From the NCBI RefSeq assembly GCF_024199985.1, contig NZ_JANARS010000003.1:62001-126000 (forward strand): a stretch of DNA of 64,000 bases. The letters are read 5' to 3'. Under the pieces are notes generated by a model that was not told the DNA's origin, did not search any database, and worked only from the letters and a program-made list of their open reading frames with translations. Position 1 is the stretch's first letter; each line of letters opens with the position of its first letter. The position numbers and the translations under genes are program-made. Shown here in pieces: positions 1-64,000 of this stretch. Origin of the DNA: Nocardioides pinisoli (GTDB lineage Bacteria; Actinomycetota; Actinomycetes; Propionibacteriales; Nocardioidaceae).

Positions 1-222
1 GCGCGCCGGGTGCGCGCCCAGGGCTGGGAGATCGGCAACGTCGCCGTGCAGGTCATCGGCAACGTCCCCCGGCTGGGCCCGCGCCGCGACGAGGCCGTCG
101 CGGCGCTCTCGGCAGCCCTCGGGGCTCCGGTCAGCCTGTCCGCCACCACCACCGACGGCCTCGGGCTGACCGGCCGCGGCGAGGGCGTGGCCGCGATCGC
201 CACCGCGCTCCTCACCCGCTGA
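1..222 (+). CDS. ispF: 2-C-methyl-D-erythritol 2,4-cyclodiphosphate synthase, C-terminal end (partial)
   Basis: Only the last 73 residues lie in the window; the start is upstream of base 1. The tail reads [16 protein letters not shown] followed by a short helix, which matches the conserved IspF C-terminus (TTTExLGFTGRGEG in E. coli) that helps bind the CDP moiety. IspF converts CDP-methylerythritol 2-phosphate to the cyclic diphosphate in the cytosolic MEP isoprenoid pathway. Its TGA is followed after 8 bp by the GTG of ispD, and the ispD ribosome-binding site GAGGAG overlaps the ispF stop, so the two are probably co-transcribed. The order ispF then ispD is the reverse of the usual ispD-ispF order. 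Confidence 0.85.
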
Positions 223-230
223 GGAGCGCC

Positions 231-914
231 GTGTCCACCGCTGTCGTCATCCTCGCCGCCGGCTCCGGCAGCCGCGTCGGAGCCGCGGTCAACAAGGTCC
301 TCCTGCCGCTGCGCGGGGTCCCCGTGCTGGTGTGGTCGGTGCGCGACGCGCTCGCGCTGCCCGACGTACTCCGCCTCGTGCTCGTCGTGCGCCCCGAGGA
401 CCGCTCAGCGGTCGAGTCGGCCGTCGCCCCGCACCTCGCCGACCGCGAGGTGCACGTGGTCGACGGTGGCGCGACCCGGCATGCGTCGGAGTTGGCCGCC
501 CTGCGGGTGCTGGCCCCCGAGATCGAGGCGGGCGAGGTCGACGTGGTGGTCGTCCACGACGGCGCCCGGCCGCTGGCGGGGCTTCCCCTGTGGCAGGCCG
601 TGGTCACCGCCGCCCGCCAGGTGGGCGGCGCGATCCCGGTGGTCCCGGTGACGGGGCTGGTCGGCGTCGACCTCGGCCCCGTCGACGCGAGCGTGGGCGG
701 CGTGCAGACGCCGCAGGCCTTCCGCGCTCGCGACGTGCTGGCCGCCTACCGCGCGGCGGCGGACGACGGGTTCGAGGGCACCGACACCTCGGCCTGCGTC
801 GCTGCCTACCGCGACGTCGACGTGGCAGCGGTCGCCGGCAGCCCGCTCAACCTCAAGGTCACCTTCCCCGAGGACGTCGCGCTCGCGGAGGAGCTCAGCC
901 CGACCGGGCCGTGA
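231..914 (+). CDS. ispD: 2-C-methyl-D-erythritol 4-phosphate cytidylyltransferase (IspD)
   Basis: 227 residues, the normal IspD length. IspD couples CTP to methylerythritol 4-phosphate. Visible motifs are the N-terminal nucleotide loop LAAGSGSR with NKVLLPL (the Arg and Lys that bind CTP), VVHDGARPL (the Asp and Arg of the active site), GVQTPQAF, and NLKVTFPED near the C-terminus (catalytic Lys). The usual DT(I/M)K segment that contacts the methylerythritol substrate is missing; the equivalent stretch reads [12 protein letters not shown] start at 231, with GAGGAG 4-9 bases upstream. The 3' end overlaps the convergent IspD-like gene by 20 bp. Family assignment is secure; whether this copy is fully active is less sure because of the altered substrate loop. 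Confidence 0.85.
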
Positions 915-1488
915 ACGCGTCGAGGAGGCGTACGTCGTCGGGCGAGGACACCCGCCTGGCCTCGGGGGGCGCCTCCACCGTCTCCACCGCGTGACCGGCC
1001 GCGGCCAGGTCGGCGACGGCTCGGGCCAGGTCGGTCGACGGCGGGCCGGGAAGCGACGCGAGGACCGCGGCGGGGATGACGAGCGGGGACGCGACGGCGA
1101 GGAGGGCGTCGCGGTCGAGCGTCTCGCCGACCACCTGCCCCGCGTCGCCGTCGGCCAGCACCTTCACGGTGTCGGTCACCGGGCGGACGCCGACCACCGG
1201 ACGGCCCGTCGCACGCGCGCGCTCGAGGCAGGCGCCGATGAACGCGGCCGGGGTCATCGGGCACAGCGAGTCGTGGAGCACGAGGTCCTCCCCGGACTCG
1301 ACGAGCGCCTCCCAGGGGACGGTCGCGTCGACGAGGTCGACCCCGGAGTCGCCGAGTGCCCAGGCCGCGCAGGCCACCAGCGCCTCCCCGTGGATGAGCG
1401 CGTAGGGCAGGCTCCCGCGCCCCTCGTCCAGAACGAGACCGAGGCCCCGGGGAACGTCGTCCCAGGGGCCTCGGTCAGCGTCGTCCAC
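895..1488 (-). CDS. Degenerate IspD-like cytidylyltransferase paralogue
   Basis: 197 residues. The C-terminal two thirds follow Isp[10 protein letters not shown] in place of HDx[12 protein letters not shown] (the DT-K substrate loop is kept), and [16 protein letters not shown] at the end. The N-terminal glycine-rich CTP-binding loop with its Arg and Lys is absent, TPQ has become SPL, and the final catalytic Lys position reads Arg. GTG start at 1488, 2 bp after the carD stop, so it is the second gene of a carD operon. Mycobacteria have a carD-ispD-ispF operon, so this is probably the ancestral ispD locus, now decayed or repurposed, while the opposite strand carries another copy. Cytidylyltransferase activity is doubtful. 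Confidence 0.7.
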
Positions 1489-1490
1489 GC

Positions 1491-1976
1491 TCAGGAGGCG
1501 AGCACCTCGTCGAGCATGGCCTCGGCCTTGTCCTCGTTGGTCTTCTCGGCGAGCGCGAGCTCGGAGACCAGGATCTGGCGGGCCTTGGCGAGCATGCGCT
1601 TCTCGCCGGCGGAGAGGCCGCGGTCACGCTCGCGGCGCCACAGGTCGCGCACGACCTCCGACACCTTCATCACGTCACCGGAGTGCAGCTTCTCCAGGTT
1701 GGCCTTGTAGCGGCGCGACCAGTTGGTCGGCTCCTCGACGTGGGCCGCGCGCAGCACGTCGAAGACGCGGTCGAGGCCCTCCTTGTCGACGACGTCGCGG
1801 ACGCCGACGAGATCGAGGTTGCAGGCCGGGACGCGCACGACCAGGTCCTGCTGTGCGACGATCCTGAGGACGAGGTACTGCCGGTCCTCTCCCTTGATCG
1901 TCCGCATCTCGATGTCCTCGATGACCGCGGCCCCGTGATTGGGATAGACGACCGTTTCGCCAACGGTGAAAGTCAT
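1491..1976 (-). CDS. carD: CarD-family RNA polymerase-binding transcription factor
   Basis: 161 residues, typical of actinobacterial CarD. The N-terminal CarD/TRCF RNAP-interaction domain begins [20 protein letters not shown] and occupies about residues 1-60. The helical C-terminal DNA-binding domain follows, with the promoter-wedging tryptophan region [15 protein letters not shown] near residue 85. CarD binds the RNAP beta subunit and stabilises open complexes at rRNA and other promoters. It is essential in mycobacteria. AAGGGG lies about 10 bases before the ATG. The gene leads a two-gene unit with the degenerate IspD-like ORF. Confidence 0.93.
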
Positions 1977-2003
1977 ATGTTCAGTTCCCCTTCCTAGGTG
2001 AAC

Positions 2004-2032
2004 ATTCTAACACGGCTCCGAGACACCTCCAG
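2004..2032 (-). promoter_or_regulatory. Candidate carD promoter
   Basis: On the minus strand a good -10 hexamer TAGAAT (2004-2009) lies 17 bp from a weak -35 CTGGAG (2027-2032), about 30 bases upstream of the carD ATG. The -10 is convincing; the -35 matches TTGACA at only three positions. Confidence 0.4.
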
Positions 2033-2155
2033 ACGCGTTTGCGCAGGTCAGAGGCCCTGTCCGGGCTTGACAGATCGCGTGTTGCTGTGGTGCGCGCCCT
2101 GCGCGGGACCGTCGTTCGCCTGTCACCGGACCGGTGCTGGTCCATACTGCGGCCC

Positions 2156-2866
2156 ATGCCTCGGGCCCTCGTGACGACGCCGTCGCTGCTCCTCGTCCGA
2201 GCGGCACACCCGCGCCAGGCGGTGGTCACCGCTGCCGTCCTGGCCACGGCCGCGGCCGTCGCCGGCCGGCCGCTCAGGGAGGTCGGGCTGGTCGCCGCCA
2301 CGGTGCTCGTCGGACAGGCGCTGCTGGGCTGGTCCGACGACCTCGTCGACCGCGAGCGCGACGAGCGCCGCAGCCCCGACAAACCGCTCGCCGGGGGGCG
2401 GCTGGACCCGGGCACGGTGGGGTTCGCGCTGACGTGCGCCGCGCTGCTCGTCCTCCCGCTCGCCGTGGCCCACGGCCGCCGCGCCGGAGCGACGTACCTC
2501 GCCCTCCTCGTGGTCTCCGCGGTCGGCGACCGGTTCCTCCACGCCCGGGCTGTGTCCTTCGTGCCGTGGATGGCGAGCTTCGCGCTCTACCCCGCCTTCC
2601 TGGCGTACGGCGGCTGGGCGGGCGTCGGCGCACCGACGCCGCCCACGCCCGTGATGGTCGCCCTGGCCGCGGCCCTGGGGCTGGGCGTCCACGTGCTGCT
2701 CGCGCTGCCGGGCCTCGTGGACGACCACGAGGAGGGCGAGAAGTCGTTCCCGTTGCTGGTCGCGCTGCGCACCGGCACCCCGCGCCTGCTCGTGCTGGCG
2801 GGCGCGTGGACGGCCCTCGCGGTCGTCGCGATCCTGATCGCAGGGCGCACCGTCGGGCTCACCTGA
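2156..2866 (+). CDS. UbiA-family prenyltransferase, integral membrane
   Basis: 236 residues with about seven hydrophobic helices. The first aspartate-rich motif reads GWSDDLVDRERDERRSPDKP, the UbiA-type DDxxD-like site for Mg-prenyl diphosphate. A second acidic loop, GLVDDHEEGEKSF, occupies the position of the second motif. UbiA proteins attach prenyl chains to aromatic or other acceptors in the membrane; the acceptor cannot be told from the sequence. The reading frame is open further upstream, but the ATG at 2156 gives a proper N-terminus and sits just after a CATACT -10-like hexamer, suggesting a leaderless or nearly leaderless transcript. It precedes the lipoprotein gene by 21 bp. Confidence 0.75.
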   Translation: MPRALVTTPSLLLVRAAHPRQAVVTAAVLATAAAVAGRPLREVGLVAATVLVGQALLGWSDDLVDRERDERRSPDKPLAGGRLDPGTVGFALTCAALLVLPLAVAHGRRAGATYLALLVVSAVGDRFLHARAVSFVPWMASFALYPAFLAYGGWAGVGAPTPPTPVMVALAAALGLGVHVLLALPGLVDDHEEGEKSFPLLVALRTGTPRLLVLAGAWTALAVVAILIAGRTVGLT

Positions 2867-2887
2867 GCCGACGCTAGGCTGTCCGCC

Positions 2888-3361
2888 ATGCGACTCCGAT
2901 CCCTCGCGACCGCCGCCGCGGTCATCGCGCTCGCCGCGCCGCTCACCTCCTGCGGGTTCGACTACGCCACCGAGCGCGACTACACCCCCGCCGGCGGCAG
3001 CAACAACCGCGAGGGCGTGGTCGACCTGCTCTCCGCCGTGGTGGTCTCCGGCACCGAGGGGTCCGGGACGTTCGTGGCCTCGCTGTCCAACAACGACGGC
3101 TCCGAGGAGCAGAGCCTCACCGGCATCTCCGGGGGCGACGGCACGACCATCGAGGCGGCCGAGTTCGAGCCCGTCACGATCCCCGCCGACGGCCTGGTCA
3201 ACCTGGCCGAGCCGCCCGCCGACATCGTCCTGACCGGCGACTTCACCGCGGGCGACTTCATCCCGCTGGCCGTCGAGTTCGGCAACGGCGAGCGCATCTC
3301 GCTCAACGTCCCCGTCGTCGCCAACGACACCGGCTACTGGGAAGGCATGGACGCCTCATGA
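2888..3361 (+). CDS. LpqE-like secreted lipoprotein
   Basis: 157 residues with a type II signal peptide: basic MRLRS, a hydrophobic stretch, and lipobox LTSC with the Cys at residue 22. The remainder is a compact, acidic, beta-rich domain without catalytic motifs. In mycobacteria the lipoprotein gene lpqE sits beside carD, and the position and overall layout here are similar, so an LpqE-like identity is likely. LpqE-type domains resemble the PCu(A)C copper-chaperone fold, but no Met/His copper motif is visible. Its TGA overlaps the gpmA ATG (ATGA at 3358-3361), implying translational coupling. Confidence 0.65.
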
Positions 3362-4101
3362 CGCACACGCTCGTCCTGCTCCGCCACGGCGAGAGCGAGT
3401 GGAACGCCAAGAACCTCTTCACCGGCTGGGTCGACGTCGACCTCACCGAGAAGGGCCGCGCCGAGGCGGTCCGCGGGGGCGAGCTCCTGGTCGAGGCCGG
3501 GCTGCTGCCCGACATCGTGCACACCTCGCTGCAGCGCCGCGCGATCACCACCGCCCACCTGTCCCTCGACGCCGCCGACCGCCACTGGATCCCGGTGAAG
3601 CGCTCCTGGCGCCTCAACGAGCGCCACTACGGCGCGCTCCAGGGCAAGGACAAGAAGCAGACGCTGGCGGAGTTCGGCGAGGAGCAGTTCATGCTCTGGC
3701 GCCGGTCTTTCGACACCCCGCCGCCGCCGCTCGACGACTCCTCGGAGTTCTCCCAGGCCTCCGACCCGCGCTACGCCGACCTCGGCGACGAGCTGCCCCG
3801 CACCGAGTGCCTCAAGGACGTCATCGCCCGCTTCCTGCCGTGGTGGGAGGCCGAGATCGTGCCCGACCTGCGCTCCGGGCAGACGGTCCTGGTGGCTGCC
3901 CACGGCAACAGCCTCCGCGCGCTCGTCAAGCACCTCGACGGCATCAGCGACGAGGACATCGCGGGCCTCAACATCCCGACCGGCATGCCGCTGGTCTACC
4001 GCCTCGACGACGACATGCGTCCCACCGTGGTCGGCGGCGAGTACCTCGACCCCGAGGCCGCTGCCGCAGCCGCCGCAGCCGTCGCCAACCAGGGTCGCTG
4101 A
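3358..4101 (+). CDS. gpmA: 2,3-bisphosphoglycerate-dependent phosphoglycerate mutase
   Basis: 247 residues, the normal dPGM length. The phosphohistidine signature [10 protein letters not shown] is near residue 8, [10 protein letters not shown] follows near residue 88, and the second catalytic His is in [12 protein letters not shown] near residue 180. The enzyme interconverts 3- and 2-phosphoglycerate in glycolysis and gluconeogenesis. The C-terminus ends in an alanine-rich tail. It is translationally coupled to the upstream lipoprotein. Position next to senX3-regX3 matches mycobacteria, where gpm1 lies beside that pair. A tandem palindromic repeat follows and may end transcription. Confidence 0.93.
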
Positions 4102-4120
4102 CCAGAGCCCGCTCCCGCGC

Positions 4121-4283
4121 GCGCCGTCGTACGACCCGCCCGCGAGCGGTGTGTGAGGCGGGTTCCTGCCGAACGAAACCCGCCTCACGCACCGCCCGGG
4201 CGCGCGCCGTCGTACGACACGCCCGCGAGCGGTGTGTGACGCGGGTTCCAGCCGAACGAAACCCGCCTCGCGCACCGCTCGGG
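4121..4283. repeat. Two tandem 83-bp palindromic repeat units
   Basis: Copies begin at 4121 and 4204, an exact 83-bp offset. Each starts with GCGCCGTCGTACGAC and contains a long hairpin. In copy 1 the arms are 4146-4164 and 4177-4195: 19 pairs with one G-U, around a 12-base loop. The repeat lies between the convergent gpmA and phoU, so it could act as a bidirectional terminator. The tandem duplication with near-identical loops looks like a REP/BIME-type intergenic element. Confidence 0.85.
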
Positions 4284-4310
4284 TGAGCAGCGCGGGCGGC
4301 GGGGCGTACG

Positions 4311-4961
4311 TCAGTCGCGCGGGGGCATGTCGCCGGTGACGACGAAGACGACCCGGTTGGCGACCGAGACCGCGTGGTCGGCGATGCGCTCGTAGTAGCG
4401 GCCGAGCAGGGCGATGTCGACCGCGGCCTCCACGCCGTGCTTCCAGTCGGTGGAGAGCAGCTCGGTGAAGGAGCGGCGCCGCAGCTGGTCCATCACCTCG
4501 TCGTCGCGGCCGAGCTCGATGGCCGCCTCGACGTCACGGTCGACGATGATGCTGCGCACCCGGCGCACCATGTCCTCGGCGGTGCGCGCCATCTGCTCCA
4601 TGGTCGGCCGCAGCTCGTCGGGCACCGCGACGGACGGCACCCGGAGGCGGGCGATCTTCGCGACGTGGACCGAGAGGTCGCCCATCCGCTCGAGCTCGCT
4701 GACCATCCGCAGCGCGGAGACGATCATCCGCAGGTCGCCGGCCACCGGCTGCTGCAGCGAGAGCAGCGCGAACGACGTGTCGTCGACCCGCTCGCGGGCG
4801 GCGTCGATCGCCTTGTCGTTGCTGATCACCTGGTCCGCGGTGTGCACGTCGCCGGTCATCAGCGCCTTGGTGGCCTCTCGTACGGCGACCTCGACCTGTC
4901 CGCAGATGTCGGACAGGTCGGCGAAGATGCCGTCGAGCTGGTCATGGAAAGCCTCACGCAT
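4311..4961 (-). CDS. phoU: Phosphate-specific transport regulator PhoU
   Basis: 216 residues comprising two PhoU three-helix repeats. The first begins MREAFHDQLDGIFADL and includes the metal-cluster acidic helix SELERMGDL near residue 95; the second includes YYERIADHAVSVAN near residue 195. PhoU links the Pst phosphate transporter to the histidine kinase and keeps phosphate-starvation signalling off when phosphate is plentiful. The reading frame continues far upstream antisense to senX3, but the ATG at 4961 is the standard start and sits a few bases after a TAGAGT -10. Divergent from senX3 with a shared PHO box. Confidence 0.92.
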   Translation of the reverse strand: MREAFHDQLDGIFADLSDICGQVEVAVREATKALMTGDVHTADQVISNDKAIDAARERVDDTSFALLSLQQPVAGDLRMIVSALRMVSELERMGDLSVHVAKIARLRVPSVAVPDELRPTMEQMARTAEDMVRRVRSIIVDRDVEAAIELGRDDEVMDQLRRRSFTELLSTDWKHGVEAAVDIALLGRYYERIADHAVSVANRVVFVVTGDMPPRD

Positions 4962-4979
4962 GACGCGCACTCTAGGGAG

Positions 4980-5022
4980 CCCAAGCGAACAGATGTGCGT
5001 GCTCGATGAACGAGGGGTGAAC
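4980..5022 (-). promoter_or_regulatory. Candidate PHO box between phoU and senX3-regX3
   Basis: On the minus strand two adjacent 11-bp direct repeats read GTTCACCCCTC (5022 to 5012) and GTTCATCGAGC (5011 to 5001). A third weak unit and a further GTTCG half-site reach 4980. This is the architecture of actinobacterial PhoP/RegX3 boxes (tandem GTTCACC-type units). The box precedes the phoU -10 TAGAGT (4969-4974) and is about 60 bp upstream of the senX3 GTG, which has its own -10-like TACGAT at 5070-5075. It probably autoregulates both divergent units. Confidence 0.65.
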
Positions 5023-5081
5023 ACTCCGTGCCCCGTGTCCGTCCGGGCCGGGCGCCCGCTCCCGGTGCGTACGATGTGAGC

Positions 5082-6323
5082 GTGGATCCGACGACGCAGG
5101 CTGCCCTGGCGGCACTCGTCGGAGCCATCGTGGCGGGCGGCGCGGTGCTCGCCTGGCACATCAGCGACCGGCAGCGCCACACGCTCCCCGAGGCCGAGGA
5201 GCCGGTCATCCAGGAGGGCGTCGCGGCCGTCCTGAGCATCCTGCGCTCGAGCGCCGTCGTCGTCGACGAGTCCGACCACGTCCTCAAGGCCTCGGCGCCG
5301 GCCTACGCCTTCGGGCTGGTGCGCGGCGACACCGTCCTGGTCCAGGAGCTGCTCGACCTCATCGCGCAGGTGCGCCGGGACGGGCAGATCCGCGAGAGCG
5401 ACCTCGACATGCCCGCACCCGACGGCGGGTTCACCCGCACCCTGACCGCCCGCGTCGCCCCGCTGGGCGCCCGGCTGGTGCTCGCGCTCGTCGAGGACCG
5501 CACCCGCGAGCGCCGCGTGGAGGCCGTGCGCCGCGACTTCGTGGCCAACGTCAGCCACGAGCTCAAGACCCCGGTCGGGGCGATCCGGCTGCTCGCCGAG
5601 GCCGTCACCGACGCCTCCGACGACCCCGAGGCCGTCCAGCGCTTCGCCGGGCGCATGCTCACCGAGAGCGACCGGCTCTCCAAGCTGGTCCAGCAGATCA
5701 TCGAGCTGTCCCGGCTGCAGGGCCACGACCCGCTGGAGAAGCCCGTCATGGTCGACATCGACGCCGCGGTGGCGACCGCCGTCGACACCAGCGCCATGGA
5801 GGCGGCCGCCAAGCAGATCACCGTGGAGTCCCGCGGCGAGCCGGGCCTGGAGGTCTTCGGGTCGCAGGAGCAGATCGGCGCGGCGATCAGCAACCTCGTC
5901 GCCAACGCCGTCGCCTACTCCAACGAGGGCTCGCGCGTGGTCGTCACCACCCGCGCCGAGGGCACGCAGGTGCAGATCTCCGTGGTCGACCAGGGCATCG
6001 GCATCCCGGCCGAGGACATCGACCGCATCTTTGAGCGCTTCTACCGCGTCGACCCGGCGCGCCACCGCTCGACGGGCGGCACCGGCCTCGGCCTGTCGAT
6101 CGTCAAGCACGTCGCCGCCACCCACGGCGGCGACATCGCGGTGTGGTCGGTGCAGGGCCAGGGCTCGACCTTCACCCTCACCCTCCCCCACCACTCCGAG
6201 CCCGACCAGGGCTCCGGTGGCACCACCCCGGTCGAGGTCGTCGCCCCGGCGCGACCCGGCACCGACCCCGAGCCAGAGCCAGAGCCCGATCCGCGCAGGA
6301 CCCAGCAGGAGACAACCAGATGA
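5082..6323 (+). CDS. senX3: Phosphate-sensing two-component histidine kinase SenX3
   Basis: 413 residues. One N-terminal transmembrane segment (residues 6-27), a PAS-like sensor domain (about 45-140), the dimerisation/phosphoacceptor H-box FVANVSHELKTP with His near residue 159, then the HATPase with N-box, DQGIGIP and GTGLGLSIVKH. The tail is low-complexity, rich in Pro, Glu and Asp. It signals phosphate limitation to RegX3. I chose the GTG at 5082 because it leaves the usual short N-terminus before the membrane helix and lies just after TACGAT; an in-frame upstream start would add 18 unlikely residues. The stop overlaps the regX3 ATG by 4 bp. Confidence 0.92.
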   Translation: MDPTTQAALAALVGAIVAGGAVLAWHISDRQRHTLPEAEEPVIQEGVAAVLSILRSSAVVVDESDHVLKASAPAYAFGLVRGDTVLVQELLDLIAQVRRDGQIRESDLDMPAPDGGFTRTLTARVAPLGARLVLALVEDRTRERRVEAVRRDFVANVSHELKTPVGAIRLLAEAVTDASDDPEAVQRFAGRMLTESDRLSKLVQQIIELSRLQGHDPLEKPVMVDIDAAVATAVDTSAMEAAAKQITVESRGEPGLEVFGSQEQIGAAISNLVANAVAYSNEGSRVVVTTRAEGTQVQISVVDQGIGIPAEDIDRIFERFYRVDPARHRSTGGTGLGLSIVKHVAATHGGDIAVWSVQGQGSTFTLTLPHHSEPDQGSGGTTPVEVVAPARPGTDPEPEPEPDPRRTQQETTR

Positions 6324-6997
6324 CCCGCGTACTCGTCGTCGAGGACGAAGAGAGCTACAGCGACGCCCTCGCCTACATGCTCCGCAAGGAGGGCTACGAG
6401 GTGGCGATCGCCGCCGACGGCAACACCGCCCTCACCGAGTTCGACCGCTTCGGCCCCGACATCGTGCTGCTCGACCTGATGCTCCCCGGCATCCCGGGCA
6501 CGGAGGTCTGCCGCCAGATCCGGCAGACGTCCTCGGTGCCGGTGATCATGGTCAGCGCCAAGGACGACGAGGTGGACAAGGTCGTCGGGCTCGAGCTCGG
6601 CGCCGACGACTACGTCACCAAGCCCTACTCCCCGCGCGAGCTGGTCGCCCGCATCCGCGCCGTCCTGCGTCGCGGCCACGAGCCCGAGCTGATGCCCGAC
6701 ACCCTCGAGGCCGGCCCGGTGCGGATGGACGTCGAGCGCCACGTCGTCACGGTCGACGGCACGGAGCAGCGGCTGCCGCTCAAGGAGTTCGAGCTGCTCG
6801 AGATGTTCCTGCGCAACCCCGGCCGCGTGCTCACCCGCGGCCAGCTCATCGACCGCGTCTGGGGCTCGGACTACGTCGGCGACACCAAGACCCTCGACGT
6901 GCACGTCAAGCGGCTCCGCGCCAAGCTCGAGCCCGACCCGGGCGAGCCGAAGTACCTCGTCACCGTCCGGGGGCTCGGCTACAAGCTGGACCTCTGA
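6320..6997 (+). CDS. regX3: Response regulator RegX3 (OmpR/PhoB family)
   Basis: 225 residues. The receiver domain starts MTRVLVVEDEE, with acidic pocket Glu-Asp 8-9, phosphoacceptor Asp52 in VLLDLMLPG, a conserved Ser in VSAKDD, and Lys in TKPYSP. A winged-helix DNA-binding domain follows (about residues 125-225), ending TVRGLGYKLDL. RegX3 activates phosphate-starvation genes in actinobacteria. ATG at 6320 overlaps the senX3 stop (ATGA), so translation is coupled. Confidence 0.94.
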   Translation: MTRVLVVEDEESYSDALAYMLRKEGYEVAIAADGNTALTEFDRFGPDIVLLDLMLPGIPGTEVCRQIRQTSSVPVIMVSAKDDEVDKVVGLELGADDYVTKPYSPRELVARIRAVLRRGHEPELMPDTLEAGPVRMDVERHVVTVDGTEQRLPLKEFELLEMFLRNPGRVLTRGQLIDRVWGSDYVGDTKTLDVHVKRLRAKLEPDPGEPKYLVTVRGLGYKLDL

Positions 6998-7099
6998 GCC
7001 CGGAGGGCTCGCCGGTCCAGCGGCGCGAGCGGCGGGATGTCGTCGTACGACGTCCGAAAAGCGCTGGCGGCTGGTCATGACCGTACCTAGCCTTGACCC

Positions 7100-8017
7100 G
7101 TGACGACCACGACCGAGACCGCCGGGAGCCGACCCACCACCACCGCCCCGGCCCCCTGGCTGCCGGTGACCGCGGGTGCCATCACCCTCGTCATGTGGGC
7201 CTCGGCCTTCGTGGTCATCCGGCACGTCGCGCACGACGTCAGCCCCGGCGCGATCGGCTCGGGCCGCCTCCTCGTCGCCGCCCTCGTGGTGCTGCCGCTG
7301 GTGCTGCGGCGCGGCTGGGTGCGTCCCACCCGTCGCGAGTGGACGCTGCTGCTCGCGGGCGGCGTCGGCTGGTTCGGCGTCTACAACCTCGCCCTCAACG
7401 CCGGTGAGCGCCACGTCGACGCCGGCACCGCCGCGATGATCATCCAGATCGGACCCGTCATCGTCGCCCTGCTCGCCATCCCGCTGTTCGGCGAGCGGCT
7501 CCACGCCTGGCTGCTCGGCGGCATGGTCGTCGGCTTCGCCGGCGTGGCCGTGATCGCGCGCGGCTCCTCCACGCAGGCCGATGCCAGCCTCCTCGGCGTG
7601 GGCCTCGTGCTGGTCGCCGCCGTGATGTACGCCGTCGGGGTGCTGACGCAGAAGGTCCTGCTGCGCCGCATCCCGTCCGTCCAGGTCGTGTTCGTGTCGT
7701 TCCTGATGGGCGCCCTGACCTGCCTGCCCTTCTCCGGGGACCTGCCGGGGATCGTCGCCGACGGCGGCGCCGAGCTGTGGTGGATCCTCTACCTGGGCGT
7801 GTTCCCCACCGCGGTCGCCTTCACCACCTGGGCCTACGCGCTGACCCACACCGACGCCGGGGCACTCTCCCTGACGACGTTCCTGGTGCCCGGCATCGCC
7901 ACGCTCGTGGCCTGGCTGACCATCGACGAGGTGCCGCCCACGCTGAGCTTCGTCGGCGGCGCGCTGGCCATCGTCGGCGTGCTCATGACCCGCCGCCGGC
8001 CGAAGGCGGCGCGCTAG
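7100..8017 (+). CDS. EamA/DMT-family transporter
   Basis: 305 residues with ten predicted membrane helices in two homologous EamA halves; the N-terminus is short and Thr/Pro-rich. Members export small metabolites such as amino acids, but the substrate cannot be read from the sequence. GTG start at 7100, preceded by a TACCTA-like hexamer, so possibly leaderless. The 3' end overlaps the convergent YbjN gene by 4 bp. The 100-bp gap to regX3 carries one copy of the palindrome GTCGTACGAC (7042-7051). Confidence 0.8.
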   Translation: MTTTTETAGSRPTTTAPAPWLPVTAGAITLVMWASAFVVIRHVAHDVSPGAIGSGRLLVAALVVLPLVLRRGWVRPTRREWTLLLAGGVGWFGVYNLALNAGERHVDAGTAAMIIQIGPVIVALLAIPLFGERLHAWLLGGMVVGFAGVAVIARGSSTQADASLLGVGLVLVAAVMYAVGVLTQKVLLRRIPSVQVVFVSFLMGALTCLPFSGDLPGIVADGGAELWWILYLGVFPTAVAFTTWAYALTHTDAGALSLTTFLVPGIATLVAWLTIDEVPPTLSFVGGALAIVGVLMTRRRPKAAR

Positions 8018-8568
8018 GCCTCGAGCCAGCCCCGGAAGGCCTCGAGGTTGCGGGTGGACTCCCCGCGCGAGACCCGCCACTCCCACTCCTTGCGGATCGA
8101 GGAGGCGAAGCCGAGCTCGAGGATGGCGTTGAACGACTCGTCGGCGTTGGCGAGCACGGAGCCGAGGATGCGGTCGAGCTCGTCGGGGTCGATCGACGCG
8201 AGCGGGAGCCGCGCCTCGAGGTAGATGTCGCCGTGGCGGTCCACGGCGAACGAGACGGCGTACATCCTGAGGTTGCGCTCGAGCAGCCACCGGTGGACGC
8301 GCGCGTGGTTCTCGTCGGGGTTGCGGCACACGAAGGCGTGCACCCCGAGCGCGTGGGCGCCGACATCGAGGCGCAGCGGCGTCTGGAGCTTCTTCTCCCC
8401 CGGCAGCGTGAGCGAGAAGCTCGCGCCCTCGACGCCCTCGCGGGCCGTCTCGTCGTGCTCGATCCCGTTCGCGGCCAGGTAGTCGCGGACGACGTCGACG
8501 GCGGCGGAGGTCTCGGAGGCGGCGGACGAGGAGGCGGACGGGGAGGCGGACGGAGAGGGGGCGCTCAT
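8014..8568 (-). CDS. YbjN domain-containing protein
   Basis: 184 residues: a Ser/Ala/Pro-rich N-terminal stretch of about 20, then a YbjN (type III secretion chaperone-like) domain with the characteristic [18 protein letters not shown] region and [18 protein letters not shown]. Biochemical role unknown; the family is described as a sensory or chaperone-like regulator. The ATG overlaps the mshA TGA (ATGA at 8565-8568), so it is translated with mshA. The same mshA-YbjN pairing is found in mycobacteria. Confidence 0.82.
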
Positions 8569-9821
8569 GAGGCCATCTCAGCACGCATGCGCCCGCCGGC
8601 CCGCTCGTAGGCCAGCAGCGTGCGCTCGGCGGTGCGCTCCCAGGAGAAGTCCTGGGCGTGGGCGACAGCGCCGCGGCCGAGCCGCGCCACGAGCACCGGG
8701 TCGTCGATGAGCCGGCGCAGGCTCGCGGCCCAGTCGCGGGGCTCGTGCGTGGCGACCAGGAGCCCGCTCACGCCGTCACGGACCACCGTGGTGAGCCCGC
8801 CGACGGCGGCGGCGACCACCGGGGTGCCGGTGGCCTGCGCCTCCACGGCGACGAGGCCGAACGACTCGTTGTAGGACGGCACGGCGACGGCGGTGGCGGC
8901 GGACGTCCACACGGCGAGCTCGGCCTGGCTCACCGGCGGGACGAACCGCACCACGTCGCCGATGCCCAGGTCGCTCGCCAGGTCGGCGAGGGCGGTCGGG
9001 TGCTCGAGCCCGGAGCCGGACGGTCCGCCCACGACAGGCACGACGAGCCGGCTGCGCAGCGACGGGTCCTCCTCGAGCAGCACGGCCACCGCCCGCAGCA
9101 GCACGTCGGGCGCCTTGAGCGGCTGGATGCGGCCGGCGAACAGGAGCACCGCCGCGTCCTCGGCCAGCCCGAGCTCGCGCCGGGCCGCCCCCCGGCCGCG
9201 CGGGGCGAAGACCGTGAGGTCCACCCCGGGATGGATCACCTCGACCGAGCCGGGGCTGGCGTCGTAGAGGTCGATGAGCTGGCGCGCCTCGGTGTCGGTG
9301 TTGGCGACGAGCAGGTCGGCCGCCTCCACCACCTGCTCCTCACCGATCACCCGGGACAGGGGCTCGGGGGTGTCCCCGTCGGCGAGCGCCTCGTTCTTGA
9401 CCTTGGCCATGGTGTGCATCGAGTGGACGAGGGGGACGTTCCACCGGTCCCGGGCGAGGGCGCCGACCTGACCGGAGAGCCAGTAGTGGGAGTGGACGGC
9501 GTCGTAGTGGCCGAGCGGCTGCATGGCCTCGGTGCGCAGCACCTCACGGGCGAAGGTGCACAGCTGGCCGGGCAGCTCGCCCTTGGTGAGCCCCTCGAAC
9601 GGGCCGGCGGCCACGTGGCGGACGAGCACGCCGTCGGCCGCCTCGACGACCTGCGGGAGGCTGGAGGAGGTGGCCCGGGTGAAGACGTCGACGGCGATGC
9701 CCTGCTCGGCCAGGCGCCGGGAGAGCTCGATCACGTAGACGTTCATGCCGCCCGCGTCGCCCGTGCCGGGCTGGTCCAGCGGTGAGGTGTGCAGGCTGAT
9801 CATCGCGACCCGCTCGCCCAC
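8565..9821 (-). CDS. mshA: D-inositol-3-phosphate glycosyltransferase (mycothiol biosynthesis)
   Basis: 418 residues, GT4 family. MshA transfers GlcNAc from UDP-GlcNAc to inositol-3-phosphate, the first committed step of mycothiol synthesis in the cytosol. The N-terminal acceptor domain shows [27 protein letters not shown] and HTMAKVKN. The C-terminal donor domain shows [13 protein letters not shown] and [20 protein letters not shown], including the catalytic ExFG-type motif. GTG start at 9821; no better start is visible. Its presence supports an actinobacterial origin. Confidence 0.93.
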
Positions 9822-9916
9822 GTGGTGCCTCCTCGAGACCTCGACTGCGCGCGCCCCGGACAGGGCACCTCAGGCACAACCCCGCGAGGCGTCCCGGGAT
9901 TCCCGAGCGGCGCGGG

Positions 9917-10315
9917 TCAGCGGGCGTGCGCGCCGGTGGGAGTGCGCCGGGCGGCGCGACGGCCACTGCGGCGGCCGGCGGACCGGCCACGGCTGCGCAC
10001 GAGCCCGAGACCACCGACGGCGGCTGCCACGACGCCCCACGAGCCGTCGTACCACGGAGCGCCGTCCGGGCGGAACGCCTCGATCACCGACAGCGCCAGC
10101 AGGCCGGACGCCACGCCGACGACCGCGCGCACGGCCACGGCGTCACCCTTGACCAGCGTGGTGCCGAAGGCGGCCGAGGCGACCAGCACGCACGCGAGGC
10201 CGAGCAGGTGGAGGGTCCCGGTGAGGAGGCCGTCACCGCCACCGAGCAGCGCGTGCAGGATCCAGAGCACGCCGCCCAGGAGAGCGAGCGACGCGGCGAG
10301 CTTCGCAGGAGGCAT
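9917..10315 (-). CDS. Small integral membrane protein, function unknown
   Basis: 132 residues from the ATG at 10315, which has AGGAGG-like bases (GCAGGAGGC) immediately upstream on the plus-strand read of the region and gives a clean hydrophobic N-terminus. About four membrane helices, then an Arg-rich basic tail (about 25 residues, [14 protein letters not shown]). No recognisable catalytic motif and no family I can name. The longer open frame that reaches 10603 runs antisense through the RNase H gene end and is not credible. Confidence 0.6.
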   Translation of the reverse strand: MPPAKLAASLALLGGVLWILHALLGGGDGLLTGTLHLLGLACVLVASAAFGTTLVKGDAVAVRAVVGVASGLLALSVIEAFRPDGAPWYDGSWGVVAAAVGGLGLVRSRGRSAGRRSGRRAARRTPTGAHAR

Positions 10316-10365
10316 CGCACGAGTGTGCCACGGCTCACCCCTCCGGGCGGTCGCGGGGGCGTTCC

Positions 10366-11250
10366 TCAGGGCTCGTCGGTGCCCTGGTGGAAGCGCTGCT
10401 GCCACTGCCCGCCGGCGCGCACCCACAGGCTGCTGCGCAGCGTGGAGCGCTCGTCGGCCAGCGCCCGCCAGAGGAGCAGGATCGTGTCGCGGTCGACCCG
10501 CTCCACGGACACCACGTCGAGGCTGACCGGCTTGATCGGGCCGATCTCGGCGAGCAGGTCGTCGCGGGTCCAGAGCCGGCCCGAGCGGCCGACCTCCTGC
10601 CACGCGGGGTGGAGCAGGGCCGCCACCGCGGCCGGGTCGCCCCTCACCTCGTCGGTGAGCAGGGCCCGCTCCATGGCGACGACGTGCTCCTCGTCGGTCG
10701 GCGTCGGCTCACCCCCGAGGTCGCTGAACAGGTCGGGCTCCTCCTCGACCTGCCCGACCTCGGCGGCCGGGTGCGCGACGCTGCTCCCCGCGAAGCCCGG
10801 GCCGGCGTCGGGCTCGACACCGCGCTGGTACGCCGACGCGGCGGCGTTGGCGCGCCTGTCAGCCGCCTCGTTGAGCTCGTGGCCGGCGTGGCCCTTCACC
10901 CACTCGAAGCGGACCCGGTCGCGGCGGCCCTCCATGGCGGCGTCGAGCGCCTTCATCAGCTCGACGTTGAGCACGGGCTTGCCGTCGCTCTTCTTCCAGC
11001 CCTTGCGCTTCCAGCCCGGCATCCACTTGGTGATCGAGTCGATGACGTACTTGCTGTCGCAGAAGACGTGCAGCTCGTCGTCGACGTGGGCGGTCTGCTG
11101 GAGGAGGTCGAGGACCGCCATCAGCTCGCCCATGTTGTTGGTCCCGCGCGGCCAGCCGCCGGACGCCCAGCAGTCGTCGTCGACGTACCACGCCCAGCCG
11201 GCCGGGCCGGGGTTGCCGAGTGCCGAACCGTCAGCCGCCGCGATGATCAC
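10366..11250 (-). CDS. rnhA: Ribonuclease HI with C-terminal SnoaL/DUF4440-like domain
   Basis: 294 residues. The N-terminal RNase H domain (about 1-145) carries all four catalytic acids: Asp in ADGSALGNPGP, Glu in NMGELMAV, Asp in FCDSKYVIDS, and Asp in NEAADRRAN, plus VKGHAGHE. It removes RNA from RNA-DNA hybrids. A linker rich in acidic residues leads to a second domain (about 190-290) with AMERALLTDEVRGDPAAVAALLHPAW, typical of NTF2-like DUF4440 proteins. I chose GTG at 11250, which opens VIIAAADGSA; the longer frame to 11310 would run into the divergent SDR gene. The fused domain is unusual for RNase HI. Confidence 0.87.
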   Translation of the reverse strand: MIIAAADGSALGNPGPAGWAWYVDDDCWASGGWPRGTNNMGELMAVLDLLQQTAHVDDELHVFCDSKYVIDSITKWMPGWKRKGWKKSDGKPVLNVELMKALDAAMEGRRDRVRFEWVKGHAGHELNEAADRRANAAASAYQRGVEPDAGPGFAGSSVAHPAAEVGQVEEEPDLFSDLGGEPTPTDEEHVVAMERALLTDEVRGDPAAVAALLHPAWQEVGRSGRLWTRDDLLAEIGPIKPVSLDVVSVERVDRDTILLLWRALADERSTLRSSLWVRAGGQWQQRFHQGTDEP

Positions 11251-11291
11251 CCGGACATCTTGGCAGCACGGGTCCTTGGCAGGATGGCGGC

Positions 11292-12044
11292 ATGACCTCC
11301 GAGCAGACACAGGCCCGCACCGCCGTCGTGACCGGCGCCTCGAGCGGGATCGGCGCCGCGACCGCCCGCGCCCTGGCGGCGGAGGGGTTCCGCGTGATCT
11401 GCGCGGCCCGCCGCACCGAGCGCATCGAGGACCTCGCGGCCGAGATCGGGGGCGAGGCCGTCACCTGCGACATCACCGACCAGGCGTCGGTCGACGCGCT
11501 CGCGGCGGCCGTGCCGGTCTGCCACGTGCTGGTCAACAACGCCGGCGGTGCCGTCGGCGTCGACCGGGTGGACGGCGCCGACGTCGACGCGTGGCGCTGG
11601 ATGTACGACGTCAACGTGCTCGGGCTGGTCCGGGTGACCAAGGCGCTGCTCCCCGCGCTCCGGGCCAGCGGCGACGCGGTGATCGTCAACGTCGGGTCGA
11701 CGGCCGGGCGCTGGGCCTACGAGGGCGGCGCGGGCTACACCGCGGCCAAGCACGGGGTGAAGGTGGTGACCGAGACGCTGCGGCTCGAGCTCAACGGCGA
11801 GCCGGTGCGGATCAGCGAGGTCGCCCCCGGGATGGTCCGCACCGACGAGTTCTCGCTCGTCCGCTTCGGCGGGGACCAGGAGCGTGCCGACGCGGTCTAC
11901 GCCGGCGTCGACCAGCCGCTGCTCGCCGAGGACGTCGCCGACGCCATCGCGTGGGTCGCCACCCGGCCCTCCCACGTCGACATCGACGAGCTCGTCATCA
12001 AGCCGCGTGCCCAGGCTGCCGCGCACAAGGTCCACCGCTCCTGA
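11292..12044 (+). CDS. Short-chain dehydrogenase/reductase (YdfG-like)
   Basis: 250 residues, classical SDR. The NAD(P)-binding motif TGASSGIGAATARAL is near residue 14, with CAARR after the second strand suggesting NADP preference, followed by NNAG near 82, catalytic Ser in VNVGSTAGR, and YTAAK (catalytic Tyr and Lys) near 157. The layout resembles YdfG/serine or 3-hydroxy acid dehydrogenases, but the substrate is not determinable. It is divergent from rnhA with only 41 bp between starts. Confidence 0.85.
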   Translation: MTSEQTQARTAVVTGASSGIGAATARALAAEGFRVICAARRTERIEDLAAEIGGEAVTCDITDQASVDALAAAVPVCHVLVNNAGGAVGVDRVDGADVDAWRWMYDVNVLGLVRVTKALLPALRASGDAVIVNVGSTAGRWAYEGGAGYTAAKHGVKVVTETLRLELNGEPVRISEVAPGMVRTDEFSLVRFGGDQERADAVYAGVDQPLLAEDVADAIAWVATRPSHVDIDELVIKPRAQAAAHKVHRS

Positions 12045-12103
12045 CGCTGCGCAGCAGGCGAGACGGGGACGGCTGCGGGCGTGCACGTGGGAGACTGCCG
12101 CGC

Positions 12104-12793
12104 GTGAAGACCATCGGACTCGTCGGCGGCATGAGCTGGGAGAGCAGCGCGGTCTACTACCGCGACCTCAACCTCGGGATGCGGGAGCGGCTCGGCGGGT
12201 TGTCCTCGCCGAAGCTCGCCCTCACCACCGTCGACTTCGCGGAGGTCACCCACCTCGAGGACGACGAGCGCTGGGACCAGGTCGGGCTGCTGCTCGCCGA
12301 CGCCGCCCGCGGGGTGGAGCGCGCCGGCGCCGACTTCCTGCTGCTGTGCACCACGACCTTCCACAAGGTCGCCGACCAGGTCGAGGAAGCCGTCGGGATC
12401 CCGCTGCTCCACCTCGGCGACGTGGTGGCCGAGGCGGTCCGCGCCGCGGGCGTCGAGACCGTCGGGCTCATCGGCACGAAGGTCGCGATGACGGAGTCGT
12501 TCTTCGTCGACCGGCTCCAGGACCACGGGCTGTCGGTGGTGGTCCCCGACGCCGGGCACCACGACTTCCTCAACGACGCGATCTACGAGGAGCTCGTGCA
12601 CGGCGTCGTGCTCCCCCGCACGCGCAGCCGGGTCGTGTCGATCATCGAGGAGCTCTGGGACGCGGGCGCGGGCGGCGTGCTGCTCGGGTGCACCGAGCTC
12701 GAGCTGCTGGTCAAGCAGGCCGACGTCGAGCTGCCGGTCTTCCCCTGCACGACGCTCCACGTCCAGGCCGCGCTCGACGCGGCGCTCGCCTGA
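12104..12793 (+). CDS. Aspartate/glutamate racemase family protein
   Basis: 229 residues starting MKTIGLVGGMSWESSAVYY, the signature opening of the YgeA/aspartate racemase family. The two catalytic cysteines are in LLCTTTFHKVAD (near residue 83) and LLGCTELELL (near residue 194). The enzyme interconverts L and D amino acids without cofactor; the specific amino acid is uncertain. GTG start at 12104; the very long open frame upstream overlaps the SDR gene in another frame and is not used. Confidence 0.85.
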   Translation: MKTIGLVGGMSWESSAVYYRDLNLGMRERLGGLSSPKLALTTVDFAEVTHLEDDERWDQVGLLLADAARGVERAGADFLLLCTTTFHKVADQVEEAVGIPLLHLGDVVAEAVRAAGVETVGLIGTKVAMTESFFVDRLQDHGLSVVVPDAGHHDFLNDAIYEELVHGVVLPRTRSRVVSIIEELWDAGAGGVLLGCTELELLVKQADVELPVFPCTTLHVQAALDAALA

Positions 12794-12802
12794 GCCGAGC
12801 GG

Positions 12803-13693
12803 TCAGAGCGGGAAGCCGCGCGCCGTCGCGAGCCAGCGCAGGCTCGTCCAGGCCGGCGAGAGCCGGTCGGTCGCGCCAGCCGACGCCGGCAGGTCGACCC
12901 GGAGGACCTGGGAGCGGGCGCCCTCGGTGCTGACGAGCAGCTCCCCGTCCGCGAGGGCGACGCCCTCGCCCTGGTCCTGGTCGGGCAGCGACCAGGACTC
13001 GACGGCCTGCCACGACGGGTAGGACGACAGGTGCGCCGAGGAGTAGGTGCGCATGACCACTCCTCCCCCACCGGGCAGGAACGTGGCGTCGGTGACGATG
13101 CCCGGTGCGTCGCCGACCTCGGTGAGGCGGTTGGCCCGGTCGGCGCGCAGGCGCTGCGGAGCGGCGTAGACCGTGCCGGCGAAGACACCCTTGGTGATGA
13201 CGAACAGCCGCCCGGTCACCGGGTGGCTGAGCAGGGCCTCGGCGTCGTGGGAGCCGTCGGGGTAGACCAGGTCGTAGGCCTCCGGCACGACGTCGCGGTC
13301 ACCCCGCCCGACCGGCACCCGGAGCACCGACACCGAGTCGCGGGCGTGGCGGTTGTCGCCGATGTCGGCGACCCAGACGTGGCCCGGGCCCGCAGGTGCG
13401 AGCGCCTCGACGTCCTCGGGGTCCGTCGACCAGGTGGTGACGCCGACCGTCGCGCCGGACGCCGGGTCGACGACGAAGACGCGACCCGCGTCGCCGGAGT
13501 CGTTGGTGGTCACGACCAGGCCGCCGTCGCGTCCGCCGCCGGGCAGCACGACGAGCCCGCTCGACTCCACGATCTCGGGGTCGGTGAAGCGGAAGGCCGG
13601 GCGGTCCGGCGCACCGGGCGCACCGGAGGCCGCGCCCAGCAGGAAGGGCACGAGCACGAGGACGCCGACGGCGACCCGGCGCAGCTCACGCAT
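12803..13693 (-). CDS. Secreted beta-propeller-like protein of unknown function
   Basis: 296 residues. A signal peptide (basic start, hydrophobic run ending near ASGAPGAP) predicts export. The mature part shows repeated blade-like segments such as GLVVTTNDSGDAGRVFVVDP, HVWVADIGDNRHARDSV and GRLFVITKG, typical of WD40/SMP-30-like propellers. No enzyme motif is evident. ATG at 13693 overlaps the end of the upstream methyltransferase gene by 8 bp, so it is probably co-transcribed with it. Confidence 0.6.
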   Translation of the reverse strand: MRELRRVAVGVLVLVPFLLGAASGAPGAPDRPAFRFTDPEIVESSGLVVLPGGGRDGGLVVTTNDSGDAGRVFVVDPASGATVGVTTWSTDPEDVEALAPAGPGHVWVADIGDNRHARDSVSVLRVPVGRGDRDVVPEAYDLVYPDGSHDAEALLSHPVTGRLFVITKGVFAGTVYAAPQRLRADRANRLTEVGDAPGIVTDATFLPGGGGVVMRTYSSAHLSSYPSWQAVESWSLPDQDQGEGVALADGELLVSTEGARSQVLRVDLPASAGATDRLSPAWTSLRWLATARGFPL

Positions 13694-14888
13694 GGTCGAG
13701 CAGCTCGCCGAGCCGGGGCCGGACGCCCCACGCGGCCAGCAGGTCGTCGTACTCGCGGGCGGCCTCCGACCCGTCCGCGCCGGTGCGCACCGCCCGCAGC
13801 AGCGTGTTGCGCGGGGTGTGGGCGCTCTCGACGAACTCGACGACGTCGACGCGGTAGCCCTCGCGACGCAGCAGCGCCGCACGCAACGCGTCAGTGAGGG
13901 TGTCGGCGAAGCGCTCGCGCAGGATGCCGTGGCGGGTGAGCATCGCGTAGGGCTCCGGCACCTCGGTCGTGCGCAGCTGGGCGGCGATGTCGTGGTGGCA
14001 GCACGGGGCGGCGAGCACCAGCGGGGCCTCCCACTCGAGCGCGCGTCCGAGCGCGTCGTCGGTCGCGGTGTCGCAGGCGTGGAGGGCGAGCACGACGTCG
14101 GGAGCCTGCTCGAGCCGGGCATCGGCGATGGAGCCGACGACGAAGTCGGCGTCGATGCCCAGGTCGGCGGCGACGCGCGCGTTGTGGTCGGCGGACTGCT
14201 GCTTGACGTCGACGCCGGTGACCCGCACCGGGAGCCGGTCGGACAGGTAGGCGTGCGCGGCGAAGGTGAGGTAGGCGTTGCCGCAGCCCAGGTCGACGAC
14301 GCGCAGCGGGTCGTCGGCCGTCGGGGTGCGCACGCGGCCCTGCGCCATCGCCTCGGTGAGGCTGGCGTCCAGCAGCCGGACGAGCTCCTCCACCTGCCGG
14401 TACTTCGCCTGCCGCGTCGGCTTCACCCGGCCCTGGGCGTCGCTGATCCCGAGCGCCCGGAGCACGGGGTGGTCCTCTGGCAGCAGTCGGTCCTTGGGCC
14501 GGTCGTGACCACGCTCCGGCGCGACCTCCTCGGCGCGCGTCGAGGTGTGCAGCAGCGGCGCGCCCTTCTTCGTCACCCGCAGCTGGTGGGTCTCGGTGGC
14601 GGTGTCGACGTGCCAGTTGGCGAACGGCTGCGCGAGCAGCGCGTCCACCGCGGCCGCGGCCGCCTCGCCCACGAGGTGGTTGGTGGTGTGCGCCTGCGTG
14701 GCGTCGTACGACGTCACCTGCAGGTGGCGCCCGGCCTTGAGGTCGACGACCCGGACCTCGACACGTCGTACCTCGCGCCCGTCCACGACCGGGACCGGCC
14801 GGCCCTTGCGCCGCCCGGTCGCCAGCGCGCGCACGAGGCCGTCGGCGTCGAGGATCGCCGAGCGGACCGTGGCGAGCTCGGCGCTCAC
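13686..14888 (-). CDS. SAM-dependent methyltransferase, Methyltransf_32-like
   Basis: 400 residues. The N-terminal half (about 1-175) is an accessory region with VRVVDLKAGRHLQVTSYDA. The Rossmann methyltransferase domain begins near residue 190 with VVDLGCGNAYLTFAAHAYL (SAM motif I), followed by VTGVDVKQQSADHN, LALHACDTATD and APCCHH. The CDTATD and CCHH segments are typical of the Methyltransf_32 (PF13679-type) family. Substrate unknown. The GTG start at 14888 overlaps the stop of a 27-residue membrane ORF (GTGA), implying coupled translation. Confidence 0.8.
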   Translation of the reverse strand: MSAELATVRSAILDADGLVRALATGRRKGRPVPVVDGREVRRVEVRVVDLKAGRHLQVTSYDATQAHTTNHLVGEAAAAAVDALLAQPFANWHVDTATETHQLRVTKKGAPLLHTSTRAEEVAPERGHDRPKDRLLPEDHPVLRALGISDAQGRVKPTRQAKYRQVEELVRLLDASLTEAMAQGRVRTPTADDPLRVVDLGCGNAYLTFAAHAYLSDRLPVRVTGVDVKQQSADHNARVAADLGIDADFVVGSIADARLEQAPDVVLALHACDTATDDALGRALEWEAPLVLAAPCCHHDIAAQLRTTEVPEPYAMLTRHGILRERFADTLTDALRAALLRREGYRVDVVEFVESAHTPRNTLLRAVRTGADGSEAAREYDDLLAAWGVRPRLGELLDHA

Positions 14889-14968
14889 AGCACGGCGGCG
14901 AGGACGACGATGAGGATGAGTGCCCCCAGCGCCACCGGGATCACGAGTCGACGGTGGCGGGGGTTCAT
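14885..14968 (-). CDS. 27-residue single-pass membrane protein
   Basis: Very short ORF: MNPRHRRLV, then one hydrophobic helix IPVALGALILIVVLAAVL, then TGA. A strong ribosome-binding site GGATGGAGCC ends directly before the ATG. The stop overlaps the GTG of the downstream methyltransferase gene. The positive N-terminus followed by a single helix fits a small N-in membrane peptide. It could be a genuine small protein or a leader that couples translation; it has no recognisable family. Confidence 0.6.
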   Translation of the reverse strand: MNPRHRRLVIPVALGALILIVVLAAVL

Positions 14969-15059
14969 GGCTCCATCCTAGTGACCGGCCCGCAGGTCAC
15001 CGATCCCGCGGCGACCACGCCTCGGCACGGTGCCGCGCCGGGACGACGGCTGCGTCCCG

Positions 15060-16328
15060 TCACCAGTGCTCGAGCGAGTCCCGGAACACGGCGGCCAGGT
15101 CGTCGGGGGTCACCTCGACGGGAGCCGTGGCGAGCAGGCGCTGCTGCTGGAGCGCCCCCTCGACCAGGTCGTCCACGTCACCGACCCCGTAGCCGAGCTC
15201 GGCCAGGCCGCTCGGCAGGCCGACGTCGCGCATCAGCCGCCGGAGCACGTCGGGGAGCGGCTCGCCGGCTCCGCCGAGGATCTCGGCCGCCCGGCGGTGC
15301 CGCTCGGGCGCGGCGTCGTGGAGGAGCGCGAAGGCGGCCGGCGCCGTCATCACCACGGCCATCCCGTGCGGGATGATCGGTTCGTCGGCGGGGTAGCCCT
15401 CCGGGCGGTAGTCGCGCACCCGGCCGGCGATCGGGTAGGCGCACGCGTGGGGGACGTGGACGCCGGCGTTGCCGAAGCCGAGCCCGGCGAAGGTCGCGGC
15501 GAGGGCCATCTGCTCGCGCGCCTCGCCGTCGGAGCCGTCGCGCACCGCGCGGCGGAAGGCGCCCGCGAGCAGCGACAGCGACTTCTCCGACCACATGTCG
15601 GCGATGGGGTTGGCGCCGCAGTAGGGCACCCGCTGCTCGGGCTGCTTGGCCTCGAAGTCGGCGTACCACCGCGCCGTCCAGCTCTCCAGCGCGTGGCAGA
15701 GGATGTCCATGCCCGCCGAGGCGGTGACCATCGCGGGCTGCGTCATGGTCAGGTCGGGATCGACGACGGCCAGCGTGGGGCGCAGCCGGGCGTGGGAGAT
15801 GCCGGTCTTCACCTCGAGCGCCAGGACGTCGAGCACGCAGATGGTGGTCGACTCGGCACCGGTGCCCGTGGTCGTGGGGACCGCGACGAGCGGCAGGAGC
15901 GGGTGCTCGGGCGCCCGGCCGCCACCGACCGGCGCGTTGACGTAGTCCATCAGCGCGCCGGGGTTGGTCAGCATCAGGTCGACCGCCTTTGCGGTGTCGA
16001 TCGAGGAGCCGCCACCGACCGCGACCACCGCGTGGAAGGGCCCGGCCTCGCGGGCCGCGGCGACGGCCGCCTCCAGGGAGGCGTCGGTCGGCTCGACGTG
16101 CGCCTCGGCGTAGACCACCACGTCGAGACCGCGGGTCCGCATGCCGTCGGCGATCCGCTCGGGGTGGCCGGTGACGGCGACGCCCGGGTCGGTGACGAGC
16201 AGGACCCGTCGCGCCGCGTCGCCGGGGACGTCTCGGCACAGCTGCTGGACGTCCCACCCGATCTCGTCGCTGGCGCCGCGCCCGAACTTCAGCCCGGGTG
16301 CGGCGTAGGTGAAGACGGTCTCCGTCAC
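15060..16328 (-). CDS. Hydroxyacid-oxoacid transhydrogenase (iron-containing ADH family)
   Basis: 422 residues. The sequence tracks the ADHFE1/HOT subgroup closely: RVEPTD-like HVEPTDASL, VGGGSSIDTAKA, PTTTGTGAEST, GMDILCHALESWT, GANPIADMW, FAGLGFGNAGVHVPHACAYPI and IIPHGMAVVMT. The His residues in the last segments are metal ligands. HOT enzymes transfer a hydride between 4-hydroxybutyrate and 2-oxoglutarate, giving succinic semialdehyde and D-2-hydroxyglutarate. GTG start at 16328 overlaps the stop of the Nudix gene (GTGA), so the two form a coupled pair. A plain alcohol dehydrogenase is less likely given subgroup motifs and length. Confidence 0.83.
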   Translation of the reverse strand: MTETVFTYAAPGLKFGRGASDEIGWDVQQLCRDVPGDAARRVLLVTDPGVAVTGHPERIADGMRTRGLDVVVYAEAHVEPTDASLEAAVAAAREAGPFHAVVAVGGGSSIDTAKAVDLMLTNPGALMDYVNAPVGGGRAPEHPLLPLVAVPTTTGTGAESTTICVLDVLALEVKTGISHARLRPTLAVVDPDLTMTQPAMVTASAGMDILCHALESWTARWYADFEAKQPEQRVPYCGANPIADMWSEKSLSLLAGAFRRAVRDGSDGEAREQMALAATFAGLGFGNAGVHVPHACAYPIAGRVRDYRPEGYPADEPIIPHGMAVVMTAPAAFALLHDAAPERHRRAAEILGGAGEPLPDVLRRLMRDVGLPSGLAELGYGVGDVDDLVEGALQQQRLLATAPVEVTPDDLAAVFRDSLEHW

Positions 16329-17224
16329 GACACGACCTCCAGTGCGTAGTCGACCACGTCGAGCACGTCGACCGCGCCCGACGCGACGTCGGTCGTCGGC
16401 ACCCACGCGACCGCGTCGGTGGTGCCGTCGACCTCCAGCACCCGGGGCTCGCCGTCGGCGACGCTCGCCCGGTAGACGAGGTGCACGCCGTGGTAGTCCT
16501 CGATCCGGCCGGACGGGGCGGTGCCGGCGAAGTGGGTGTCGTGCACGCCGACCAGCGCGCCGACCTCGCACGGCAGCCCGCACTCCTCCTCGACCTCGCG
16601 GGCGAGCGCCACCGACGGGTGCTCGCCGTGGTCCACGCCCCCGCCGGGCAGCGTCCACCTGCCGGGGTGCGCGGCGCTCGCCGAGAGCCGGGTCAGCAGC
16701 ACCTGGTCCGCGCCGTCGTGGCGCCGGGTGACGAGGGCGTAGGCCGCCACGCGCTGCAGGCGGAACGGCTGGTGGTCCACCAGCGCCTCGGTCACCACCG
16801 ACGACACCGGGACGGCGCCGGAGGCGACGTCGTCGAGCGTCCGCCACGCCGCCTCGATGGTGGAGCCGTCGACCTCCACCACCCGCGGGACCGGCGAGTG
16901 CGGCGGCACCCAGCCCTCGTAGACCAGGCGGATCGCGTGCGCGTCGACGAGCTGCCCGTCGCGCGGCGAGCGGGGCATGTGGGCGCTGTAGACGCGTGCC
17001 CTGTCACCGACGGTCGCGTCGAGCCCGGTCTCCTCCTGCACCTCGCGGATCAGGGCGTCGCGCGGGTCCTCGCCGTGGTCGACGCCGCCACCCGGGAGCG
17101 TCCACAGCTCGGACCGGGAGACCCGGGGCGCGAGCCGGCTCAGCAGGATCTCGACCTGACCCCCGCGCTCGCGGAGGATGACGGCGTACGCCGCCACCCG
17201 CTGTCGCCTCGGCAGGGATCCCAT
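16325..17224 (-). CDS. Tandem Nudix hydrolase (two Nudix domains)
   Basis: 299 residues from ATG at 17224 (a TTG at 17233 is possible). Two complete Nudix boxes of the form GX5EX7REUXEEXGU are visible: GGVDHGEDPRDALIREVQEE and, about 145 residues later, GGVDHGEHPSVALAREVEEE. Each domain is followed by a similar end region with VVEVDGSTIEAAW or VLEVDGTTDAVAW, so this is an internal duplication. Nudix enzymes cleave nucleoside diphosphate-linked compounds; the substrate is unknown. Coupled to the transhydrogenase gene downstream. Confidence 0.85.
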   Translation of the reverse strand: MGSLPRRQRVAAYAVILRERGGQVEILLSRLAPRVSRSELWTLPGGGVDHGEDPRDALIREVQEETGLDATVGDRARVYSAHMPRSPRDGQLVDAHAIRLVYEGWVPPHSPVPRVVEVDGSTIEAAWRTLDDVASGAVPVSSVVTEALVDHQPFRLQRVAAYALVTRRHDGADQVLLTRLSASAAHPGRWTLPGGGVDHGEHPSVALAREVEEECGLPCEVGALVGVHDTHFAGTAPSGRIEDYHGVHLVYRASVADGEPRVLEVDGTTDAVAWVPTTDVASGAVDVLDVVDYALEVVS

Positions 17225-17259
17225 GGCGTCCAACCTAGTGAACGACCTCGTGAAGTACC

Positions 17260-18294
17260 GTGAGCGGCGTGCCCCCCGCGTCCCGTGATCCGTGGCTCGA
17301 CAACGTCAAGATGGTGCTGGTCACCCTCGTCGTCGTGGGTCACGCGATCGGCCTCGTCGAGGAGAGCGCGGGCAGCCACTGGGTCTACGACTTCATCTAC
17401 CTGTGGCACATCCCGGCCTTCGTGTTCGTCAGCGGCTACCTCTCGAAGTCCTTCGAGTGGGACCGGCGGCGGATGAAGAGCCTGGTCTACACGCTCGCGA
17501 TCCCCTACCTGCTCTTCGAGCCGGCGCTGTTCTACTACCGCCGCGAGGTGGTCGGCGAGGACGTCACGGGGCCGCTGTGGATCCAGCCGCACTGGACGAT
17601 GTGGTACCTCATCGTGCTGCTGATGTGGCGCCTGGTGACGCCGGTCCTCAAGCGGCACTGGCTCTTCCTGCCGCTGTCGGTGATCGTCAGCCTGCTCGGT
17701 GGCCTCTGGACCGACGACTCGCTGATGATCCCCCGCTTCCTCGGCCTGCTGCCGTTCTTCGTGCTGGGCCTGCACCTCAAGCCGCGCCACCTCGCCCACC
17801 TCGACGACGTCTGGGTGAAGGTGGCGGCGGTCCCGATGCTGGTCGGCATCGGCGTGATGGCGGTCTACACCGACACGTGGGCCGAGACCGCCCTGCTCTG
17901 GTACGACACCGGCTACTCGGACCTGCCGATCGACAACGAGATCGCCTTCCAGACCCGGCTCACCGTCATGATGGTCGGCCTCGTGGGCGCCTTCGCGGCG
18001 ATGTCGCTCGTGCCCCGGCGCAGCCTCGGCTGGTTCACCACGATGGGCACCGCGACGATGGTGGTCTACCTCTTCCACGGCTTCGTCATCAAGACGTTCA
18101 AGGCGCTCGGCTGGCCCGACTTCACCGCGTCCTACCCGGCGATGGGGCTGGTCCTCACCGTCCTCGGCGCGGTCGGCCTCGCGTTCCTGCTCGCGTCGCC
18201 GCCGGTGCGGCGCGTGCTCGAGCCGTTCACCAACCCGCTCGGCTGGGTGGAGTCGCGACGCAAGCGGCCTAGCTCGGCCCCCACGTCGGTCTGA
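17260..18294 (+). CDS. Acyltransferase family 3 membrane protein
   Basis: 344 residues with about ten membrane helices. It opens RDPWLDNVKMVLVTLVVVGH, carrying the conserved early His of acyltransferase-3 proteins, followed by WHIPAFVFVSGYL. Family members O-acetylate sugars, peptidoglycan or antibiotics using acyl-CoA from the cytosol; the acceptor here is unknown. The closest style is fucose-4-O-acetylase-like proteins. GTG at 17260 is used; GTG at 17269 is an alternative. Its last 26 bp overlap the convergent PlsC-like gene. Confidence 0.75.
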   Translation: MSGVPPASRDPWLDNVKMVLVTLVVVGHAIGLVEESAGSHWVYDFIYLWHIPAFVFVSGYLSKSFEWDRRRMKSLVYTLAIPYLLFEPALFYYRREVVGEDVTGPLWIQPHWTMWYLIVLLMWRLVTPVLKRHWLFLPLSVIVSLLGGLWTDDSLMIPRFLGLLPFFVLGLHLKPRHLAHLDDVWVKVAAVPMLVGIGVMAVYTDTWAETALLWYDTGYSDLPIDNEIAFQTRLTVMMVGLVGAFAAMSLVPRRSLGWFTTMGTATMVVYLFHGFVIKTFKALGWPDFTASYPAMGLVLTVLGAVGLAFLLASPPVRRVLEPFTNPLGWVESRRKRPSSAPTSV

Positions 18295-19057
18295 CCGCCG
18301 CGCGGGGCACCACGTCGAGGTGCGCGGCCTCGGCCCGCGTCGGGGCGTGGCCGCCGAGGTGGGCGGGGTACCAGGGCGCGTGCTCCCCGGGCCGCGGACG
18401 GTGGTGCGGGAGTCGCTGCAGCTCCTCGAGCTGCGCGGTCAGCGCCGCGCCGAGCCGGTGGGTCCACGCCGTGAGGTCCTCGTCCGGACCGACGACGAGG
18501 GGTGGTCCGAAGCTGACGTCGACCCGGCGGCCGCGGGTGAGGTCGGGGCGCGGCTCGCGGCCGCGCTCGTCGGGCACGCCGACCGAGTAGACCCGCTGCG
18601 AGCCCCACAGCGCCACCGGGACGACGGGCGCGCCGGTCTCCCGGGCCAGGCTCGCCACGCCGCGCATCAGCGAGCGCACGGTGTAGGAGTAGCTGATCCC
18701 CGCCTCCGGGAACGCGCAGACCGCCTCGCCCTCGCGCAGCAGCCGACGCGCGACGACGTACGCCCCGGCGGGCGCCTCCCGGTCGACCGGGACGTGCCGC
18801 ATGGCGCTCATCGCGCGCCCCACCAGCGGGACGTGCCAGACGTCGTGGCGGGTCATGAAGCGGACGTGACGACCCGACGACCGGGCGCCGTCCTGCACGA
18901 ACACGAAGTCCGGGTAGGACACGTGCGTCGCCGCGAGCACCACCGGGCCGCTCGTCGGCACGTGCTCGGCGCCCCTCCCCACGACCTGGATGCCCAGCGC
19001 GCGCATGCCGGCCCTCCCCAGCGCGACGGCAGCGCGGTAGGTCCGGTCCCGGCTCAC
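18269..19057 (-). CDS. 1-acylglycerol-3-phosphate O-acyltransferase-like protein (PlsC family)
   Basis: 262 residues. The PlsC block I is present but modified: AATHVSYPDFVF in place of NHxxxxD. Block III FPEAGISYSY replaces FPEGTRS, and block IV APVVPVALWGS is clear. The family acylates lysophosphatidate or related lipids at the membrane. The changed blocks suggest an unusual acceptor. GTG at 19057 overlaps the stop of the geranylgeranyl reductase gene (GTGA), so the pair is translationally coupled. Confidence 0.75.
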   Translation of the reverse strand: MSRDRTYRAAVALGRAGMRALGIQVVGRGAEHVPTSGPVVLAATHVSYPDFVFVQDGARSSGRHVRFMTRHDVWHVPLVGRAMSAMRHVPVDREAPAGAYVVARRLLREGEAVCAFPEAGISYSYTVRSLMRGVASLARETGAPVVPVALWGSQRVYSVGVPDERGREPRPDLTRGRRVDVSFGPPLVVGPDEDLTAWTHRLGAALTAQLEELQRLPHHRPRPGEHAPWYPAHLGGHAPTRAEAAHLDVVPRAAVRPTWGPS

Positions 19058-20301
19058 GCGAAGGGCGGTCGGGCGTCGCGCGCCATCGACCGGCGTCCGG
19101 CCCAGCGCCACACCCGGGCCGCGCGGTCGCGGTCGGCGTCGTCGACGAGGTTGCCCATCCAGCGCAGGGCGAGGGTCATCAGCCAGTCCGAGCGCATCCC
19201 GGCCGGCCCGAGGGCGGCGACGACCCGGGGCTGGGTGGCGATCCCCGCGAGCCGGCGGGCGATCGAGAACGCCTCGCCGTAGTGCTCCACCAGCGTCGAG
19301 CGCCAGGCCTCGCCGAGGCCGACGCCGCTGGTGATGTGCTCGGCCACGAAGCGGCCGGTCTCGAGGCCGTAGTCGATGCCCTCGCCGTTGAGCGGGTTGA
19401 CGCACGCGGCGGCGTCGCCGATGAGCGCCCAGTTGGGGCCGGCGACGTTGCTGACGGCGCCACCCATGGGCAGCAGCGCCGAGGTCGGCGCCCGCAGCTC
19501 GCCGGAGAGCCCGAAGTCCGCGCCGATCGTGTCGGCGTAGGTCTGCATGAGCGGCTTGATGGCGACCTCGGCAGGGCGCCTGCTCGTCGCCAGGGTGCCG
19601 GCGCCGAGGTTCACGGTGCCGTCACCCAGCGGGAAGATCCAGCCGTACCCGGTCACGAGCTCGCCCTGCTCGTCGCGCAGCTCGAGGTGCGAGCTGATCC
19701 ACGGGTCGTCGCTCATCTCGGAGTCGACGTAGGACCGTCCGGCGACGGCGTAGACGGTGTCGCGGTGCCACTCGCGGCCCAGCAGCTTGCCCAGCGGCGA
19801 GCGGACGCCGTCCGCCACGACCAGCCAGCGGCAGGCGACCTCGTAGGTGCCCTCGGCGTCGCGGAGCTCGACCGCGGCCACCAGCTCGCCCTCACGTCGT
19901 ACGCCGACCGCCCGGGCGCCGTCGACGGCACGCGCGCCGCTCTTGATCGCCCCCGTGCGCAGGTGGTCGTCGAGCTCGGTGCGAGCCACCGCCGAGCCCC
20001 AGTCGGGCAGCGAGCCGCCCGGCCACGGCAGCAGCAGCGTCTGGCCGAACCCGTGGGCGCGCAGGCCCTCGTTGACGGTGTGCGCGCGCAGCCAGTCCTC
20101 GAGGCCGAGCCTCTGCAGCTCCCCGATCGCCCGGGGGGTGAGCCCGTCGCCGCAGGTCTTGTCGCGCGGGAACGTCGCCGCGTCGGCGAGCACGACGTCG
20201 AGCCCGGCACGGGCGGCCCAGGCCGCGGCGGCCGAGCCCGCGGGGCCCGCGCCGACGACGAGCACGTCGGCGGAGGCGGGGCGCGAGGAGGGGGTCGTCA
20301 C
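19054..20301 (-). CDS. Geranylgeranyl reductase family FAD-dependent oxidoreductase
   Basis: 415 residues. The FAD-binding Rossmann motif VLVVGAGPAGSAAAAWAARA is at residues 13-32, followed by DKTCGDGLTPRAI, typical of geranylgeranyl reductases, WLVVADGVRSPLGKL, and the second FAD motif ALIGDAAACVNPLNGEGIDY. Mycobacterial relatives (Rv0561c/MenJ) reduce a double bond in the isoprenoid tail of menaquinone; that role is plausible here but not proven. GTG start at 20301. Coupled to the downstream acyltransferase. Confidence 0.85.
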   Translation of the reverse strand: MTTPSSRPASADVLVVGAGPAGSAAAAWAARAGLDVVLADAATFPRDKTCGDGLTPRAIGELQRLGLEDWLRAHTVNEGLRAHGFGQTLLLPWPGGSLPDWGSAVARTELDDHLRTGAIKSGARAVDGARAVGVRREGELVAAVELRDAEGTYEVACRWLVVADGVRSPLGKLLGREWHRDTVYAVAGRSYVDSEMSDDPWISSHLELRDEQGELVTGYGWIFPLGDGTVNLGAGTLATSRRPAEVAIKPLMQTYADTIGADFGLSGELRAPTSALLPMGGAVSNVAGPNWALIGDAAACVNPLNGEGIDYGLETGRFVAEHITSGVGLGEAWRSTLVEHYGEAFSIARRLAGIATQPRVVAALGPAGMRSDWLMTLALRWMGNLVDDADRDRAARVWRWAGRRSMARDARPPFA

Positions 20302-20343
20302 ACCGGAATTCTCGCAGAGGGCGTGGAAGGAGCCGGCATCGCT

Positions 20344-20395
20344 GGTCGAGGGGCGCCCTGGCGCCCGTCACGAGACCACCGGCCGACCTCGATAC
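20344..20395. repeat. Intergenic inverted repeat, GGTCGAG element type
   Basis: Contains GGGCGCC (20351-20357) and GGCGCCC (20360-20366) as a tight hairpin, flanked by GGTCGAG (20344-20350) and, further on, GACCTCGATAC. I have an impression that elements with this composition recur between genes in Nocardioides-type genomes, but only this copy is in the window. Confidence 0.4.
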
Positions 20396-20400
20396 GCACG

Positions 20401-20430
20401 ACGCCCGCCCTCGCAAGCGAGGACGGGCGT
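20401..20430 (-). terminator. Hairpin terminator downstream of rpoC
   Basis: Arms ACGCCCGCCCTCG (20401-20413) and CGAGGACGGGCGT (20418-20430) enclose a CAAG loop, with one internal mismatch. It lies about 50 bp beyond the rpoC stop and has no T-tract, as is common for actinobacterial terminators. Confidence 0.6.
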
Positions 20431-20457
20431 CGGTGCTACTCGATCTGGCTCGTCACA

Positions 20458-20478
20458 CCAGAACGGATCGCTTCGCGA

Positions 20479-20488
<10 letters not shown>
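20458..20488 (-). other. Hairpin containing the rpoC stop codon
   Basis: Left arm 20458-20471 and right arm 20475-20488 pair as seven plus six base pairs with one internal mismatch around a 3-base loop. The rpoC TGA (20479-20481 on the plus strand) lies inside the right arm, so the structure includes the last codons of rpoC. It may add to termination or protect the 3' end. Confidence 0.55.
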
Positions 20489-24324
<3,836 letters not shown>

Positions 24325-24374
24325 GATGGCTGCAGTCCTTCGTTAGTACGTGGAAAGTGAGGCTGGGACTGAGG

Positions 24375-24407
24375 TGGTACGGCGACCGGTGGCCGGCCGC
24401 CGTACCA
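24375..24407 (-). other. rpoB-rpoC intercistronic hairpin
   Basis: Perfect 10-bp arms TGGTACGGCG (24375-24384) and CGCCGTACCA (24398-24407) with a 13-base GC-rich loop, in the gap between the rpoB stop and the rpoC start. Could be an attenuator or an RNA-processing site that tunes rpoC relative to rpoB. Confidence 0.5.
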
Positions 24408-24412
24408 GCGAC

Positions 24413-27994
<3,582 letters not shown>

Positions 27995-28165
27995 GAGGTG
28001 TCCTCACAAATGAGCAAGTGATCGGCGCTTGCCGACCACCACGACGACCGTCCGGAAGGCGTCGGGCATCTGAGGGCAGGCGCAAGGAGACACGATAGCG
28101 CACTTGAGGACACGCCACAAACGCGGGGTCGACTTCCCTGAGGGACGCTCCACGCGTTGGCCATG

Positions 28166-28194
28166 ACTATGAACGTCACGTCGCCCTGGGTCAA
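28166..28194 (-). promoter_or_regulatory. rpoB promoter
   Basis: On the minus strand, -35 TTGACC (28189-28194) and -10 CATAGT (28166-28171) are separated by exactly 17 bp. This is a near-consensus SigA-type promoter, about 170 bp upstream of the rpoB TTG, leaving a long 5' leader. It separates rpoBC from the mce operon. Confidence 0.7.
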
Positions 28195-28212
28195 GCAGAA
28201 CGCGCCGATTGC

Positions 28213-29061
28213 CTACCCTTGGGCGGGCGAGGTGATGAGGTCGTCGACCAGCCACTCGCCGTCCACGCGCTGCATCGACACGGTGACCTGATCCTTGTAG
28301 ACCACCGGCTCGGCGTCGAGCTTGTTGGTCGTCGGCCGGTCCACGAAGACCAGCACCTGCACCCGGTCCTGGCTCGCGCGCACGATGCCTGAGGCGACCA
28401 CCGAGGCGGTGACCCGGGTCTGCGTCCGCGGCGCGTTGTCCTCCAGGACGGTGAAGAGCTTGTCGTACTCCTCCCGGTAGCTGCCGGTCATCAGGGCCTG
28501 GGCCTCGCGCTGGTCGGCCTCGAGGGTCTCGTAGTCGTAGGACAGCACGGGCACGACGGCGCGCTCCGCCGCCACCTGGGCGTCACGGGCGGCCGTGTCG
28601 TCGCCGGCCGCCGCGCCCTGGCTCCACGTCCACGCGGTCGCGCCCAGGAGCCCGGCCGCCAGCACGCCCAGCCCCGCCAGCAGCCAGGAGGGCGCCCCGC
28701 GCCGCTCCCCCGGCGCGTCGGCCCCGGCGGTCGAGGAACGGCGGAGGCGGGTGGCGAGGCCCGGCCCCGCCCGGCCCGGCCTCGCCACGGGCTCCGGTGA
28801 CGCCGAGCCCCCAGCGCCCTCGGCGCCCTCGGCTTCGTGGGTGTCCAGGGCTTCTCGGACACCTTCGGGCGGGAGCGTCTCGTCGTACGCCGCACGCGCG
28901 GCGGGGTCGAGCAGGACCTTCGCGGCCCGGTTGAGGGTGTCGAAGCGTCGGTCGCCCGGCTCGAGGTCGGCGATGCGGCCCTTCCAGGCGGCGCGGACCT
29001 CCTCGGTCGAGGCGTCGCGCGACACGTCGAGGACGTCGTACCAGGTGGGTGCGTCGGTCAC
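28213..29061 (-). CDS. Mce-associated membrane protein with N-terminal J-domain-like region
   Basis: 282 residues. Residues 1-70 resemble a DnaJ J-domain (WYDVLDVSRDASTEEVRAAW, then FDTLNRAAKVLLDPAARAAYD), but the HPD tripeptide that stimulates Hsp70 is absent; the loop reads ADLEPGD. A variable linker and one membrane helix (about 124-150) follow. The outer part (about 155-282) is the NTF2-like Mce-associated (Mas) domain ending VDGEWLVDDLITSP, matching the preceding gene. GTG at 29061 overlaps that gene's stop (GTGA). It is the last gene of the mce operon. Function is inferred from position: a possible stabiliser or cytosolic adaptor of the Mce complex. Confidence 0.75.
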   Translation of the reverse strand: MTDAPTWYDVLDVSRDASTEEVRAAWKGRIADLEPGDRRFDTLNRAAKVLLDPAARAAYDETLPPEGVREALDTHEAEGAEGAGGSASPEPVARPGRAGPGLATRLRRSSTAGADAPGERRGAPSWLLAGLGVLAAGLLGATAWTWSQGAAAGDDTAARDAQVAAERAVVPVLSYDYETLEADQREAQALMTGSYREEYDKLFTVLEDNAPRTQTRVTASVVASGIVRASQDRVQVLVFVDRPTTNKLDAEPVVYKDQVTVSMQRVDGEWLVDDLITSPAQG

Positions 29062-29732
29062 GGGGTGCTCCCCTCGGAGGCGCCGGGCTCGTCGGGCGAG
29101 CTCACCGGGGTGAAGTCGTCGACGAGCCACTCGCCCTCGATCATCACCAGGTCGACGGTGAAGCGGAACGGGAGCGGCTCCTGGTCGACGGTGCGCGCCT
29201 GCTTGCCCTCGCCCTGCTGGTAGCTGTCGGTGAACGCCCCGGCGACGAGCACCCGCGCGGAGTCGTCGTCCACGGACGACACGGCCGTGGCGAAGACGTC
29301 GGCGGTGCGGGTGATGCCGCCCTGGGCGACGAGCTGCTCGGCGGTGGCGACCTCCTTGTCGAAGTCGGCCGCGAACTTCGGCGTGATGACCTCGCGGACC
29401 TGCTCGCGGTAGTCGGGCATCTGGCCGGACCCGTCGAGGAGGTCGGGGCTGTAGGTGCCGAGCCGCTTGACGAACTGGTCGGTCAGGCTCATCACCTGCT
29501 CGCGCTCCTCGGGGTGGTCGAGCGTGCCACCGGCCGACGCCCGCCCACCGGCGGTGAGCCAGACGAGCACGGCGACGCAGGCCACGACGACGAGGGTGAG
29601 CGCGACGGCGAGCAGGCGCCGCCAGCGAGGTGGGGCGGGGTCACGGGTGGCGGACCCACCCTCGGCCACCTTCCCGGCGGGCCCGGGCTCGACGGCCCCG
29701 CCCGACCGGGTGCGTTCGGACAGCACGGACAT
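29058..29732 (-). CDS. Mce-associated membrane protein (Mas)
   Basis: 224 residues: a cytosolic N-terminal tail, one membrane helix (about 40-62), then an extracytoplasmic NTF2-like domain with DYREQVREVITPKFAADFDK and EGEWLVDDFTPVSS. Such proteins follow mceF in most mce operons and are thought to stabilise or modulate the transporter. ATG at 29732 is the first credible start; the open frame upstream runs antiparallel to no gene and overlaps mceF. It is 47 bp downstream of mceF and coupled to the J-like protein. Confidence 0.8.
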   Translation of the reverse strand: MSVLSERTRSGGAVEPGPAGKVAEGGSATRDPAPPRWRRLLAVALTLVVVACVAVLVWLTAGGRASAGGTLDHPEEREQVMSLTDQFVKRLGTYSPDLLDGSGQMPDYREQVREVITPKFAADFDKEVATAEQLVAQGGITRTADVFATAVSSVDDDSARVLVAGAFTDSYQQGEGKQARTVDQEPLPFRFTVDLVMIEGEWLVDDFTPVSSPDEPGASEGSTP

Positions 29733-29779
29733 GTTCCCTCCCTGGAACGTGCGACCCCTCCTCCAAGGGGTCTGCAGGG

Positions 29780-31093
29780 TCAACGACGATCGGCGGCCGA
29801 CGTCACGCCGTGCCCGAGCAGCGGCTCGAGGTAGAGCCACTTCCAGCTGTCCTCGCCGAGGGTCCGCGGCGCCGCGGGACGCGACCCGGTGAGGCGCTGG
29901 ATCTCGGCGGGGTCGGACGTCACGGCGCCCGTCTCGGGGTCGTGGGCGAAGTCGGCGGCACCCCAGCCGGTGGCCGGTCGCGGCGCCTGGATGTTCTGCG
30001 CGCCGCGGGCGTTGGAGGTCGCCGCCGACTCGGTGCACCCGGCGCCCTCGTTCATGGGGGCGTCGCTGCCGTCGAGCGGCGAGCGGCGGTCGGTGCCCTC
30101 GTAGCCGCCGAGGCACACGTGCGGCTCCGAGGTGAGGACCATGCCGAAGTGGGCGTCGTAGAGCCCGGTGCCCGGCGACCGCGACACGACCGTGTAGCCG
30201 CCCTCGACGACGTAGGGGTAGATGACCAGCAGCTGCTCGATGCCGTCGAGGTGCTTGACCACGACCTCGCCGGTGGTGACCAGGTTGTTGATGAGGTCGC
30301 CGAGCTCGACCTCGTTGTCCTCGAGGAAGACGCGCAGCTCGTTGGCGCCGAGCGAGCCGTCCTCGATGAGCCGGCGCAGGTCCCGGTCGTGGTCGGCCAC
30401 CGTGGTGGAGAAGAGCGAGAGGTCGCGCGCGAAGCGACGGAAGGCGCGCTCGGAGTCGATCTGCCCGTTGAGCACCGTGTTGCTGTCGCGGATCAGGTCG
30501 ACGGTGACGTCGAAGTTCTGCTCCGCCACGGTGATGAGCTCGTTGCTGCTGTCGAGGATCGTCTGGAGGTCGTCGCCGGCGCCCCTGAAGGCGAGGCCGA
30601 GCTCGGAGGTCACGGTGCGCAGGTCGTCCTGGTCGACGCTGCGCACGGTCTCGTCGAGGTGGGTGAGGAGGGTGTCGGTCTGGATCGGGGTCGTCGTGAC
30701 GTCGCGGGCGATCTCCGAGCCGTCGCGCAGGAACGGGCCGTCGTCGCTCTGCGGCTGGAGCTCGACGTACTGCTCGCCGACGGCCGACCGGTTGCCGACC
30801 AGCGCGTGGGCGTCGGCCGGGATGTCGTCGTGCTCCTCCTCGATGTCGAGCACGAGGTCGACGCCGTCGTCGGTGAGGACGAGCTCGCTGACCTCGCCCA
30901 CGCGCACCCCGCGGTAGGACACCTCCGCCCCGGCGAAGGCGCCTCCGGAGTCGGCGAAGTGGGCCACGACCGTGTAGCTCTGGTCGAGGACGAGACGGTC
31001 GAGCCGGGCGTAGCGAGCGCCCACGAAGCTGACGCCCACCAGCGTGATGATGGCGAAGACGAGCAGCTGCAGCTTGGTCCTCCGGGTGATCAT
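29780..31093 (-). CDS. MCE family protein, MceF-type
   Basis: 437 residues. One N-terminal membrane helix (about 8-27) then the MlaD/MCE domain with YTVVAHFADSGGAFAGAEVSYRGVRVGEV, followed by a long helical region with repeated SNELITVAEQNFDVTVDLIR-type heptads that would form the needle barrel, and a Pro/Gly-rich tail with several cysteines. Being last of the six Mce proteins, it is the F subunit. Its ATG overlaps the mceE stop by 4 bp. The complex imports lipids or sterols across the cell wall; the cargo is unknown. Confidence 0.83.
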   Translation of the reverse strand: MITRRTKLQLLVFAIITLVGVSFVGARYARLDRLVLDQSYTVVAHFADSGGAFAGAEVSYRGVRVGEVSELVLTDDGVDLVLDIEEEHDDIPADAHALVGNRSAVGEQYVELQPQSDDGPFLRDGSEIARDVTTTPIQTDTLLTHLDETVRSVDQDDLRTVTSELGLAFRGAGDDLQTILDSSNELITVAEQNFDVTVDLIRDSNTVLNGQIDSERAFRRFARDLSLFSTTVADHDRDLRRLIEDGSLGANELRVFLEDNEVELGDLINNLVTTGEVVVKHLDGIEQLLVIYPYVVEGGYTVVSRSPGTGLYDAHFGMVLTSEPHVCLGGYEGTDRRSPLDGSDAPMNEGAGCTESAATSNARGAQNIQAPRPATGWGAADFAHDPETGAVTSDPAEIQRLTGSRPAAPRTLGEDSWKWLYLEPLLGHGVTSAADRR

Positions 31094-32541
31094 CGCGTCA
31101 CCATCCCGGGGACGAGGAGGCTCACGAGGGCGGGGTCGTAGACCTCCGCGAGGTCGCCCATCGTCGGCCCCCGCTCCCTGCCGGGCGGGTCGCCGGCCGG
31201 ATAGGCGCCGGGGCGGGGCAGGCCGGGCAGCCCGGGCAGCGTGATCGTCGGCAGCGTGGGGACCGGGACGGTCGGCAGCGTGGGCGTCGGGAGCGGCACG
31301 GTGGGGTCTCCCGACCCGCCGCACAGGCCGGGCACGGGGTACTGCTTGCACACCGCGCTGATGACCGAGCCCGGGAGGCCGATGCAGGCGGAGACGTCGC
31401 CGCGGCGCAGGCCCTCGAGGCAGTCGTTGATCGCGTCGAGGGCGTCCTGGCACAGCCGGCTCGAGTCGGGCAGCGGGCCGTCCTGGGGCAGGGCGCTCAG
31501 CGGGATGCACGCCTCGGTCGGCAACGTGGTGGGGATCGTGGTCGGGATCCCGGTCAGGTCGACGTCGAGGGTGATCGAGAGGTTGGTGTAGTCGCCCATG
31601 TGCAGGTTGCGCGCCACCTGCGGGTCGCGGCCGACGACCTCGTCGACGAAGGGGTAGGTGAGGAAGACGTGGAAGGCGTTGGTGAAGTCGTCACCCGACG
31701 CCGCGAGCTGGGTCAGCACCGGGTCGAGCCGCCGGAGCGAGGTGATGGTCGCGTCCTTCGAGCGGGCGATGACGTCCACGGCGACCGACGACAGCCGGTC
31801 GAGGGCCGCCAGCATCTCCACGAGGTCGTCGCGCTGGCGGTCGATGGAGTCGAGCGCGCTGGGCAGCTCGTCGAGCGCCCGGTCGATCGTGGGCAGCTGC
31901 TTCTCCGCCGCGAGCGCGAGCCGGTTGAGCGACTCGATCGCGTCGACGATGTCGGCCTTGTTCTCGTCGAGCTGGCCGGTGAAGGTGCGCAGGTTGCGCA
32001 GCACGGAGCGCGCGGAGTCCTCGCGGCCCTCGAGGGCCAGGTTGAGCTCCTGGGTGATGGTCTTGAGCTGGGCGACGCCGCCTCCGTTGAGCAGCAGGCT
32101 CAGGGCGCCGAGCACCTCCTCGACCTCGGGGTTGCGACCGGCCCGCTCGATCGGGATGACGGCCCCGTCCCGCAGCCGGGACTCGATCGCACCCTCCTCA
32201 GGGGCACTGAGCTCGACGAACTTCTCGCCGAGCAGGCTGGTCTGGCGCAGCTCGGCCACCGCGTTGCCGGGCAGGTCGACGTCGCGCCGGATCTCCAGGG
32301 TGACCAGCGCCTGGTAGCCCTCGAGGTCGACGGCGCTCACCTTGCCGACGCTCACGTCGTTGACCTTGACCGTCGACTGCGGCACCAGGTCCAGGACGTC
32401 GGCGAACTCCACCTTGACCGTCATCGGGTCGTCTCCCACGTCGGGACCGCCCGGGAGCGGGAGCGAGTAGACGCTCGCGTCGCACGCGGACAGGAAGAGC
32501 GTCGCGAGCACACCCAGCACGAGGACCTTGAGCCGCATCAT
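31090..32541 (-). CDS. MCE family lipoprotein, MceE-type
   Basis: 483 residues. Lipobox LFLSAC places the lipidated Cys at residue 20, as in mycobacterial LprK/MceE. The MCE domain shows VKVEFADVLDLVPQSTVKVN and GEKFVELSAP. A long coiled helical part follows, then a cysteine-containing end and a Pro/Thr-rich tail (PTPTLPTVPVPTLP). The two in-frame ATGs at 32541 and 32538 overlap the mceD stop. As the only lipid-anchored subunit it is assigned to E. Confidence 0.85.
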   Translation of the reverse strand: MMRLKVLVLGVLATLFLSACDASVYSLPLPGGPDVGDDPMTVKVEFADVLDLVPQSTVKVNDVSVGKVSAVDLEGYQALVTLEIRRDVDLPGNAVAELRQTSLLGEKFVELSAPEEGAIESRLRDGAVIPIERAGRNPEVEEVLGALSLLLNGGGVAQLKTITQELNLALEGREDSARSVLRNLRTFTGQLDENKADIVDAIESLNRLALAAEKQLPTIDRALDELPSALDSIDRQRDDLVEMLAALDRLSSVAVDVIARSKDATITSLRRLDPVLTQLAASGDDFTNAFHVFLTYPFVDEVVGRDPQVARNLHMGDYTNLSITLDVDLTGIPTTIPTTLPTEACIPLSALPQDGPLPDSSRLCQDALDAINDCLEGLRRGDVSACIGLPGSVISAVCKQYPVPGLCGGSGDPTVPLPTPTLPTVPVPTLPTITLPGLPGLPRPGAYPAGDPPGRERGPTMGDLAEVYDPALVSLLVPGMVTR

Positions 32542-33698
32542 CGCTCCACCTCCGGGTCTGCCGCGACGAGCCCGCCGAGGGTGGGGTCGAAGACGTCCTG
32601 CGCCGGCAGCGGCGTCGGCTCCCGGCCGAGTGCGCCGGCGCGGGGCCGGGCGAGCAGGTCGGTGATCCGGTCGCACACCTGCCCCGAGCGCTCGACCTGG
32701 CCGACGAAGCCGCACAGGAACGCGGCCGGGTCGATCTCGAGCTGGTTGATGGACTCGCCGAAGTTGGCACGCGTGTCGAGGGTGCCGGCCTGCGGGTTGT
32801 AGGTCAGCGCGAGGTTGTTGAGCGCCCCGGGGGCCACGCGCAGGATCTCGTCGAGGGCTGCTCGCTGGCGCACGAGCACCTTCGCGACCCGGTTGACCCC
32901 GGTGATGTTGCGGCTGAGCGATCCCTTGTTCTCCTCGACGAACTCCTTGACCGCCGTGAGCGCCACCGACAGGTTCCTCGTGGCGGCGACCAGCTCCTCC
33001 CGCTCCCCCGCCAGCATGGTCGAGACGTCGGCGAGGGACTGGTTGAACTGGCGCACCGTCTGGTCGTTCTCGGCGAGCGTCTCCATGAAGCCCTCCAGCG
33101 CCTCGACCGAGCCGAACAGCTCGTCGGAGTTGCCGGCCAGCGTGTCGCTGAGTCGCGAGTAGTCCTTGATCGTCTGCCGGAAGGTCGTGCCCTGGCCGCC
33201 GAAGTTGTCGGCCGTGACCGACAGCAGGTCGGACAGCGCCCCGGACTTGTTGGCACCCCGGGGACCGAGCGCGACGTTGAGGCGGTCGAGGCTCTCGTAG
33301 ATCTGGTCGAGCTCGAGCGGCTGCGCGGTCTCGTCGACGGAGAGCTCGGCCCCGTCGGTGAGGACCTCGCCGGTGCCGGAGTAGGCGGGGGTGAGCTGGA
33401 CGTAGCGGTCGCCGACCACCGACGGGGCGATGATCACCGCCCGCGCGTCGGCGGGCAGCTTCACCTCGTCGTCGTACGTCATGGTGACGGTCACGTCGGT
33501 GCCGGTGGGTTCGACGCGGGTCACCGTGCCCACTGCCACGCCGAGGACCCGGACGTCGCTCCCCTCGTAGACGGAGATGGCGCGGGGGAAGTGGGCGACG
33601 AGGGTCTTGGAGGTGTCGCCACCGAGGAAGCTGACGGCCGCCGCGACGACGAAGGCGAGCACGACGAGCGGTACGACGAGGCGCTTCACGAGGTCCAT
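32538..33698 (-). CDS. MCE family protein, MceD-type
   Basis: 386 residues. N-terminal helix (residues 6-25, LVVPLVVLAFVVAAAVSFLG), MCE domain with KTLVAHFPRAISVYEGSDVR and VLGVAVGTVT, then helical repeats (SADLSS-like LADVSTMLAGEREELV). A Pro-rich C-terminus ends the protein. ATG at 33698, 3 bp after the mceC stop. It forms part of a hetero-hexameric Mce ring with A-F. Confidence 0.83.
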   Translation of the reverse strand: MDLVKRLVVPLVVLAFVVAAAVSFLGGDTSKTLVAHFPRAISVYEGSDVRVLGVAVGTVTRVEPTGTDVTVTMTYDDEVKLPADARAVIIAPSVVGDRYVQLTPAYSGTGEVLTDGAELSVDETAQPLELDQIYESLDRLNVALGPRGANKSGALSDLLSVTADNFGGQGTTFRQTIKDYSRLSDTLAGNSDELFGSVEALEGFMETLAENDQTVRQFNQSLADVSTMLAGEREELVAATRNLSVALTAVKEFVEENKGSLSRNITGVNRVAKVLVRQRAALDEILRVAPGALNNLALTYNPQAGTLDTRANFGESINQLEIDPAAFLCGFVGQVERSGQVCDRITDLLARPRAGALGREPTPLPAQDVFDPTLGGLVAADPEVER

Positions 33699-33701
33699 GG
33701 G

Positions 33702-34664
33702 TCAGCCCACCTGCGGGACGGGTGGGAAGTTGGAGATCCAGGTGTCGAACCACGGACCGGTGCCGAGCGTGTTGGCGAAGACGCGGTAGAACGGCGCCAT
33801 CAGCCGGAGACTGCTGTCAAGGTTGTCCTCGTTCTTGTTGAGGACCGCCACGACGTTCTCGAGGTGGGCGAGGGCGGGCCTGAGGTCCTCGCGCGACTGC
33901 TCGATGAGGCGGGTGAGCTCCTTCGACAGGGTCGTGCTGGAGACCAGCAGGTCGTGCACGGCCTCGCGGCGGGCCACGAGGGCCCGGAACAGCACGTCGC
34001 TGTCCTGCATCAGCTTGATGATGTCCTGGTCGCGCTCGTCGAGGACGGTCGAGACCCGCTCGAGGTTGACCAGCAGCGTGTTGAGCTGCTCGTCCTTCGC
34101 GGCGATGTTGGACGAGAGCCGGCTCAGCCCGTCGAGCGCGCCCCGGAACTCCTCGGGGGTGTTGCGGGTGAGGTCGGCGAGCGTGGTGAGCGACTCCGCG
34201 AGCCGGTCGGTGTCGATCTGCTCGGAGGTCGCCGCGAGTCCCTCGAACGCCTCGACCACGTCGAACGGCGAGGAGGTGCGCGCGGCGGGGATCGTCGCCC
34301 CCTCGGCGAGCCGGCCGCCGCCGGCGGGCTCGAGCGCGAGGAACATCGAGCCGAGGATCGTCTTCACCTTGATCGCGGCCCGGGTCTCGCCACCGAAGTC
34401 GGCGGCGTCGTCGACCTTGAAGCTGACCCGCACCTCGTCGCCCGCGAGCTCGATCTCGTCGACCTTGCCGACGCGGACGCCGGCGATGCGGACCTCGTCG
34501 TTGACCTTGAGCCCGCCCGCCTCGGTGAACATCGCGTGGTAGGTGTCGCCCCCGCCGATGATCGGCAGGTCGTCGGCCCGCAGGGCGGCGACCACGGTCA
34601 CCGCGAGGACGACGAGGCTGACCGCCCCGACCACGATCGGGTTGCGTTCCCTGAACGGCTTCAT
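33702..34664 (-). CDS. MCE family protein, MceC-type
   Basis: 320 residues from the ATG at 34664: MKPFRERNPIVVGAVSL, a membrane helix at about residues 10-28, then the MCE domain (YHAMFTEAGGLKVNDEVRIAG, VRVGKV, LGSMFLALEP) and a helical tail ending NFPPVPQVG. A GTG at 34814 would add 50 in-frame residues of Pro/Arg/Ser-rich sequence read through a repetitive spacer; I reject it because MKPF-type starts are normal. It is separated from mceB by 136 bp, unlike its tightly packed neighbours. Confidence 0.83.
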   Translation of the reverse strand: MKPFRERNPIVVGAVSLVVLAVTVVAALRADDLPIIGGGDTYHAMFTEAGGLKVNDEVRIAGVRVGKVDEIELAGDEVRVSFKVDDAADFGGETRAAIKVKTILGSMFLALEPAGGGRLAEGATIPAARTSSPFDVVEAFEGLAATSEQIDTDRLAESLTTLADLTRNTPEEFRGALDGLSRLSSNIAAKDEQLNTLLVNLERVSTVLDERDQDIIKLMQDSDVLFRALVARREAVHDLLVSSTTLSKELTRLIEQSREDLRPALAHLENVVAVLNKNEDNLDSSLRLMAPFYRVFANTLGTGPWFDTWISNFPPVPQVG

Positions 34665-34800
34665 GTCCGGGGTCCCCTCGGCGTTGTGAGGAGGAGCGCT
34701 TCGGGGCCCCCGCAGGCTTGCGGTGGAGGAGCGCAGCGGGGGAACCGCAAGGCTGTGGGGTGAAGCGTTGCGGGGGAGCAGAACGTCGTGGGGTGGCTTG
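34665..34800. repeat. Repeat-rich spacer between mceB and mceC
   Basis: 136 bp with degenerate units: GAGGAGCGCTTCGGGG (34691-34706), GAGGAGCGCAGCGGGG (34726-34741) and GAAGCGTTGCGGGGG (about 34762-34776). An inverted repeat CTTGCGGT (34717-34724) / ACCGCAAG (34744-34751) has a 19-base loop. No gene fits. Confidence 0.55.
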
Positions 34801-35838
34801 TCATCCGAGATCACACCTGTCGGAGCCGGTGTTGTACTTCACCGGGATCGAGATGTCGCGGGGCAGGTTGACCCGCCCCTGGAACTCGCAGAGGTAGAAG
34901 TTGAAGAACGAGCCGTAGATCGCGGTGCGACCGATCTTGGTGAGCTTGATCGGCAGCACCTGGATGGCACGGTCGAGCTCGGCCTTGTTCTTGTCGATGT
35001 TGCCGGCCACCGCGCGCAGCTCCTTGATGTCCTTCACGAAGGGCTCGCGGATGCCGTCGATCAGGGAGGCGGTCTCCACCGACAGGGCCGAGACCTCCTC
35101 CAGTGAGCCGAGGATCGCGTTGCGGTCCTTCTTCAGCCCGCCGACCAACGTGCGGAACGACTGGATCAGGCGGGTGAGCTGCTTGTCGCGGTCGGCGACG
35201 TGGTCGAGGACCAACGACAGGTTGTCGATGAGGTCGCCGATGACCTGGTCGCGGTCGGCGAGGGTCGAGGTCACCGACGCGGTGTGCGCGAGCAGTCCCT
35301 CGAGCGTCCCGCCCTCGCCCTGGAACACCTGGACGAGCTCGTAGGACAGCTGGTTGACGTCCTCGGGCGAGAGCGCCTCGAAGAGCGGCTTGAACCCGTT
35401 GAAGAGGACGGTCAGGTCGAGCGCCGGCGTCGTCCTCGACACCGGGATCGTCGAGCCGGCCGGGAGCCGTCGGGTGTCACCCACCTCCTGCGTGAGCGAG
35501 ATGTAGCGCTGGCCGACGAGGTTGCGGTAGCGGATCGCGGCGTTGGTGCCGCCGTTGACCGAGGTGTCGCGGTCGACCGAGAAGGTGATCAGCGCACGGG
35601 TGCGGTCGACGATCTCCACCTCGCTGACGGTGCCGACGCGGACGCCGGCCACGCGGATGTCGTCGCCCTTGTTGACGCCGGTGGCGTCGGTGAACTCCGC
35701 CCTGTACTCCCGCGACCTGCCGAAGTCGAGGTTGCCGATCGTCACGACCAGCACCGTCGTGGCGAGCGAGGTGACGACGACGAAGACCAGCAGCTTGACC
35801 AGGTCGATCGAGGTCTTCACGTCCAGGATCCGGCTCAT
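34801..35838 (-). CDS. MCE family protein, MceB-type
   Basis: 345 residues. Membrane helix at residues 13-35 (LVKLLVFVVVTSLATTVLVV), MCE domain with YRAEFTDATGVNKGDDIRVAG, VRVGTVSEV and GQRYISLTQ, then coiled helices and a terminal NFYLCEFQGRVNLP segment characteristic of MceB proteins. The ATG overlaps the mceA stop by 4 bp. Part of the lipid-import needle. Confidence 0.84.
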   Translation of the reverse strand: MSRILDVKTSIDLVKLLVFVVVTSLATTVLVVTIGNLDFGRSREYRAEFTDATGVNKGDDIRVAGVRVGTVSEVEIVDRTRALITFSVDRDTSVNGGTNAAIRYRNLVGQRYISLTQEVGDTRRLPAGSTIPVSRTTPALDLTVLFNGFKPLFEALSPEDVNQLSYELVQVFQGEGGTLEGLLAHTASVTSTLADRDQVIGDLIDNLSLVLDHVADRDKQLTRLIQSFRTLVGGLKKDRNAILGSLEEVSALSVETASLIDGIREPFVKDIKELRAVAGNIDKNKAELDRAIQVLPIKLTKIGRTAIYGSFFNFYLCEFQGRVNLPRDISIPVKYNTGSDRCDLG

Positions 35839-37106
35839 CGCAGCGACACCTCCGCCCCGCGTGCCATCGGCCCCACCAGGAGGACCCCGAGGTCGGGTAC
35901 GTCGTCGCTGCTGACGCCGAGCCCCGGGGCGAGCAGCGCCTTGAGGAGCGCGGACTCGTCACGGCCGCCCGCGAAGCCGGCGGCGGTGCCGGACCAGCCC
36001 GGGGCGACGCGGCTGGTGCCCTTGCCGGTGGGCTCGTCGACCCCGTCGACGAAGTCGGGCTGGGTGCCCGGGTTGCTCTGCGAGTACGGCGGGTTCGGCA
36101 GGGTCCCGCAGTAGGGACCGCGCTTGTCGCCGTAGACCGGTGCGTCCTGGGGGCCGTAGCCGCGCGGCTGGTTGGGCAGCGTCTCCAGGACGATGTGGAG
36201 GGTGAAGCCGCGGAACGCCTCGGCCTGGAGCTTGCCGGCGCCGACGATCCCACCGAGCAGGCACGGGTAGCCGGGGGCGTAGCGCGCGAACACCTCGAGC
36301 TGGGCGGCACCGAGGTCGGCGAGGCGGACCAGGTTGTCGCCGTTGGCGCGGGTGAACCGCTCGGTGACGCCGGCGAACCTGGACACGTCGTTGAACAGCG
36401 CCTGCAGCTTGTCCTCGCGGTCCTCGAGCGTGGAGGTGGTGGTGATCGTGTTGCGCAGGATGGTGGCGACCTCCGGCAGCACGTCGGCGTACGTGTCGGA
36501 GACCCGCGCGGTGAGCCGCAGGTCCTCGATGAGGGCCGGGAGCTCGGGGTTGAAGCGGGTCAGGTAGGAGTCGAGCGTCTCGAGCGTCTCGCCGAGCTGC
36601 TCGCCCCGGCCCTCGAGGGCCGTGGCGACGGCGTTGAGGGTGGTGTTGAGGTCAGCGGGCTGGACCGCGCGCAGGAGCGGGTAGAGGTCGCTGAGCACCT
36701 GCTCGACCTCGATCGAGAGGTCGGTGCGCTGGATGACGTCGCCGTCGGCGATCGTCTCGGCGGACGACCCGCCCTCGGGGACGACGAGGGAGACGAACTT
36801 CTCGCCGAAGAGGGTCTTGGGCAGGATCGAGGCGGTGACGTCGCGCGGGATGTCGGTGGTCCGGTCCTGGTAGAGCCCGAGCGTGATGTCGGCGCCCTCC
36901 GCGGTGGGCTCGTAGTCGAGCACCTCGCCCACGATGACGCCCTTGATCTTGACGTCGGCGCGCTGCGGCAGCTGGAGCCCGATCTTGGACGCCTTGACGG
37001 TGACCTCGTCGTAGTCGCTGAACTTCTGCGTGAACACGCCGTAGGTCGCCCAGACCGCGGCGAGCATGAGGGCGAGGAAGAGCACGCCCAGGGACTTGGT
37101 CCTCAT
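35835..37106 (-). CDS. MCE family protein, MceA-type
   Basis: 423 residues. Membrane helix (residues 6-24), MCE domain with DEVTVKASKIGLQLPQRADV, KIKGVIVGEV and GEKFVSLVVPEGG, then the helical needle and a region with FARYAPGYPCLLGGIVGAG, which is typical of MceA/B subunits. Tail includes YCGTLPNPPYSQSNPG. First Mce protein after the two permeases, 7 bp downstream of the second permease. Confidence 0.84.
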   Translation of the reverse strand: MRTKSLGVLFLALMLAAVWATYGVFTQKFSDYDEVTVKASKIGLQLPQRADVKIKGVIVGEVLDYEPTAEGADITLGLYQDRTTDIPRDVTASILPKTLFGEKFVSLVVPEGGSSAETIADGDVIQRTDLSIEVEQVLSDLYPLLRAVQPADLNTTLNAVATALEGRGEQLGETLETLDSYLTRFNPELPALIEDLRLTARVSDTYADVLPEVATILRNTITTTSTLEDREDKLQALFNDVSRFAGVTERFTRANGDNLVRLADLGAAQLEVFARYAPGYPCLLGGIVGAGKLQAEAFRGFTLHIVLETLPNQPRGYGPQDAPVYGDKRGPYCGTLPNPPYSQSNPGTQPDFVDGVDEPTGKGTSRVAPGWSGTAAGFAGGRDESALLKALLAPGLGVSSDDVPDLGVLLVGPMARGAEVSLR

Positions 37107-37113
37107 CGTCGGC

Positions 37114-37938
37114 TCACCCCGCCAACCGCACGGTGGTGGCCGCGCCCCAGATGGCCATGGACAGGAGCAGGTCGAGCACGTTGATGGCGACGATGCTCGT
37201 GCGGACCGCGCGACCCACGGCGACGCCCACGCCGGCGGGCCCGCCGGAGGCGTTGTAGCCGTGGTAGCAGTGGATGAGGATCACGGTCACGGCGAAGACG
37301 AGGACCTTGCCGAACGACCACAGCACGTCGCCCGGTGGCAGGAACGCGTTGAAGTAGTGGTCGTAGGTGCCGGCGGACTGGCCGTAGAACTGGGTCACGA
37401 CGAGCCGGCTCGCGAAGTAGGACGACAGCAGTCCCACGACGTAGAGCGGGATGATCGCGATCAGGCCGCCCACCACCCGGGTGGCGACGAGGAACGGCAT
37501 CGAGGGGATGGCCATCACCTCGAGGGCGTCGACCTCCTCCGAGATCCGCATGGCGCCCAGCTGGGCGGTGAAGCCGCACCCGACCGTGGCGGCGAGCGCG
37601 ATGCCCGCGACCAGCGGCGCGATCTCGCGGGTGTTGAAGTAGGCCGAGACGAAGCCGGAGAAGGCGGCGGTGCCGAGCTGGTTGAGCGCGGCGTAGCCGG
37701 AGAGCCCGACCTGGGCGCCGGTGAAGAAGGTCATGCCGATGATGACGCCGACGGTGCCGCCGATGACGGCGAGCGCACCCGAGCCGAGCGTGACCTCGGC
37801 CAGGATCCGCATGATCTCGCGGGGGTAGCGGGTGACCGAGCGCGGGACCGCCTTCAGCACCCCGAGGTGGAAGGCCAGCTGGCCACCCAGGTCGTCGAGG
37901 GAGGCGAGCGGCTTGGCGTAGACGTCGCGGAGGGCCAT
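37114..37938 (-). CDS. MlaE/YrbE-type ABC permease (YrbEB)
   Basis: 274 residues, five or six membrane helices. The permease signature AQLGAMRISEEVDALEVMAI (EExDAL) near residue 130 marks MlaE/YrbE proteins. It pairs with the upstream permease and the Mkl ATPase to form the inner-membrane motor that drives Mce-mediated lipid uptake. Start ATG at 37938, 3 bp beyond the previous stop. Confidence 0.9.
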   Translation of the reverse strand: MALRDVYAKPLASLDDLGGQLAFHLGVLKAVPRSVTRYPREIMRILAEVTLGSGALAVIGGTVGVIIGMTFFTGAQVGLSGYAALNQLGTAAFSGFVSAYFNTREIAPLVAGIALAATVGCGFTAQLGAMRISEEVDALEVMAIPSMPFLVATRVVGGLIAIIPLYVVGLLSSYFASRLVVTQFYGQSAGTYDHYFNAFLPPGDVLWSFGKVLVFAVTVILIHCYHGYNASGGPAGVGVAVGRAVRTSIVAINVLDLLLSMAIWGAATTVRLAG

Positions 37939-37941
37939 CGC

Positions 37942-38727
37942 TCATCCGCCCTTCGGGGGGACGACCTGCAGGTAGATCATGCTCAGCACGAAGTTGGCCA
38001 CGAAGAGCAGCAGGAACGTGATGACCACGGACTCGTTGACGGCGTCGCCCACGCCCTTCGGCCCGCCCTTGGCGTTCATCCCCTTGTAGGAGGCGACGAT
38101 CGCGGCGATCAGTCCGAAGACGAGCGCCTTGATCAGCCCGATCCAGAGGTCGGGGAGCTGGGCGAGCGCGGTGAAGCTGGCGAGGTAGGCGCCGGGGGTG
38201 CCGTCCTGCAGGATCACGTTGAAGACGTAGCCGCCGCTGACCCCGACGACGCTGACCATGCCGTTGAGGAAGAACGCCACGAGCATGCACGCCAGCACGC
38301 GCGGCACGACGAGGCGCTGGATGGGGTCGATGCCCAGCACCATCATCGCGTCGAGCTCCTCGCGGATCTTGCGGGCGCCCAGGTCGGCCGCGATCGCGGA
38401 GCCGCCGGCGCCGGCGATCAGCAGCGCGGTGCCGATGGGGGCCGCCTGCTGGATGACGGCGAGGACCGACGCCGAGCCGGTGAAGGACTGGGCGCCGAAC
38501 TGCTTGATCAGCCCGCCGACCTGGAGCGCGATGACGGCGCCGAAGGGGATGGCGACCAGCGCGGTCGGCACGATGGTGACCGAGGCGATGAACCACGCCT
38601 GCTGGATGAACTCGCGCACCTGGAAGGGCCGCCGGAACAGCCCACGCCCCACGTCGAGGGCGAAGGCGAAGAGGTTGCCGGCGACCCCGATGGGCGCGAG
38701 CGCGCGCGAGGACATGGACGTGGCCAT
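37942..38727 (-). CDS. MlaE/YrbE-type ABC permease (YrbEA)
   Basis: 261 residues with the MlaE signature ADLGARKIREELDAMMVLGI (EExDAM) near residue 115 and about six membrane helices. First of the two permeases after the ATPase gene, so the YrbEA subunit. The C-terminus contains GGPKGVGDAVNESVV, which is shared with the second permease (GGPAGVGVAVGRAVR). Start ATG at 38727, 6 bp after the ATPase stop. Confidence 0.9.
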   Translation of the reverse strand: MATSMSSRALAPIGVAGNLFAFALDVGRGLFRRPFQVREFIQQAWFIASVTIVPTALVAIPFGAVIALQVGGLIKQFGAQSFTGSASVLAVIQQAAPIGTALLIAGAGGSAIAADLGARKIREELDAMMVLGIDPIQRLVVPRVLACMLVAFFLNGMVSVVGVSGGYVFNVILQDGTPGAYLASFTALAQLPDLWIGLIKALVFGLIAAIVASYKGMNAKGGPKGVGDAVNESVVITFLLLFVANFVLSMIYLQVVPPKGG

Positions 38728-38733
38728 CGGTCG

Positions 38734-39690
38734 TCAGGCTCCCGGGGCCAGGCCGGCGTTGCTGGACTCGAACGAACCGGGCGGCGGCGTGACGCCGTGC
38801 TCGCGACACCACTCCCCCGCCGGACGCTGGCTGCGGCGCGGGATGCCGTTGGAGGGGTCGAGCTGCAGCGGGATCGGCGGCAGCGGCGGGAGCTCCTGCC
38901 CGGCCTCGGCCGCGAGCTCGTCGGCGTCCTTCTCCTCCGACATGCCGATCGGGCCGACGCGCTGCGCGTTGAGGAACTGCCGCACGACCGGCTCCTCCGA
39001 GCTCAGCAGCTGCTCGCGAGGGCCGAACATCGCCAGGTGCCGGTGGTAGAGCAGCCCGATGTTGTCGGGCACGGTGCGCGCGGTGTTGATGTCGTGGGTG
39101 ACGATGAGGAAGGTGGCGTCGATCTGGGCGTTGAGGTCGACGATGAGCTGGTTGAGGAAGGCCGTGCGCACCGGGTCGAGGCCCGAGTCGGGCTCGTCGA
39201 AGAGCACGATCTCGGGGTCGAGCACGAGCGCGCGGGCCAGGCCGGCGCGCTTGCGCATGCCTCCGGAGATCTCACCGGGGAGCTTGTCCTCGGCGCCGAG
39301 GAGACCGACGAGGTCCATCTTCTCCATGACGATGTCGCGCACCTCGGACTCGGACTTCCTCGTGTGCTCGCGCAGCGGGAAGGCGACGTTGTCGTAGAGG
39401 TTCATCGAGCCGAACATCGCGCCGTCCTGGAACAGCACGCCGAAGAGCTTGCGGATCTCGTAGAGCTCGCGCTCGGAGCAGCTCGCGATGTCGGTGCCCT
39501 CGATGATGATCGAACCCTTGTCGGGCTTGAGGAGGCCGATGAGGGTCTTGAGGAACACCGACTTGCCCGTGCCCGACGGACCGAGCATCACGCAGATCTC
39601 ACCGGCCGGGACGGTCAGCGTGACGTCGCCCCAGATGAGCTGCTTGCCGAAGGACTTGGTGAGGTCGTTGACCTGGATCTCGACGCCCAT
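38734..39690 (-). CDS. mkl: Mce transporter ATPase (Mkl/MlaF type)
   Basis: 318 residues. Walker A GPSGTGKS near residue 37, signature ISGGMRKRAGLARAL near 142 (the SGGM form of MlaF/Mkl), Walker B IVLFDEPDSGLDP, and the His switch LIVTHD. Beyond about residue 245 there is a C-terminal extension of about 70 residues typical of Mkl. ATG at 39690 is chosen because GGAGG lies six bases before it; a GTG at 39696 would be too close. It heads the yrbE-mce operon. In mycobacteria mkl lies at the same spot beside rplJL but away from mce genes. Confidence 0.92.
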   Translation of the reverse strand: MGVEIQVNDLTKSFGKQLIWGDVTLTVPAGEICVMLGPSGTGKSVFLKTLIGLLKPDKGSIIIEGTDIASCSERELYEIRKLFGVLFQDGAMFGSMNLYDNVAFPLREHTRKSESEVRDIVMEKMDLVGLLGAEDKLPGEISGGMRKRAGLARALVLDPEIVLFDEPDSGLDPVRTAFLNQLIVDLNAQIDATFLIVTHDINTARTVPDNIGLLYHRHLAMFGPREQLLSSEEPVVRQFLNAQRVGPIGMSEEKDADELAAEAGQELPPLPPIPLQLDPSNGIPRRSQRPAGEWCREHGVTPPPGSFESSNAGLAPGA

Positions 39691-39743
39691 GTGCACCCTC
39701 CTGCCGGCTGGCTCGCCACTGGCCGGGCGGCTCCCGCCCCGCG

Positions 39744-39757
39744 CTACTCCTGGGTAG
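39744..39757. promoter_or_regulatory. Candidate operator upstream of mkl-mce operon
   Basis: CTACTCCTGGGTAG is an imperfect 14-bp palindrome (CTAC/GTAG ends), about 55 bp upstream of the mkl ATG, next to TTGTCT that could serve as a -35. Regulator unknown. The remaining upstream bases hold no gene. Confidence 0.3.
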
Positions 39758-39882
39758 ACAACGCGGGAGGGCGCGAGAGGTTACGGCCGCGGTGCGACGC
39801 TCGTCACTCACCGTCGCGAGACGCGCCGGTGCGTTCACCCCTGCGGAGGGACGCGGGTCCGTCCGGTCGGCGCCGGACATGA

Positions 39883-39918
39883 CGAAGGGCGGCCACCCCA
39901 CGGGGTGACCGCCCTTCG
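39883..39918 (-). terminator. Terminator downstream of rplL
   Basis: Arms 39883-39899 and 39902-39918 form a 17-bp stem with one G-U pair and a 2-base spacer; the stem includes CGAAGGGCGG and CCGCCCTTCG. It follows the rplL stop by 35 bp on the minus strand and precedes the mkl promoter region. Confidence 0.75.
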
Positions 39919-39952
39919 ACGGGTGCTGCGGTGCAGCGGTGCTAGCGGATCG

Positions 39953-40345
39953 TCACTTGACGGTGACGGTGGCGCCGGCGGCCTCGAGGGCCTCCTTGGC
40001 CTTGTCCGCGGCAGCCTTGTCGACGTTCTCGAGGATCGTCTTGGGCGCGGCCTCGACGAGGTCCTTCGCCTCCTTCAGGCCGAGGGAGGTGAGGGCGCGC
40101 ACCTCCTTGATGACGTTGATCTTCTTGTCGCCGGCGGCCTCGAGGACGACCTCGAAGTCGGTCTTCTCCTCGGCGGCGGCGTCGCCGCCGGCAGCGCCAC
40201 CGGCGGCCGGGGCGGCGGCCACGGCGACGGGAGCGGCGGCGGTCACGCCGAAGGTGTCCTCGAACTGCTTCACGAACTCGGAGAGCTCGATCAGGGTCAT
40301 CTCCTTGAAGGCGTCAAGGAGCTCGTCGGTGCTGAGCTTCGCCAT
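39953..40345 (-). CDS. rplL: 50S ribosomal protein L7/L12
   Basis: 130 residues. N-terminal dimerisation helices ([20 protein letters not shown]), Ala/Gly-rich hinge ([19 protein letters not shown]), and the conserved C-terminal factor-binding domain with [20 protein letters not shown]. It binds L10 as multimers and recruits elongation factors. ATG at 40345; the longer open frame to 40375 adds no conserved residues. Confidence 0.95.
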
Positions 40346-40423
40346 GGTGGCGTTTCCTTCCGTGTGTGGCGCCATCGCGTGGTGCGAGGCGCCGGGTTTC
40401 AGGTGGTGTACGTCGGCCTGGGC

Positions 40424-41089
40424 TCAGGCGTCGGTGGACTCGGCGGCCGGCTCGGCAGCCTCGTCGGTCGCCTCGGGCTCGGCGGCTCCCTCGGACGAGG
40501 GGGCCTCCTCCGCCGGGGCGTCCTCGGCAGCGGGAGCAGCCGGCGTGCCGGCACCACCTGCGAGGATCGAGGGGTCCTGCTCGGCCTTGGCCTGGAGCGC
40601 ACCCGCGAGACGGGCGGCCTGGGCGATCGGGGCGTTGAGCAGGTAGACGGCCTGGGAGAGCGAGGCGAGCATCGCGCCCGCCAGCTTGCCCAGCAGCACC
40701 TCGCGCGACTCGAGGTCGGCCAGCTTGGCGACCTCGGCAGCGTCGAGCGGCTTGCCGTCCAGGACTCCACCCTTGATGACAAGAGCGGGGTTTGCCTTGG
40801 CAAAGTCACGCAGACCCTTGGCGGCCTCGACCACGTCTCCATTGATGAAGGCGATGGCGGTGGGGCCGGTCAGCAGGTCGTCGAAGCCTTCGATGCCCAC
40901 CTCGGTGGCGGCGATCTTGGCCAGCGTGTTCTTGACCACGGCGTAGTTGGCGTTCTCGCCGAGGGAGCGCCGCAGGTCCTGCAGCTGCTTCACGGTGAGC
41001 CCGCGGTACTCGGTCAGCACAGCGCCGGCGGAGTCGTTGAAGGACTCAACGATCTCTGCAACGGCGGCAGTCTTTTCTGGCCGCGCCAT
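40424..41089 (-). CDS. rplJ: 50S ribosomal protein L10
   Basis: 221 residues. The N-terminal rRNA-binding domain begins [20 protein letters not shown] and contains [16 protein letters not shown]; the C-terminal helix that binds L7/L12 includes [20 protein letters not shown]. After about residue 175 an acidic Ala/Glu/Pro tail of about 45 residues extends the protein beyond the usual 165-180. ATG at 41089. Preceded by a structured leader that probably serves for L10 autoregulation. Confidence 0.93.
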
Positions 41090-41138
41090 GGGTCTCCTTC
41101 CGGGGTTGACCACCGGCGTCGGGACCACAGAAGACGAA

Positions 41139-41246
41139 CGCCCTGAGCACAGGCTCAGGGCGTGGAGCGGCGTGAGCCGCTTGCTCTTCACCTGCGCCGG
41201 CCGCCCGCTGCTGCGGACCTTCGGTCACGAGCGAGGAGCTCGTGAC
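41139..41246 (-). ncRNA. L10 leader (ribosomal protein leader of rplJL)
   Basis: In the about 185-nt untranslated leader two strong hairpins occur: a perfect 10-bp stem CGCCCTGAGC (41139-41148)/GCTCAGGGCG (41153-41162) with a 4-base loop, and a 9-bp stem GTCACGAGC (41224-41232)/GCTCGTGAC (41238-41246) with a 5-base loop. Position upstream of rplJ matches the L10(L12)4-binding leader that represses its own translation. Family assignment from position and structure only. Confidence 0.55.
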
Positions 41247-41273
41247 AACCTGCGGTCTCTGGTTTCGAGAGGG

Positions 41274-41303
41274 ACAGTACGCGCCGGGGCGCGGACCAGA
41301 CAA
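41274..41303 (-). promoter_or_regulatory. rplJ-rplL promoter
   Basis: -10 TACTGT (41274-41279) and -35 TTGTCT (41298-41303) on the minus strand, 18-bp spacer. Located just upstream of the leader hairpins and divergent from the DnaB-like gene. Confidence 0.55.
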
Positions 41304-41373
41304 ATCGGCGGCATCGGCCGGCAAACCCCGCAATCGGCCCACGCACGCCGCCCAACACTGGTCCAATGACCCC

Positions 41374-42363
41374 GTGGATCACCAGCTCATGACCGTCGGA
41401 GCCTCCCTGGCCCGCAGCGACGAACGCATGCTCACCGGCCGCAACGCGGCCGGGCGCCTCTGGAAGACCGGTTTCGGCGGCCTCGACCCCCTGATCGGCG
41501 GCGGGATGCGGGCCGGCTCGCTGGTCCTGCTCGCCGGGCCGCAGGGCCTCGGCAAGTCGACCTTCGCGCTCCAGGTGGCCCGCAACAACGCCGCCACCGG
41601 TCGTCCGGTCCTCTACTTCTCCTACGAGCACGACGCCGAGGACCTCACCCAGAAGCTCATCGCCATGGAGGCGGGTGAGCTCGACGACTCCGACCAGGTG
41701 CGGGTGAACAGCATCAGGTCGATTTTCGACGACCTGTGGGTGAGCTCGCTGGAGCACCGCCTGGAGTCGGTCCCCTCCGGTGTCGAGGCACTGACCCGGG
41801 TCGCGCAGTACTCCGAGATGCTGTTCGTGCACCGCTCCACCGGCACGCGCACCGACCTCGCTGCGATCCAGAACGCCATCGACGCGGTGCGGGAGCTCTC
41901 GGGCACGACCCCTCTGGTGATCGTGGACTACCTGCAGAAGGTGAGGTCGAGCCACGCCGACGAGGAAGCCAGCACCACCGAGATCGTCGAGGGCCTCAAG
42001 GACCTCGCCATCGACATCAGCGCGCCGGTCCTCGCGATCGCGGCTGCCGAGAAGGAGGCGCTGCGCCGGGGCAAGCGGATGCGTGCCAACGACCTGCGCG
42101 GCTCGAGCGCCCTGGCCTACGAGGCCGACGTCGTCCTGGTGCTCAACAACAAGTTCGACATCGTCGCGCGCCACCACCTGACCTACGACCTCGGCAACGC
42201 CGAGCGGTTCCGCGACTACGCCGTCCTGACGGTGGAGAAGAACCGGTTCGGTCGCGACGGCGCGGTGCTGCAGTTCCGCACCCGCTTCGACCAGGGCCGC
42301 TACGAGTCCGAGGGCTCGGAGGTCAAGGAGCAGCTGATCGACGAGCGGGTCTTCCGGGAGTGA
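41374..42363 (+). CDS. Stand-alone DnaB-like helicase C-terminal (RecA-fold) ATPase
   Basis: 329 residues consisting only of a DnaB-type RecA domain. It opens with WKTGFGGLDPLIGGGMRAGS, Walker A GPQGLGKST near residue 60, YFSYEHDAEDLTQKL (a DnaB H1a-like segment), Walker B LVIVDYLQKV near 185, and an end with VLTVEKNRFGRDGAVLQF, matching DnaB motifs. The DnaB N-terminal helical domain is missing. The role is unknown: a helicase, DNA recombinase-like ATPase or regulatory factor. GTG at 41374 is used; ATG at 41389 is an alternative. It lies between two ribosomal units on the opposite strand. Confidence 0.75.
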   Translation: MDHQLMTVGASLARSDERMLTGRNAAGRLWKTGFGGLDPLIGGGMRAGSLVLLAGPQGLGKSTFALQVARNNAATGRPVLYFSYEHDAEDLTQKLIAMEAGELDDSDQVRVNSIRSIFDDLWVSSLEHRLESVPSGVEALTRVAQYSEMLFVHRSTGTRTDLAAIQNAIDAVRELSGTTPLVIVDYLQKVRSSHADEEASTTEIVEGLKDLAIDISAPVLAIAAAEKEALRRGKRMRANDLRGSSALAYEADVVLVLNNKFDIVARHHLTYDLGNAERFRDYAVLTVEKNRFGRDGAVLQFRTRFDQGRYESEGSEVKEQLIDERVFRE

Positions 42364-42403
42364 GACGAAGCCGTGTCAGTCGGGCGACCCGCCCGCCGGA
42401 GGC

Positions 42404-43261
42404 TCACATCCCGGGCTGCTGGGTGACCTGGCTCGCCGGGGGCTCCTCGATCTCGACGTCGGTGCCGAAGTCGGAGTAGGTGCCCTCGGCGGTCGTGGTG
42501 GTGGGCTTGCCGCCGCCGACGGCCGGAATCTGCATCGTCTGGGTGAACTTGCGCGGCAGGTCGTCGGCGTCGACCCACATCTCGGTCACGAGCTCGTCGG
42601 GGAGCATGTCGGCCATCGCGGCCGGGAACTCCATGGCCTTGAGGTACTGCGTCGGGTCGAGGGTGATCCGGTAGTGGTTGGCCTCGACGCCGTCGACCTC
42701 CTCGGAGCCGATGAGCTCGAGCTTCTTCGGCGCCTCCATGGCCTTGAACATGACCTCGGGGTCGGTCGCCTTGCCGATCATCCCGAACAGGGAGTTGGGG
42801 TCGCTCAGGTCGATCTTGAGCCACTTGTCGCCGGTGCCGAGGTCGGGCGACTTCATGTACATCGCCTTGCCGAGCAGGATCATCTCCATCGCCTGCGCCC
42901 CGGTGCTGGAGGCCTGCATCTCGATGCCGTCGTCGCTGAAGCGGGCCTGGCCGGACATGGTCTGCGCCTGGCCGGCGGCTCCCGAGGTGGTCTCGAACGC
43001 GAACGTCTCCGCCTCGCGCATGGCCTCCATGACGGCCGGGTAGAACTCCTCGGCGGACAGCTCGGCGAGCGAGGCCTCGGCCGGCGCCTCGCTCTCCTCG
43101 GCGCCCTCCTCGCTCGTGGCTCCCTCGTCGGCGCTCCCGTCGGTCGCCGAGCTGGAGCTGTCGGCGGAGCCAGAGTCGTCGCTGCACGCGGCGAGGCCGG
43201 CTCCCATGGTCAGCACCAGGGCGGCGGAGCCGAGGCGGCGGGTGAGGGACGTGACGCGCAT
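42404..43261 (-). CDS. LppX/LprG-like lipoprotein
   Basis: 285 residues. Signal peptide with lipobox GLAAC (Cys near residue 26), then a Ser/Asp/Glu-rich linker and a domain with SGQARFSDDGIEMQASSTG, LLGKAMYMKSPDLG and WVDADDLPRKFTQTMQIP. This resembles the LppX/LprAFG family, which carry lipids between membrane and cell wall in mycobacteria. The exact lipid is unknown. ATG at 43261; the frame continues upstream to 43417 but the lipobox fixes the start. Confidence 0.75.
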   Translation of the reverse strand: MRVTSLTRRLGSAALVLTMGAGLAACSDDSGSADSSSSATDGSADEGATSEEGAEESEAPAEASLAELSAEEFYPAVMEAMREAETFAFETTSGAAGQAQTMSGQARFSDDGIEMQASSTGAQAMEMILLGKAMYMKSPDLGTGDKWLKIDLSDPNSLFGMIGKATDPEVMFKAMEAPKKLELIGSEEVDGVEANHYRITLDPTQYLKAMEFPAAMADMLPDELVTEMWVDADDLPRKFTQTMQIPAVGGGKPTTTTAEGTYSDFGTDVEIEEPPASQVTQQPGM

Positions 43262-43380
43262 GTGTGTCTCCTGGGACGAGAGGTACGACGGTGGGGCGGC
43301 AAGAGCTGCCACTGACGTTCTACCCGATGCCCCCGCACCCAAACGGCGACCGGCCCACCGAAGGACGTCCGGACGCAGAA

Positions 43381-43412
43381 CGGCCCGGCCACCCCGAGGG
43401 GCGACCGGGCCG
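43381..43412 (-). terminator. Terminator after rplA
   Basis: Outer arms CGGCCCGG (43381-43388)/CCGGGCCG (43405-43412) and an inner CCCC/GGGG stem (43392-43395/43398-43401) form a GC-rich two-part hairpin 17 bp beyond the rplA stop. Confidence 0.6.
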
Positions 43413-43428
43413 TGCACGCGGCGGCGGA

Positions 43429-44151
43429 TCAGGCCTGGACGGCCTCGTCCTCCGACGCGACGTTCTTCACGCGGTTGGGGTCGACCTGGATGCCGGGGCC
43501 CATCGTCGTGGAGACGGTGATCTTCTTGATGTAGCGGCCCTTGGAGCTGGCCGGCTTGAGCCGCAGCACCTCCTCGAGGGCGGCGGCGTAGTTCTCCGCG
43601 AGCTGGACCTCGGAGAAGGACGCCTTGCCGATGATGAAGTGCAGGTTGGCGTGGCGGTCGACGCGGAACTCGATCTTGCCGCCCTTGATGTCCGTGACGG
43701 CCTTGGCGACGTCGGGGGTCACCGTGCCGGTCTTCGGGTTGGGCATGAGCGAGCGCGGGCCGAGGACGCGACCCAGGCGGCCGACCTTGCCCATCATGTC
43801 GGGCGTCGCCACGACGGCGTCGAAGTCGAGCCAGCCGCCGGCGACCTTCTCGATCAGCTCGTCGCCACCGACGAACTCGGCGCCGGCCTCGCGGGCGGCC
43901 TCGGCCTTGTCGGCGTTGGCGAACACGAGGACACGGGCGGTCTTGCCGGTGCCGTGCGGGAGGTTGACGGTGCCGCGGACCATCTGGTCGGCCTTGCGCG
44001 GGTCGACGCCCAGGCGCATGACGACGTCGAGGGTCTCGTCGAACTTCTTCTTGGAGCCACCCTTGGCGATCTTGATGGCGGCCAGCGGCGCGTAGAGCTC
44101 GTCCTTGTCGAACGTCTCGGCGGCCGCGCGGTAGGTCTTGCTGCGCTGCAT
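43429..44151 (-). CDS. rplA: 50S ribosomal protein L1
   Basis: 240 residues. [59 protein letters not shown] and [18 protein letters not shown] are the usual L1 signatures. It binds 23S rRNA at the E-site stalk and often represses the L11 operon. ATG at 44151, 87 bp after rplK, in the rplK-rplA unit. Confidence 0.95.
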
Positions 44152-44238
44152 GGTCTTCTCGTTTCTGTGGTGCGAAGGATGTGGTTTAGGCGAGCCAGCG
44201 CGGCTCTCCCACGGTCAGTGCTTGTCTGCTGAGCCCGC

Positions 44239-44667
44239 TCAGTCGGTCGTGACGCCCATCGAGCGCGCAGTGCCCTCGACGATCTTCATGGCCGCGTCGA
44301 TGTCGTTGGCGTTGAGGTCGGGCAGCTTGGTGGTCGCGATCTCGCGGACCTGGTCCTTGGTCAGCTTGCCGACCTTGTCCTTGTGCGGGACGCCGGAGCC
44401 CTTGGACAAACCGGCAGCCTTCTTGATGAGCTCGGCGGCCGGCGGGGTCTTGGTGATGAAGTCGAACGAGCGGTCCTCGTAGATGGTGATCTCGACGGGG
44501 ATCACGTTGCCGCGCATGGACTCGGTCTGGGCGTTGTAGGCCTTGCAGAAGTCCATGATGTTGACGCCGTGCGGACCGAGCGCCGTACCGACCGGCGGAG
44601 CCGGGGTGGCCGAGCCGGCCTGCAGCTGCACCTTGACGAGTGCGGCGATCTTCTTCTTGGGAGGCAT
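44239..44667 (-). CDS. rplK: 50S ribosomal protein L11
   Basis: 142 residues. [37 protein letters not shown] (N-terminal factor-interaction domain) and the C-terminal rRNA-binding domain with [20 protein letters not shown]. Forms the GTPase-associated centre with L10/L12. Next to nusG as in most actinobacteria. Confidence 0.96.
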
Positions 44668-44784
44668 TGCCTTCTTCTCTCTCTCGTGTGGTCATGACGA
44701 GGGCACCTGCCCCCTGCCACGGGTTGTTGCTACTGCATTGTCAGCCCGCTGAGCGGGCGGACACCAAATCGTCGGACGCCGGCG

Positions 44785-45633
44785 TCAGACCTTCTGGATC
44801 TGGCTGAAGCTGAGCTCGACCGGCGTCTCGCGGCCGAAGATCTCGACGAGCGCCTTGACGCGCTGGGACTCGGCGTTGATCTCGGTGATCGTCGCGTGGA
44901 GCGTGGCGAACGGGCCGTCGACCACCATGACCGAGTCGGACACGTCGAAGTCGGCGACCTCGACGGGCTTGCGCGGCGTGGTGGAGGCACCCTTCTCGCC
45001 CGAGGCGGCGGCCTCGGCCTCGGCGACGGCCACGACGGCCGGCGCCAGCATGTCCTCGACCTCGCTCATGCTCAGCGGCACGGGCTGGTGGCTGTGCCCC
45101 ACGAAACCGGTGACCGACGGCGTGTGGCGCACGGCGGACCAGGACTCGTCGGTGAGGTCCATCCGGACCAGGACGTAGCCGGGGAGCACGGTGCGGGTGA
45201 CCATCTTGCGCTGGCCGTTCTTGATCTCCGCGACCTCCTCGGTGGGGACCACGATCTCGTGGATGTAGTCCTCCATGTTGAGGGAGATGATGCGGTTCTC
45301 GAGGTTGTGCTTGACCCGCTTCTCCATGCCGGAGTAGGTGTGCACGACGAACCAGTCGCCCGGCTTGGCCCACAGCTCGCGGCGGAAGGCCTCGAGCGGG
45401 TCGTCGTCCTCGGCGCTCGCGACGGGCTCCTCGTCCGCGGGGGCGGCGTCCGACTCGTCCGACTCGTCCGCGTCGACGTCGGCAGCGGCGTCGCCGGCCT
45501 CGTCGGTCGCGTCAGTGGTCACGTCCTCGGTGTCCTCGACGACGTCGACGTCGGTCTCGGCGTCCTCGGGGGTCGCCTCGTCGACGATCTCGACCTGGTC
45601 GTCGACCTGGTCCACGTCATGGTTGTCAGACAC
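44785..45633 (-). CDS. nusG: Transcription termination/antitermination protein NusG
   Basis: 282 residues. Residues 1-85 are an acidic, Asp/Glu/Ala-rich disordered extension. The NGN domain follows ([41 protein letters not shown]), and the C-terminal KOW domain shows [19 protein letters not shown]. NusG bridges RNAP and Rho or ribosomes. ATG at 45633. The acidic extension is typical in kind for actinobacteria but long. Confidence 0.94.
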
Positions 45634-45683
45634 GTCTCACTCCGTAGTTCATAGCTGGGGGCGGGGAACTGTCTCCCCTGTCG

Positions 45684-45938
45684 TCACTGGGCGCCGCTGC
45701 CCGTGAAGATCTCGAAGACCAGCTTTCCGAAAGCCAGGTCGAGGACCGTCACGAGCGCCATCACCACGACGACGAAGACCAGCACGACGAAGAAGTAGGT
45801 GATCAGCTGCTGCTGGGTGGGCCACACCACCTTGCGGAGCTCGGCCACCACCTGGCGCAGGAACGTGGCGGGGCTGGTGCGCCCACGGTCGTCGCCGCGC
45901 GAGTCGCGCCGGTCCTGAACCGCGTTGCCGTCGGCCAC
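45684..45938 (-). CDS. secE: Preprotein translocase subunit SecE
   Basis: 84 residues from GTG 45938. Basic Arg/Asp-rich N-terminus, then TFLRQVVAELRKVVWPTQQQ (the amphipathic SecE helix) and one transmembrane helix LITYFFVVLVFVVVVMALVT. It clamps SecY in the membrane. A GTG at 45947 is an alternative, but AAGGTGGA places the ribosome-binding site before 45938. Lies between tRNA-Trp and nusG. Confidence 0.88.
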   Translation of the reverse strand: MADGNAVQDRRDSRGDDRGRTSPATFLRQVVAELRKVVWPTQQQLITYFFVVLVFVVVVMALVTVLDLAFGKLVFEIFTGSGAQ

Positions 45939-45991
45939 GTCATCCACCTTCTCGCCGTTGCTGTGTGCAGTCTTGCTGTGCAGTGTTGTCG

Positions 45992-46064
45992 CAGGGCACG
46001 AGGGACTTGAACCCCCAACCTTCGGTTTTGGAGACCGATGCTCTGCCAGTTGAGCTAGTGCCCT
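45992..46064 (-). tRNA. trpT: tRNA-Trp (CCA anticodon)
   Basis: 73 nt. Acceptor AGGGCAC pairs with GTGCCCT, the anticodon loop reads CTCCAAA (CCA), T-loop GTTCAAG(T). The 3' CCA is not encoded. Position just upstream of secE matches other actinobacteria. Confidence 0.93.
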
Positions 46065-46211
46065 TCGGTGGTCCCGTCCCCATCGCTGGGGGCATGCCGA
46101 AGCATGTGGCGAAACCACCAATCCGGAAGCATACGGGGCGGGCCCACTCCCAGTCGAACCGAGGCACCCACCGGCCGCAGGACGAGCCCGCGCCCCCCTA
46201 CGATGCGGGGC

Positions 46212-47261
46212 ATGGCAGGTGCGGGGGCGGGGCCGGTGGATCGCGCGGAGCCACGCCGGGAGGTGTCCCGGCTGCCGAAGGCGCACCTCCACCTGCACTT
46301 CACCGGGTCGATGCGCCACGACACGCTGCTCGAGCTGGCCGAGCGCGACGGCATCGTCCTGCCCGACCCGCTCGTCGAGGACTGGCCGCCCCAGCTCAGC
46401 GCCGCCGACGAGAAGGGCTGGTTCCGCTTCCAGCGCCTCTACGACGTGGCCCGCTCCGTGCTGCGCACGCCCGACGACGTACGACGCCTGGTGCTCGAGG
46501 CCGCCGAGGACGACGTGCGCGACGGCGGCCGCTGGCTGGAGATCCAGGTCGACCCCAGCGGCTATGCCGCCCGCTTCGGCGGCATCACCGCCTTCACCGA
46601 CCTCGTCCTCGACTGCGTGCGCGACGCGTCGGAGCGCACCGGGCTCGGGATCGCGGTCGTCATCGCCGCCAACCGCACCCGCCACCCGCTCGACGCCCGC
46701 ACGCTGGCGCGCCTGGCCGCGCAGTACGCCGGCCGGGGCGTGGTCGGCTTCGGGCTGTCCAACGACGAGCGCCGCGGGCGCACGGAGGAGTTCGAGGCCG
46801 CGTTCCGGATCGCCGAGCGCGCCGGGCTGCTGCTCGTCCCGCACGGCGGGGAGCTGCGCGGCCCCGACCACGTGCGGCAGTGCCTCGACCGCCTCGGGGC
46901 GCACCGCCTGGGGCACGGCGTGCGCAGCGTGGAGGACCCGGCGCTGCTCGACCGGCTCGTCGAGTCGGGCGTCGCGCTCGAGGTCTGCCCCGTCTCCAAC
47001 GTCTCGCTCGGCGTCTACAGCGACCTCACGTCGGTCCCGCTGCCGCAGCTGCTCGCCGCCGGCGCGACGATCGCGCTCGGCGCCGACGACCCGCTGCTCT
47101 TCGGCTCCCGCCTCGCCGGCCAGTACGCCACGATGCGCGCCGCGCACGACCTCGACGACACGGTGCTGGCCCGGCTCGCGGAGATGTCGTTCGAGGCCTC
47201 GCAGGCGCCGTCGGACGTCGTCGCGGCGGCCAAGCGGGACATCGCCGACTGGCTCGGCTGA
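46212..47261 (+). CDS. add: Adenosine deaminase
   Basis: 349 residues. Zinc ligands HLHLHFTGS near residue 25, the substrate segment SGYAARFGG, catalytic Glu in VPHGGELRG near 215, RLGHGVRS near 235, and the paired aspartates in ALGADDPLLF near 295. Converts adenosine to inosine in purine salvage. ATG at 46212 follows TACGAT, which may be the -10. Faces murB with a strong terminator between. Confidence 0.88.
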   Translation: MAGAGAGPVDRAEPRREVSRLPKAHLHLHFTGSMRHDTLLELAERDGIVLPDPLVEDWPPQLSAADEKGWFRFQRLYDVARSVLRTPDDVRRLVLEAAEDDVRDGGRWLEIQVDPSGYAARFGGITAFTDLVLDCVRDASERTGLGIAVVIAANRTRHPLDARTLARLAAQYAGRGVVGFGLSNDERRGRTEEFEAAFRIAERAGLLLVPHGGELRGPDHVRQCLDRLGAHRLGHGVRSVEDPALLDRLVESGVALEVCPVSNVSLGVYSDLTSVPLPQLLAAGATIALGADDPLLFGSRLAGQYATMRAAHDLDDTVLARLAEMSFEASQAPSDVVAAAKRDIADWLG

Positions 47262-47269
47262 AGGAGATG

Positions 47270-47324
47270 TCTGAGGACGCCCTGGTCGCGGATCGGGTGA
47301 AGATCCGTCCGCCCCGTCCTCAGA
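47270..47324. terminator. Bidirectional terminator between add and murB
   Basis: Outer arms TCTGAGGACG (47270-47279) and CGTCCTCAGA (47315-47324) are perfectly complementary; an inner CGGATC/GATCCG hairpin (about 47289-47307) sits inside. The nested structure lies between convergent genes, 9 bp past the add stop. Confidence 0.7.
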
Positions 47325-47330
47325 TACCGG

Positions 47331-48389
47331 TCAGAGGGAGCAGCCGACCGTCACGGGCTCGTTGACCAGGGTGACGCCGAAGCGCTCGTGCACCCCGTCG
47401 CGGACCTCGCGGGCCAGGGTGAGCAGCTCCTCGGTGGTGGCGCCGCCGCGGTTGGTGAGGGCGAGGGTGTGCTTGGTGGACAGGCGCACCCGCTCCCCCG
47501 CGGCCGGGCTGGTGTAGCCCTTCCCGAAGCCGGCGCGCTCGATCAGCCATGCGGCGCTCGACTTCACCGTCCCGTCGGGCTGGTCCCATCGCGGGGCGTC
47601 GTCGGGCAGCGCGGCGGCCTGCTCGGGGGTGAGGAACGGGTTGGTGAAGAACGACCCGGCGCTCCACGTGTCGTGGTCACCGGCGTCGAGCACCATGCCC
47701 TTGCCGGAGCGCAGCGCGAGCACCGCGTCACGCACGGCCGCCAGCGGAGCCCGCTCGCCCTGGCGGACGCCGAGGGTGCGGACGAGCTCGGCGTAGGCCA
47801 CCGGCTCGGAGAGGTCGCCCTGCCGCAGCTGGAAGGTCACCTCGAGCACCACGTAGCGCCCGGGCTCGGCCTTGAAGCGGCTGTGGCGGTAGCCGAAGCC
47901 GCAGTCCGCGGCGGCGAAGGTGCGCTGGGTGCGGTCGACGCGGTCCCAGGTGCGGACGCGGGCGATGGTCTGCGCCACGTCCTGGCCGTAGGCGCCGACG
48001 TTCTGGATGGGCGTCGCGCCGACGGCCCCCGGGATCCCGGACAGCGCCTCGATGCCGGCCCACCCCTGGGCCACGGCGTGGGCCACCAGCTCGTCCCAGT
48101 CCTCCCCGGCGGCCACCGTGAGCACCACGCCGCCGCACTGGGCGAGGGCATCGACGTCGCAGGTGTCGGTGTCGGCGTCGATCCCGGTGGTCGCGACCTG
48201 CACGACCCGGCCGTCGAAGCCCTCGTCGGCGACCACGAGGTTGGAGCCGCCGGACAGCAGCAGCACGGGGGTGCCGGCCGCGTCGGCGTCGGCCACAGCG
48301 GCGACCAGCTCGGACTCGGTGGTCGCGCGCACCCACTCGCGGCCGGGACCACCCAGGCGGAGGGTGGTGTGGTCGCGCAGGTCAGGCAC
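47331..48389 (-). CDS. murB: UDP-N-acetylenolpyruvoylglucosamine reductase (MurB)
   Basis: 352 residues. FAD-binding segments LSGGSNLVVADEGF and GIPGAVGATPIQNVGAYGQD, the catalytic Ser in WSAGSFFTNPFL, and a C-terminal NEPVTVGCS. Type I MurB, reducing UDP-GlcNAc-enolpyruvate to UDP-MurNAc with NADPH in peptidoglycan synthesis. GTG at 48389 (MPDLRDHTTLRLGGP) is preferred over GTG at 48404, which overlaps hadB more; either is possible. It overlaps the hadB end by 8 bp and may be read as part of the same operon. Confidence 0.9.
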   Translation of the reverse strand: MPDLRDHTTLRLGGPGREWVRATTESELVAAVADADAAGTPVLLLSGGSNLVVADEGFDGRVVQVATTGIDADTDTCDVDALAQCGGVVLTVAAGEDWDELVAHAVAQGWAGIEALSGIPGAVGATPIQNVGAYGQDVAQTIARVRTWDRVDRTQRTFAAADCGFGYRHSRFKAEPGRYVVLEVTFQLRQGDLSEPVAYAELVRTLGVRQGERAPLAAVRDAVLALRSGKGMVLDAGDHDTWSAGSFFTNPFLTPEQAAALPDDAPRWDQPDGTVKSSAAWLIERAGFGKGYTSPAAGERVRLSTKHTLALTNRGGATTEELLTLAREVRDGVHERFGVTLVNEPVTVGCSL

Positions 48390-48786
48390 GGACGGTGGCC
48401 TCACGCACGACGGCCTTCGGCATGCCGAGCACCTTCTGGCCCTCGCACGTCACCTCGAGCGCGAGGGTGACGAGGCCGTCGGCCACCGACTTCACGGTGC
48501 CGCCGACGACCACCTCCGCACCGCCCTCGGCGGGTACGACGACGGGGCTGGTGAACTTCGCCCCGAGGTCGACGACCTCGGCGCCGCCGGTCCACTCCGC
48601 GACGGCGCGGCCGACGAGGGCGAGGGTGTACATGCCGTGGGCGATCACGCCGGGCAGGCCGACGCTGCGGGCGACGTCCTCGTCCTGGTGGATGGGGTTG
48701 TGGTCGCCGCTCGCGTCGGCGTACGCGACGAGGTCGGCGCGGGTGACCGTGAAGGTCCTGGTCTCGAGCACGTCCCCGGCGTTCAC
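48382..48786 (-). CDS. hadB: MaoC-like 3-hydroxyacyl-ACP/CoA dehydratase subunit HadB
   Basis: 134 residues, single hotdog fold. The hydratase 2 motif YADASGDHNPIHQDEDVAR near residue 25 carries the catalytic Asp and His, followed by GLPGVIAHGMYTLALVGRAV. Functions as the catalytic half of a dehydratase heterodimer with the preceding gene. ATG at 48786 overlaps the hadA stop by 4 bp. Conserved position between rpmG and secE as in mycobacteria, where HadAB is part of FAS-II. Confidence 0.85.
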   Translation of the reverse strand: MNAGDVLETRTFTVTRADLVAYADASGDHNPIHQDEDVARSVGLPGVIAHGMYTLALVGRAVAEWTGGAEVVDLGAKFTSPVVVPAEGGAEVVVGGTVKSVADGLVTLALEVTCEGQKVLGMPKAVVREATVRA

Positions 48787-49205
48787 GCGCCCGCCTCCGA
48801 TCCGGCGGAGTGGACGAGGGTGGCCTTGCCGGTGCAGACGACCGCACCGGTGGCGTCGGTGATCTCGCTGGCGGTGGCGATGATGTCGGCGCCGCCGATC
48901 TGGCGCAGCCCGGTCACGGTGAGGGTCGCGGACAGCTCGTCACCGACCGCCAGCGGGCGCGCGTAGGCGAAGCGCTGCTCGCCGTGGACGATGCGGTGCA
49001 GGTCGATCCGCTCGGCGTCGAGGAAGGCCTGCATGGCGTCGAAGGCGAGCACGATCGGGAAGGTCGGCGGGACGACGTCGCCGGGCTCACCGGGGCCGGC
49101 GGGGTGGCCGACGGCCGCCGCGAAGGCGCTGACCCGCTCGGGGGTCACGGACAGGGGCGCCGGTGCGGGGAACGCGCGCCCCACCAGCGAGGGGTCGACG
49201 GGCAT
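48783..49205 (-). CDS. hadA: MaoC-like dehydratase, non-catalytic partner HadA
   Basis: 140 residues. FAS1-type hotdog domain with FPIVLAFDAMQAFLDAERID, LHRIVHGEQRFAYARPLAVG, and no D..H catalytic motif, as expected for HadA, which shapes the acyl tunnel. Translationally coupled to hadB. Nocardioides-type bacteria lack mycolic acids, so the substrate is probably an ordinary or methyl-branched fatty acyl chain. Confidence 0.82.
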   Translation of the reverse strand: MPVDPSLVGRAFPAPAPLSVTPERVSAFAAAVGHPAGPGEPGDVVPPTFPIVLAFDAMQAFLDAERIDLHRIVHGEQRFAYARPLAVGDELSATLTVTGLRQIGGADIIATASEITDATGAVVCTGKATLVHSAGSEAGA

Positions 49206-49228
49206 AGGAGGGAGCCTACAAACACGAC

Positions 49229-49254
49229 GACCCGTCCGAGTGCTCGGACGGGTC
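49229..49254 (-). terminator. Terminator/attenuator after rpmG
   Basis: GACCCGTCCGAG (49229-49240) and CTCGGACGGGTC (49243-49254) form a perfect 12-bp stem with a 2-base spacer between rpmG and hadA on the minus strand. Confidence 0.7.
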
Positions 49255-49274
49255 GGGTGCGACGAAGAACAGCG

Positions 49275-49445
49275 TCAGCGGGTCTCGCGGTGGATCGTGT
49301 GCCGGCGGTCGCGCGGGCAGAACTTCTTCAGCTCGATCCGGTCCGGGTCGTTGCGCCGGTTCTTCTTGGTGATGTAGTTGCGCTCCTTGCACTCCGTGCA
49401 CGCGAGCGTGATCTTGGGGCGAACGTCAGAGCTCTTGCTGGCCAT
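49275..49445 (-). CDS. rpmG: 50S ribosomal protein L33
   Basis: 56 residues. [39 protein letters not shown], ending HRETR. The first cysteine pair CTEC is present, but the second pair is incomplete: CPRD instead of the usual CPxC. Zinc binding is therefore uncertain. ATG at 49445 with GAGGA-type bases before it. Directly downstream of tRNA-Met and tRNA-Thr. Confidence 0.93.
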
Positions 49446-49485
49446 GAGGAGATCCTTGGGTTGCGGATGGTGCGGGAGACTTCGG

Positions 49486-49562
49486 TGGTAGCGGGGGCGG
49501 GACTCGAACCCGCGACACCACGATTATGAGCCGTGTGCTCTAACCACCTGAGCTACCCCGCC
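49486..49562 (-). tRNA. metT: tRNA-Met, elongator (CAT anticodon)
   Basis: 77 nt including encoded CCA (49486-49488). Acceptor GGCGGGG pairs with CCCCGCT (one G-U), D-arm GTAGCTCAG, anticodon loop CTCATAA, T-arm CGGGTTCGAGTCCCG. The GTAGCTCAG start distinguishes it from initiator tRNA. Confidence 0.93.
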
Positions 49563-49600
49563 GCGGAGGACAGACGCCCCCGGAGGGAGGTCCGACCCAG

Positions 49601-49673
49601 AGCCCCTTTACGGAATCGAACCGTAGACCTTCTCCTTACCATGGAGACGCTCTGCCGACTGAGCTAAAGGGGC
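49601..49673 (-). tRNA. thrT: tRNA-Thr (GGT anticodon)
   Basis: 73 nt. Acceptor GCCCCTT pairs with AAGGGGC, anticodon stem TCTCC/GGAGA with loop ATGGTAA (GGT), T-arm GGTTCGATTCC. CCA not encoded. Upstream of tRNA-Met and rpmG, as in mycobacteria. Confidence 0.93.
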
Positions 49674-49719
49674 AACGACGGAGAACGATACACACGCCCC
49701 GCCGCGATGAGAAATCGGC

Positions 49720-51141
49720 TCAGGCGACGCCCGGATCGGCGTGGATCCGGGGCCATCCGACGGCCTCCTCGAGCTCGTAGGCCAGCCCCAGGAGGCGGGC
49801 CTCGCGCCCCGCTCCGGCGCCCAGCATCATGCCCTGGGGCAGCCCCGCGGCGGTGGTCGCGAGGGGCAGGGAGATCGCCGGCTCGCCGGTCGCGTTCTGC
49901 AGCGGGGTGAACGCCACCCAGTCCATCAGCCGGCTCATGATCTCGTCGTAGTCCTGGTCGGGTCGCAGGTGGCCGACGCGTGGCGTCTCGGTCGCGAGGG
50001 TGGGCGTGAGGGTGACGTCGTACGACGCCCGGTGGCGGGCCGCGAGCCGCTGCGAGCCGCGCAGCACCGCGATCGACCACGGCTGCTTGTGCAGGTTGCG
50101 CGCGGCGTGCCGGGCCAGGCCCAGGGTGAGGTTGTCGAGCTTGGTCGGGTCCCAGGTGGGGCCGAAGTCCTTCCGGCCGCGGCGTGAGATGGCCAGCGCG
50201 AGCATCGACCAGAAGCGTACGAAGTGCTCGGGGAAGCTGGCCGGCACCGGGTTGTCGACCTCCTCCACGTGGTGGCCGAGCTGCTCGAGCAGGGCGGCAG
50301 TGCGCAGCGTCAGCTCGCGCACCTCCGGGCTGCACGAGCGGCCGATGCCCTCGGTGACGACCGCGACCCGCAGCCGCGCCCGGCCGGGCCGGGTGACGTC
50401 GCCGACCGGCGCGAGGAGCGGGTTGCGCCACACCTTCTCGGCTTCGCGGTAGAACGCCGCGGTGTCGCGGACGCTGCGGGTGAGCACGCCGTCGGAGACG
50501 ATCCGGACCGGCATGTCGCGCATCATCCGGTCCTGGGCGAGGCGACCGCGGGTGGGCTTGAGGCCGACGAGACCGTTGACCGCGGCCGGGATCCGGATCG
50601 AGCCGCCGCCGTCGTTGGCGTGCGCGATGGGCACGGCCCCGGCCGCGACGAGGGCGGCGGAGCCGGCGGACGAGGCGCCGGCGTAGTGGTCCGGGCTCCA
50701 CGGCGAGCGGACCGGCCCGAGGCGCACGTGGTCGGCGGCGCCGGAGAACCCGAACTCGGAGAGCTGGGTCTTGCCGAGCGGGATGAGCCCGGTGGCGAGG
50801 TACATCCGGGCGAAGTCGCCGTCGACGGCCTGGGGCTCGGCGGTGAACGCGTCGGAGCCGTGCTGGGTCGGCATGCCGGCCACGTCGACGTTGTCCTTGA
50901 CGAACGTCGGCACGCCCGCGAACCAGCCACCGCGTGGGTGCCTCGCCTCGGCGCGGGCGCGGTCGTAGGCGGCGTACGCCACCGCGCCGAGGGCGGCGTC
51001 GACCTGCTCGGTGCGGGTGATCGCAGCCTCGACCACCTCCGGCACGGAGACCAGCCCGGAGCGCAGGGCCTCGACGAGGCCGGTGGCGTCGAGGTCGGCG
51101 AGGGCGTCGTCGGCGGAGAAGGCGTGCACGCGCGTCGTCAT
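49720..51141 (-). CDS. Amidase (amidase signature family)
   Basis: 473 residues. The catalytic triad is visible: Lys in TFVKDNVDVAG near residue 83, the cis-Ser in HYAGASSAGSAALV near 155, and the nucleophile Ser in NDGGGSIRIPA near 178. The family hydrolyses carboxylic amides; substrate unknown (a GatA role is unlikely since gatBC are not nearby). ATG at 51141 is used; an upstream in-frame start at 51171 would add ten residues without support. Confidence 0.83.
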   Translation of the reverse strand: MTTRVHAFSADDALADLDATGLVEALRSGLVSVPEVVEAAITRTEQVDAALGAVAYAAYDRARAEARHPRGGWFAGVPTFVKDNVDVAGMPTQHGSDAFTAEPQAVDGDFARMYLATGLIPLGKTQLSEFGFSGAADHVRLGPVRSPWSPDHYAGASSAGSAALVAAGAVPIAHANDGGGSIRIPAAVNGLVGLKPTRGRLAQDRMMRDMPVRIVSDGVLTRSVRDTAAFYREAEKVWRNPLLAPVGDVTRPGRARLRVAVVTEGIGRSCSPEVRELTLRTAALLEQLGHHVEEVDNPVPASFPEHFVRFWSMLALAISRRGRKDFGPTWDPTKLDNLTLGLARHAARNLHKQPWSIAVLRGSQRLAARHRASYDVTLTPTLATETPRVGHLRPDQDYDEIMSRLMDWVAFTPLQNATGEPAISLPLATTAAGLPQGMMLGAGAGREARLLGLAYELEEAVGWPRIHADPGVA

Positions 51142-51227
51142 GGACGGGGAGCCTACGGACTGGCGCGGCACTGCGGCAGGGGCGAAATGGGTGGATCCCG
51201 ACGGACCGGGTCGGGCAGCGTGTCGCC

Positions 51228-51959
51228 ATGAGCAGCAGCGACTACTGGGACGCCGAGACGGCGGCGGCGTACGACGAGGGCTCGGCGTTCATGTTCGAGC
51301 CCGAGGTCCTCGACCCGGCCGTCGACCTCCTCGCGGGGCTCGCCGGGGACGGCGCGGCGCTGGAGCTGGCCGTCGGCACCGGCCGGGTCGCGATCCCGCT
51401 GGCCGACCGCGGGATCCGGGTCTCCGGCATCGAGCTCTCGCAGCCGATGACCGACGAGCTCCACCGCAAGCGGGCCGACCTCCCGGTCGTCGTCGGCGAC
51501 ATGGCCACGACCCGGGTGCCGGGCGAGTTCGCCCTCGTCTACGTCGTGTGGAACAGCATCGGCAACCTGCGAACGCAGGCCGAGCAGGTGGCGTGCTTCC
51601 GCAACGCGGCGGCCCACCTCGAGCCGGGCGGCCGGTTCGTGGTCGAGCTGTGGGTCCCCGGCATCCGGCGCTTCCCGCCCGGCCAGGACGCGGTGCCGTT
51701 CCACGTGGGACGCCGGCACGTCGGGTTCGACACCTACGACATGACCACGCAGCAGGGCACGTCCCACCACTACCGCCGCCACGACGACGGCACGGTGACC
51801 TACGGCGCGAGCAACTTCCGCTACATCTGGCCCAACGAGTGCGACCTGATGGCGCAGCTCGCCGGGATGGAGCTCGAGCGCCGGGTCGCCGACTGGCACG
51901 GCGCACCCTTCACCGGCGACAGCGAGAGCCACGTGTCGGTCTGGCGCAAGCCCGGCTGA
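51228..51959 (+). CDS. Class I SAM-dependent methyltransferase
   Basis: 243 residues. SAM motif I LELAVGTGRVAIPLADRGI near residue 45, VSGIELSQPMTDELH (motif II), VVWNSIGNLRTQ and HLEPGGRFVVELW (motif IV). Substrate unknown. It faces tag with 3 bp between stops. Confidence 0.8.
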   Translation: MSSSDYWDAETAAAYDEGSAFMFEPEVLDPAVDLLAGLAGDGAALELAVGTGRVAIPLADRGIRVSGIELSQPMTDELHRKRADLPVVVGDMATTRVPGEFALVYVVWNSIGNLRTQAEQVACFRNAAAHLEPGGRFVVELWVPGIRRFPPGQDAVPFHVGRRHVGFDTYDMTTQQGTSHHYRRHDDGTVTYGASNFRYIWPNECDLMAQLAGMELERRVADWHGAPFTGDSESHVSVWRKPG

Positions 51960-51962
51960 CCC

Positions 51963-52514
51963 TCACCCCGCGCAGCCGCGGCGGTGGCAGCCGGCGAGGT
52001 GGTCGTCGACCAGCCCGATGGCCTCCATCAGGGCATGCATCGTGGTGGGGCCGACGAAGGCGAAGCCCGCCTTCTTGAGCGCCTTGGACAGGGCGATCGA
52101 CTCGGCCGAGGTGGTGGGCACCTCGGCGGTGGTGCGGGGGGCGGGGCCGGGCTCGGGTCGGAAGGACCAGATGAACGACTCCAGCCCGCCCTGCTCGCGC
52201 AGCGCGACCGTGGCGCGGGCGTTGGTGATCGCGGCGTCGACCTTGCGGCGGTTGCGGACGATGCCCGCGTCGGCCATCAGCCGCTCGACGTCGTCCTCGT
52301 CGTAGGCGGCGACCACGTCGGCGTCGAACCCGGCGAACGCGGCGCGGAAGTTGTCGCGCTTGTCGAGGATCGTGCGCCACGACAGGCCGGACTGGAACGC
52401 CTCGAGGGTGAGCCGCTCGAGGTGGGCGGCCTCGCCGTCGACGCGCAGCCCCCACTCGGTGTCGTGGTAGGCGAGGTTGACCGGGTCCCCCGCGCCCCAG
52501 GGGCAGCGCGCCAC
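51963..52514 (-). CDS. tag: DNA-3-methyladenine glycosylase I
   Basis: 183 residues. The zinc site is intact: Cys in ARCPWG, His in YHDTEWG, and the C-terminal CHRRGC pair. The helix-hairpin substrate region LSWRTILDKRDNFRAAF and GIVRNRRKVDAAITNA are typical. It excises 3-methyladenine from DNA. GTG at 52514 is the only in-frame start between this gene and the preceding pirin stop. A longer open frame runs antisense through the pirin gene and is rejected. Confidence 0.9.
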   Translation of the reverse strand: MARCPWGAGDPVNLAYHDTEWGLRVDGEAAHLERLTLEAFQSGLSWRTILDKRDNFRAAFAGFDADVVAAYDEDDVERLMADAGIVRNRRKVDAAITNARATVALREQGGLESFIWSFRPEPGPAPRTTAEVPTTSAESIALSKALKKAGFAFVGPTTMHALMEAIGLVDDHLAGCHRRGCAG

Positions 52515-52546
52515 CCCGTCGGCACCGACGACGGGACCGACGCCGG

Positions 52547-53503
52547 TCAGCGCCGCTCCTTGAGCCGCACGTTGGGCAGGGGCGGTGCGGGGATGGGCTG
52601 CAGGCCGAGGTCGACCGTGCCGAACCGACCCTCGCGGACCTCGCGGCCGTCGGCGACCACCCGGTCGGGCTGGTCGGGGTCGTCGTCCGTGGTGATCTGC
52701 TCCTGCCACTCGCGGCGGTAGGCGGCGATCTCGTCGTGGCTGCGGCCGATGAAGTTCCACCACATGACGATGGGCTCGCCGAACGGCGGCCCGCCGAGGA
52801 GGAGCAGCCGGGCCTCCTCGTGCGCGGTCAGCGTGATGGTGGTCCGCCCGTGCGGGAGGTGGGCGAGGTCGCTGGGCGCGAGCTCCTGCCCGTCGACGTC
52901 GATCGTGCCGACGTCGAGCAGCACGCCGTGCTCGAAGGTCGGGTCGACCTCGATCTCGACGCTCTTGCCGGGTGCGAGCATGACCTCGGCGCCGAGCAAC
53001 GGGGTGTGCACCTGCACCGGGGAGGTCGCGCCGAGCAGCGAGCCGATGAAGACCCGGGCCTCCCAGCCGGGTCCGCGGACCGGGTCGGGCGCGAAGTGCT
53101 CGAAGCGGGGCTCGACGTGGCGGCTGTCGTCGGGCAGCGCGATCCACAACTGCGCACCGTGGAGCACCGTGGTGCCGGGGGTGGAGACCTCGGTGTGGCT
53201 GATCCCGCGGCCGGCGGTCATCAGGTTGAGCTCGCCGGGTCGCACGGTGGCCAGGCTGCCGACGGAGTCGCGGTGCTCCAGCTCGCCGCCGAAGAGCCAG
53301 CTGGCGGTCTGCAGGCCGGTGTGCGGGTGGACCGGGAGGACCATGCCACCGGTCTCGTCCACGTCGTCGGGGCCGTAGTGGTCGACGAAGCACCAGGCGC
53401 CGATCAGCGACCGGTGGCGCTGCGGCAGCGTGCGTCGTACGCGCATGGCCCGAGGACCCCCGAGCGGGACCTCACGTGGAGCAAGCACCTCGACGTCGGT
53501 CAT
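52547..53503 (-). CDS. Pirin family protein (bicupin)
   Basis: 318 residues. N-terminal cupin with HPHTGLQTASWLFGGELEHR (metal-binding HxH) and NLMTAGRGISHTE; second cupin region after about residue 170; C-terminus contains PFGEPIVMWWNFIGRSHDEI. Pirins include quercetinase-like dioxygenases and redox-linked regulators. ATG at 53503; the longer frame to 53548 is not needed. Divergent from the Old Yellow Enzyme gene, with a perfect palindrome between. Confidence 0.85.
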   Translation of the reverse strand: MTDVEVLAPREVPLGGPRAMRVRRTLPQRHRSLIGAWCFVDHYGPDDVDETGGMVLPVHPHTGLQTASWLFGGELEHRDSVGSLATVRPGELNLMTAGRGISHTEVSTPGTTVLHGAQLWIALPDDSRHVEPRFEHFAPDPVRGPGWEARVFIGSLLGATSPVQVHTPLLGAEVMLAPGKSVEIEVDPTFEHGVLLDVGTIDVDGQELAPSDLAHLPHGRTTITLTAHEEARLLLLGGPPFGEPIVMWWNFIGRSHDEIAAYRREWQEQITTDDDPDQPDRVVADGREVREGRFGTVDLGLQPIPAPPLPNVRLKERR

Positions 53504-53570
53504 CGACCGCCACGGTACCCCCACGGGCGAATGCGCGCAGGGTCGCACCCGCTCCCGGGCGCCGGACGGA

Positions 53571-53586
53571 CGTGACCCGGGTCACG
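53571..53586. promoter_or_regulatory. Perfect 16-bp palindrome, candidate operator
   Basis: CGTGACCCGGGTCACG is fully self-complementary. It lies 52 bp upstream of the reductase GTG and 68 bp upstream of the pirin ATG, in a divergent promoter region. It has the form of a dimeric repressor site; no regulator gene is adjacent. Confidence 0.5.
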
Positions 53587-53637
53587 GCGGCGGGCAGACC
53601 CGGAATAGCCCACCGCCGGGCCCCGTTGGCGGCTGGC

Positions 53638-54732
53638 GTGCCCTCCCTCTTCGAGCCCCTGACCCTCGGCGCCGTCAGTGCCGACAACCGCGTGCTGATG
53701 GCGCCGCTGACCCGGATGCGTGCCACGGCCCCGGGCGACGTGCCCAACGACCTGATGCGCGACTACTACGTCCAGCGCGCGGGGGCGGGCCTGCTCATCT
53801 CAGAGGGCACCCAGATCAGCCCCGAGGGCAAGGGCTACATGGACACCCCCGGCATCCACAGCGACGAGCAGGTGGCCGGGTGGCGCCGCATCACCGACGC
53901 CGTGCACGAGGTCGGCGGGCGGATCGCCGCGCAGCTGTGGCACGTCGGCCGGGTCTCGCACGAGTCGTTCCACGGCGGCGAGCTGCCGGTCTCGGCGAGC
54001 GACGGCCCCTACCGCAACCGCACCACCGTGCGCGGCGAGGACGGTCGGCCCACCCGGGTCGCCTGCCCCGTCCCCCGACCGCTCGGCCTCGACGAGATCC
54101 CCCGGCTGCTGGAGGACTACCGGCGCGCGACCGTCAACGCCCGCGAGGCCGGCTTCGACCTCGTCGAGATCCACGGCGCCCACGGCTACCTGCTGCACCA
54201 GTTCCTCGCCGCCGACAGCAACCAGCGCACCGACGAGTACGGCGGCTCACTGGCCGGCCGGGCCCGGCTGATGCTCGAGGTCACCGACGCCGTCGTCGAC
54301 GCCTGGTCCGCGGACCGGGTCGCCATCCGGATCTCCCCGATCGGCTCGTTCAACGGCACCGAGGACCCCGAGGGCGCCGACGCAGGGCTGTACGTCGCCG
54401 GCGAGCTCGGCCGCCGCGGCCTGGCCTTCCTCCACCTGTCCGAGCCCGACTGGGCCGGCGGCCCCGCGCTCGACGACGACTACCGACGCGCGCTGCGAGC
54501 GGCCCACCCCGGGCCGATCGTCGGGGCCGGGAGCTATGACCTCGCCAAGGCCGAGCGGCTGCTCGACGCCGGCCTCGTCGACGCCGCGGCCTTCGGCCGG
54601 TCCTTCATCGCCAACCCCGACCTGCCGCGCCGGCTCGCCGAGGGCCTGCCCCTCAACCCGCCGCGGCCCGAGACGTTCTACGGCGGCGACGCCGAGGGCT
54701 ACACCGACTACCCGGCGTACGGCGCCGCCTGA
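53638..54732 (+). CDS. Old Yellow Enzyme-type NADH:flavin oxidoreductase (NemA-like)
   Basis: 364 residues. FMN-dependent ene-reductase: VLMAPLTRMRA near residue 20, AAQLWHVGRVSHESFHGG near 97, IHGAHGYLLHQFLAADSNQR near 178 (substrate-binding His pair), TDEYGGSLAGRARL, and FGRSFIANPDLPRRL near the end. Reduces activated double bonds, nitrate esters or N-ethylmaleimide-type electrophiles with NAD(P)H. GTG at 53638. Divergent from a pirin gene across a palindrome, suggesting shared regulation. Confidence 0.87.
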   Translation: MPSLFEPLTLGAVSADNRVLMAPLTRMRATAPGDVPNDLMRDYYVQRAGAGLLISEGTQISPEGKGYMDTPGIHSDEQVAGWRRITDAVHEVGGRIAAQLWHVGRVSHESFHGGELPVSASDGPYRNRTTVRGEDGRPTRVACPVPRPLGLDEIPRLLEDYRRATVNAREAGFDLVEIHGAHGYLLHQFLAADSNQRTDEYGGSLAGRARLMLEVTDAVVDAWSADRVAIRISPIGSFNGTEDPEGADAGLYVAGELGRRGLAFLHLSEPDWAGGPALDDDYRRALRAAHPGPIVGAGSYDLAKAERLLDAGLVDAAAFGRSFIANPDLPRRLAEGLPLNPPRPETFYGGDAEGYTDYPAYGAA

Positions 54733-54804
54733 GCCGGCGGGCACCGAGCGGCAGCGATAACGGTTCGTGCCGGCGGGCCACCGGCGCCTAGGGTTCGACA
54801 CGAC

Positions 54805-56688
54805 ATGCAGGACTACCCACCCCGGATCGCGACGTTCTTCACGGGTACGGACGACGCGCCAACGCCGGACCCTGACACCCGGTCACCGCTGGCGTTCCTC
54901 AGGTGGATCCTCGGCCAGCAGAAGGCGCTGATCGCCCTCTCGTCGCTCTGCTACGCGCTGTGGTTCCTCCCGATGACGCTCGGGCCGTGGATCTTCGGCC
55001 GGGCGGTCGACGAGGGCATCGTCGGCGGCGACGAGGCGGCACTCCTGGGATGGGCCGCGCTGCTGCTCGCCGTGGTCGTGGTGGGCGGCGTCTTCGGCAT
55101 CGTGTCGCACACGCTCGTGGTGCGCAGCTGGCTGGTCGCCCTCTACGGCGCCCTGGAGATGGTGACCCGCAAGGTGGCGCAGATGGGCCACGTGCTCCCG
55201 CGCCGCTCCCCCACCGGCGAGGTGCTGAGCGTCGCCTCGAGCGACTCCGACGAGTTCGGCGCGCTCACCGAGATCCTGGCCCGCACGGTCGGCCAGCTCG
55301 TGTCCTACCTCACCGTCGCCTTCATCGTGCTGACGATGTCGTGGCAGCTCGGGCTGCTCACCCTGGTGGCCGCGCCGGTCCTGGTCGGCGCGGCGCTGCC
55401 GCTGCTGCGCCCGCTGCACCGCCGCCAGCAGCTCGAGCGCTCGCGCACGTCCGACCTGACCTCGTTGGCGACCGACATCGTCGCCGGGCTGCGGATCCTG
55501 CGCGGCATCGGTGGCGAGCAGACCTTCGGGGCCAACTACGCGCGCCAGTCGCAGTCCGCGCGCCGGGCCGGGGTGGCCGCCGGCATCTGGCAGGCCGTCG
55601 TCGAGGCCGTCGGCGTGCTGCTGTCGGGCATCTTCCTCGTGGCGCTGGTGTGGCTCGGGACCCGGCAGGTCCTCGACGGCACCCTCAGCGTCGGCCAGCT
55701 GATCACCTTCCTGGGCTACGGCCTCTTCATGGTGGGCCCGATCCGCACCTTCTTCGAGTTCGCGCAGAAGAGCACCCGCTCGCTGGTCAGCGCCCGCAAG
55801 GCCGTCGCGATCTTCGACCAGCAGCCGCCGTGGCGCGACCCGGCCGAGCCGGTCGTCCTCGACGGCACCGCGCCGCTGCACGACGCGGCCAGCGGGCTGA
55901 CCGTGCAACCGGGCGTCCTCACCGTGGTCGTCAGCGCCGTACCCGAGCAGAGCGCGGCGCTCGCCGACCGGCTCGGCCGCTACCTGCCCGCCGACACCGA
56001 GCCCGTCCCCCTCGCCGACGACGAGGGCGCGAAGGGTCGCGCCGCCCGACGGTCCCGCGCCGAGCGGGCGGCCGAACGGGCCCGGATCGCCGCGCTCGAC
56101 GAGGAGCGGGTGCGCCGCGAGTGGGGCGTCACCCTGGGCGGGGTCGACCTCTCCCGCGCCCGCCTCGACGACGTACGACGCCATGTGCTGGTCAGCGACA
56201 CCACCAGCCAGCTCTTCGCCGGCACCCTGCAGGACGCCGTGGACCCCCACGCCCGGTTGACCCGTGAGCAGGCCGAGGAGGCCCTGCGCATCGCCAGCGC
56301 CGAGGACGTCTACGACGCGCTCCCCGAGGGCTGGCAGGGCCAGCTCGACGAGCGGGGACGTGGCCTGTCCGGCGGCCAGCGCCAGCGGGTCGTGCTGGCC
56401 CGCGCGATCGCCGCCGACGCGCCGGTGCTCGTGCTGGTCGAGCCGACGTCCGCGGTCGACGCGCACACCGAGGCCCGCATCGCGGCCCGGGTCGCCGAGG
56501 CGCGCCGGGGTCGTACGACCGTCGTCACGACCGTCTCGCCCCTGTGGCTGCACCACGCCGACCGCGTCGTGCTGCTGCACGACGGCACGGTGGTCGCCGA
56601 GGGCCGGCACGCCGACCTCCTCTCCGACCACGAGGGCTACCGGCGCGTGGTCACCCGCGAGCTCGACGAGGAGGAGCCGGCCCGATGA
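54805..56688 (+). CDS. ABC exporter half-transporter with degenerate ATP-binding domain (subunit 1)
   Basis: 627 residues. Six-helix ABC exporter domain (about 30-330), then an NBD. The signature LSGGQRQRVVLARAI (near 520) is intact, but the Walker A P-loop is replaced by VVVSAVPEQSAALADRL (near 372), Walker B Asp is Val (VLVLVEPTSAVD), and the Q-loop and H-loop residues are lost. A charged insert rich in Arg/Glu (about 400-440) follows. It cannot bind ATP normally alone; it supplies the signature motif for the partner gene. ATG at 54805; coupled to subunit 2 by an ATGA overlap. Confidence 0.85.
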   Translation: MQDYPPRIATFFTGTDDAPTPDPDTRSPLAFLRWILGQQKALIALSSLCYALWFLPMTLGPWIFGRAVDEGIVGGDEAALLGWAALLLAVVVVGGVFGIVSHTLVVRSWLVALYGALEMVTRKVAQMGHVLPRRSPTGEVLSVASSDSDEFGALTEILARTVGQLVSYLTVAFIVLTMSWQLGLLTLVAAPVLVGAALPLLRPLHRRQQLERSRTSDLTSLATDIVAGLRILRGIGGEQTFGANYARQSQSARRAGVAAGIWQAVVEAVGVLLSGIFLVALVWLGTRQVLDGTLSVGQLITFLGYGLFMVGPIRTFFEFAQKSTRSLVSARKAVAIFDQQPPWRDPAEPVVLDGTAPLHDAASGLTVQPGVLTVVVSAVPEQSAALADRLGRYLPADTEPVPLADDEGAKGRAARRSRAERAAERARIAALDEERVRREWGVTLGGVDLSRARLDDVRRHVLVSDTTSQLFAGTLQDAVDPHARLTREQAEEALRIASAEDVYDALPEGWQGQLDERGRGLSGGQRQRVVLARAIAADAPVLVLVEPTSAVDAHTEARIAARVAEARRGRTTVVTTVSPLWLHHADRVVLLHDGTVVAEGRHADLLSDHEGYRRVVTRELDEEEPAR

Positions 56689-58610
56689 CCACCGACCTCC
56701 TCGCCACCTCCGCTGACACCTGGCGCGACCGGGCCGCCGACCCGCCGGCCGTCCCACCGGAGCTCGAGCCCCCCGGCCGCGTGGGCCTGCGTGCGCGCAA
56801 CCGTGCCCTGTGGCAGCGCCACGACCTGCGCCGGCAGCGGGCCGAAGCGGTCTACGACGCCTCACGCAACCCGGTGCGCGGCTGGCCGGTCTCGGGCAAC
56901 CGGGCCGTGCTCGCCTTCTTCGCCGACCTCGTGCGCGAGCGCAAGCGCTCGTTCGTGCTGATGGTGGTCCTCAATGCGCTCGCCGCCGGGTCGGCCCTCG
57001 TCGTCCCGCGGCTGCTCGGGTCGCTCGTCAACCGGGTGGACACCCAGGGCGCCGCGGCGACCGGCCTCGACGCACTGGCCCTCGCCGTGATCGGCGTCGT
57101 CGTCCTGCAGGCCCTCTTCACCTTCGGCGCCCAGCGCACCTCCACCCACTTCGGCCAGGACCTGCTCGCCTCGGCGCGCGAGCACGTGGTGCGCACGATC
57201 CTGCGGCTCCCGGTCGGCCGCGTCGAGGGCGCCAGCACGGGCGACCTGGTCACCCGCGTCACCCGCGACGTCGGCACCATGGCCCGGTCGGTGCAGTGGG
57301 GGGTGCCCCGGCTGCTGATCTCGCTGATGACCGTCGTGCTGTCCGTCGTGGCGATGCTGCTCAACTCGCTGGTGCTCGCGATGCCCGCCCTCGTGGTGTT
57401 CGCGCTCTGCACGCCGGCCGTGCGCACCTACCTGCGGCGCGCGCCCAAGGCGTACATCACCGAGGGCGCCACCTACTCGCGGATCAACACCACCCTCACC
57501 GAGACCGTCGAGGGCTCGCGCACCGTCGAGGCGCTCGGCCTATCGCAGGCCCGGGTCCGGGCCGGCTCGGACGACATCGCCGTCTCCGCGCAGGCCGAGC
57601 GCTACGGCATGACCCTGCGCAACGTGCTCTTCGCGGCCCTCAACGCCGCCTTCCAGCTGCCGCAGGTCGTCACCCTCGTCGTCGGCGCCTACGGCTACAG
57701 CCGCGGCTGGGTCGACCTGGGCCAGATCACCGCCGCCCTGCTCTACGTCGTCGCGCTGGCCGAGCCGCTCGACGCCGTGATCGGTGAGGTCGACCGGCTC
57801 CAGGTGGGCGCCGCCTCGACCAGCCGCCTGCTCGGCATCGCCGAGGTGCCGCCCGACCGCGAGCCCGGCGACCGGCTCCCGGACGGCGTCGAGCTGGCCG
57901 CGGAGGACCTCCGGTTCGCCTACCGGGAGGGCCACGACGTGCTCCACGGCGTGGACCTGCGCCTGCGCACCGGCGAGCGGCTGGCCGTCGTCGGTCCGAG
58001 CGGATCGGGCAAGTCGACGCTCGGGCGCCTGCTGTCGGGGATCAACCGCCCCCGCACGGGGTCGGCCCGCGTGGGCGGGGTGGACCTCGTCGACCTCCCG
58101 CTCGAGGTGCTGCGCACCGAGGTCGCGCTCGTCACCCAGGAGCACCACGTCTTCATCGGCTCGGTGCGCGACAACGTCGTGCTCGCCCGCGAGGACTCCC
58201 CCGACGACGCCGTACGACAGGCGCTCGCCGCGGTCGGCGGGCTGTCGTGGGTCGAGCGCCTGCCCGAGGGGCTGGACACCATGATCGGCTCCGGCCGCTT
58301 CTCGCTCACCCCCGCCCAGGCCCAGCAGGTCGCCCTGGCCCGGCTGATCATCGCCGACCCCCACACGCTCGTGCTCGACGAGGCGACCTCGCTCATCGAC
58401 CCGCGCACCGCCCGGACGCTCGAGGGGTCGATGAACAGCCTGCTCGAGGGCCGCACCGTCGTGGCGATCGCCCACCGGCTGCACACCGCCCACGACGCCG
58501 ACCGCATCGCCGTGGTCCTCGACGGTCGCATCGTCGAGCTCGGCAGCCACGACGAGCTGCTCGACCTCGACGGGGAGTACGCCGACCTCTGGCACGCCTG
58601 GACGTCCTGA
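56685..58610 (+). CDS. ABC exporter half-transporter with intact Walker motifs (subunit 2)
   Basis: 641 residues. Long N-terminal cytosolic segment (about 1-70), six-helix domain, then the NBD with Walker A VVGPSGSGKSTLGRLLSG near 437, Walker B TLVLDEATSLID near 563 and His switch IAIAHRLHT (AIAHRL). The signature is degenerate: SLTPAQAQQVAL in place of LSGGQ. The pair therefore makes one complete ATP site (Walker of this subunit with the signature of the other). Substrate unknown; multidrug or lipid export is common in this class. Confidence 0.88.
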   Translation: MTTDLLATSADTWRDRAADPPAVPPELEPPGRVGLRARNRALWQRHDLRRQRAEAVYDASRNPVRGWPVSGNRAVLAFFADLVRERKRSFVLMVVLNALAAGSALVVPRLLGSLVNRVDTQGAAATGLDALALAVIGVVVLQALFTFGAQRTSTHFGQDLLASAREHVVRTILRLPVGRVEGASTGDLVTRVTRDVGTMARSVQWGVPRLLISLMTVVLSVVAMLLNSLVLAMPALVVFALCTPAVRTYLRRAPKAYITEGATYSRINTTLTETVEGSRTVEALGLSQARVRAGSDDIAVSAQAERYGMTLRNVLFAALNAAFQLPQVVTLVVGAYGYSRGWVDLGQITAALLYVVALAEPLDAVIGEVDRLQVGAASTSRLLGIAEVPPDREPGDRLPDGVELAAEDLRFAYREGHDVLHGVDLRLRTGERLAVVGPSGSGKSTLGRLLSGINRPRTGSARVGGVDLVDLPLEVLRTEVALVTQEHHVFIGSVRDNVVLAREDSPDDAVRQALAAVGGLSWVERLPEGLDTMIGSGRFSLTPAQAQQVALARLIIADPHTLVLDEATSLIDPRTARTLEGSMNSLLEGRTVVAIAHRLHTAHDADRIAVVLDGRIVELGSHDELLDLDGEYADLWHAWTS

Positions 58611-58652
58611 GCCTGGACGCGCCGCTGGCGCCGGCGCCGGCGCCGGGCTGCG

Positions 58653-58860
58653 AAGGTGGCGGCACATCGCGCGCGCTCGCCGCCGCAACCCGCGATCCGC
58701 CGCCACCCCCGGGGCCGAGGCCACAAAGGTGGCGGCACATCGCGCGTGCTCGCCGCTGCAACCCGCGATCCGCCGCCACCCCCCGGGCCGGGGCCACAAA
58801 GGTGGCGGCACATCGCGCGCGCTCGGCGCCGCAACCCGCGATCCGCCGCCACCCCCGGCC
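58653..58860. repeat. Three tandem copies of a 73-bp palindromic repeat
   Basis: Copies begin at 58653, 58726 and 58799, each exactly 73 bp apart. Each contains GGTGGCGGCACATCGCG and the near-complement CGCGATCCGCCGCCACC as 17-bp arms with two mismatches around a 19-base loop. The 358-bp gap between the ABC exporter and the convergent GH15 gene (58611-58968) holds these repeats, a 20-bp palindrome and no gene. Confidence 0.85.
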
Positions 58861-58872
58861 TCCTCGTCCGGA

Positions 58873-58892
58873 GTCACCGGATATCCGGTGAC
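58873..58892. other. Perfect 20-bp palindrome
   Basis: GTCACCGGATATCCGGTGAC is self-complementary along its full length. It lies between the repeats and the GH15 stop, in a convergent region, so a promoter operator is unlikely. It may form a terminator cruciform or be a protein-binding site. Confidence 0.55.
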
Positions 58893-58968
58893 CGCCCCAC
58901 TTACAGGTACAGATCTCGACCCCGAAGCATGGAACTCGGGTGCGAGGTCCGGCCCAGCGGCGCGCCGG

Positions 58969-60874
<1,906 letters not shown>

Positions 60875-60885
<11 letters not shown>

Positions 60886-62293
60886 CGGCGTCGCCGCTCC
60901 CGAGCCGCCAGCCGCCCTCGGGCAGGCCGAGCGCCTCGGCCGGGCCCCACGACCCCTGGTCGTACGCCAGCGGCGCGGGCCGGTCGTCGAGCACCGGCTG
61001 GCAGACCTCCCACAGCCGCCGCGTCTCGTCGGCGTGGGCGAAGAGGGTGTGGTCACCGTTGAGCACGTCGAGGAGGAGGCGCTCGTAGGCCTCGAGCGGC
61101 TCGTCGTGCGGGAGCTCGTCGCCCAGGTCGAGGCGCATGGTCGCCGGCGCGAGCTCCATCTCCGGGCCCGGCCGCTTGCCGAGCAGGTCGACGTGGACCT
61201 GCGCCTCGTCGGTCAGCTCCAGCACCACCTCGTCGCGGGCCAGGCCCTCCCCGAACACCGTGGAGTCGGGCGCGCGGAAGCGGAGGGTGACGGTGCGCCG
61301 GGTCTCGGCCATCGCCTTGCCGGTGCGCAGGAAGAAGGGCACGCCCCGCCACCGGTCGTTGTCGACCCAGGCCTCGAGCGCCACGAAGGTCTCGACGTCG
61401 GAGTCCTCGTCCACGTCCTCCTCCTTGCGGTAGCCGTCGTACTGCCCGAGCACGACGCGTGAGGGGTCGAGCAGGCGTACGTCGGCGAAGACCGCGGCAC
61501 GCGCGCGTCGTACGGCCTCGGAGGACCACTCCCCCGGGTCCTCGAGGGCGACCGCGCCGAGGATCTGGAAGAGGTGGGTGGAGACCATGTCGCGCAGCGC
61601 ACCGGTGGACTCGTAGAACGAGCCGCGGCCCTCCATCGCGAGCGTCTCGGGGACGTCGACCTGCACCGAGGCGATGCTGCGGCGGTCCCACGCCGGCTCG
61701 AAGAGGGCGTTGGCGAACCGCAGGGCGAGCAGGTTCTGCAGCGCCTCCTTGCCGAGGAAGTGGTCGATGCGGAAGACCTGCTCCTCGTCGAAGACCTCGT
61801 GCACGTCGCGGTCGAGCTCCTCGAAGGACGCGAGGTCGAGCCCGAAGGGCTTCTCGACGACGAGGCGGGCCCGCTCGGCCAGCCCCTCGCGGCCGAGCAT
61901 GCCGATCATCCCGCCCATCGCGTCCGGCGGCACCGACAGGTAGACGATGCGTCGTACGTCGTCGCCGAGGCCCTCCTCGACCTCCCGCACCCGGGCGGCG
62001 AGGTCCGCGCCGTCGTCGGCGTCGGAGGTCTGGAACGTCAACCGGTCGAGCAGGTCGCGCGCGACGGCGTCGTCGAGGTCGTCCACCGACTCCCGAAGTC
62101 CGGAGAGGACCTCCTCGCGGAAGTCGTCGTCGGAGCCCGGCGAGTGCCGGCCGCTGCCGACGACGGCGTAGTCGTCCGGCAGCCGCCCGGCCGCCGCGAG
62201 CCGGTAGAGGCCCGGGAAGAGCTTGCGCGCCGCGAGGTCGCCGCGAGCGCCGAAGAGGAGGAAGACGCAGGGCGGGAGGGCTGCGGTGGTCAT
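60875..62293 (-). CDS. zwf: Glucose-6-phosphate 1-dehydrogenase
   Basis: 472 residues. Coenzyme motif [18 protein letters not shown] near residue 14, [12 protein letters not shown] near 145, and the active-site [14 protein letters not shown] near 180. Catalyses the first step of the oxidative pentose phosphate pathway, giving NADPH. ATG at 62293 preferred over an in-frame GTG a few codons upstream. It forms an operon with the GH15 gene, which would release glucose from oligosaccharide or trehalose. Confidence 0.92.
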
Positions 62294-62344
62294 GCCGGCC
62301 ACGCTAACGACCACCCGAAGGAGGGGGCGGCCGTGCGGGCGGCC

Positions 62345-63565
62345 TCAGGAGTTGCTGTAGACCGCCGGTCCGCCGTCCTCGCCCGCTGCGTCCGGGCCGC
62401 GCCCGGCCCAGGTCCAGGCATAGGCCGGGTCCTCCACGGCGAGGCCGCCCTCGCCCAGCTCCAGCGGGGCGAACGTGTCGACCATGACGGCCGACTCGTC
62501 GAAGTAGGGCACGCCGAGGCTGGCCTCGATGGCGCTGGGCTGGGGGCCGTGCGCGTGGCCGCCGGGGTGCAGGCTGATCGAGCCGAGGTTGATGCCCGAG
62601 CCCTTGCGGGCCTCGTAGTCGCCGCCGACGTAGAACATCACCTCGTCGGAGTCGACGTTGGAGTGGTAGTAGGGCACCGGGATCGCGAGGTCGTGGTAGT
62701 CGACCTTGCGGGGCAGGAAGTTGCAGATGACGAAGTTCCAGCCCTCGAAGACCTGGTGCACCGGAGGCGGCTGGTGCACCTTGCCGGTGATCGGCATGTA
62801 GTCCTCGATGTTGAACGTGTAGGGGTAGAGGCAGCCGTCCCAGCCGACCACGTCGAAGGGGTGCGTGGCATAGGTCAGCCGGGTGCCGACGATCCCCGCG
62901 CTGGTGCGGTGCTTGACCAGGACCTCGACGTCGGTGCCGTCGGCCTGGAAGGTCTCGGCCGGGCCGTGGAGGTCGCGCTCGCAGTAGGGCGCGTGCTCGA
63001 GGAACTGACCGAAGCGCGAGAGGTAGCGCTTGGGCGGGTGGATGTGGCTGTTGGCCTCGATGGCGTAGAGGCGCGACGGCTCGGCCGGCACCCAGCGGTG
63101 GTCGGTCGCGCGCGGGACCACGACGTAGTCGCCGGCGCGGTAGGGCACGACGCCGAACACGGTCTCGACCACTCCGCTGCCCGTCTCGACGAAGACGCAC
63201 TCGTCGCCGATGGCGTTGCGGTAGAGCGGGGAGGGGTCGGTGCCGGTGACGACGTAGGTGAGGCGCACGTCGTTGTTGCCGAGGACCGTCCGGCGCCCCT
63301 CGACGGGGCACGTGCCGGTCTCGAGGTCGTGGAGCTCGAGGTGGCGCGGCTTGAGCGGGTGGTTGGGCGTACGCGTCTGGTCGGGCAGCTGCCAGACCTG
63401 GCTGTCGGTGATCGCGCTGGGGACGCCGCGGTGGTAGAGGAGGGAGGAGTCCGAGGAGAAGCCCTCCTCGCCCATCAGCTCCTCGCGGAAGAGGTGGCCG
63501 TCGTCGTCGCGCAGCTGCGTGTGGCGCTGCCGCGGCAGCCGGCCGAGTGCTCGGTAGTGGGCCAT
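62345..63565 (-). CDS. hmgA: Homogentisate 1,2-dioxygenase
   Basis: 406 residues. Iron ligands can be placed: His in PYYHSNVD, Glu in SDEVMFYVGG and His in GGHAHGPQPS, aligned to the human HRN, SEFM and TPHGPD segments. SLLYHRGVPSAI and RYLSRFGQFLEHAPY are also typical. Opens the homogentisate ring in tyrosine/phenylalanine breakdown to maleylacetoacetate. ATG at 63565. Other pathway genes are not in the window. Divergent from the unknown gene at the edge across a small palindrome. Confidence 0.87.
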   Translation of the reverse strand: MAHYRALGRLPRQRHTQLRDDDGHLFREELMGEEGFSSDSSLLYHRGVPSAITDSQVWQLPDQTRTPNHPLKPRHLELHDLETGTCPVEGRRTVLGNNDVRLTYVVTGTDPSPLYRNAIGDECVFVETGSGVVETVFGVVPYRAGDYVVVPRATDHRWVPAEPSRLYAIEANSHIHPPKRYLSRFGQFLEHAPYCERDLHGPAETFQADGTDVEVLVKHRTSAGIVGTRLTYATHPFDVVGWDGCLYPYTFNIEDYMPITGKVHQPPPVHQVFEGWNFVICNFLPRKVDYHDLAIPVPYYHSNVDSDEVMFYVGGDYEARKGSGINLGSISLHPGGHAHGPQPSAIEASLGVPYFDESAVMVDTFAPLELGEGGLAVEDPAYAWTWAGRGPDAAGEDGGPAVYSNS

Positions 63566-63589
63566 CGTGCGATCCAATCATCCGACTAT

Positions 63590-63605
63590 CGGACGCAGGC
63601 GTCCG
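63590..63605. promoter_or_regulatory. Candidate operator in the hmgA divergent promoter
   Basis: CGGACGC (63590-63596) and GCGTCCG (63599-63605) form a perfect inverted repeat with a 2-base spacer, inside the 64-bp gap. A CTATC pentamer occurs on both sides. Such a site could bind a dimeric regulator of aromatic catabolism. Confidence 0.45.
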
Positions 63606-63629
63606 CTATCTGGTGGCTAGAGTAGCCCC

Positions 63630-64000
63630 GTGGACCCCCGTGACGCACCTGTCGACCCGACGCCGCCTCGCGCCTGGCCCGAGGAGTGGCGCGGCCTCGT
63701 CGACGACGCCGCGATCTTCCCGCCGGGCGACGTGCCGCTGCACGACGCCACCGCCGCCCACGTCGCGCGCCGGGGCGAGAGGTGGGCCGACCTGGTCGGC
63801 ACCTTCGTGCTCCGCGACACCGACCTCCCCCTCGTCCGCGGGTTCGACGCGCCGTTGTCGGTGGTCGTCACCGGCGGAGCGGGCCAGCTCGCCGGGCCCC
63901 TCGGCGCGGCGGCCCGGCTCGGGCTGCACGTCGCGGCCGTCGAGATCGCCGTGCGTGACGTGGACGACCCGGTGGGCAACGTGCGCCGCATCGACGCCGC
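63630..64000 (+). CDS. Unknown protein paired with homogentisate dioxygenase (partial, 5' end)
   Basis: Frame open from GTG 63630 to the window edge, at least 123 residues. It begins with a Pro-rich stretch, then WPEEWRGLVDDAAIFPPGDV and LHDATAAHVARRGERWADLV. No family I can name. Divergent arrangement with hmgA over 64 bp and a shared palindrome suggests joint regulation and a role in tyrosine breakdown. Start codon follows a TAGAGT-type -10 by only a few bases, so the mRNA may be leaderless. Confidence 0.65.
   Translation, partial: MDPRDAPVDPTPPRAWPEEWRGLVDDAAIFPPGDVPLHDATAAHVARRGERWADLVGTFVLRDTDLPLVRGFDAPLSVVVTGGAGQLAGPLGAAARLGLHVAAVEIAVRDVDDPVGNVRRIDA

Follow-up and report, generated by a model that had tools for sequence, protein, structure and literature searches.

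Two near-identical palindromic units stand in tandem between the convergent genes gpmA and phoU of Nocardioides pinisoli, and they raise the question of what kind of element this array is and what, if anything, placed it there. We followed the array through the 64,000-nucleotide stretch of DNA in which it was noticed (here called the window), through the whole genome (4,534,944 bases in 18 contigs) and across 59 Nocardioides genomes. The features at the locus are as follows.

3358-4101, plus strand: gpmA (His_Phos_1, E 1.3e-31), convergent neighbour of the array
4126-4135, unstranded: first copy of the leader word GTCGTACGAC, from a word search
4144-4197, unstranded: family A unit 1, with half-sites at 4144-4166 and 4175-4197 that face each other across 8 bp
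4198-4226, unstranded: spacer between the units, holding GTCGTACGAC at 4209-4218
4227-4280, unstranded: family A unit 2, with half-sites at 4227-4249 and 4258-4280
4311-4961, minus strand: phoU (stop at 4311; name assigned by eye), the other convergent neighbour

The array between gpmA and phoU

The palindromic units, 54 bp each, lie 83 bp apart, and the first begins 42 bp after the gpmA stop. The 83-nt copies at 4109-4191 and 4192-4274 run head to tail and are 92% identical, and TRF reported a repeat in the window at 4117-4283 with a period of 83, 2.0 copies and 0% indels, bearing out the preliminary description of tandem, near-identical palindromic units with an 83-bp period in a convergent gap. 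Of the 19-bp stem and 12-base loop given there, the 12 nt hold and the stem was put slightly short: in the second copy the arms of the inverted repeat measure 22 nt each and are 86% complementary, with 12 nt between them. The word GTCGTACGAC does lead each copy as described, yet it is common in the window, with six exact copies and 19 at up to one mismatch against 4.4 expected. The core pattern (up to three mismatches) occurs twice in the window, against none expected from 100 shuffles.

On either strand these units are predicted to form a strong hairpin (z -3.6 to -5.8), as would suit an RNA element that terminates transcription in both directions or stabilises 3' ends where genes converge. 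Against such an element stands a search of 3900-4500 for T-tract terminators (a stem-loop followed by a T-run), which found none. Searches for known RNA families gave, at gathering scores, nothing but tRNAs in the window, and at nine loci with E up to 1 no more than two miRNA matches, both scoring far below the cut-offs.

A DNA search of the genome with the array gave at least 78 matches (40 of 219 candidates scored), and a sequence-only model built from 44 units placed family A at 38 loci, with at least 77 units (at least 150 strand matches). The pattern GCGGTG-N38-CACCGC occurs 96 times in the genome against three for the reversed control. Had the genome held no further copies, a simple local duplication would have been left as the explanation, as the preliminary description recognised; the copies across the genome rule that explanation out and reveal a dispersed family. 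Beyond this genome, a strict A unit is carried by 60 named stretches, all of them from Nocardioides.

We read the gpmA-phoU gap by eye and with a loose scan in 28 of the 59 genomes, ignoring hits beyond the gap. Its contents differ among relatives, so the array is not simply inherited: the gap holds one variant (A') unit in G030, whose gpmA is 96% identical, one A-like and three A' units in G017, two A' units in G046, two A' and two A-like units in G019, two A-type units 72 apart in G007, and an array remnant in G053. One A and one A' unit lie exactly 83 bp apart in G012, a mixed pair in the 83-bp register that speaks against explaining the spacing by plain tandem duplication alone. By the same reading, the gaps of G021, G022, G005 and G045 contain no unit, and a gap that lacks the array in some close relatives also counts against an RNA role. 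The sequence after gpmA is common to G022 and G012, with other sequence in place of the array in G022; a clean empty site was found in none of the gaps compared. Beyond these relatives the gaps contain other palindromes or none.

As separate observations, the same gap contains unrelated palindromes in G010, G014, G056, G001 and G029, and a stretch like GGGCTCAGCGAGGTTGAGCAAGCCCCGCGGCTGAGG, common to the gaps of loci L282, L288, L289, L290, L291 and L296, looks like another repeat.

Geometry and placement of two palindrome families

The window holds a second palindromic array, of a family that we call B.

58655-58853, unstranded: family B array, three units of 53 bp at 73-bp spacing; the genes on either side were called as convergent
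58655-58707, 58728-58780 and 58801-58853, unstranded: the three B units

An A unit consists of two inverted half-sites of about 23 bp each at a fixed distance, their outer ends 50 bp apart, around a centre that is variable in sequence and unconserved. At the first 21 loci, a search for hexamer pairs of 47-58 bp returned pairs of 50 bp with a single exception of 48; one further 50-bp pair, which lies within phoU (L001), does not form a unit and is not counted. Across the 60 named Nocardioides loci, over lengths from 40 to 60, 50 bp accounts for 126 hexamer pairs and no other length for more than six, although these loci were fetched by the 50-bp pattern and hence have at least one match each by construction. 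A B unit is GGTGGCGGCACATCGCA, 19 variable bases and then the inverse; the genome has 59 such units at 15 loci, one of them in the window (one partial match of 25 bp, E 0.1, is left out of the count), and hexamer pairs sought within 46-64 bp measured 53 bp every time.

Neighbouring units keep favoured distances near 61, 72, 83 and 94 bp, in steps of about one DNA turn. In this genome the 39 centre-to-centre distances of family A fall at 60 (1), 68 (3), 72-73 (7), 81-85 (27) and 94 (1), and the 44 of family B at 72-75 (38), 82-83 (5) and 86 (1), none of either family lying at 76-80; measured between unit starts, one A pair, which includes the 48-bp unit, has a distance of 80. Distances between A units in other species are mainly 61-62, 72 and 83, with singles at 56, 59, 64, 66, 75, 79 and 81 and some above 130. 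The best-fit period is 10.8 for the other species, 11.05 for all A distances, 11.6 for family A and 12.2 for family B of this genome, the own-genome values having been rounded and entered by hand; none of 2000 uniform draws fitted as well, under a null that ignores shared descent. With own best fits of 11.6 and 12.2, the helical period is not fixed by the distances in this genome alone.

The spacers carry a signature of their own. The pentamer GTACG/CGTAC, the leader word GTCGTACGAC of the preliminary description, is present in the spacers of the 79-85 bp class in 18 of 21 cases (13 of 15 loci) in this genome and in 10 of 13 elsewhere, against 61 of 1335 control stretches here and 127 of 2286 elsewhere. 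The 71-73 class has it in three of six cases here and five of 20 elsewhere, and the 60-62 class in none (0/1 here, 0/11 elsewhere).

Two-sided changes in the A arms exceed those in shuffles (covariation score 0.164 against 0.124, with 0/500 shuffles as high), a score inflated by the relatedness of tandem copies. A hairpin would also produce such changes, which is a point against the protein-partner reading favoured below. At the same time, three positions of the A arms are often mismatched (27, 20 and 16 of 44 units) and the B arms vary independently (0.080 against 0.075 shuffled, 129/500 as high), both of which speak against an RNA element, and a hairpin RNA needs neither a fixed unit length nor a variable centre nor favoured spacings.

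Placement bears on the same alternative. The 38 A loci are divided among convergent (20), codirectional (13) and divergent (1) gene pairs and overlaps with a called gene (4), so that 34 are clear of called genes, and the 15 B loci among convergent (6) and codirectional (7) pairs and overlaps (2), whereas 40 array-free gaps of at least 80 bp are convergent in 8, codirectional in 23 and divergent in 9 cases. These counts come from a crude, home-made gene caller, which missed phoU and thereby tallied the window's own convergent A locus as codirectional. The excess of convergent placement (20/38 against 8/40) agrees with a terminator or stabiliser between convergent genes; taking it together with the points above, we consider it improbable that the array is primarily an RNA element.

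Copies from separate arrays of this genome resemble one another little (mean identity 0.71, best 0.94, over 2216 pairs), and their dispersal is accordingly not recent; recent transposition within this genome was entertained and set aside as unsupported at such low cross-array identity. Within arrays the mean identity is 0.86, and this contrast in sequence suggests that local amplification came later than dispersal here. The difference between within-array and between-array identity is absent or reversed in two species with mixed A and A' units, N. glacieisoli and N. potassii.

Genes bracketed by the palindromes

The preliminary description likened the array to a REP/BIME-type element and expected a REP-associated tyrosine transposase (RAYT). 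The REP-like organisation stands, in that the units are dispersed, mostly intergenic and rare between divergent genes, but membership in the RAYT-linked REP/BIME class does not: PF01797 (Y1_Tnp, RAYT) has no match in this genome, the same search being positive in five of 14 control genomes, and the gene that the palindromes bracket is a different, nuclease-like one. Although the genomic habits of the units are the same as those reported for REPs (PMC3733652), these results leave scarcely any credibility to a classical REP/BIME moved by a RAYT that has since been lost.

Other genes are bracketed in this manner. PF04480 (DUF559) has five matches in the genome, and four of these genes (C to F) each lie between repeats of their own that are 965-977 bp from one another.

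L133 at C4:28 kb, L134 at C2:105 kb, L135 at C1:813 kb and L136 at C1:830 kb, all in this genome (G000): the DUF559 genes C to F

Genes C, D and F have inverted half-sites on both sides and E a direct repeat with a palindromic core; elsewhere, in the part of the genome scanned, the C to F half-sites gave only two different two-mismatch hits of C. The fifth match (L137) is a 144-aa frame that was checked for A and B units only. The heptamer CCACAGG adjoins the upstream repeat of three of the DUF559 genes (L133, L134 and L135, at about 2340-2365).

Prompted by these bracketing repeats, we built a profile of the C to F proteins, and it led to the first partners of family A: one in N. alpinus (E 1.6e-4), with A units on both sides, and one in N. 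furvisabuli (E 2.5e-4), with A units next to it. A later profile added partners in Nocardioides sp. Soil774 and an uncultured Nocardioides. The N. furvisabuli protein has weak matches in 49 of the 59 genomes at E 0.001 and ten close matches (56 to 100% identity), and the sole close copy in this genome, G000:C7:6156-7082, has A units on both sides (L205: 1226 and 1311; 2440 and 2522). By model R1, six of the ten close partner genes have units on both sides (L203, L204, L205, L209, L211 and L212) and one on a single side (L210); the remaining three (L206, L207 and L208) have A' units (GCGGTGGTCCAGCCACATTC) on both sides, seen only by a looser hexamer scan. A word of at least 15 letters is shared between the flanks across the gene at 11 of 19 A-type and 13 of 30 B-type loci, and missing at 8 and 17 of them, against five of 541 control pairs (600 drawn, those holding an A unit dropped); L219 stops at a contig end, which makes its flanks inexact.

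Arrays and gene occur together within one clade. All ten genomes with a close A gene have at least 28 A matches (E 0.001), whereas among the 49 without it two have two matches each and 47 have none. The ten A-rich genomes are close relatives, with gpmA 87-100% identical to that of N. pinisoli, and the genes flanking the partner are common to all ten, which makes this one association by descent and confounds the co-occurrence accordingly. Within the gpmA-close group only G005 and G045 are informative, with gpmA at 89 and 88%, no close A gene and two A matches each. G012 is A-rich even though an in-frame stop interrupts its partner copy.

More distant partner genes occupy other places: those of G038, G010 and G008 share a second one, and those of G024, G013, G026, G043 and G029 share flanks with none of the others, L219 being left out of this flank comparison. 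Their flanks contain diverged palindromes, such as GCGGTGAGCCAGGACCGG (G024), GCGGTGAGTGGGCAACCG (G038) and GCGGTGGGTTCGGCTCGG (G008), with diverged units on one or both sides in a layout similar to that of A and, partly read by eye, with repeats 73, 82 or 83 bp apart at six of eight loci. Generic 50-bp hexamer pairs were rejected as proof of amplification beside these diverged partners, their counts not being raised: genomes with relatives of the A gene at 44-51% identity have 6 to 20 GCGGTG units, within the 1 to 21 of the remaining genomes.

Family B repeats the arrangement. Two B arrays, 1.1 kb apart, bracket gene C11:192224-192997, which has no Pfam match and by eye resembled DUF559 proteins. 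A search with this partner matched 36 of the 59 genomes at E 1e-10, eight of them at 56% identity or more, and seven of these eight close genes have units on both sides, the eighth (L237) on one. All eight genomes with a close B gene have B matches, against three of the other 51: G040 (25 matches, with only a 45% relative of the gene), G045 (18) and G005 (4), the last two having no B partner gene at E 1e-10. The 18 matches of G045 are possibly a relic left after gene loss. Model R2 was given 20 of the 30 B-type loci, and among 12 more distant ones only L245 matched, on one side.

Bracketing of this kind is also what a homing-type selfish gene would leave behind, if the nuclease cut the arrays and repair copied the gene in, the arrays being kept for some other reason. 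The A gene does sit between units on both sides, as genes C to F sit between their own repeats, but dozens of arrays would here serve as targets and only one close copy of the A gene is present, with the same flanking genes in ten genomes. We therefore regard homing as a poor prospect for explaining the arrays.

The partner protein and a proposed mechanism

The A, B and DUF559 sets of proteins are distantly homologous by profile comparison, HHalign giving 8e-9 for A against B, 5e-7 for A against the DUF559 proteins of this genome and 2e-16 for B against DUF559 (the A set comprising 18 of the 19 A-type proteins, L219 left out). A nuclease signature of the Vsr/DUF559 type, DL-x-E[YF][ED]G-x2-H-x-D-x-R, is present by strict pattern in 17 of 18 proteins of the A set and 29 of 30 of the B set. 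Pfam gave no match above cut-off for the B partner or any of the four A partners scanned, DUF559 (PF04480) included, while the C and D proteins of this genome pass its curated cut-off; one A partner has a chance-level match to MTES_1575 (E 0.24). NCBIfam and PADLOC had no match to the same four A partners, nor had a PDB sequence search with one of them.

A single-sequence AlphaFold model was unusable (mean pLDDT 34). AlphaFold on four sequences reached a mean pLDDT of 48, with values of 50 or more only around residues 47-160. For residues 39-159 of this low-confidence model, the top of 200 chains compared was the AbiEi structure 6y8q (Z 9.0, rmsd 4.5, 117 residues aligned), in a list where the unrelated ANT(2'') scored Z 8.1 and Rv2827c (1zel) Z 5.8; Foldseek with the model returned nothing at E 0.001. 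The better-modelled part of the A partner may thus resemble the AbiEi antitoxin. AbiEi and Rv2827c are described as binding 23-bp inverted repeats at their own promoters, in one case four in tandem (PMC7319586), and the A half-site, at about 23 bp, offers a suggestive parallel by analogy.

Such binding could equally belong to a regulator. On that account the units are dispersed operators: an AbiEi-like regulatory or architectural protein binds both its own promoter and the arrays across the chromosome, the nuclease part has another use or has become vestigial, and the units spread by ordinary duplication. The binding habits of AbiEi and Rv2827c and the helically favoured distances between units would both fit. 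Units also lie downstream of the partner gene, however, divergent gene pairs, where promoters are expected, hold only one of 38 A loci, and the nuclease signature is conserved in both the A and the B set, which makes dispersed operators unlikely, though they are the strongest of the alternatives considered here.

Comparison with known systems places the families beside, but outside, the REP elements. REPINs are two inverted repeats around a spacer, dispersed and intergenic, and specific REP families are tied to specific RAYT genes flanked by the same palindromes (PMC3116915, PMC3733652). Like the REPIN-RAYT systems, or REPtrons, of the GTAG REPs as these sources present them, the Nocardioides palindromes are dispersed and intergenic and flank a partner gene. 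Unlike them, the partner has a Vsr/DUF559-type signature in place of a Y1/HUH tyrosine transposase, the half-sites point towards each other across a constant distance, and the spacing of tandem units goes in steps of about 11 bp. Since no RAYT was found, we do not file family A under REPIN-RAYT, despite the similar working. The CGTC REPs, described in PMC3733652 as short dispersed palindromes with no identified transposase, are alike in both respects and differ in belonging to other phyla and in that a partner gene is proposed for family A; the main text of that paper mentions neither Actinobacteria nor Nocardioides.

On the protein side, AbiEi and Rv2827c offer a parallel in their 23-bp inverted repeats, and AbiEi heads the structural matches of the better-modelled part, whereas the Nocardioides protein adds a nuclease-like C-terminal part and the palindromes are dispersed genome-wide. 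DUF559 is found in PD-(D/E)XK, Vsr-like endonucleases (PMC12907096); to this DUF559/MTES_1575/Vsr-like group the partners are linked by distant homology to the DUF559 proteins of the same genome and by shared signature residues, and set apart by the want of a Pfam match above cut-off in the A and B partners and of any link to palindromes in the papers searched. The literature searched gave no paper that links dispersed palindromes with DUF559 or AbiEi-like nucleases, which is weak evidence of absence given that subscription papers and preprints were mostly outside the search.

The reading we favour, and hold to be probable, is that family A is a REP/REPIN-like palindrome family whose partner is an AbiEi-like/Vsr-like protein and not a RAYT. 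Its starting points are the observed site, geometry, bracketing, homology and co-occurrence within one clade; binding, cutting and mobility are what we infer from them. The AbiEi-like part would bind the half-sites, much as AbiEi and Rv2827c bind their 23-bp inverted repeats, and contacts between bound proteins would hold neighbouring units on one face of the helix. The nuclease part would then nick or cut in or near a unit, and repair would copy units or amplify them in tandem. These would survive at the least harmful sites, in intergenic stretches clear of divergent promoters. On this reading the partner gene G000:C7:6156-7082 would have given rise to the array at 4144-4280 as a non-autonomous product, and if the array also acts as an RNA hairpin or a terminator in both directions, that role would come second.

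A broader possibility, which we advance tentatively, is a separate class of repeat systems, in which AbiEi-like/Vsr-like nuclease fusions would recognise and copy tandem palindromes of their own and maintain them in helical register, without tyrosine transposases and in many parallel families (A, A', B and C to F) within one genus. Some REP-type palindromes, such as the CGTC REPs as treated in PMC3733652, have no known enzyme; here a gene, a DNA site and a geometry can be named together, and binding, cleavage and mobility thereby become open to direct tests in soil bacteria that are harmless. The families also hint at a possible role for some of the DUF559-type genes of actinobacteria, and they provide a natural example of phased half-site arrays.
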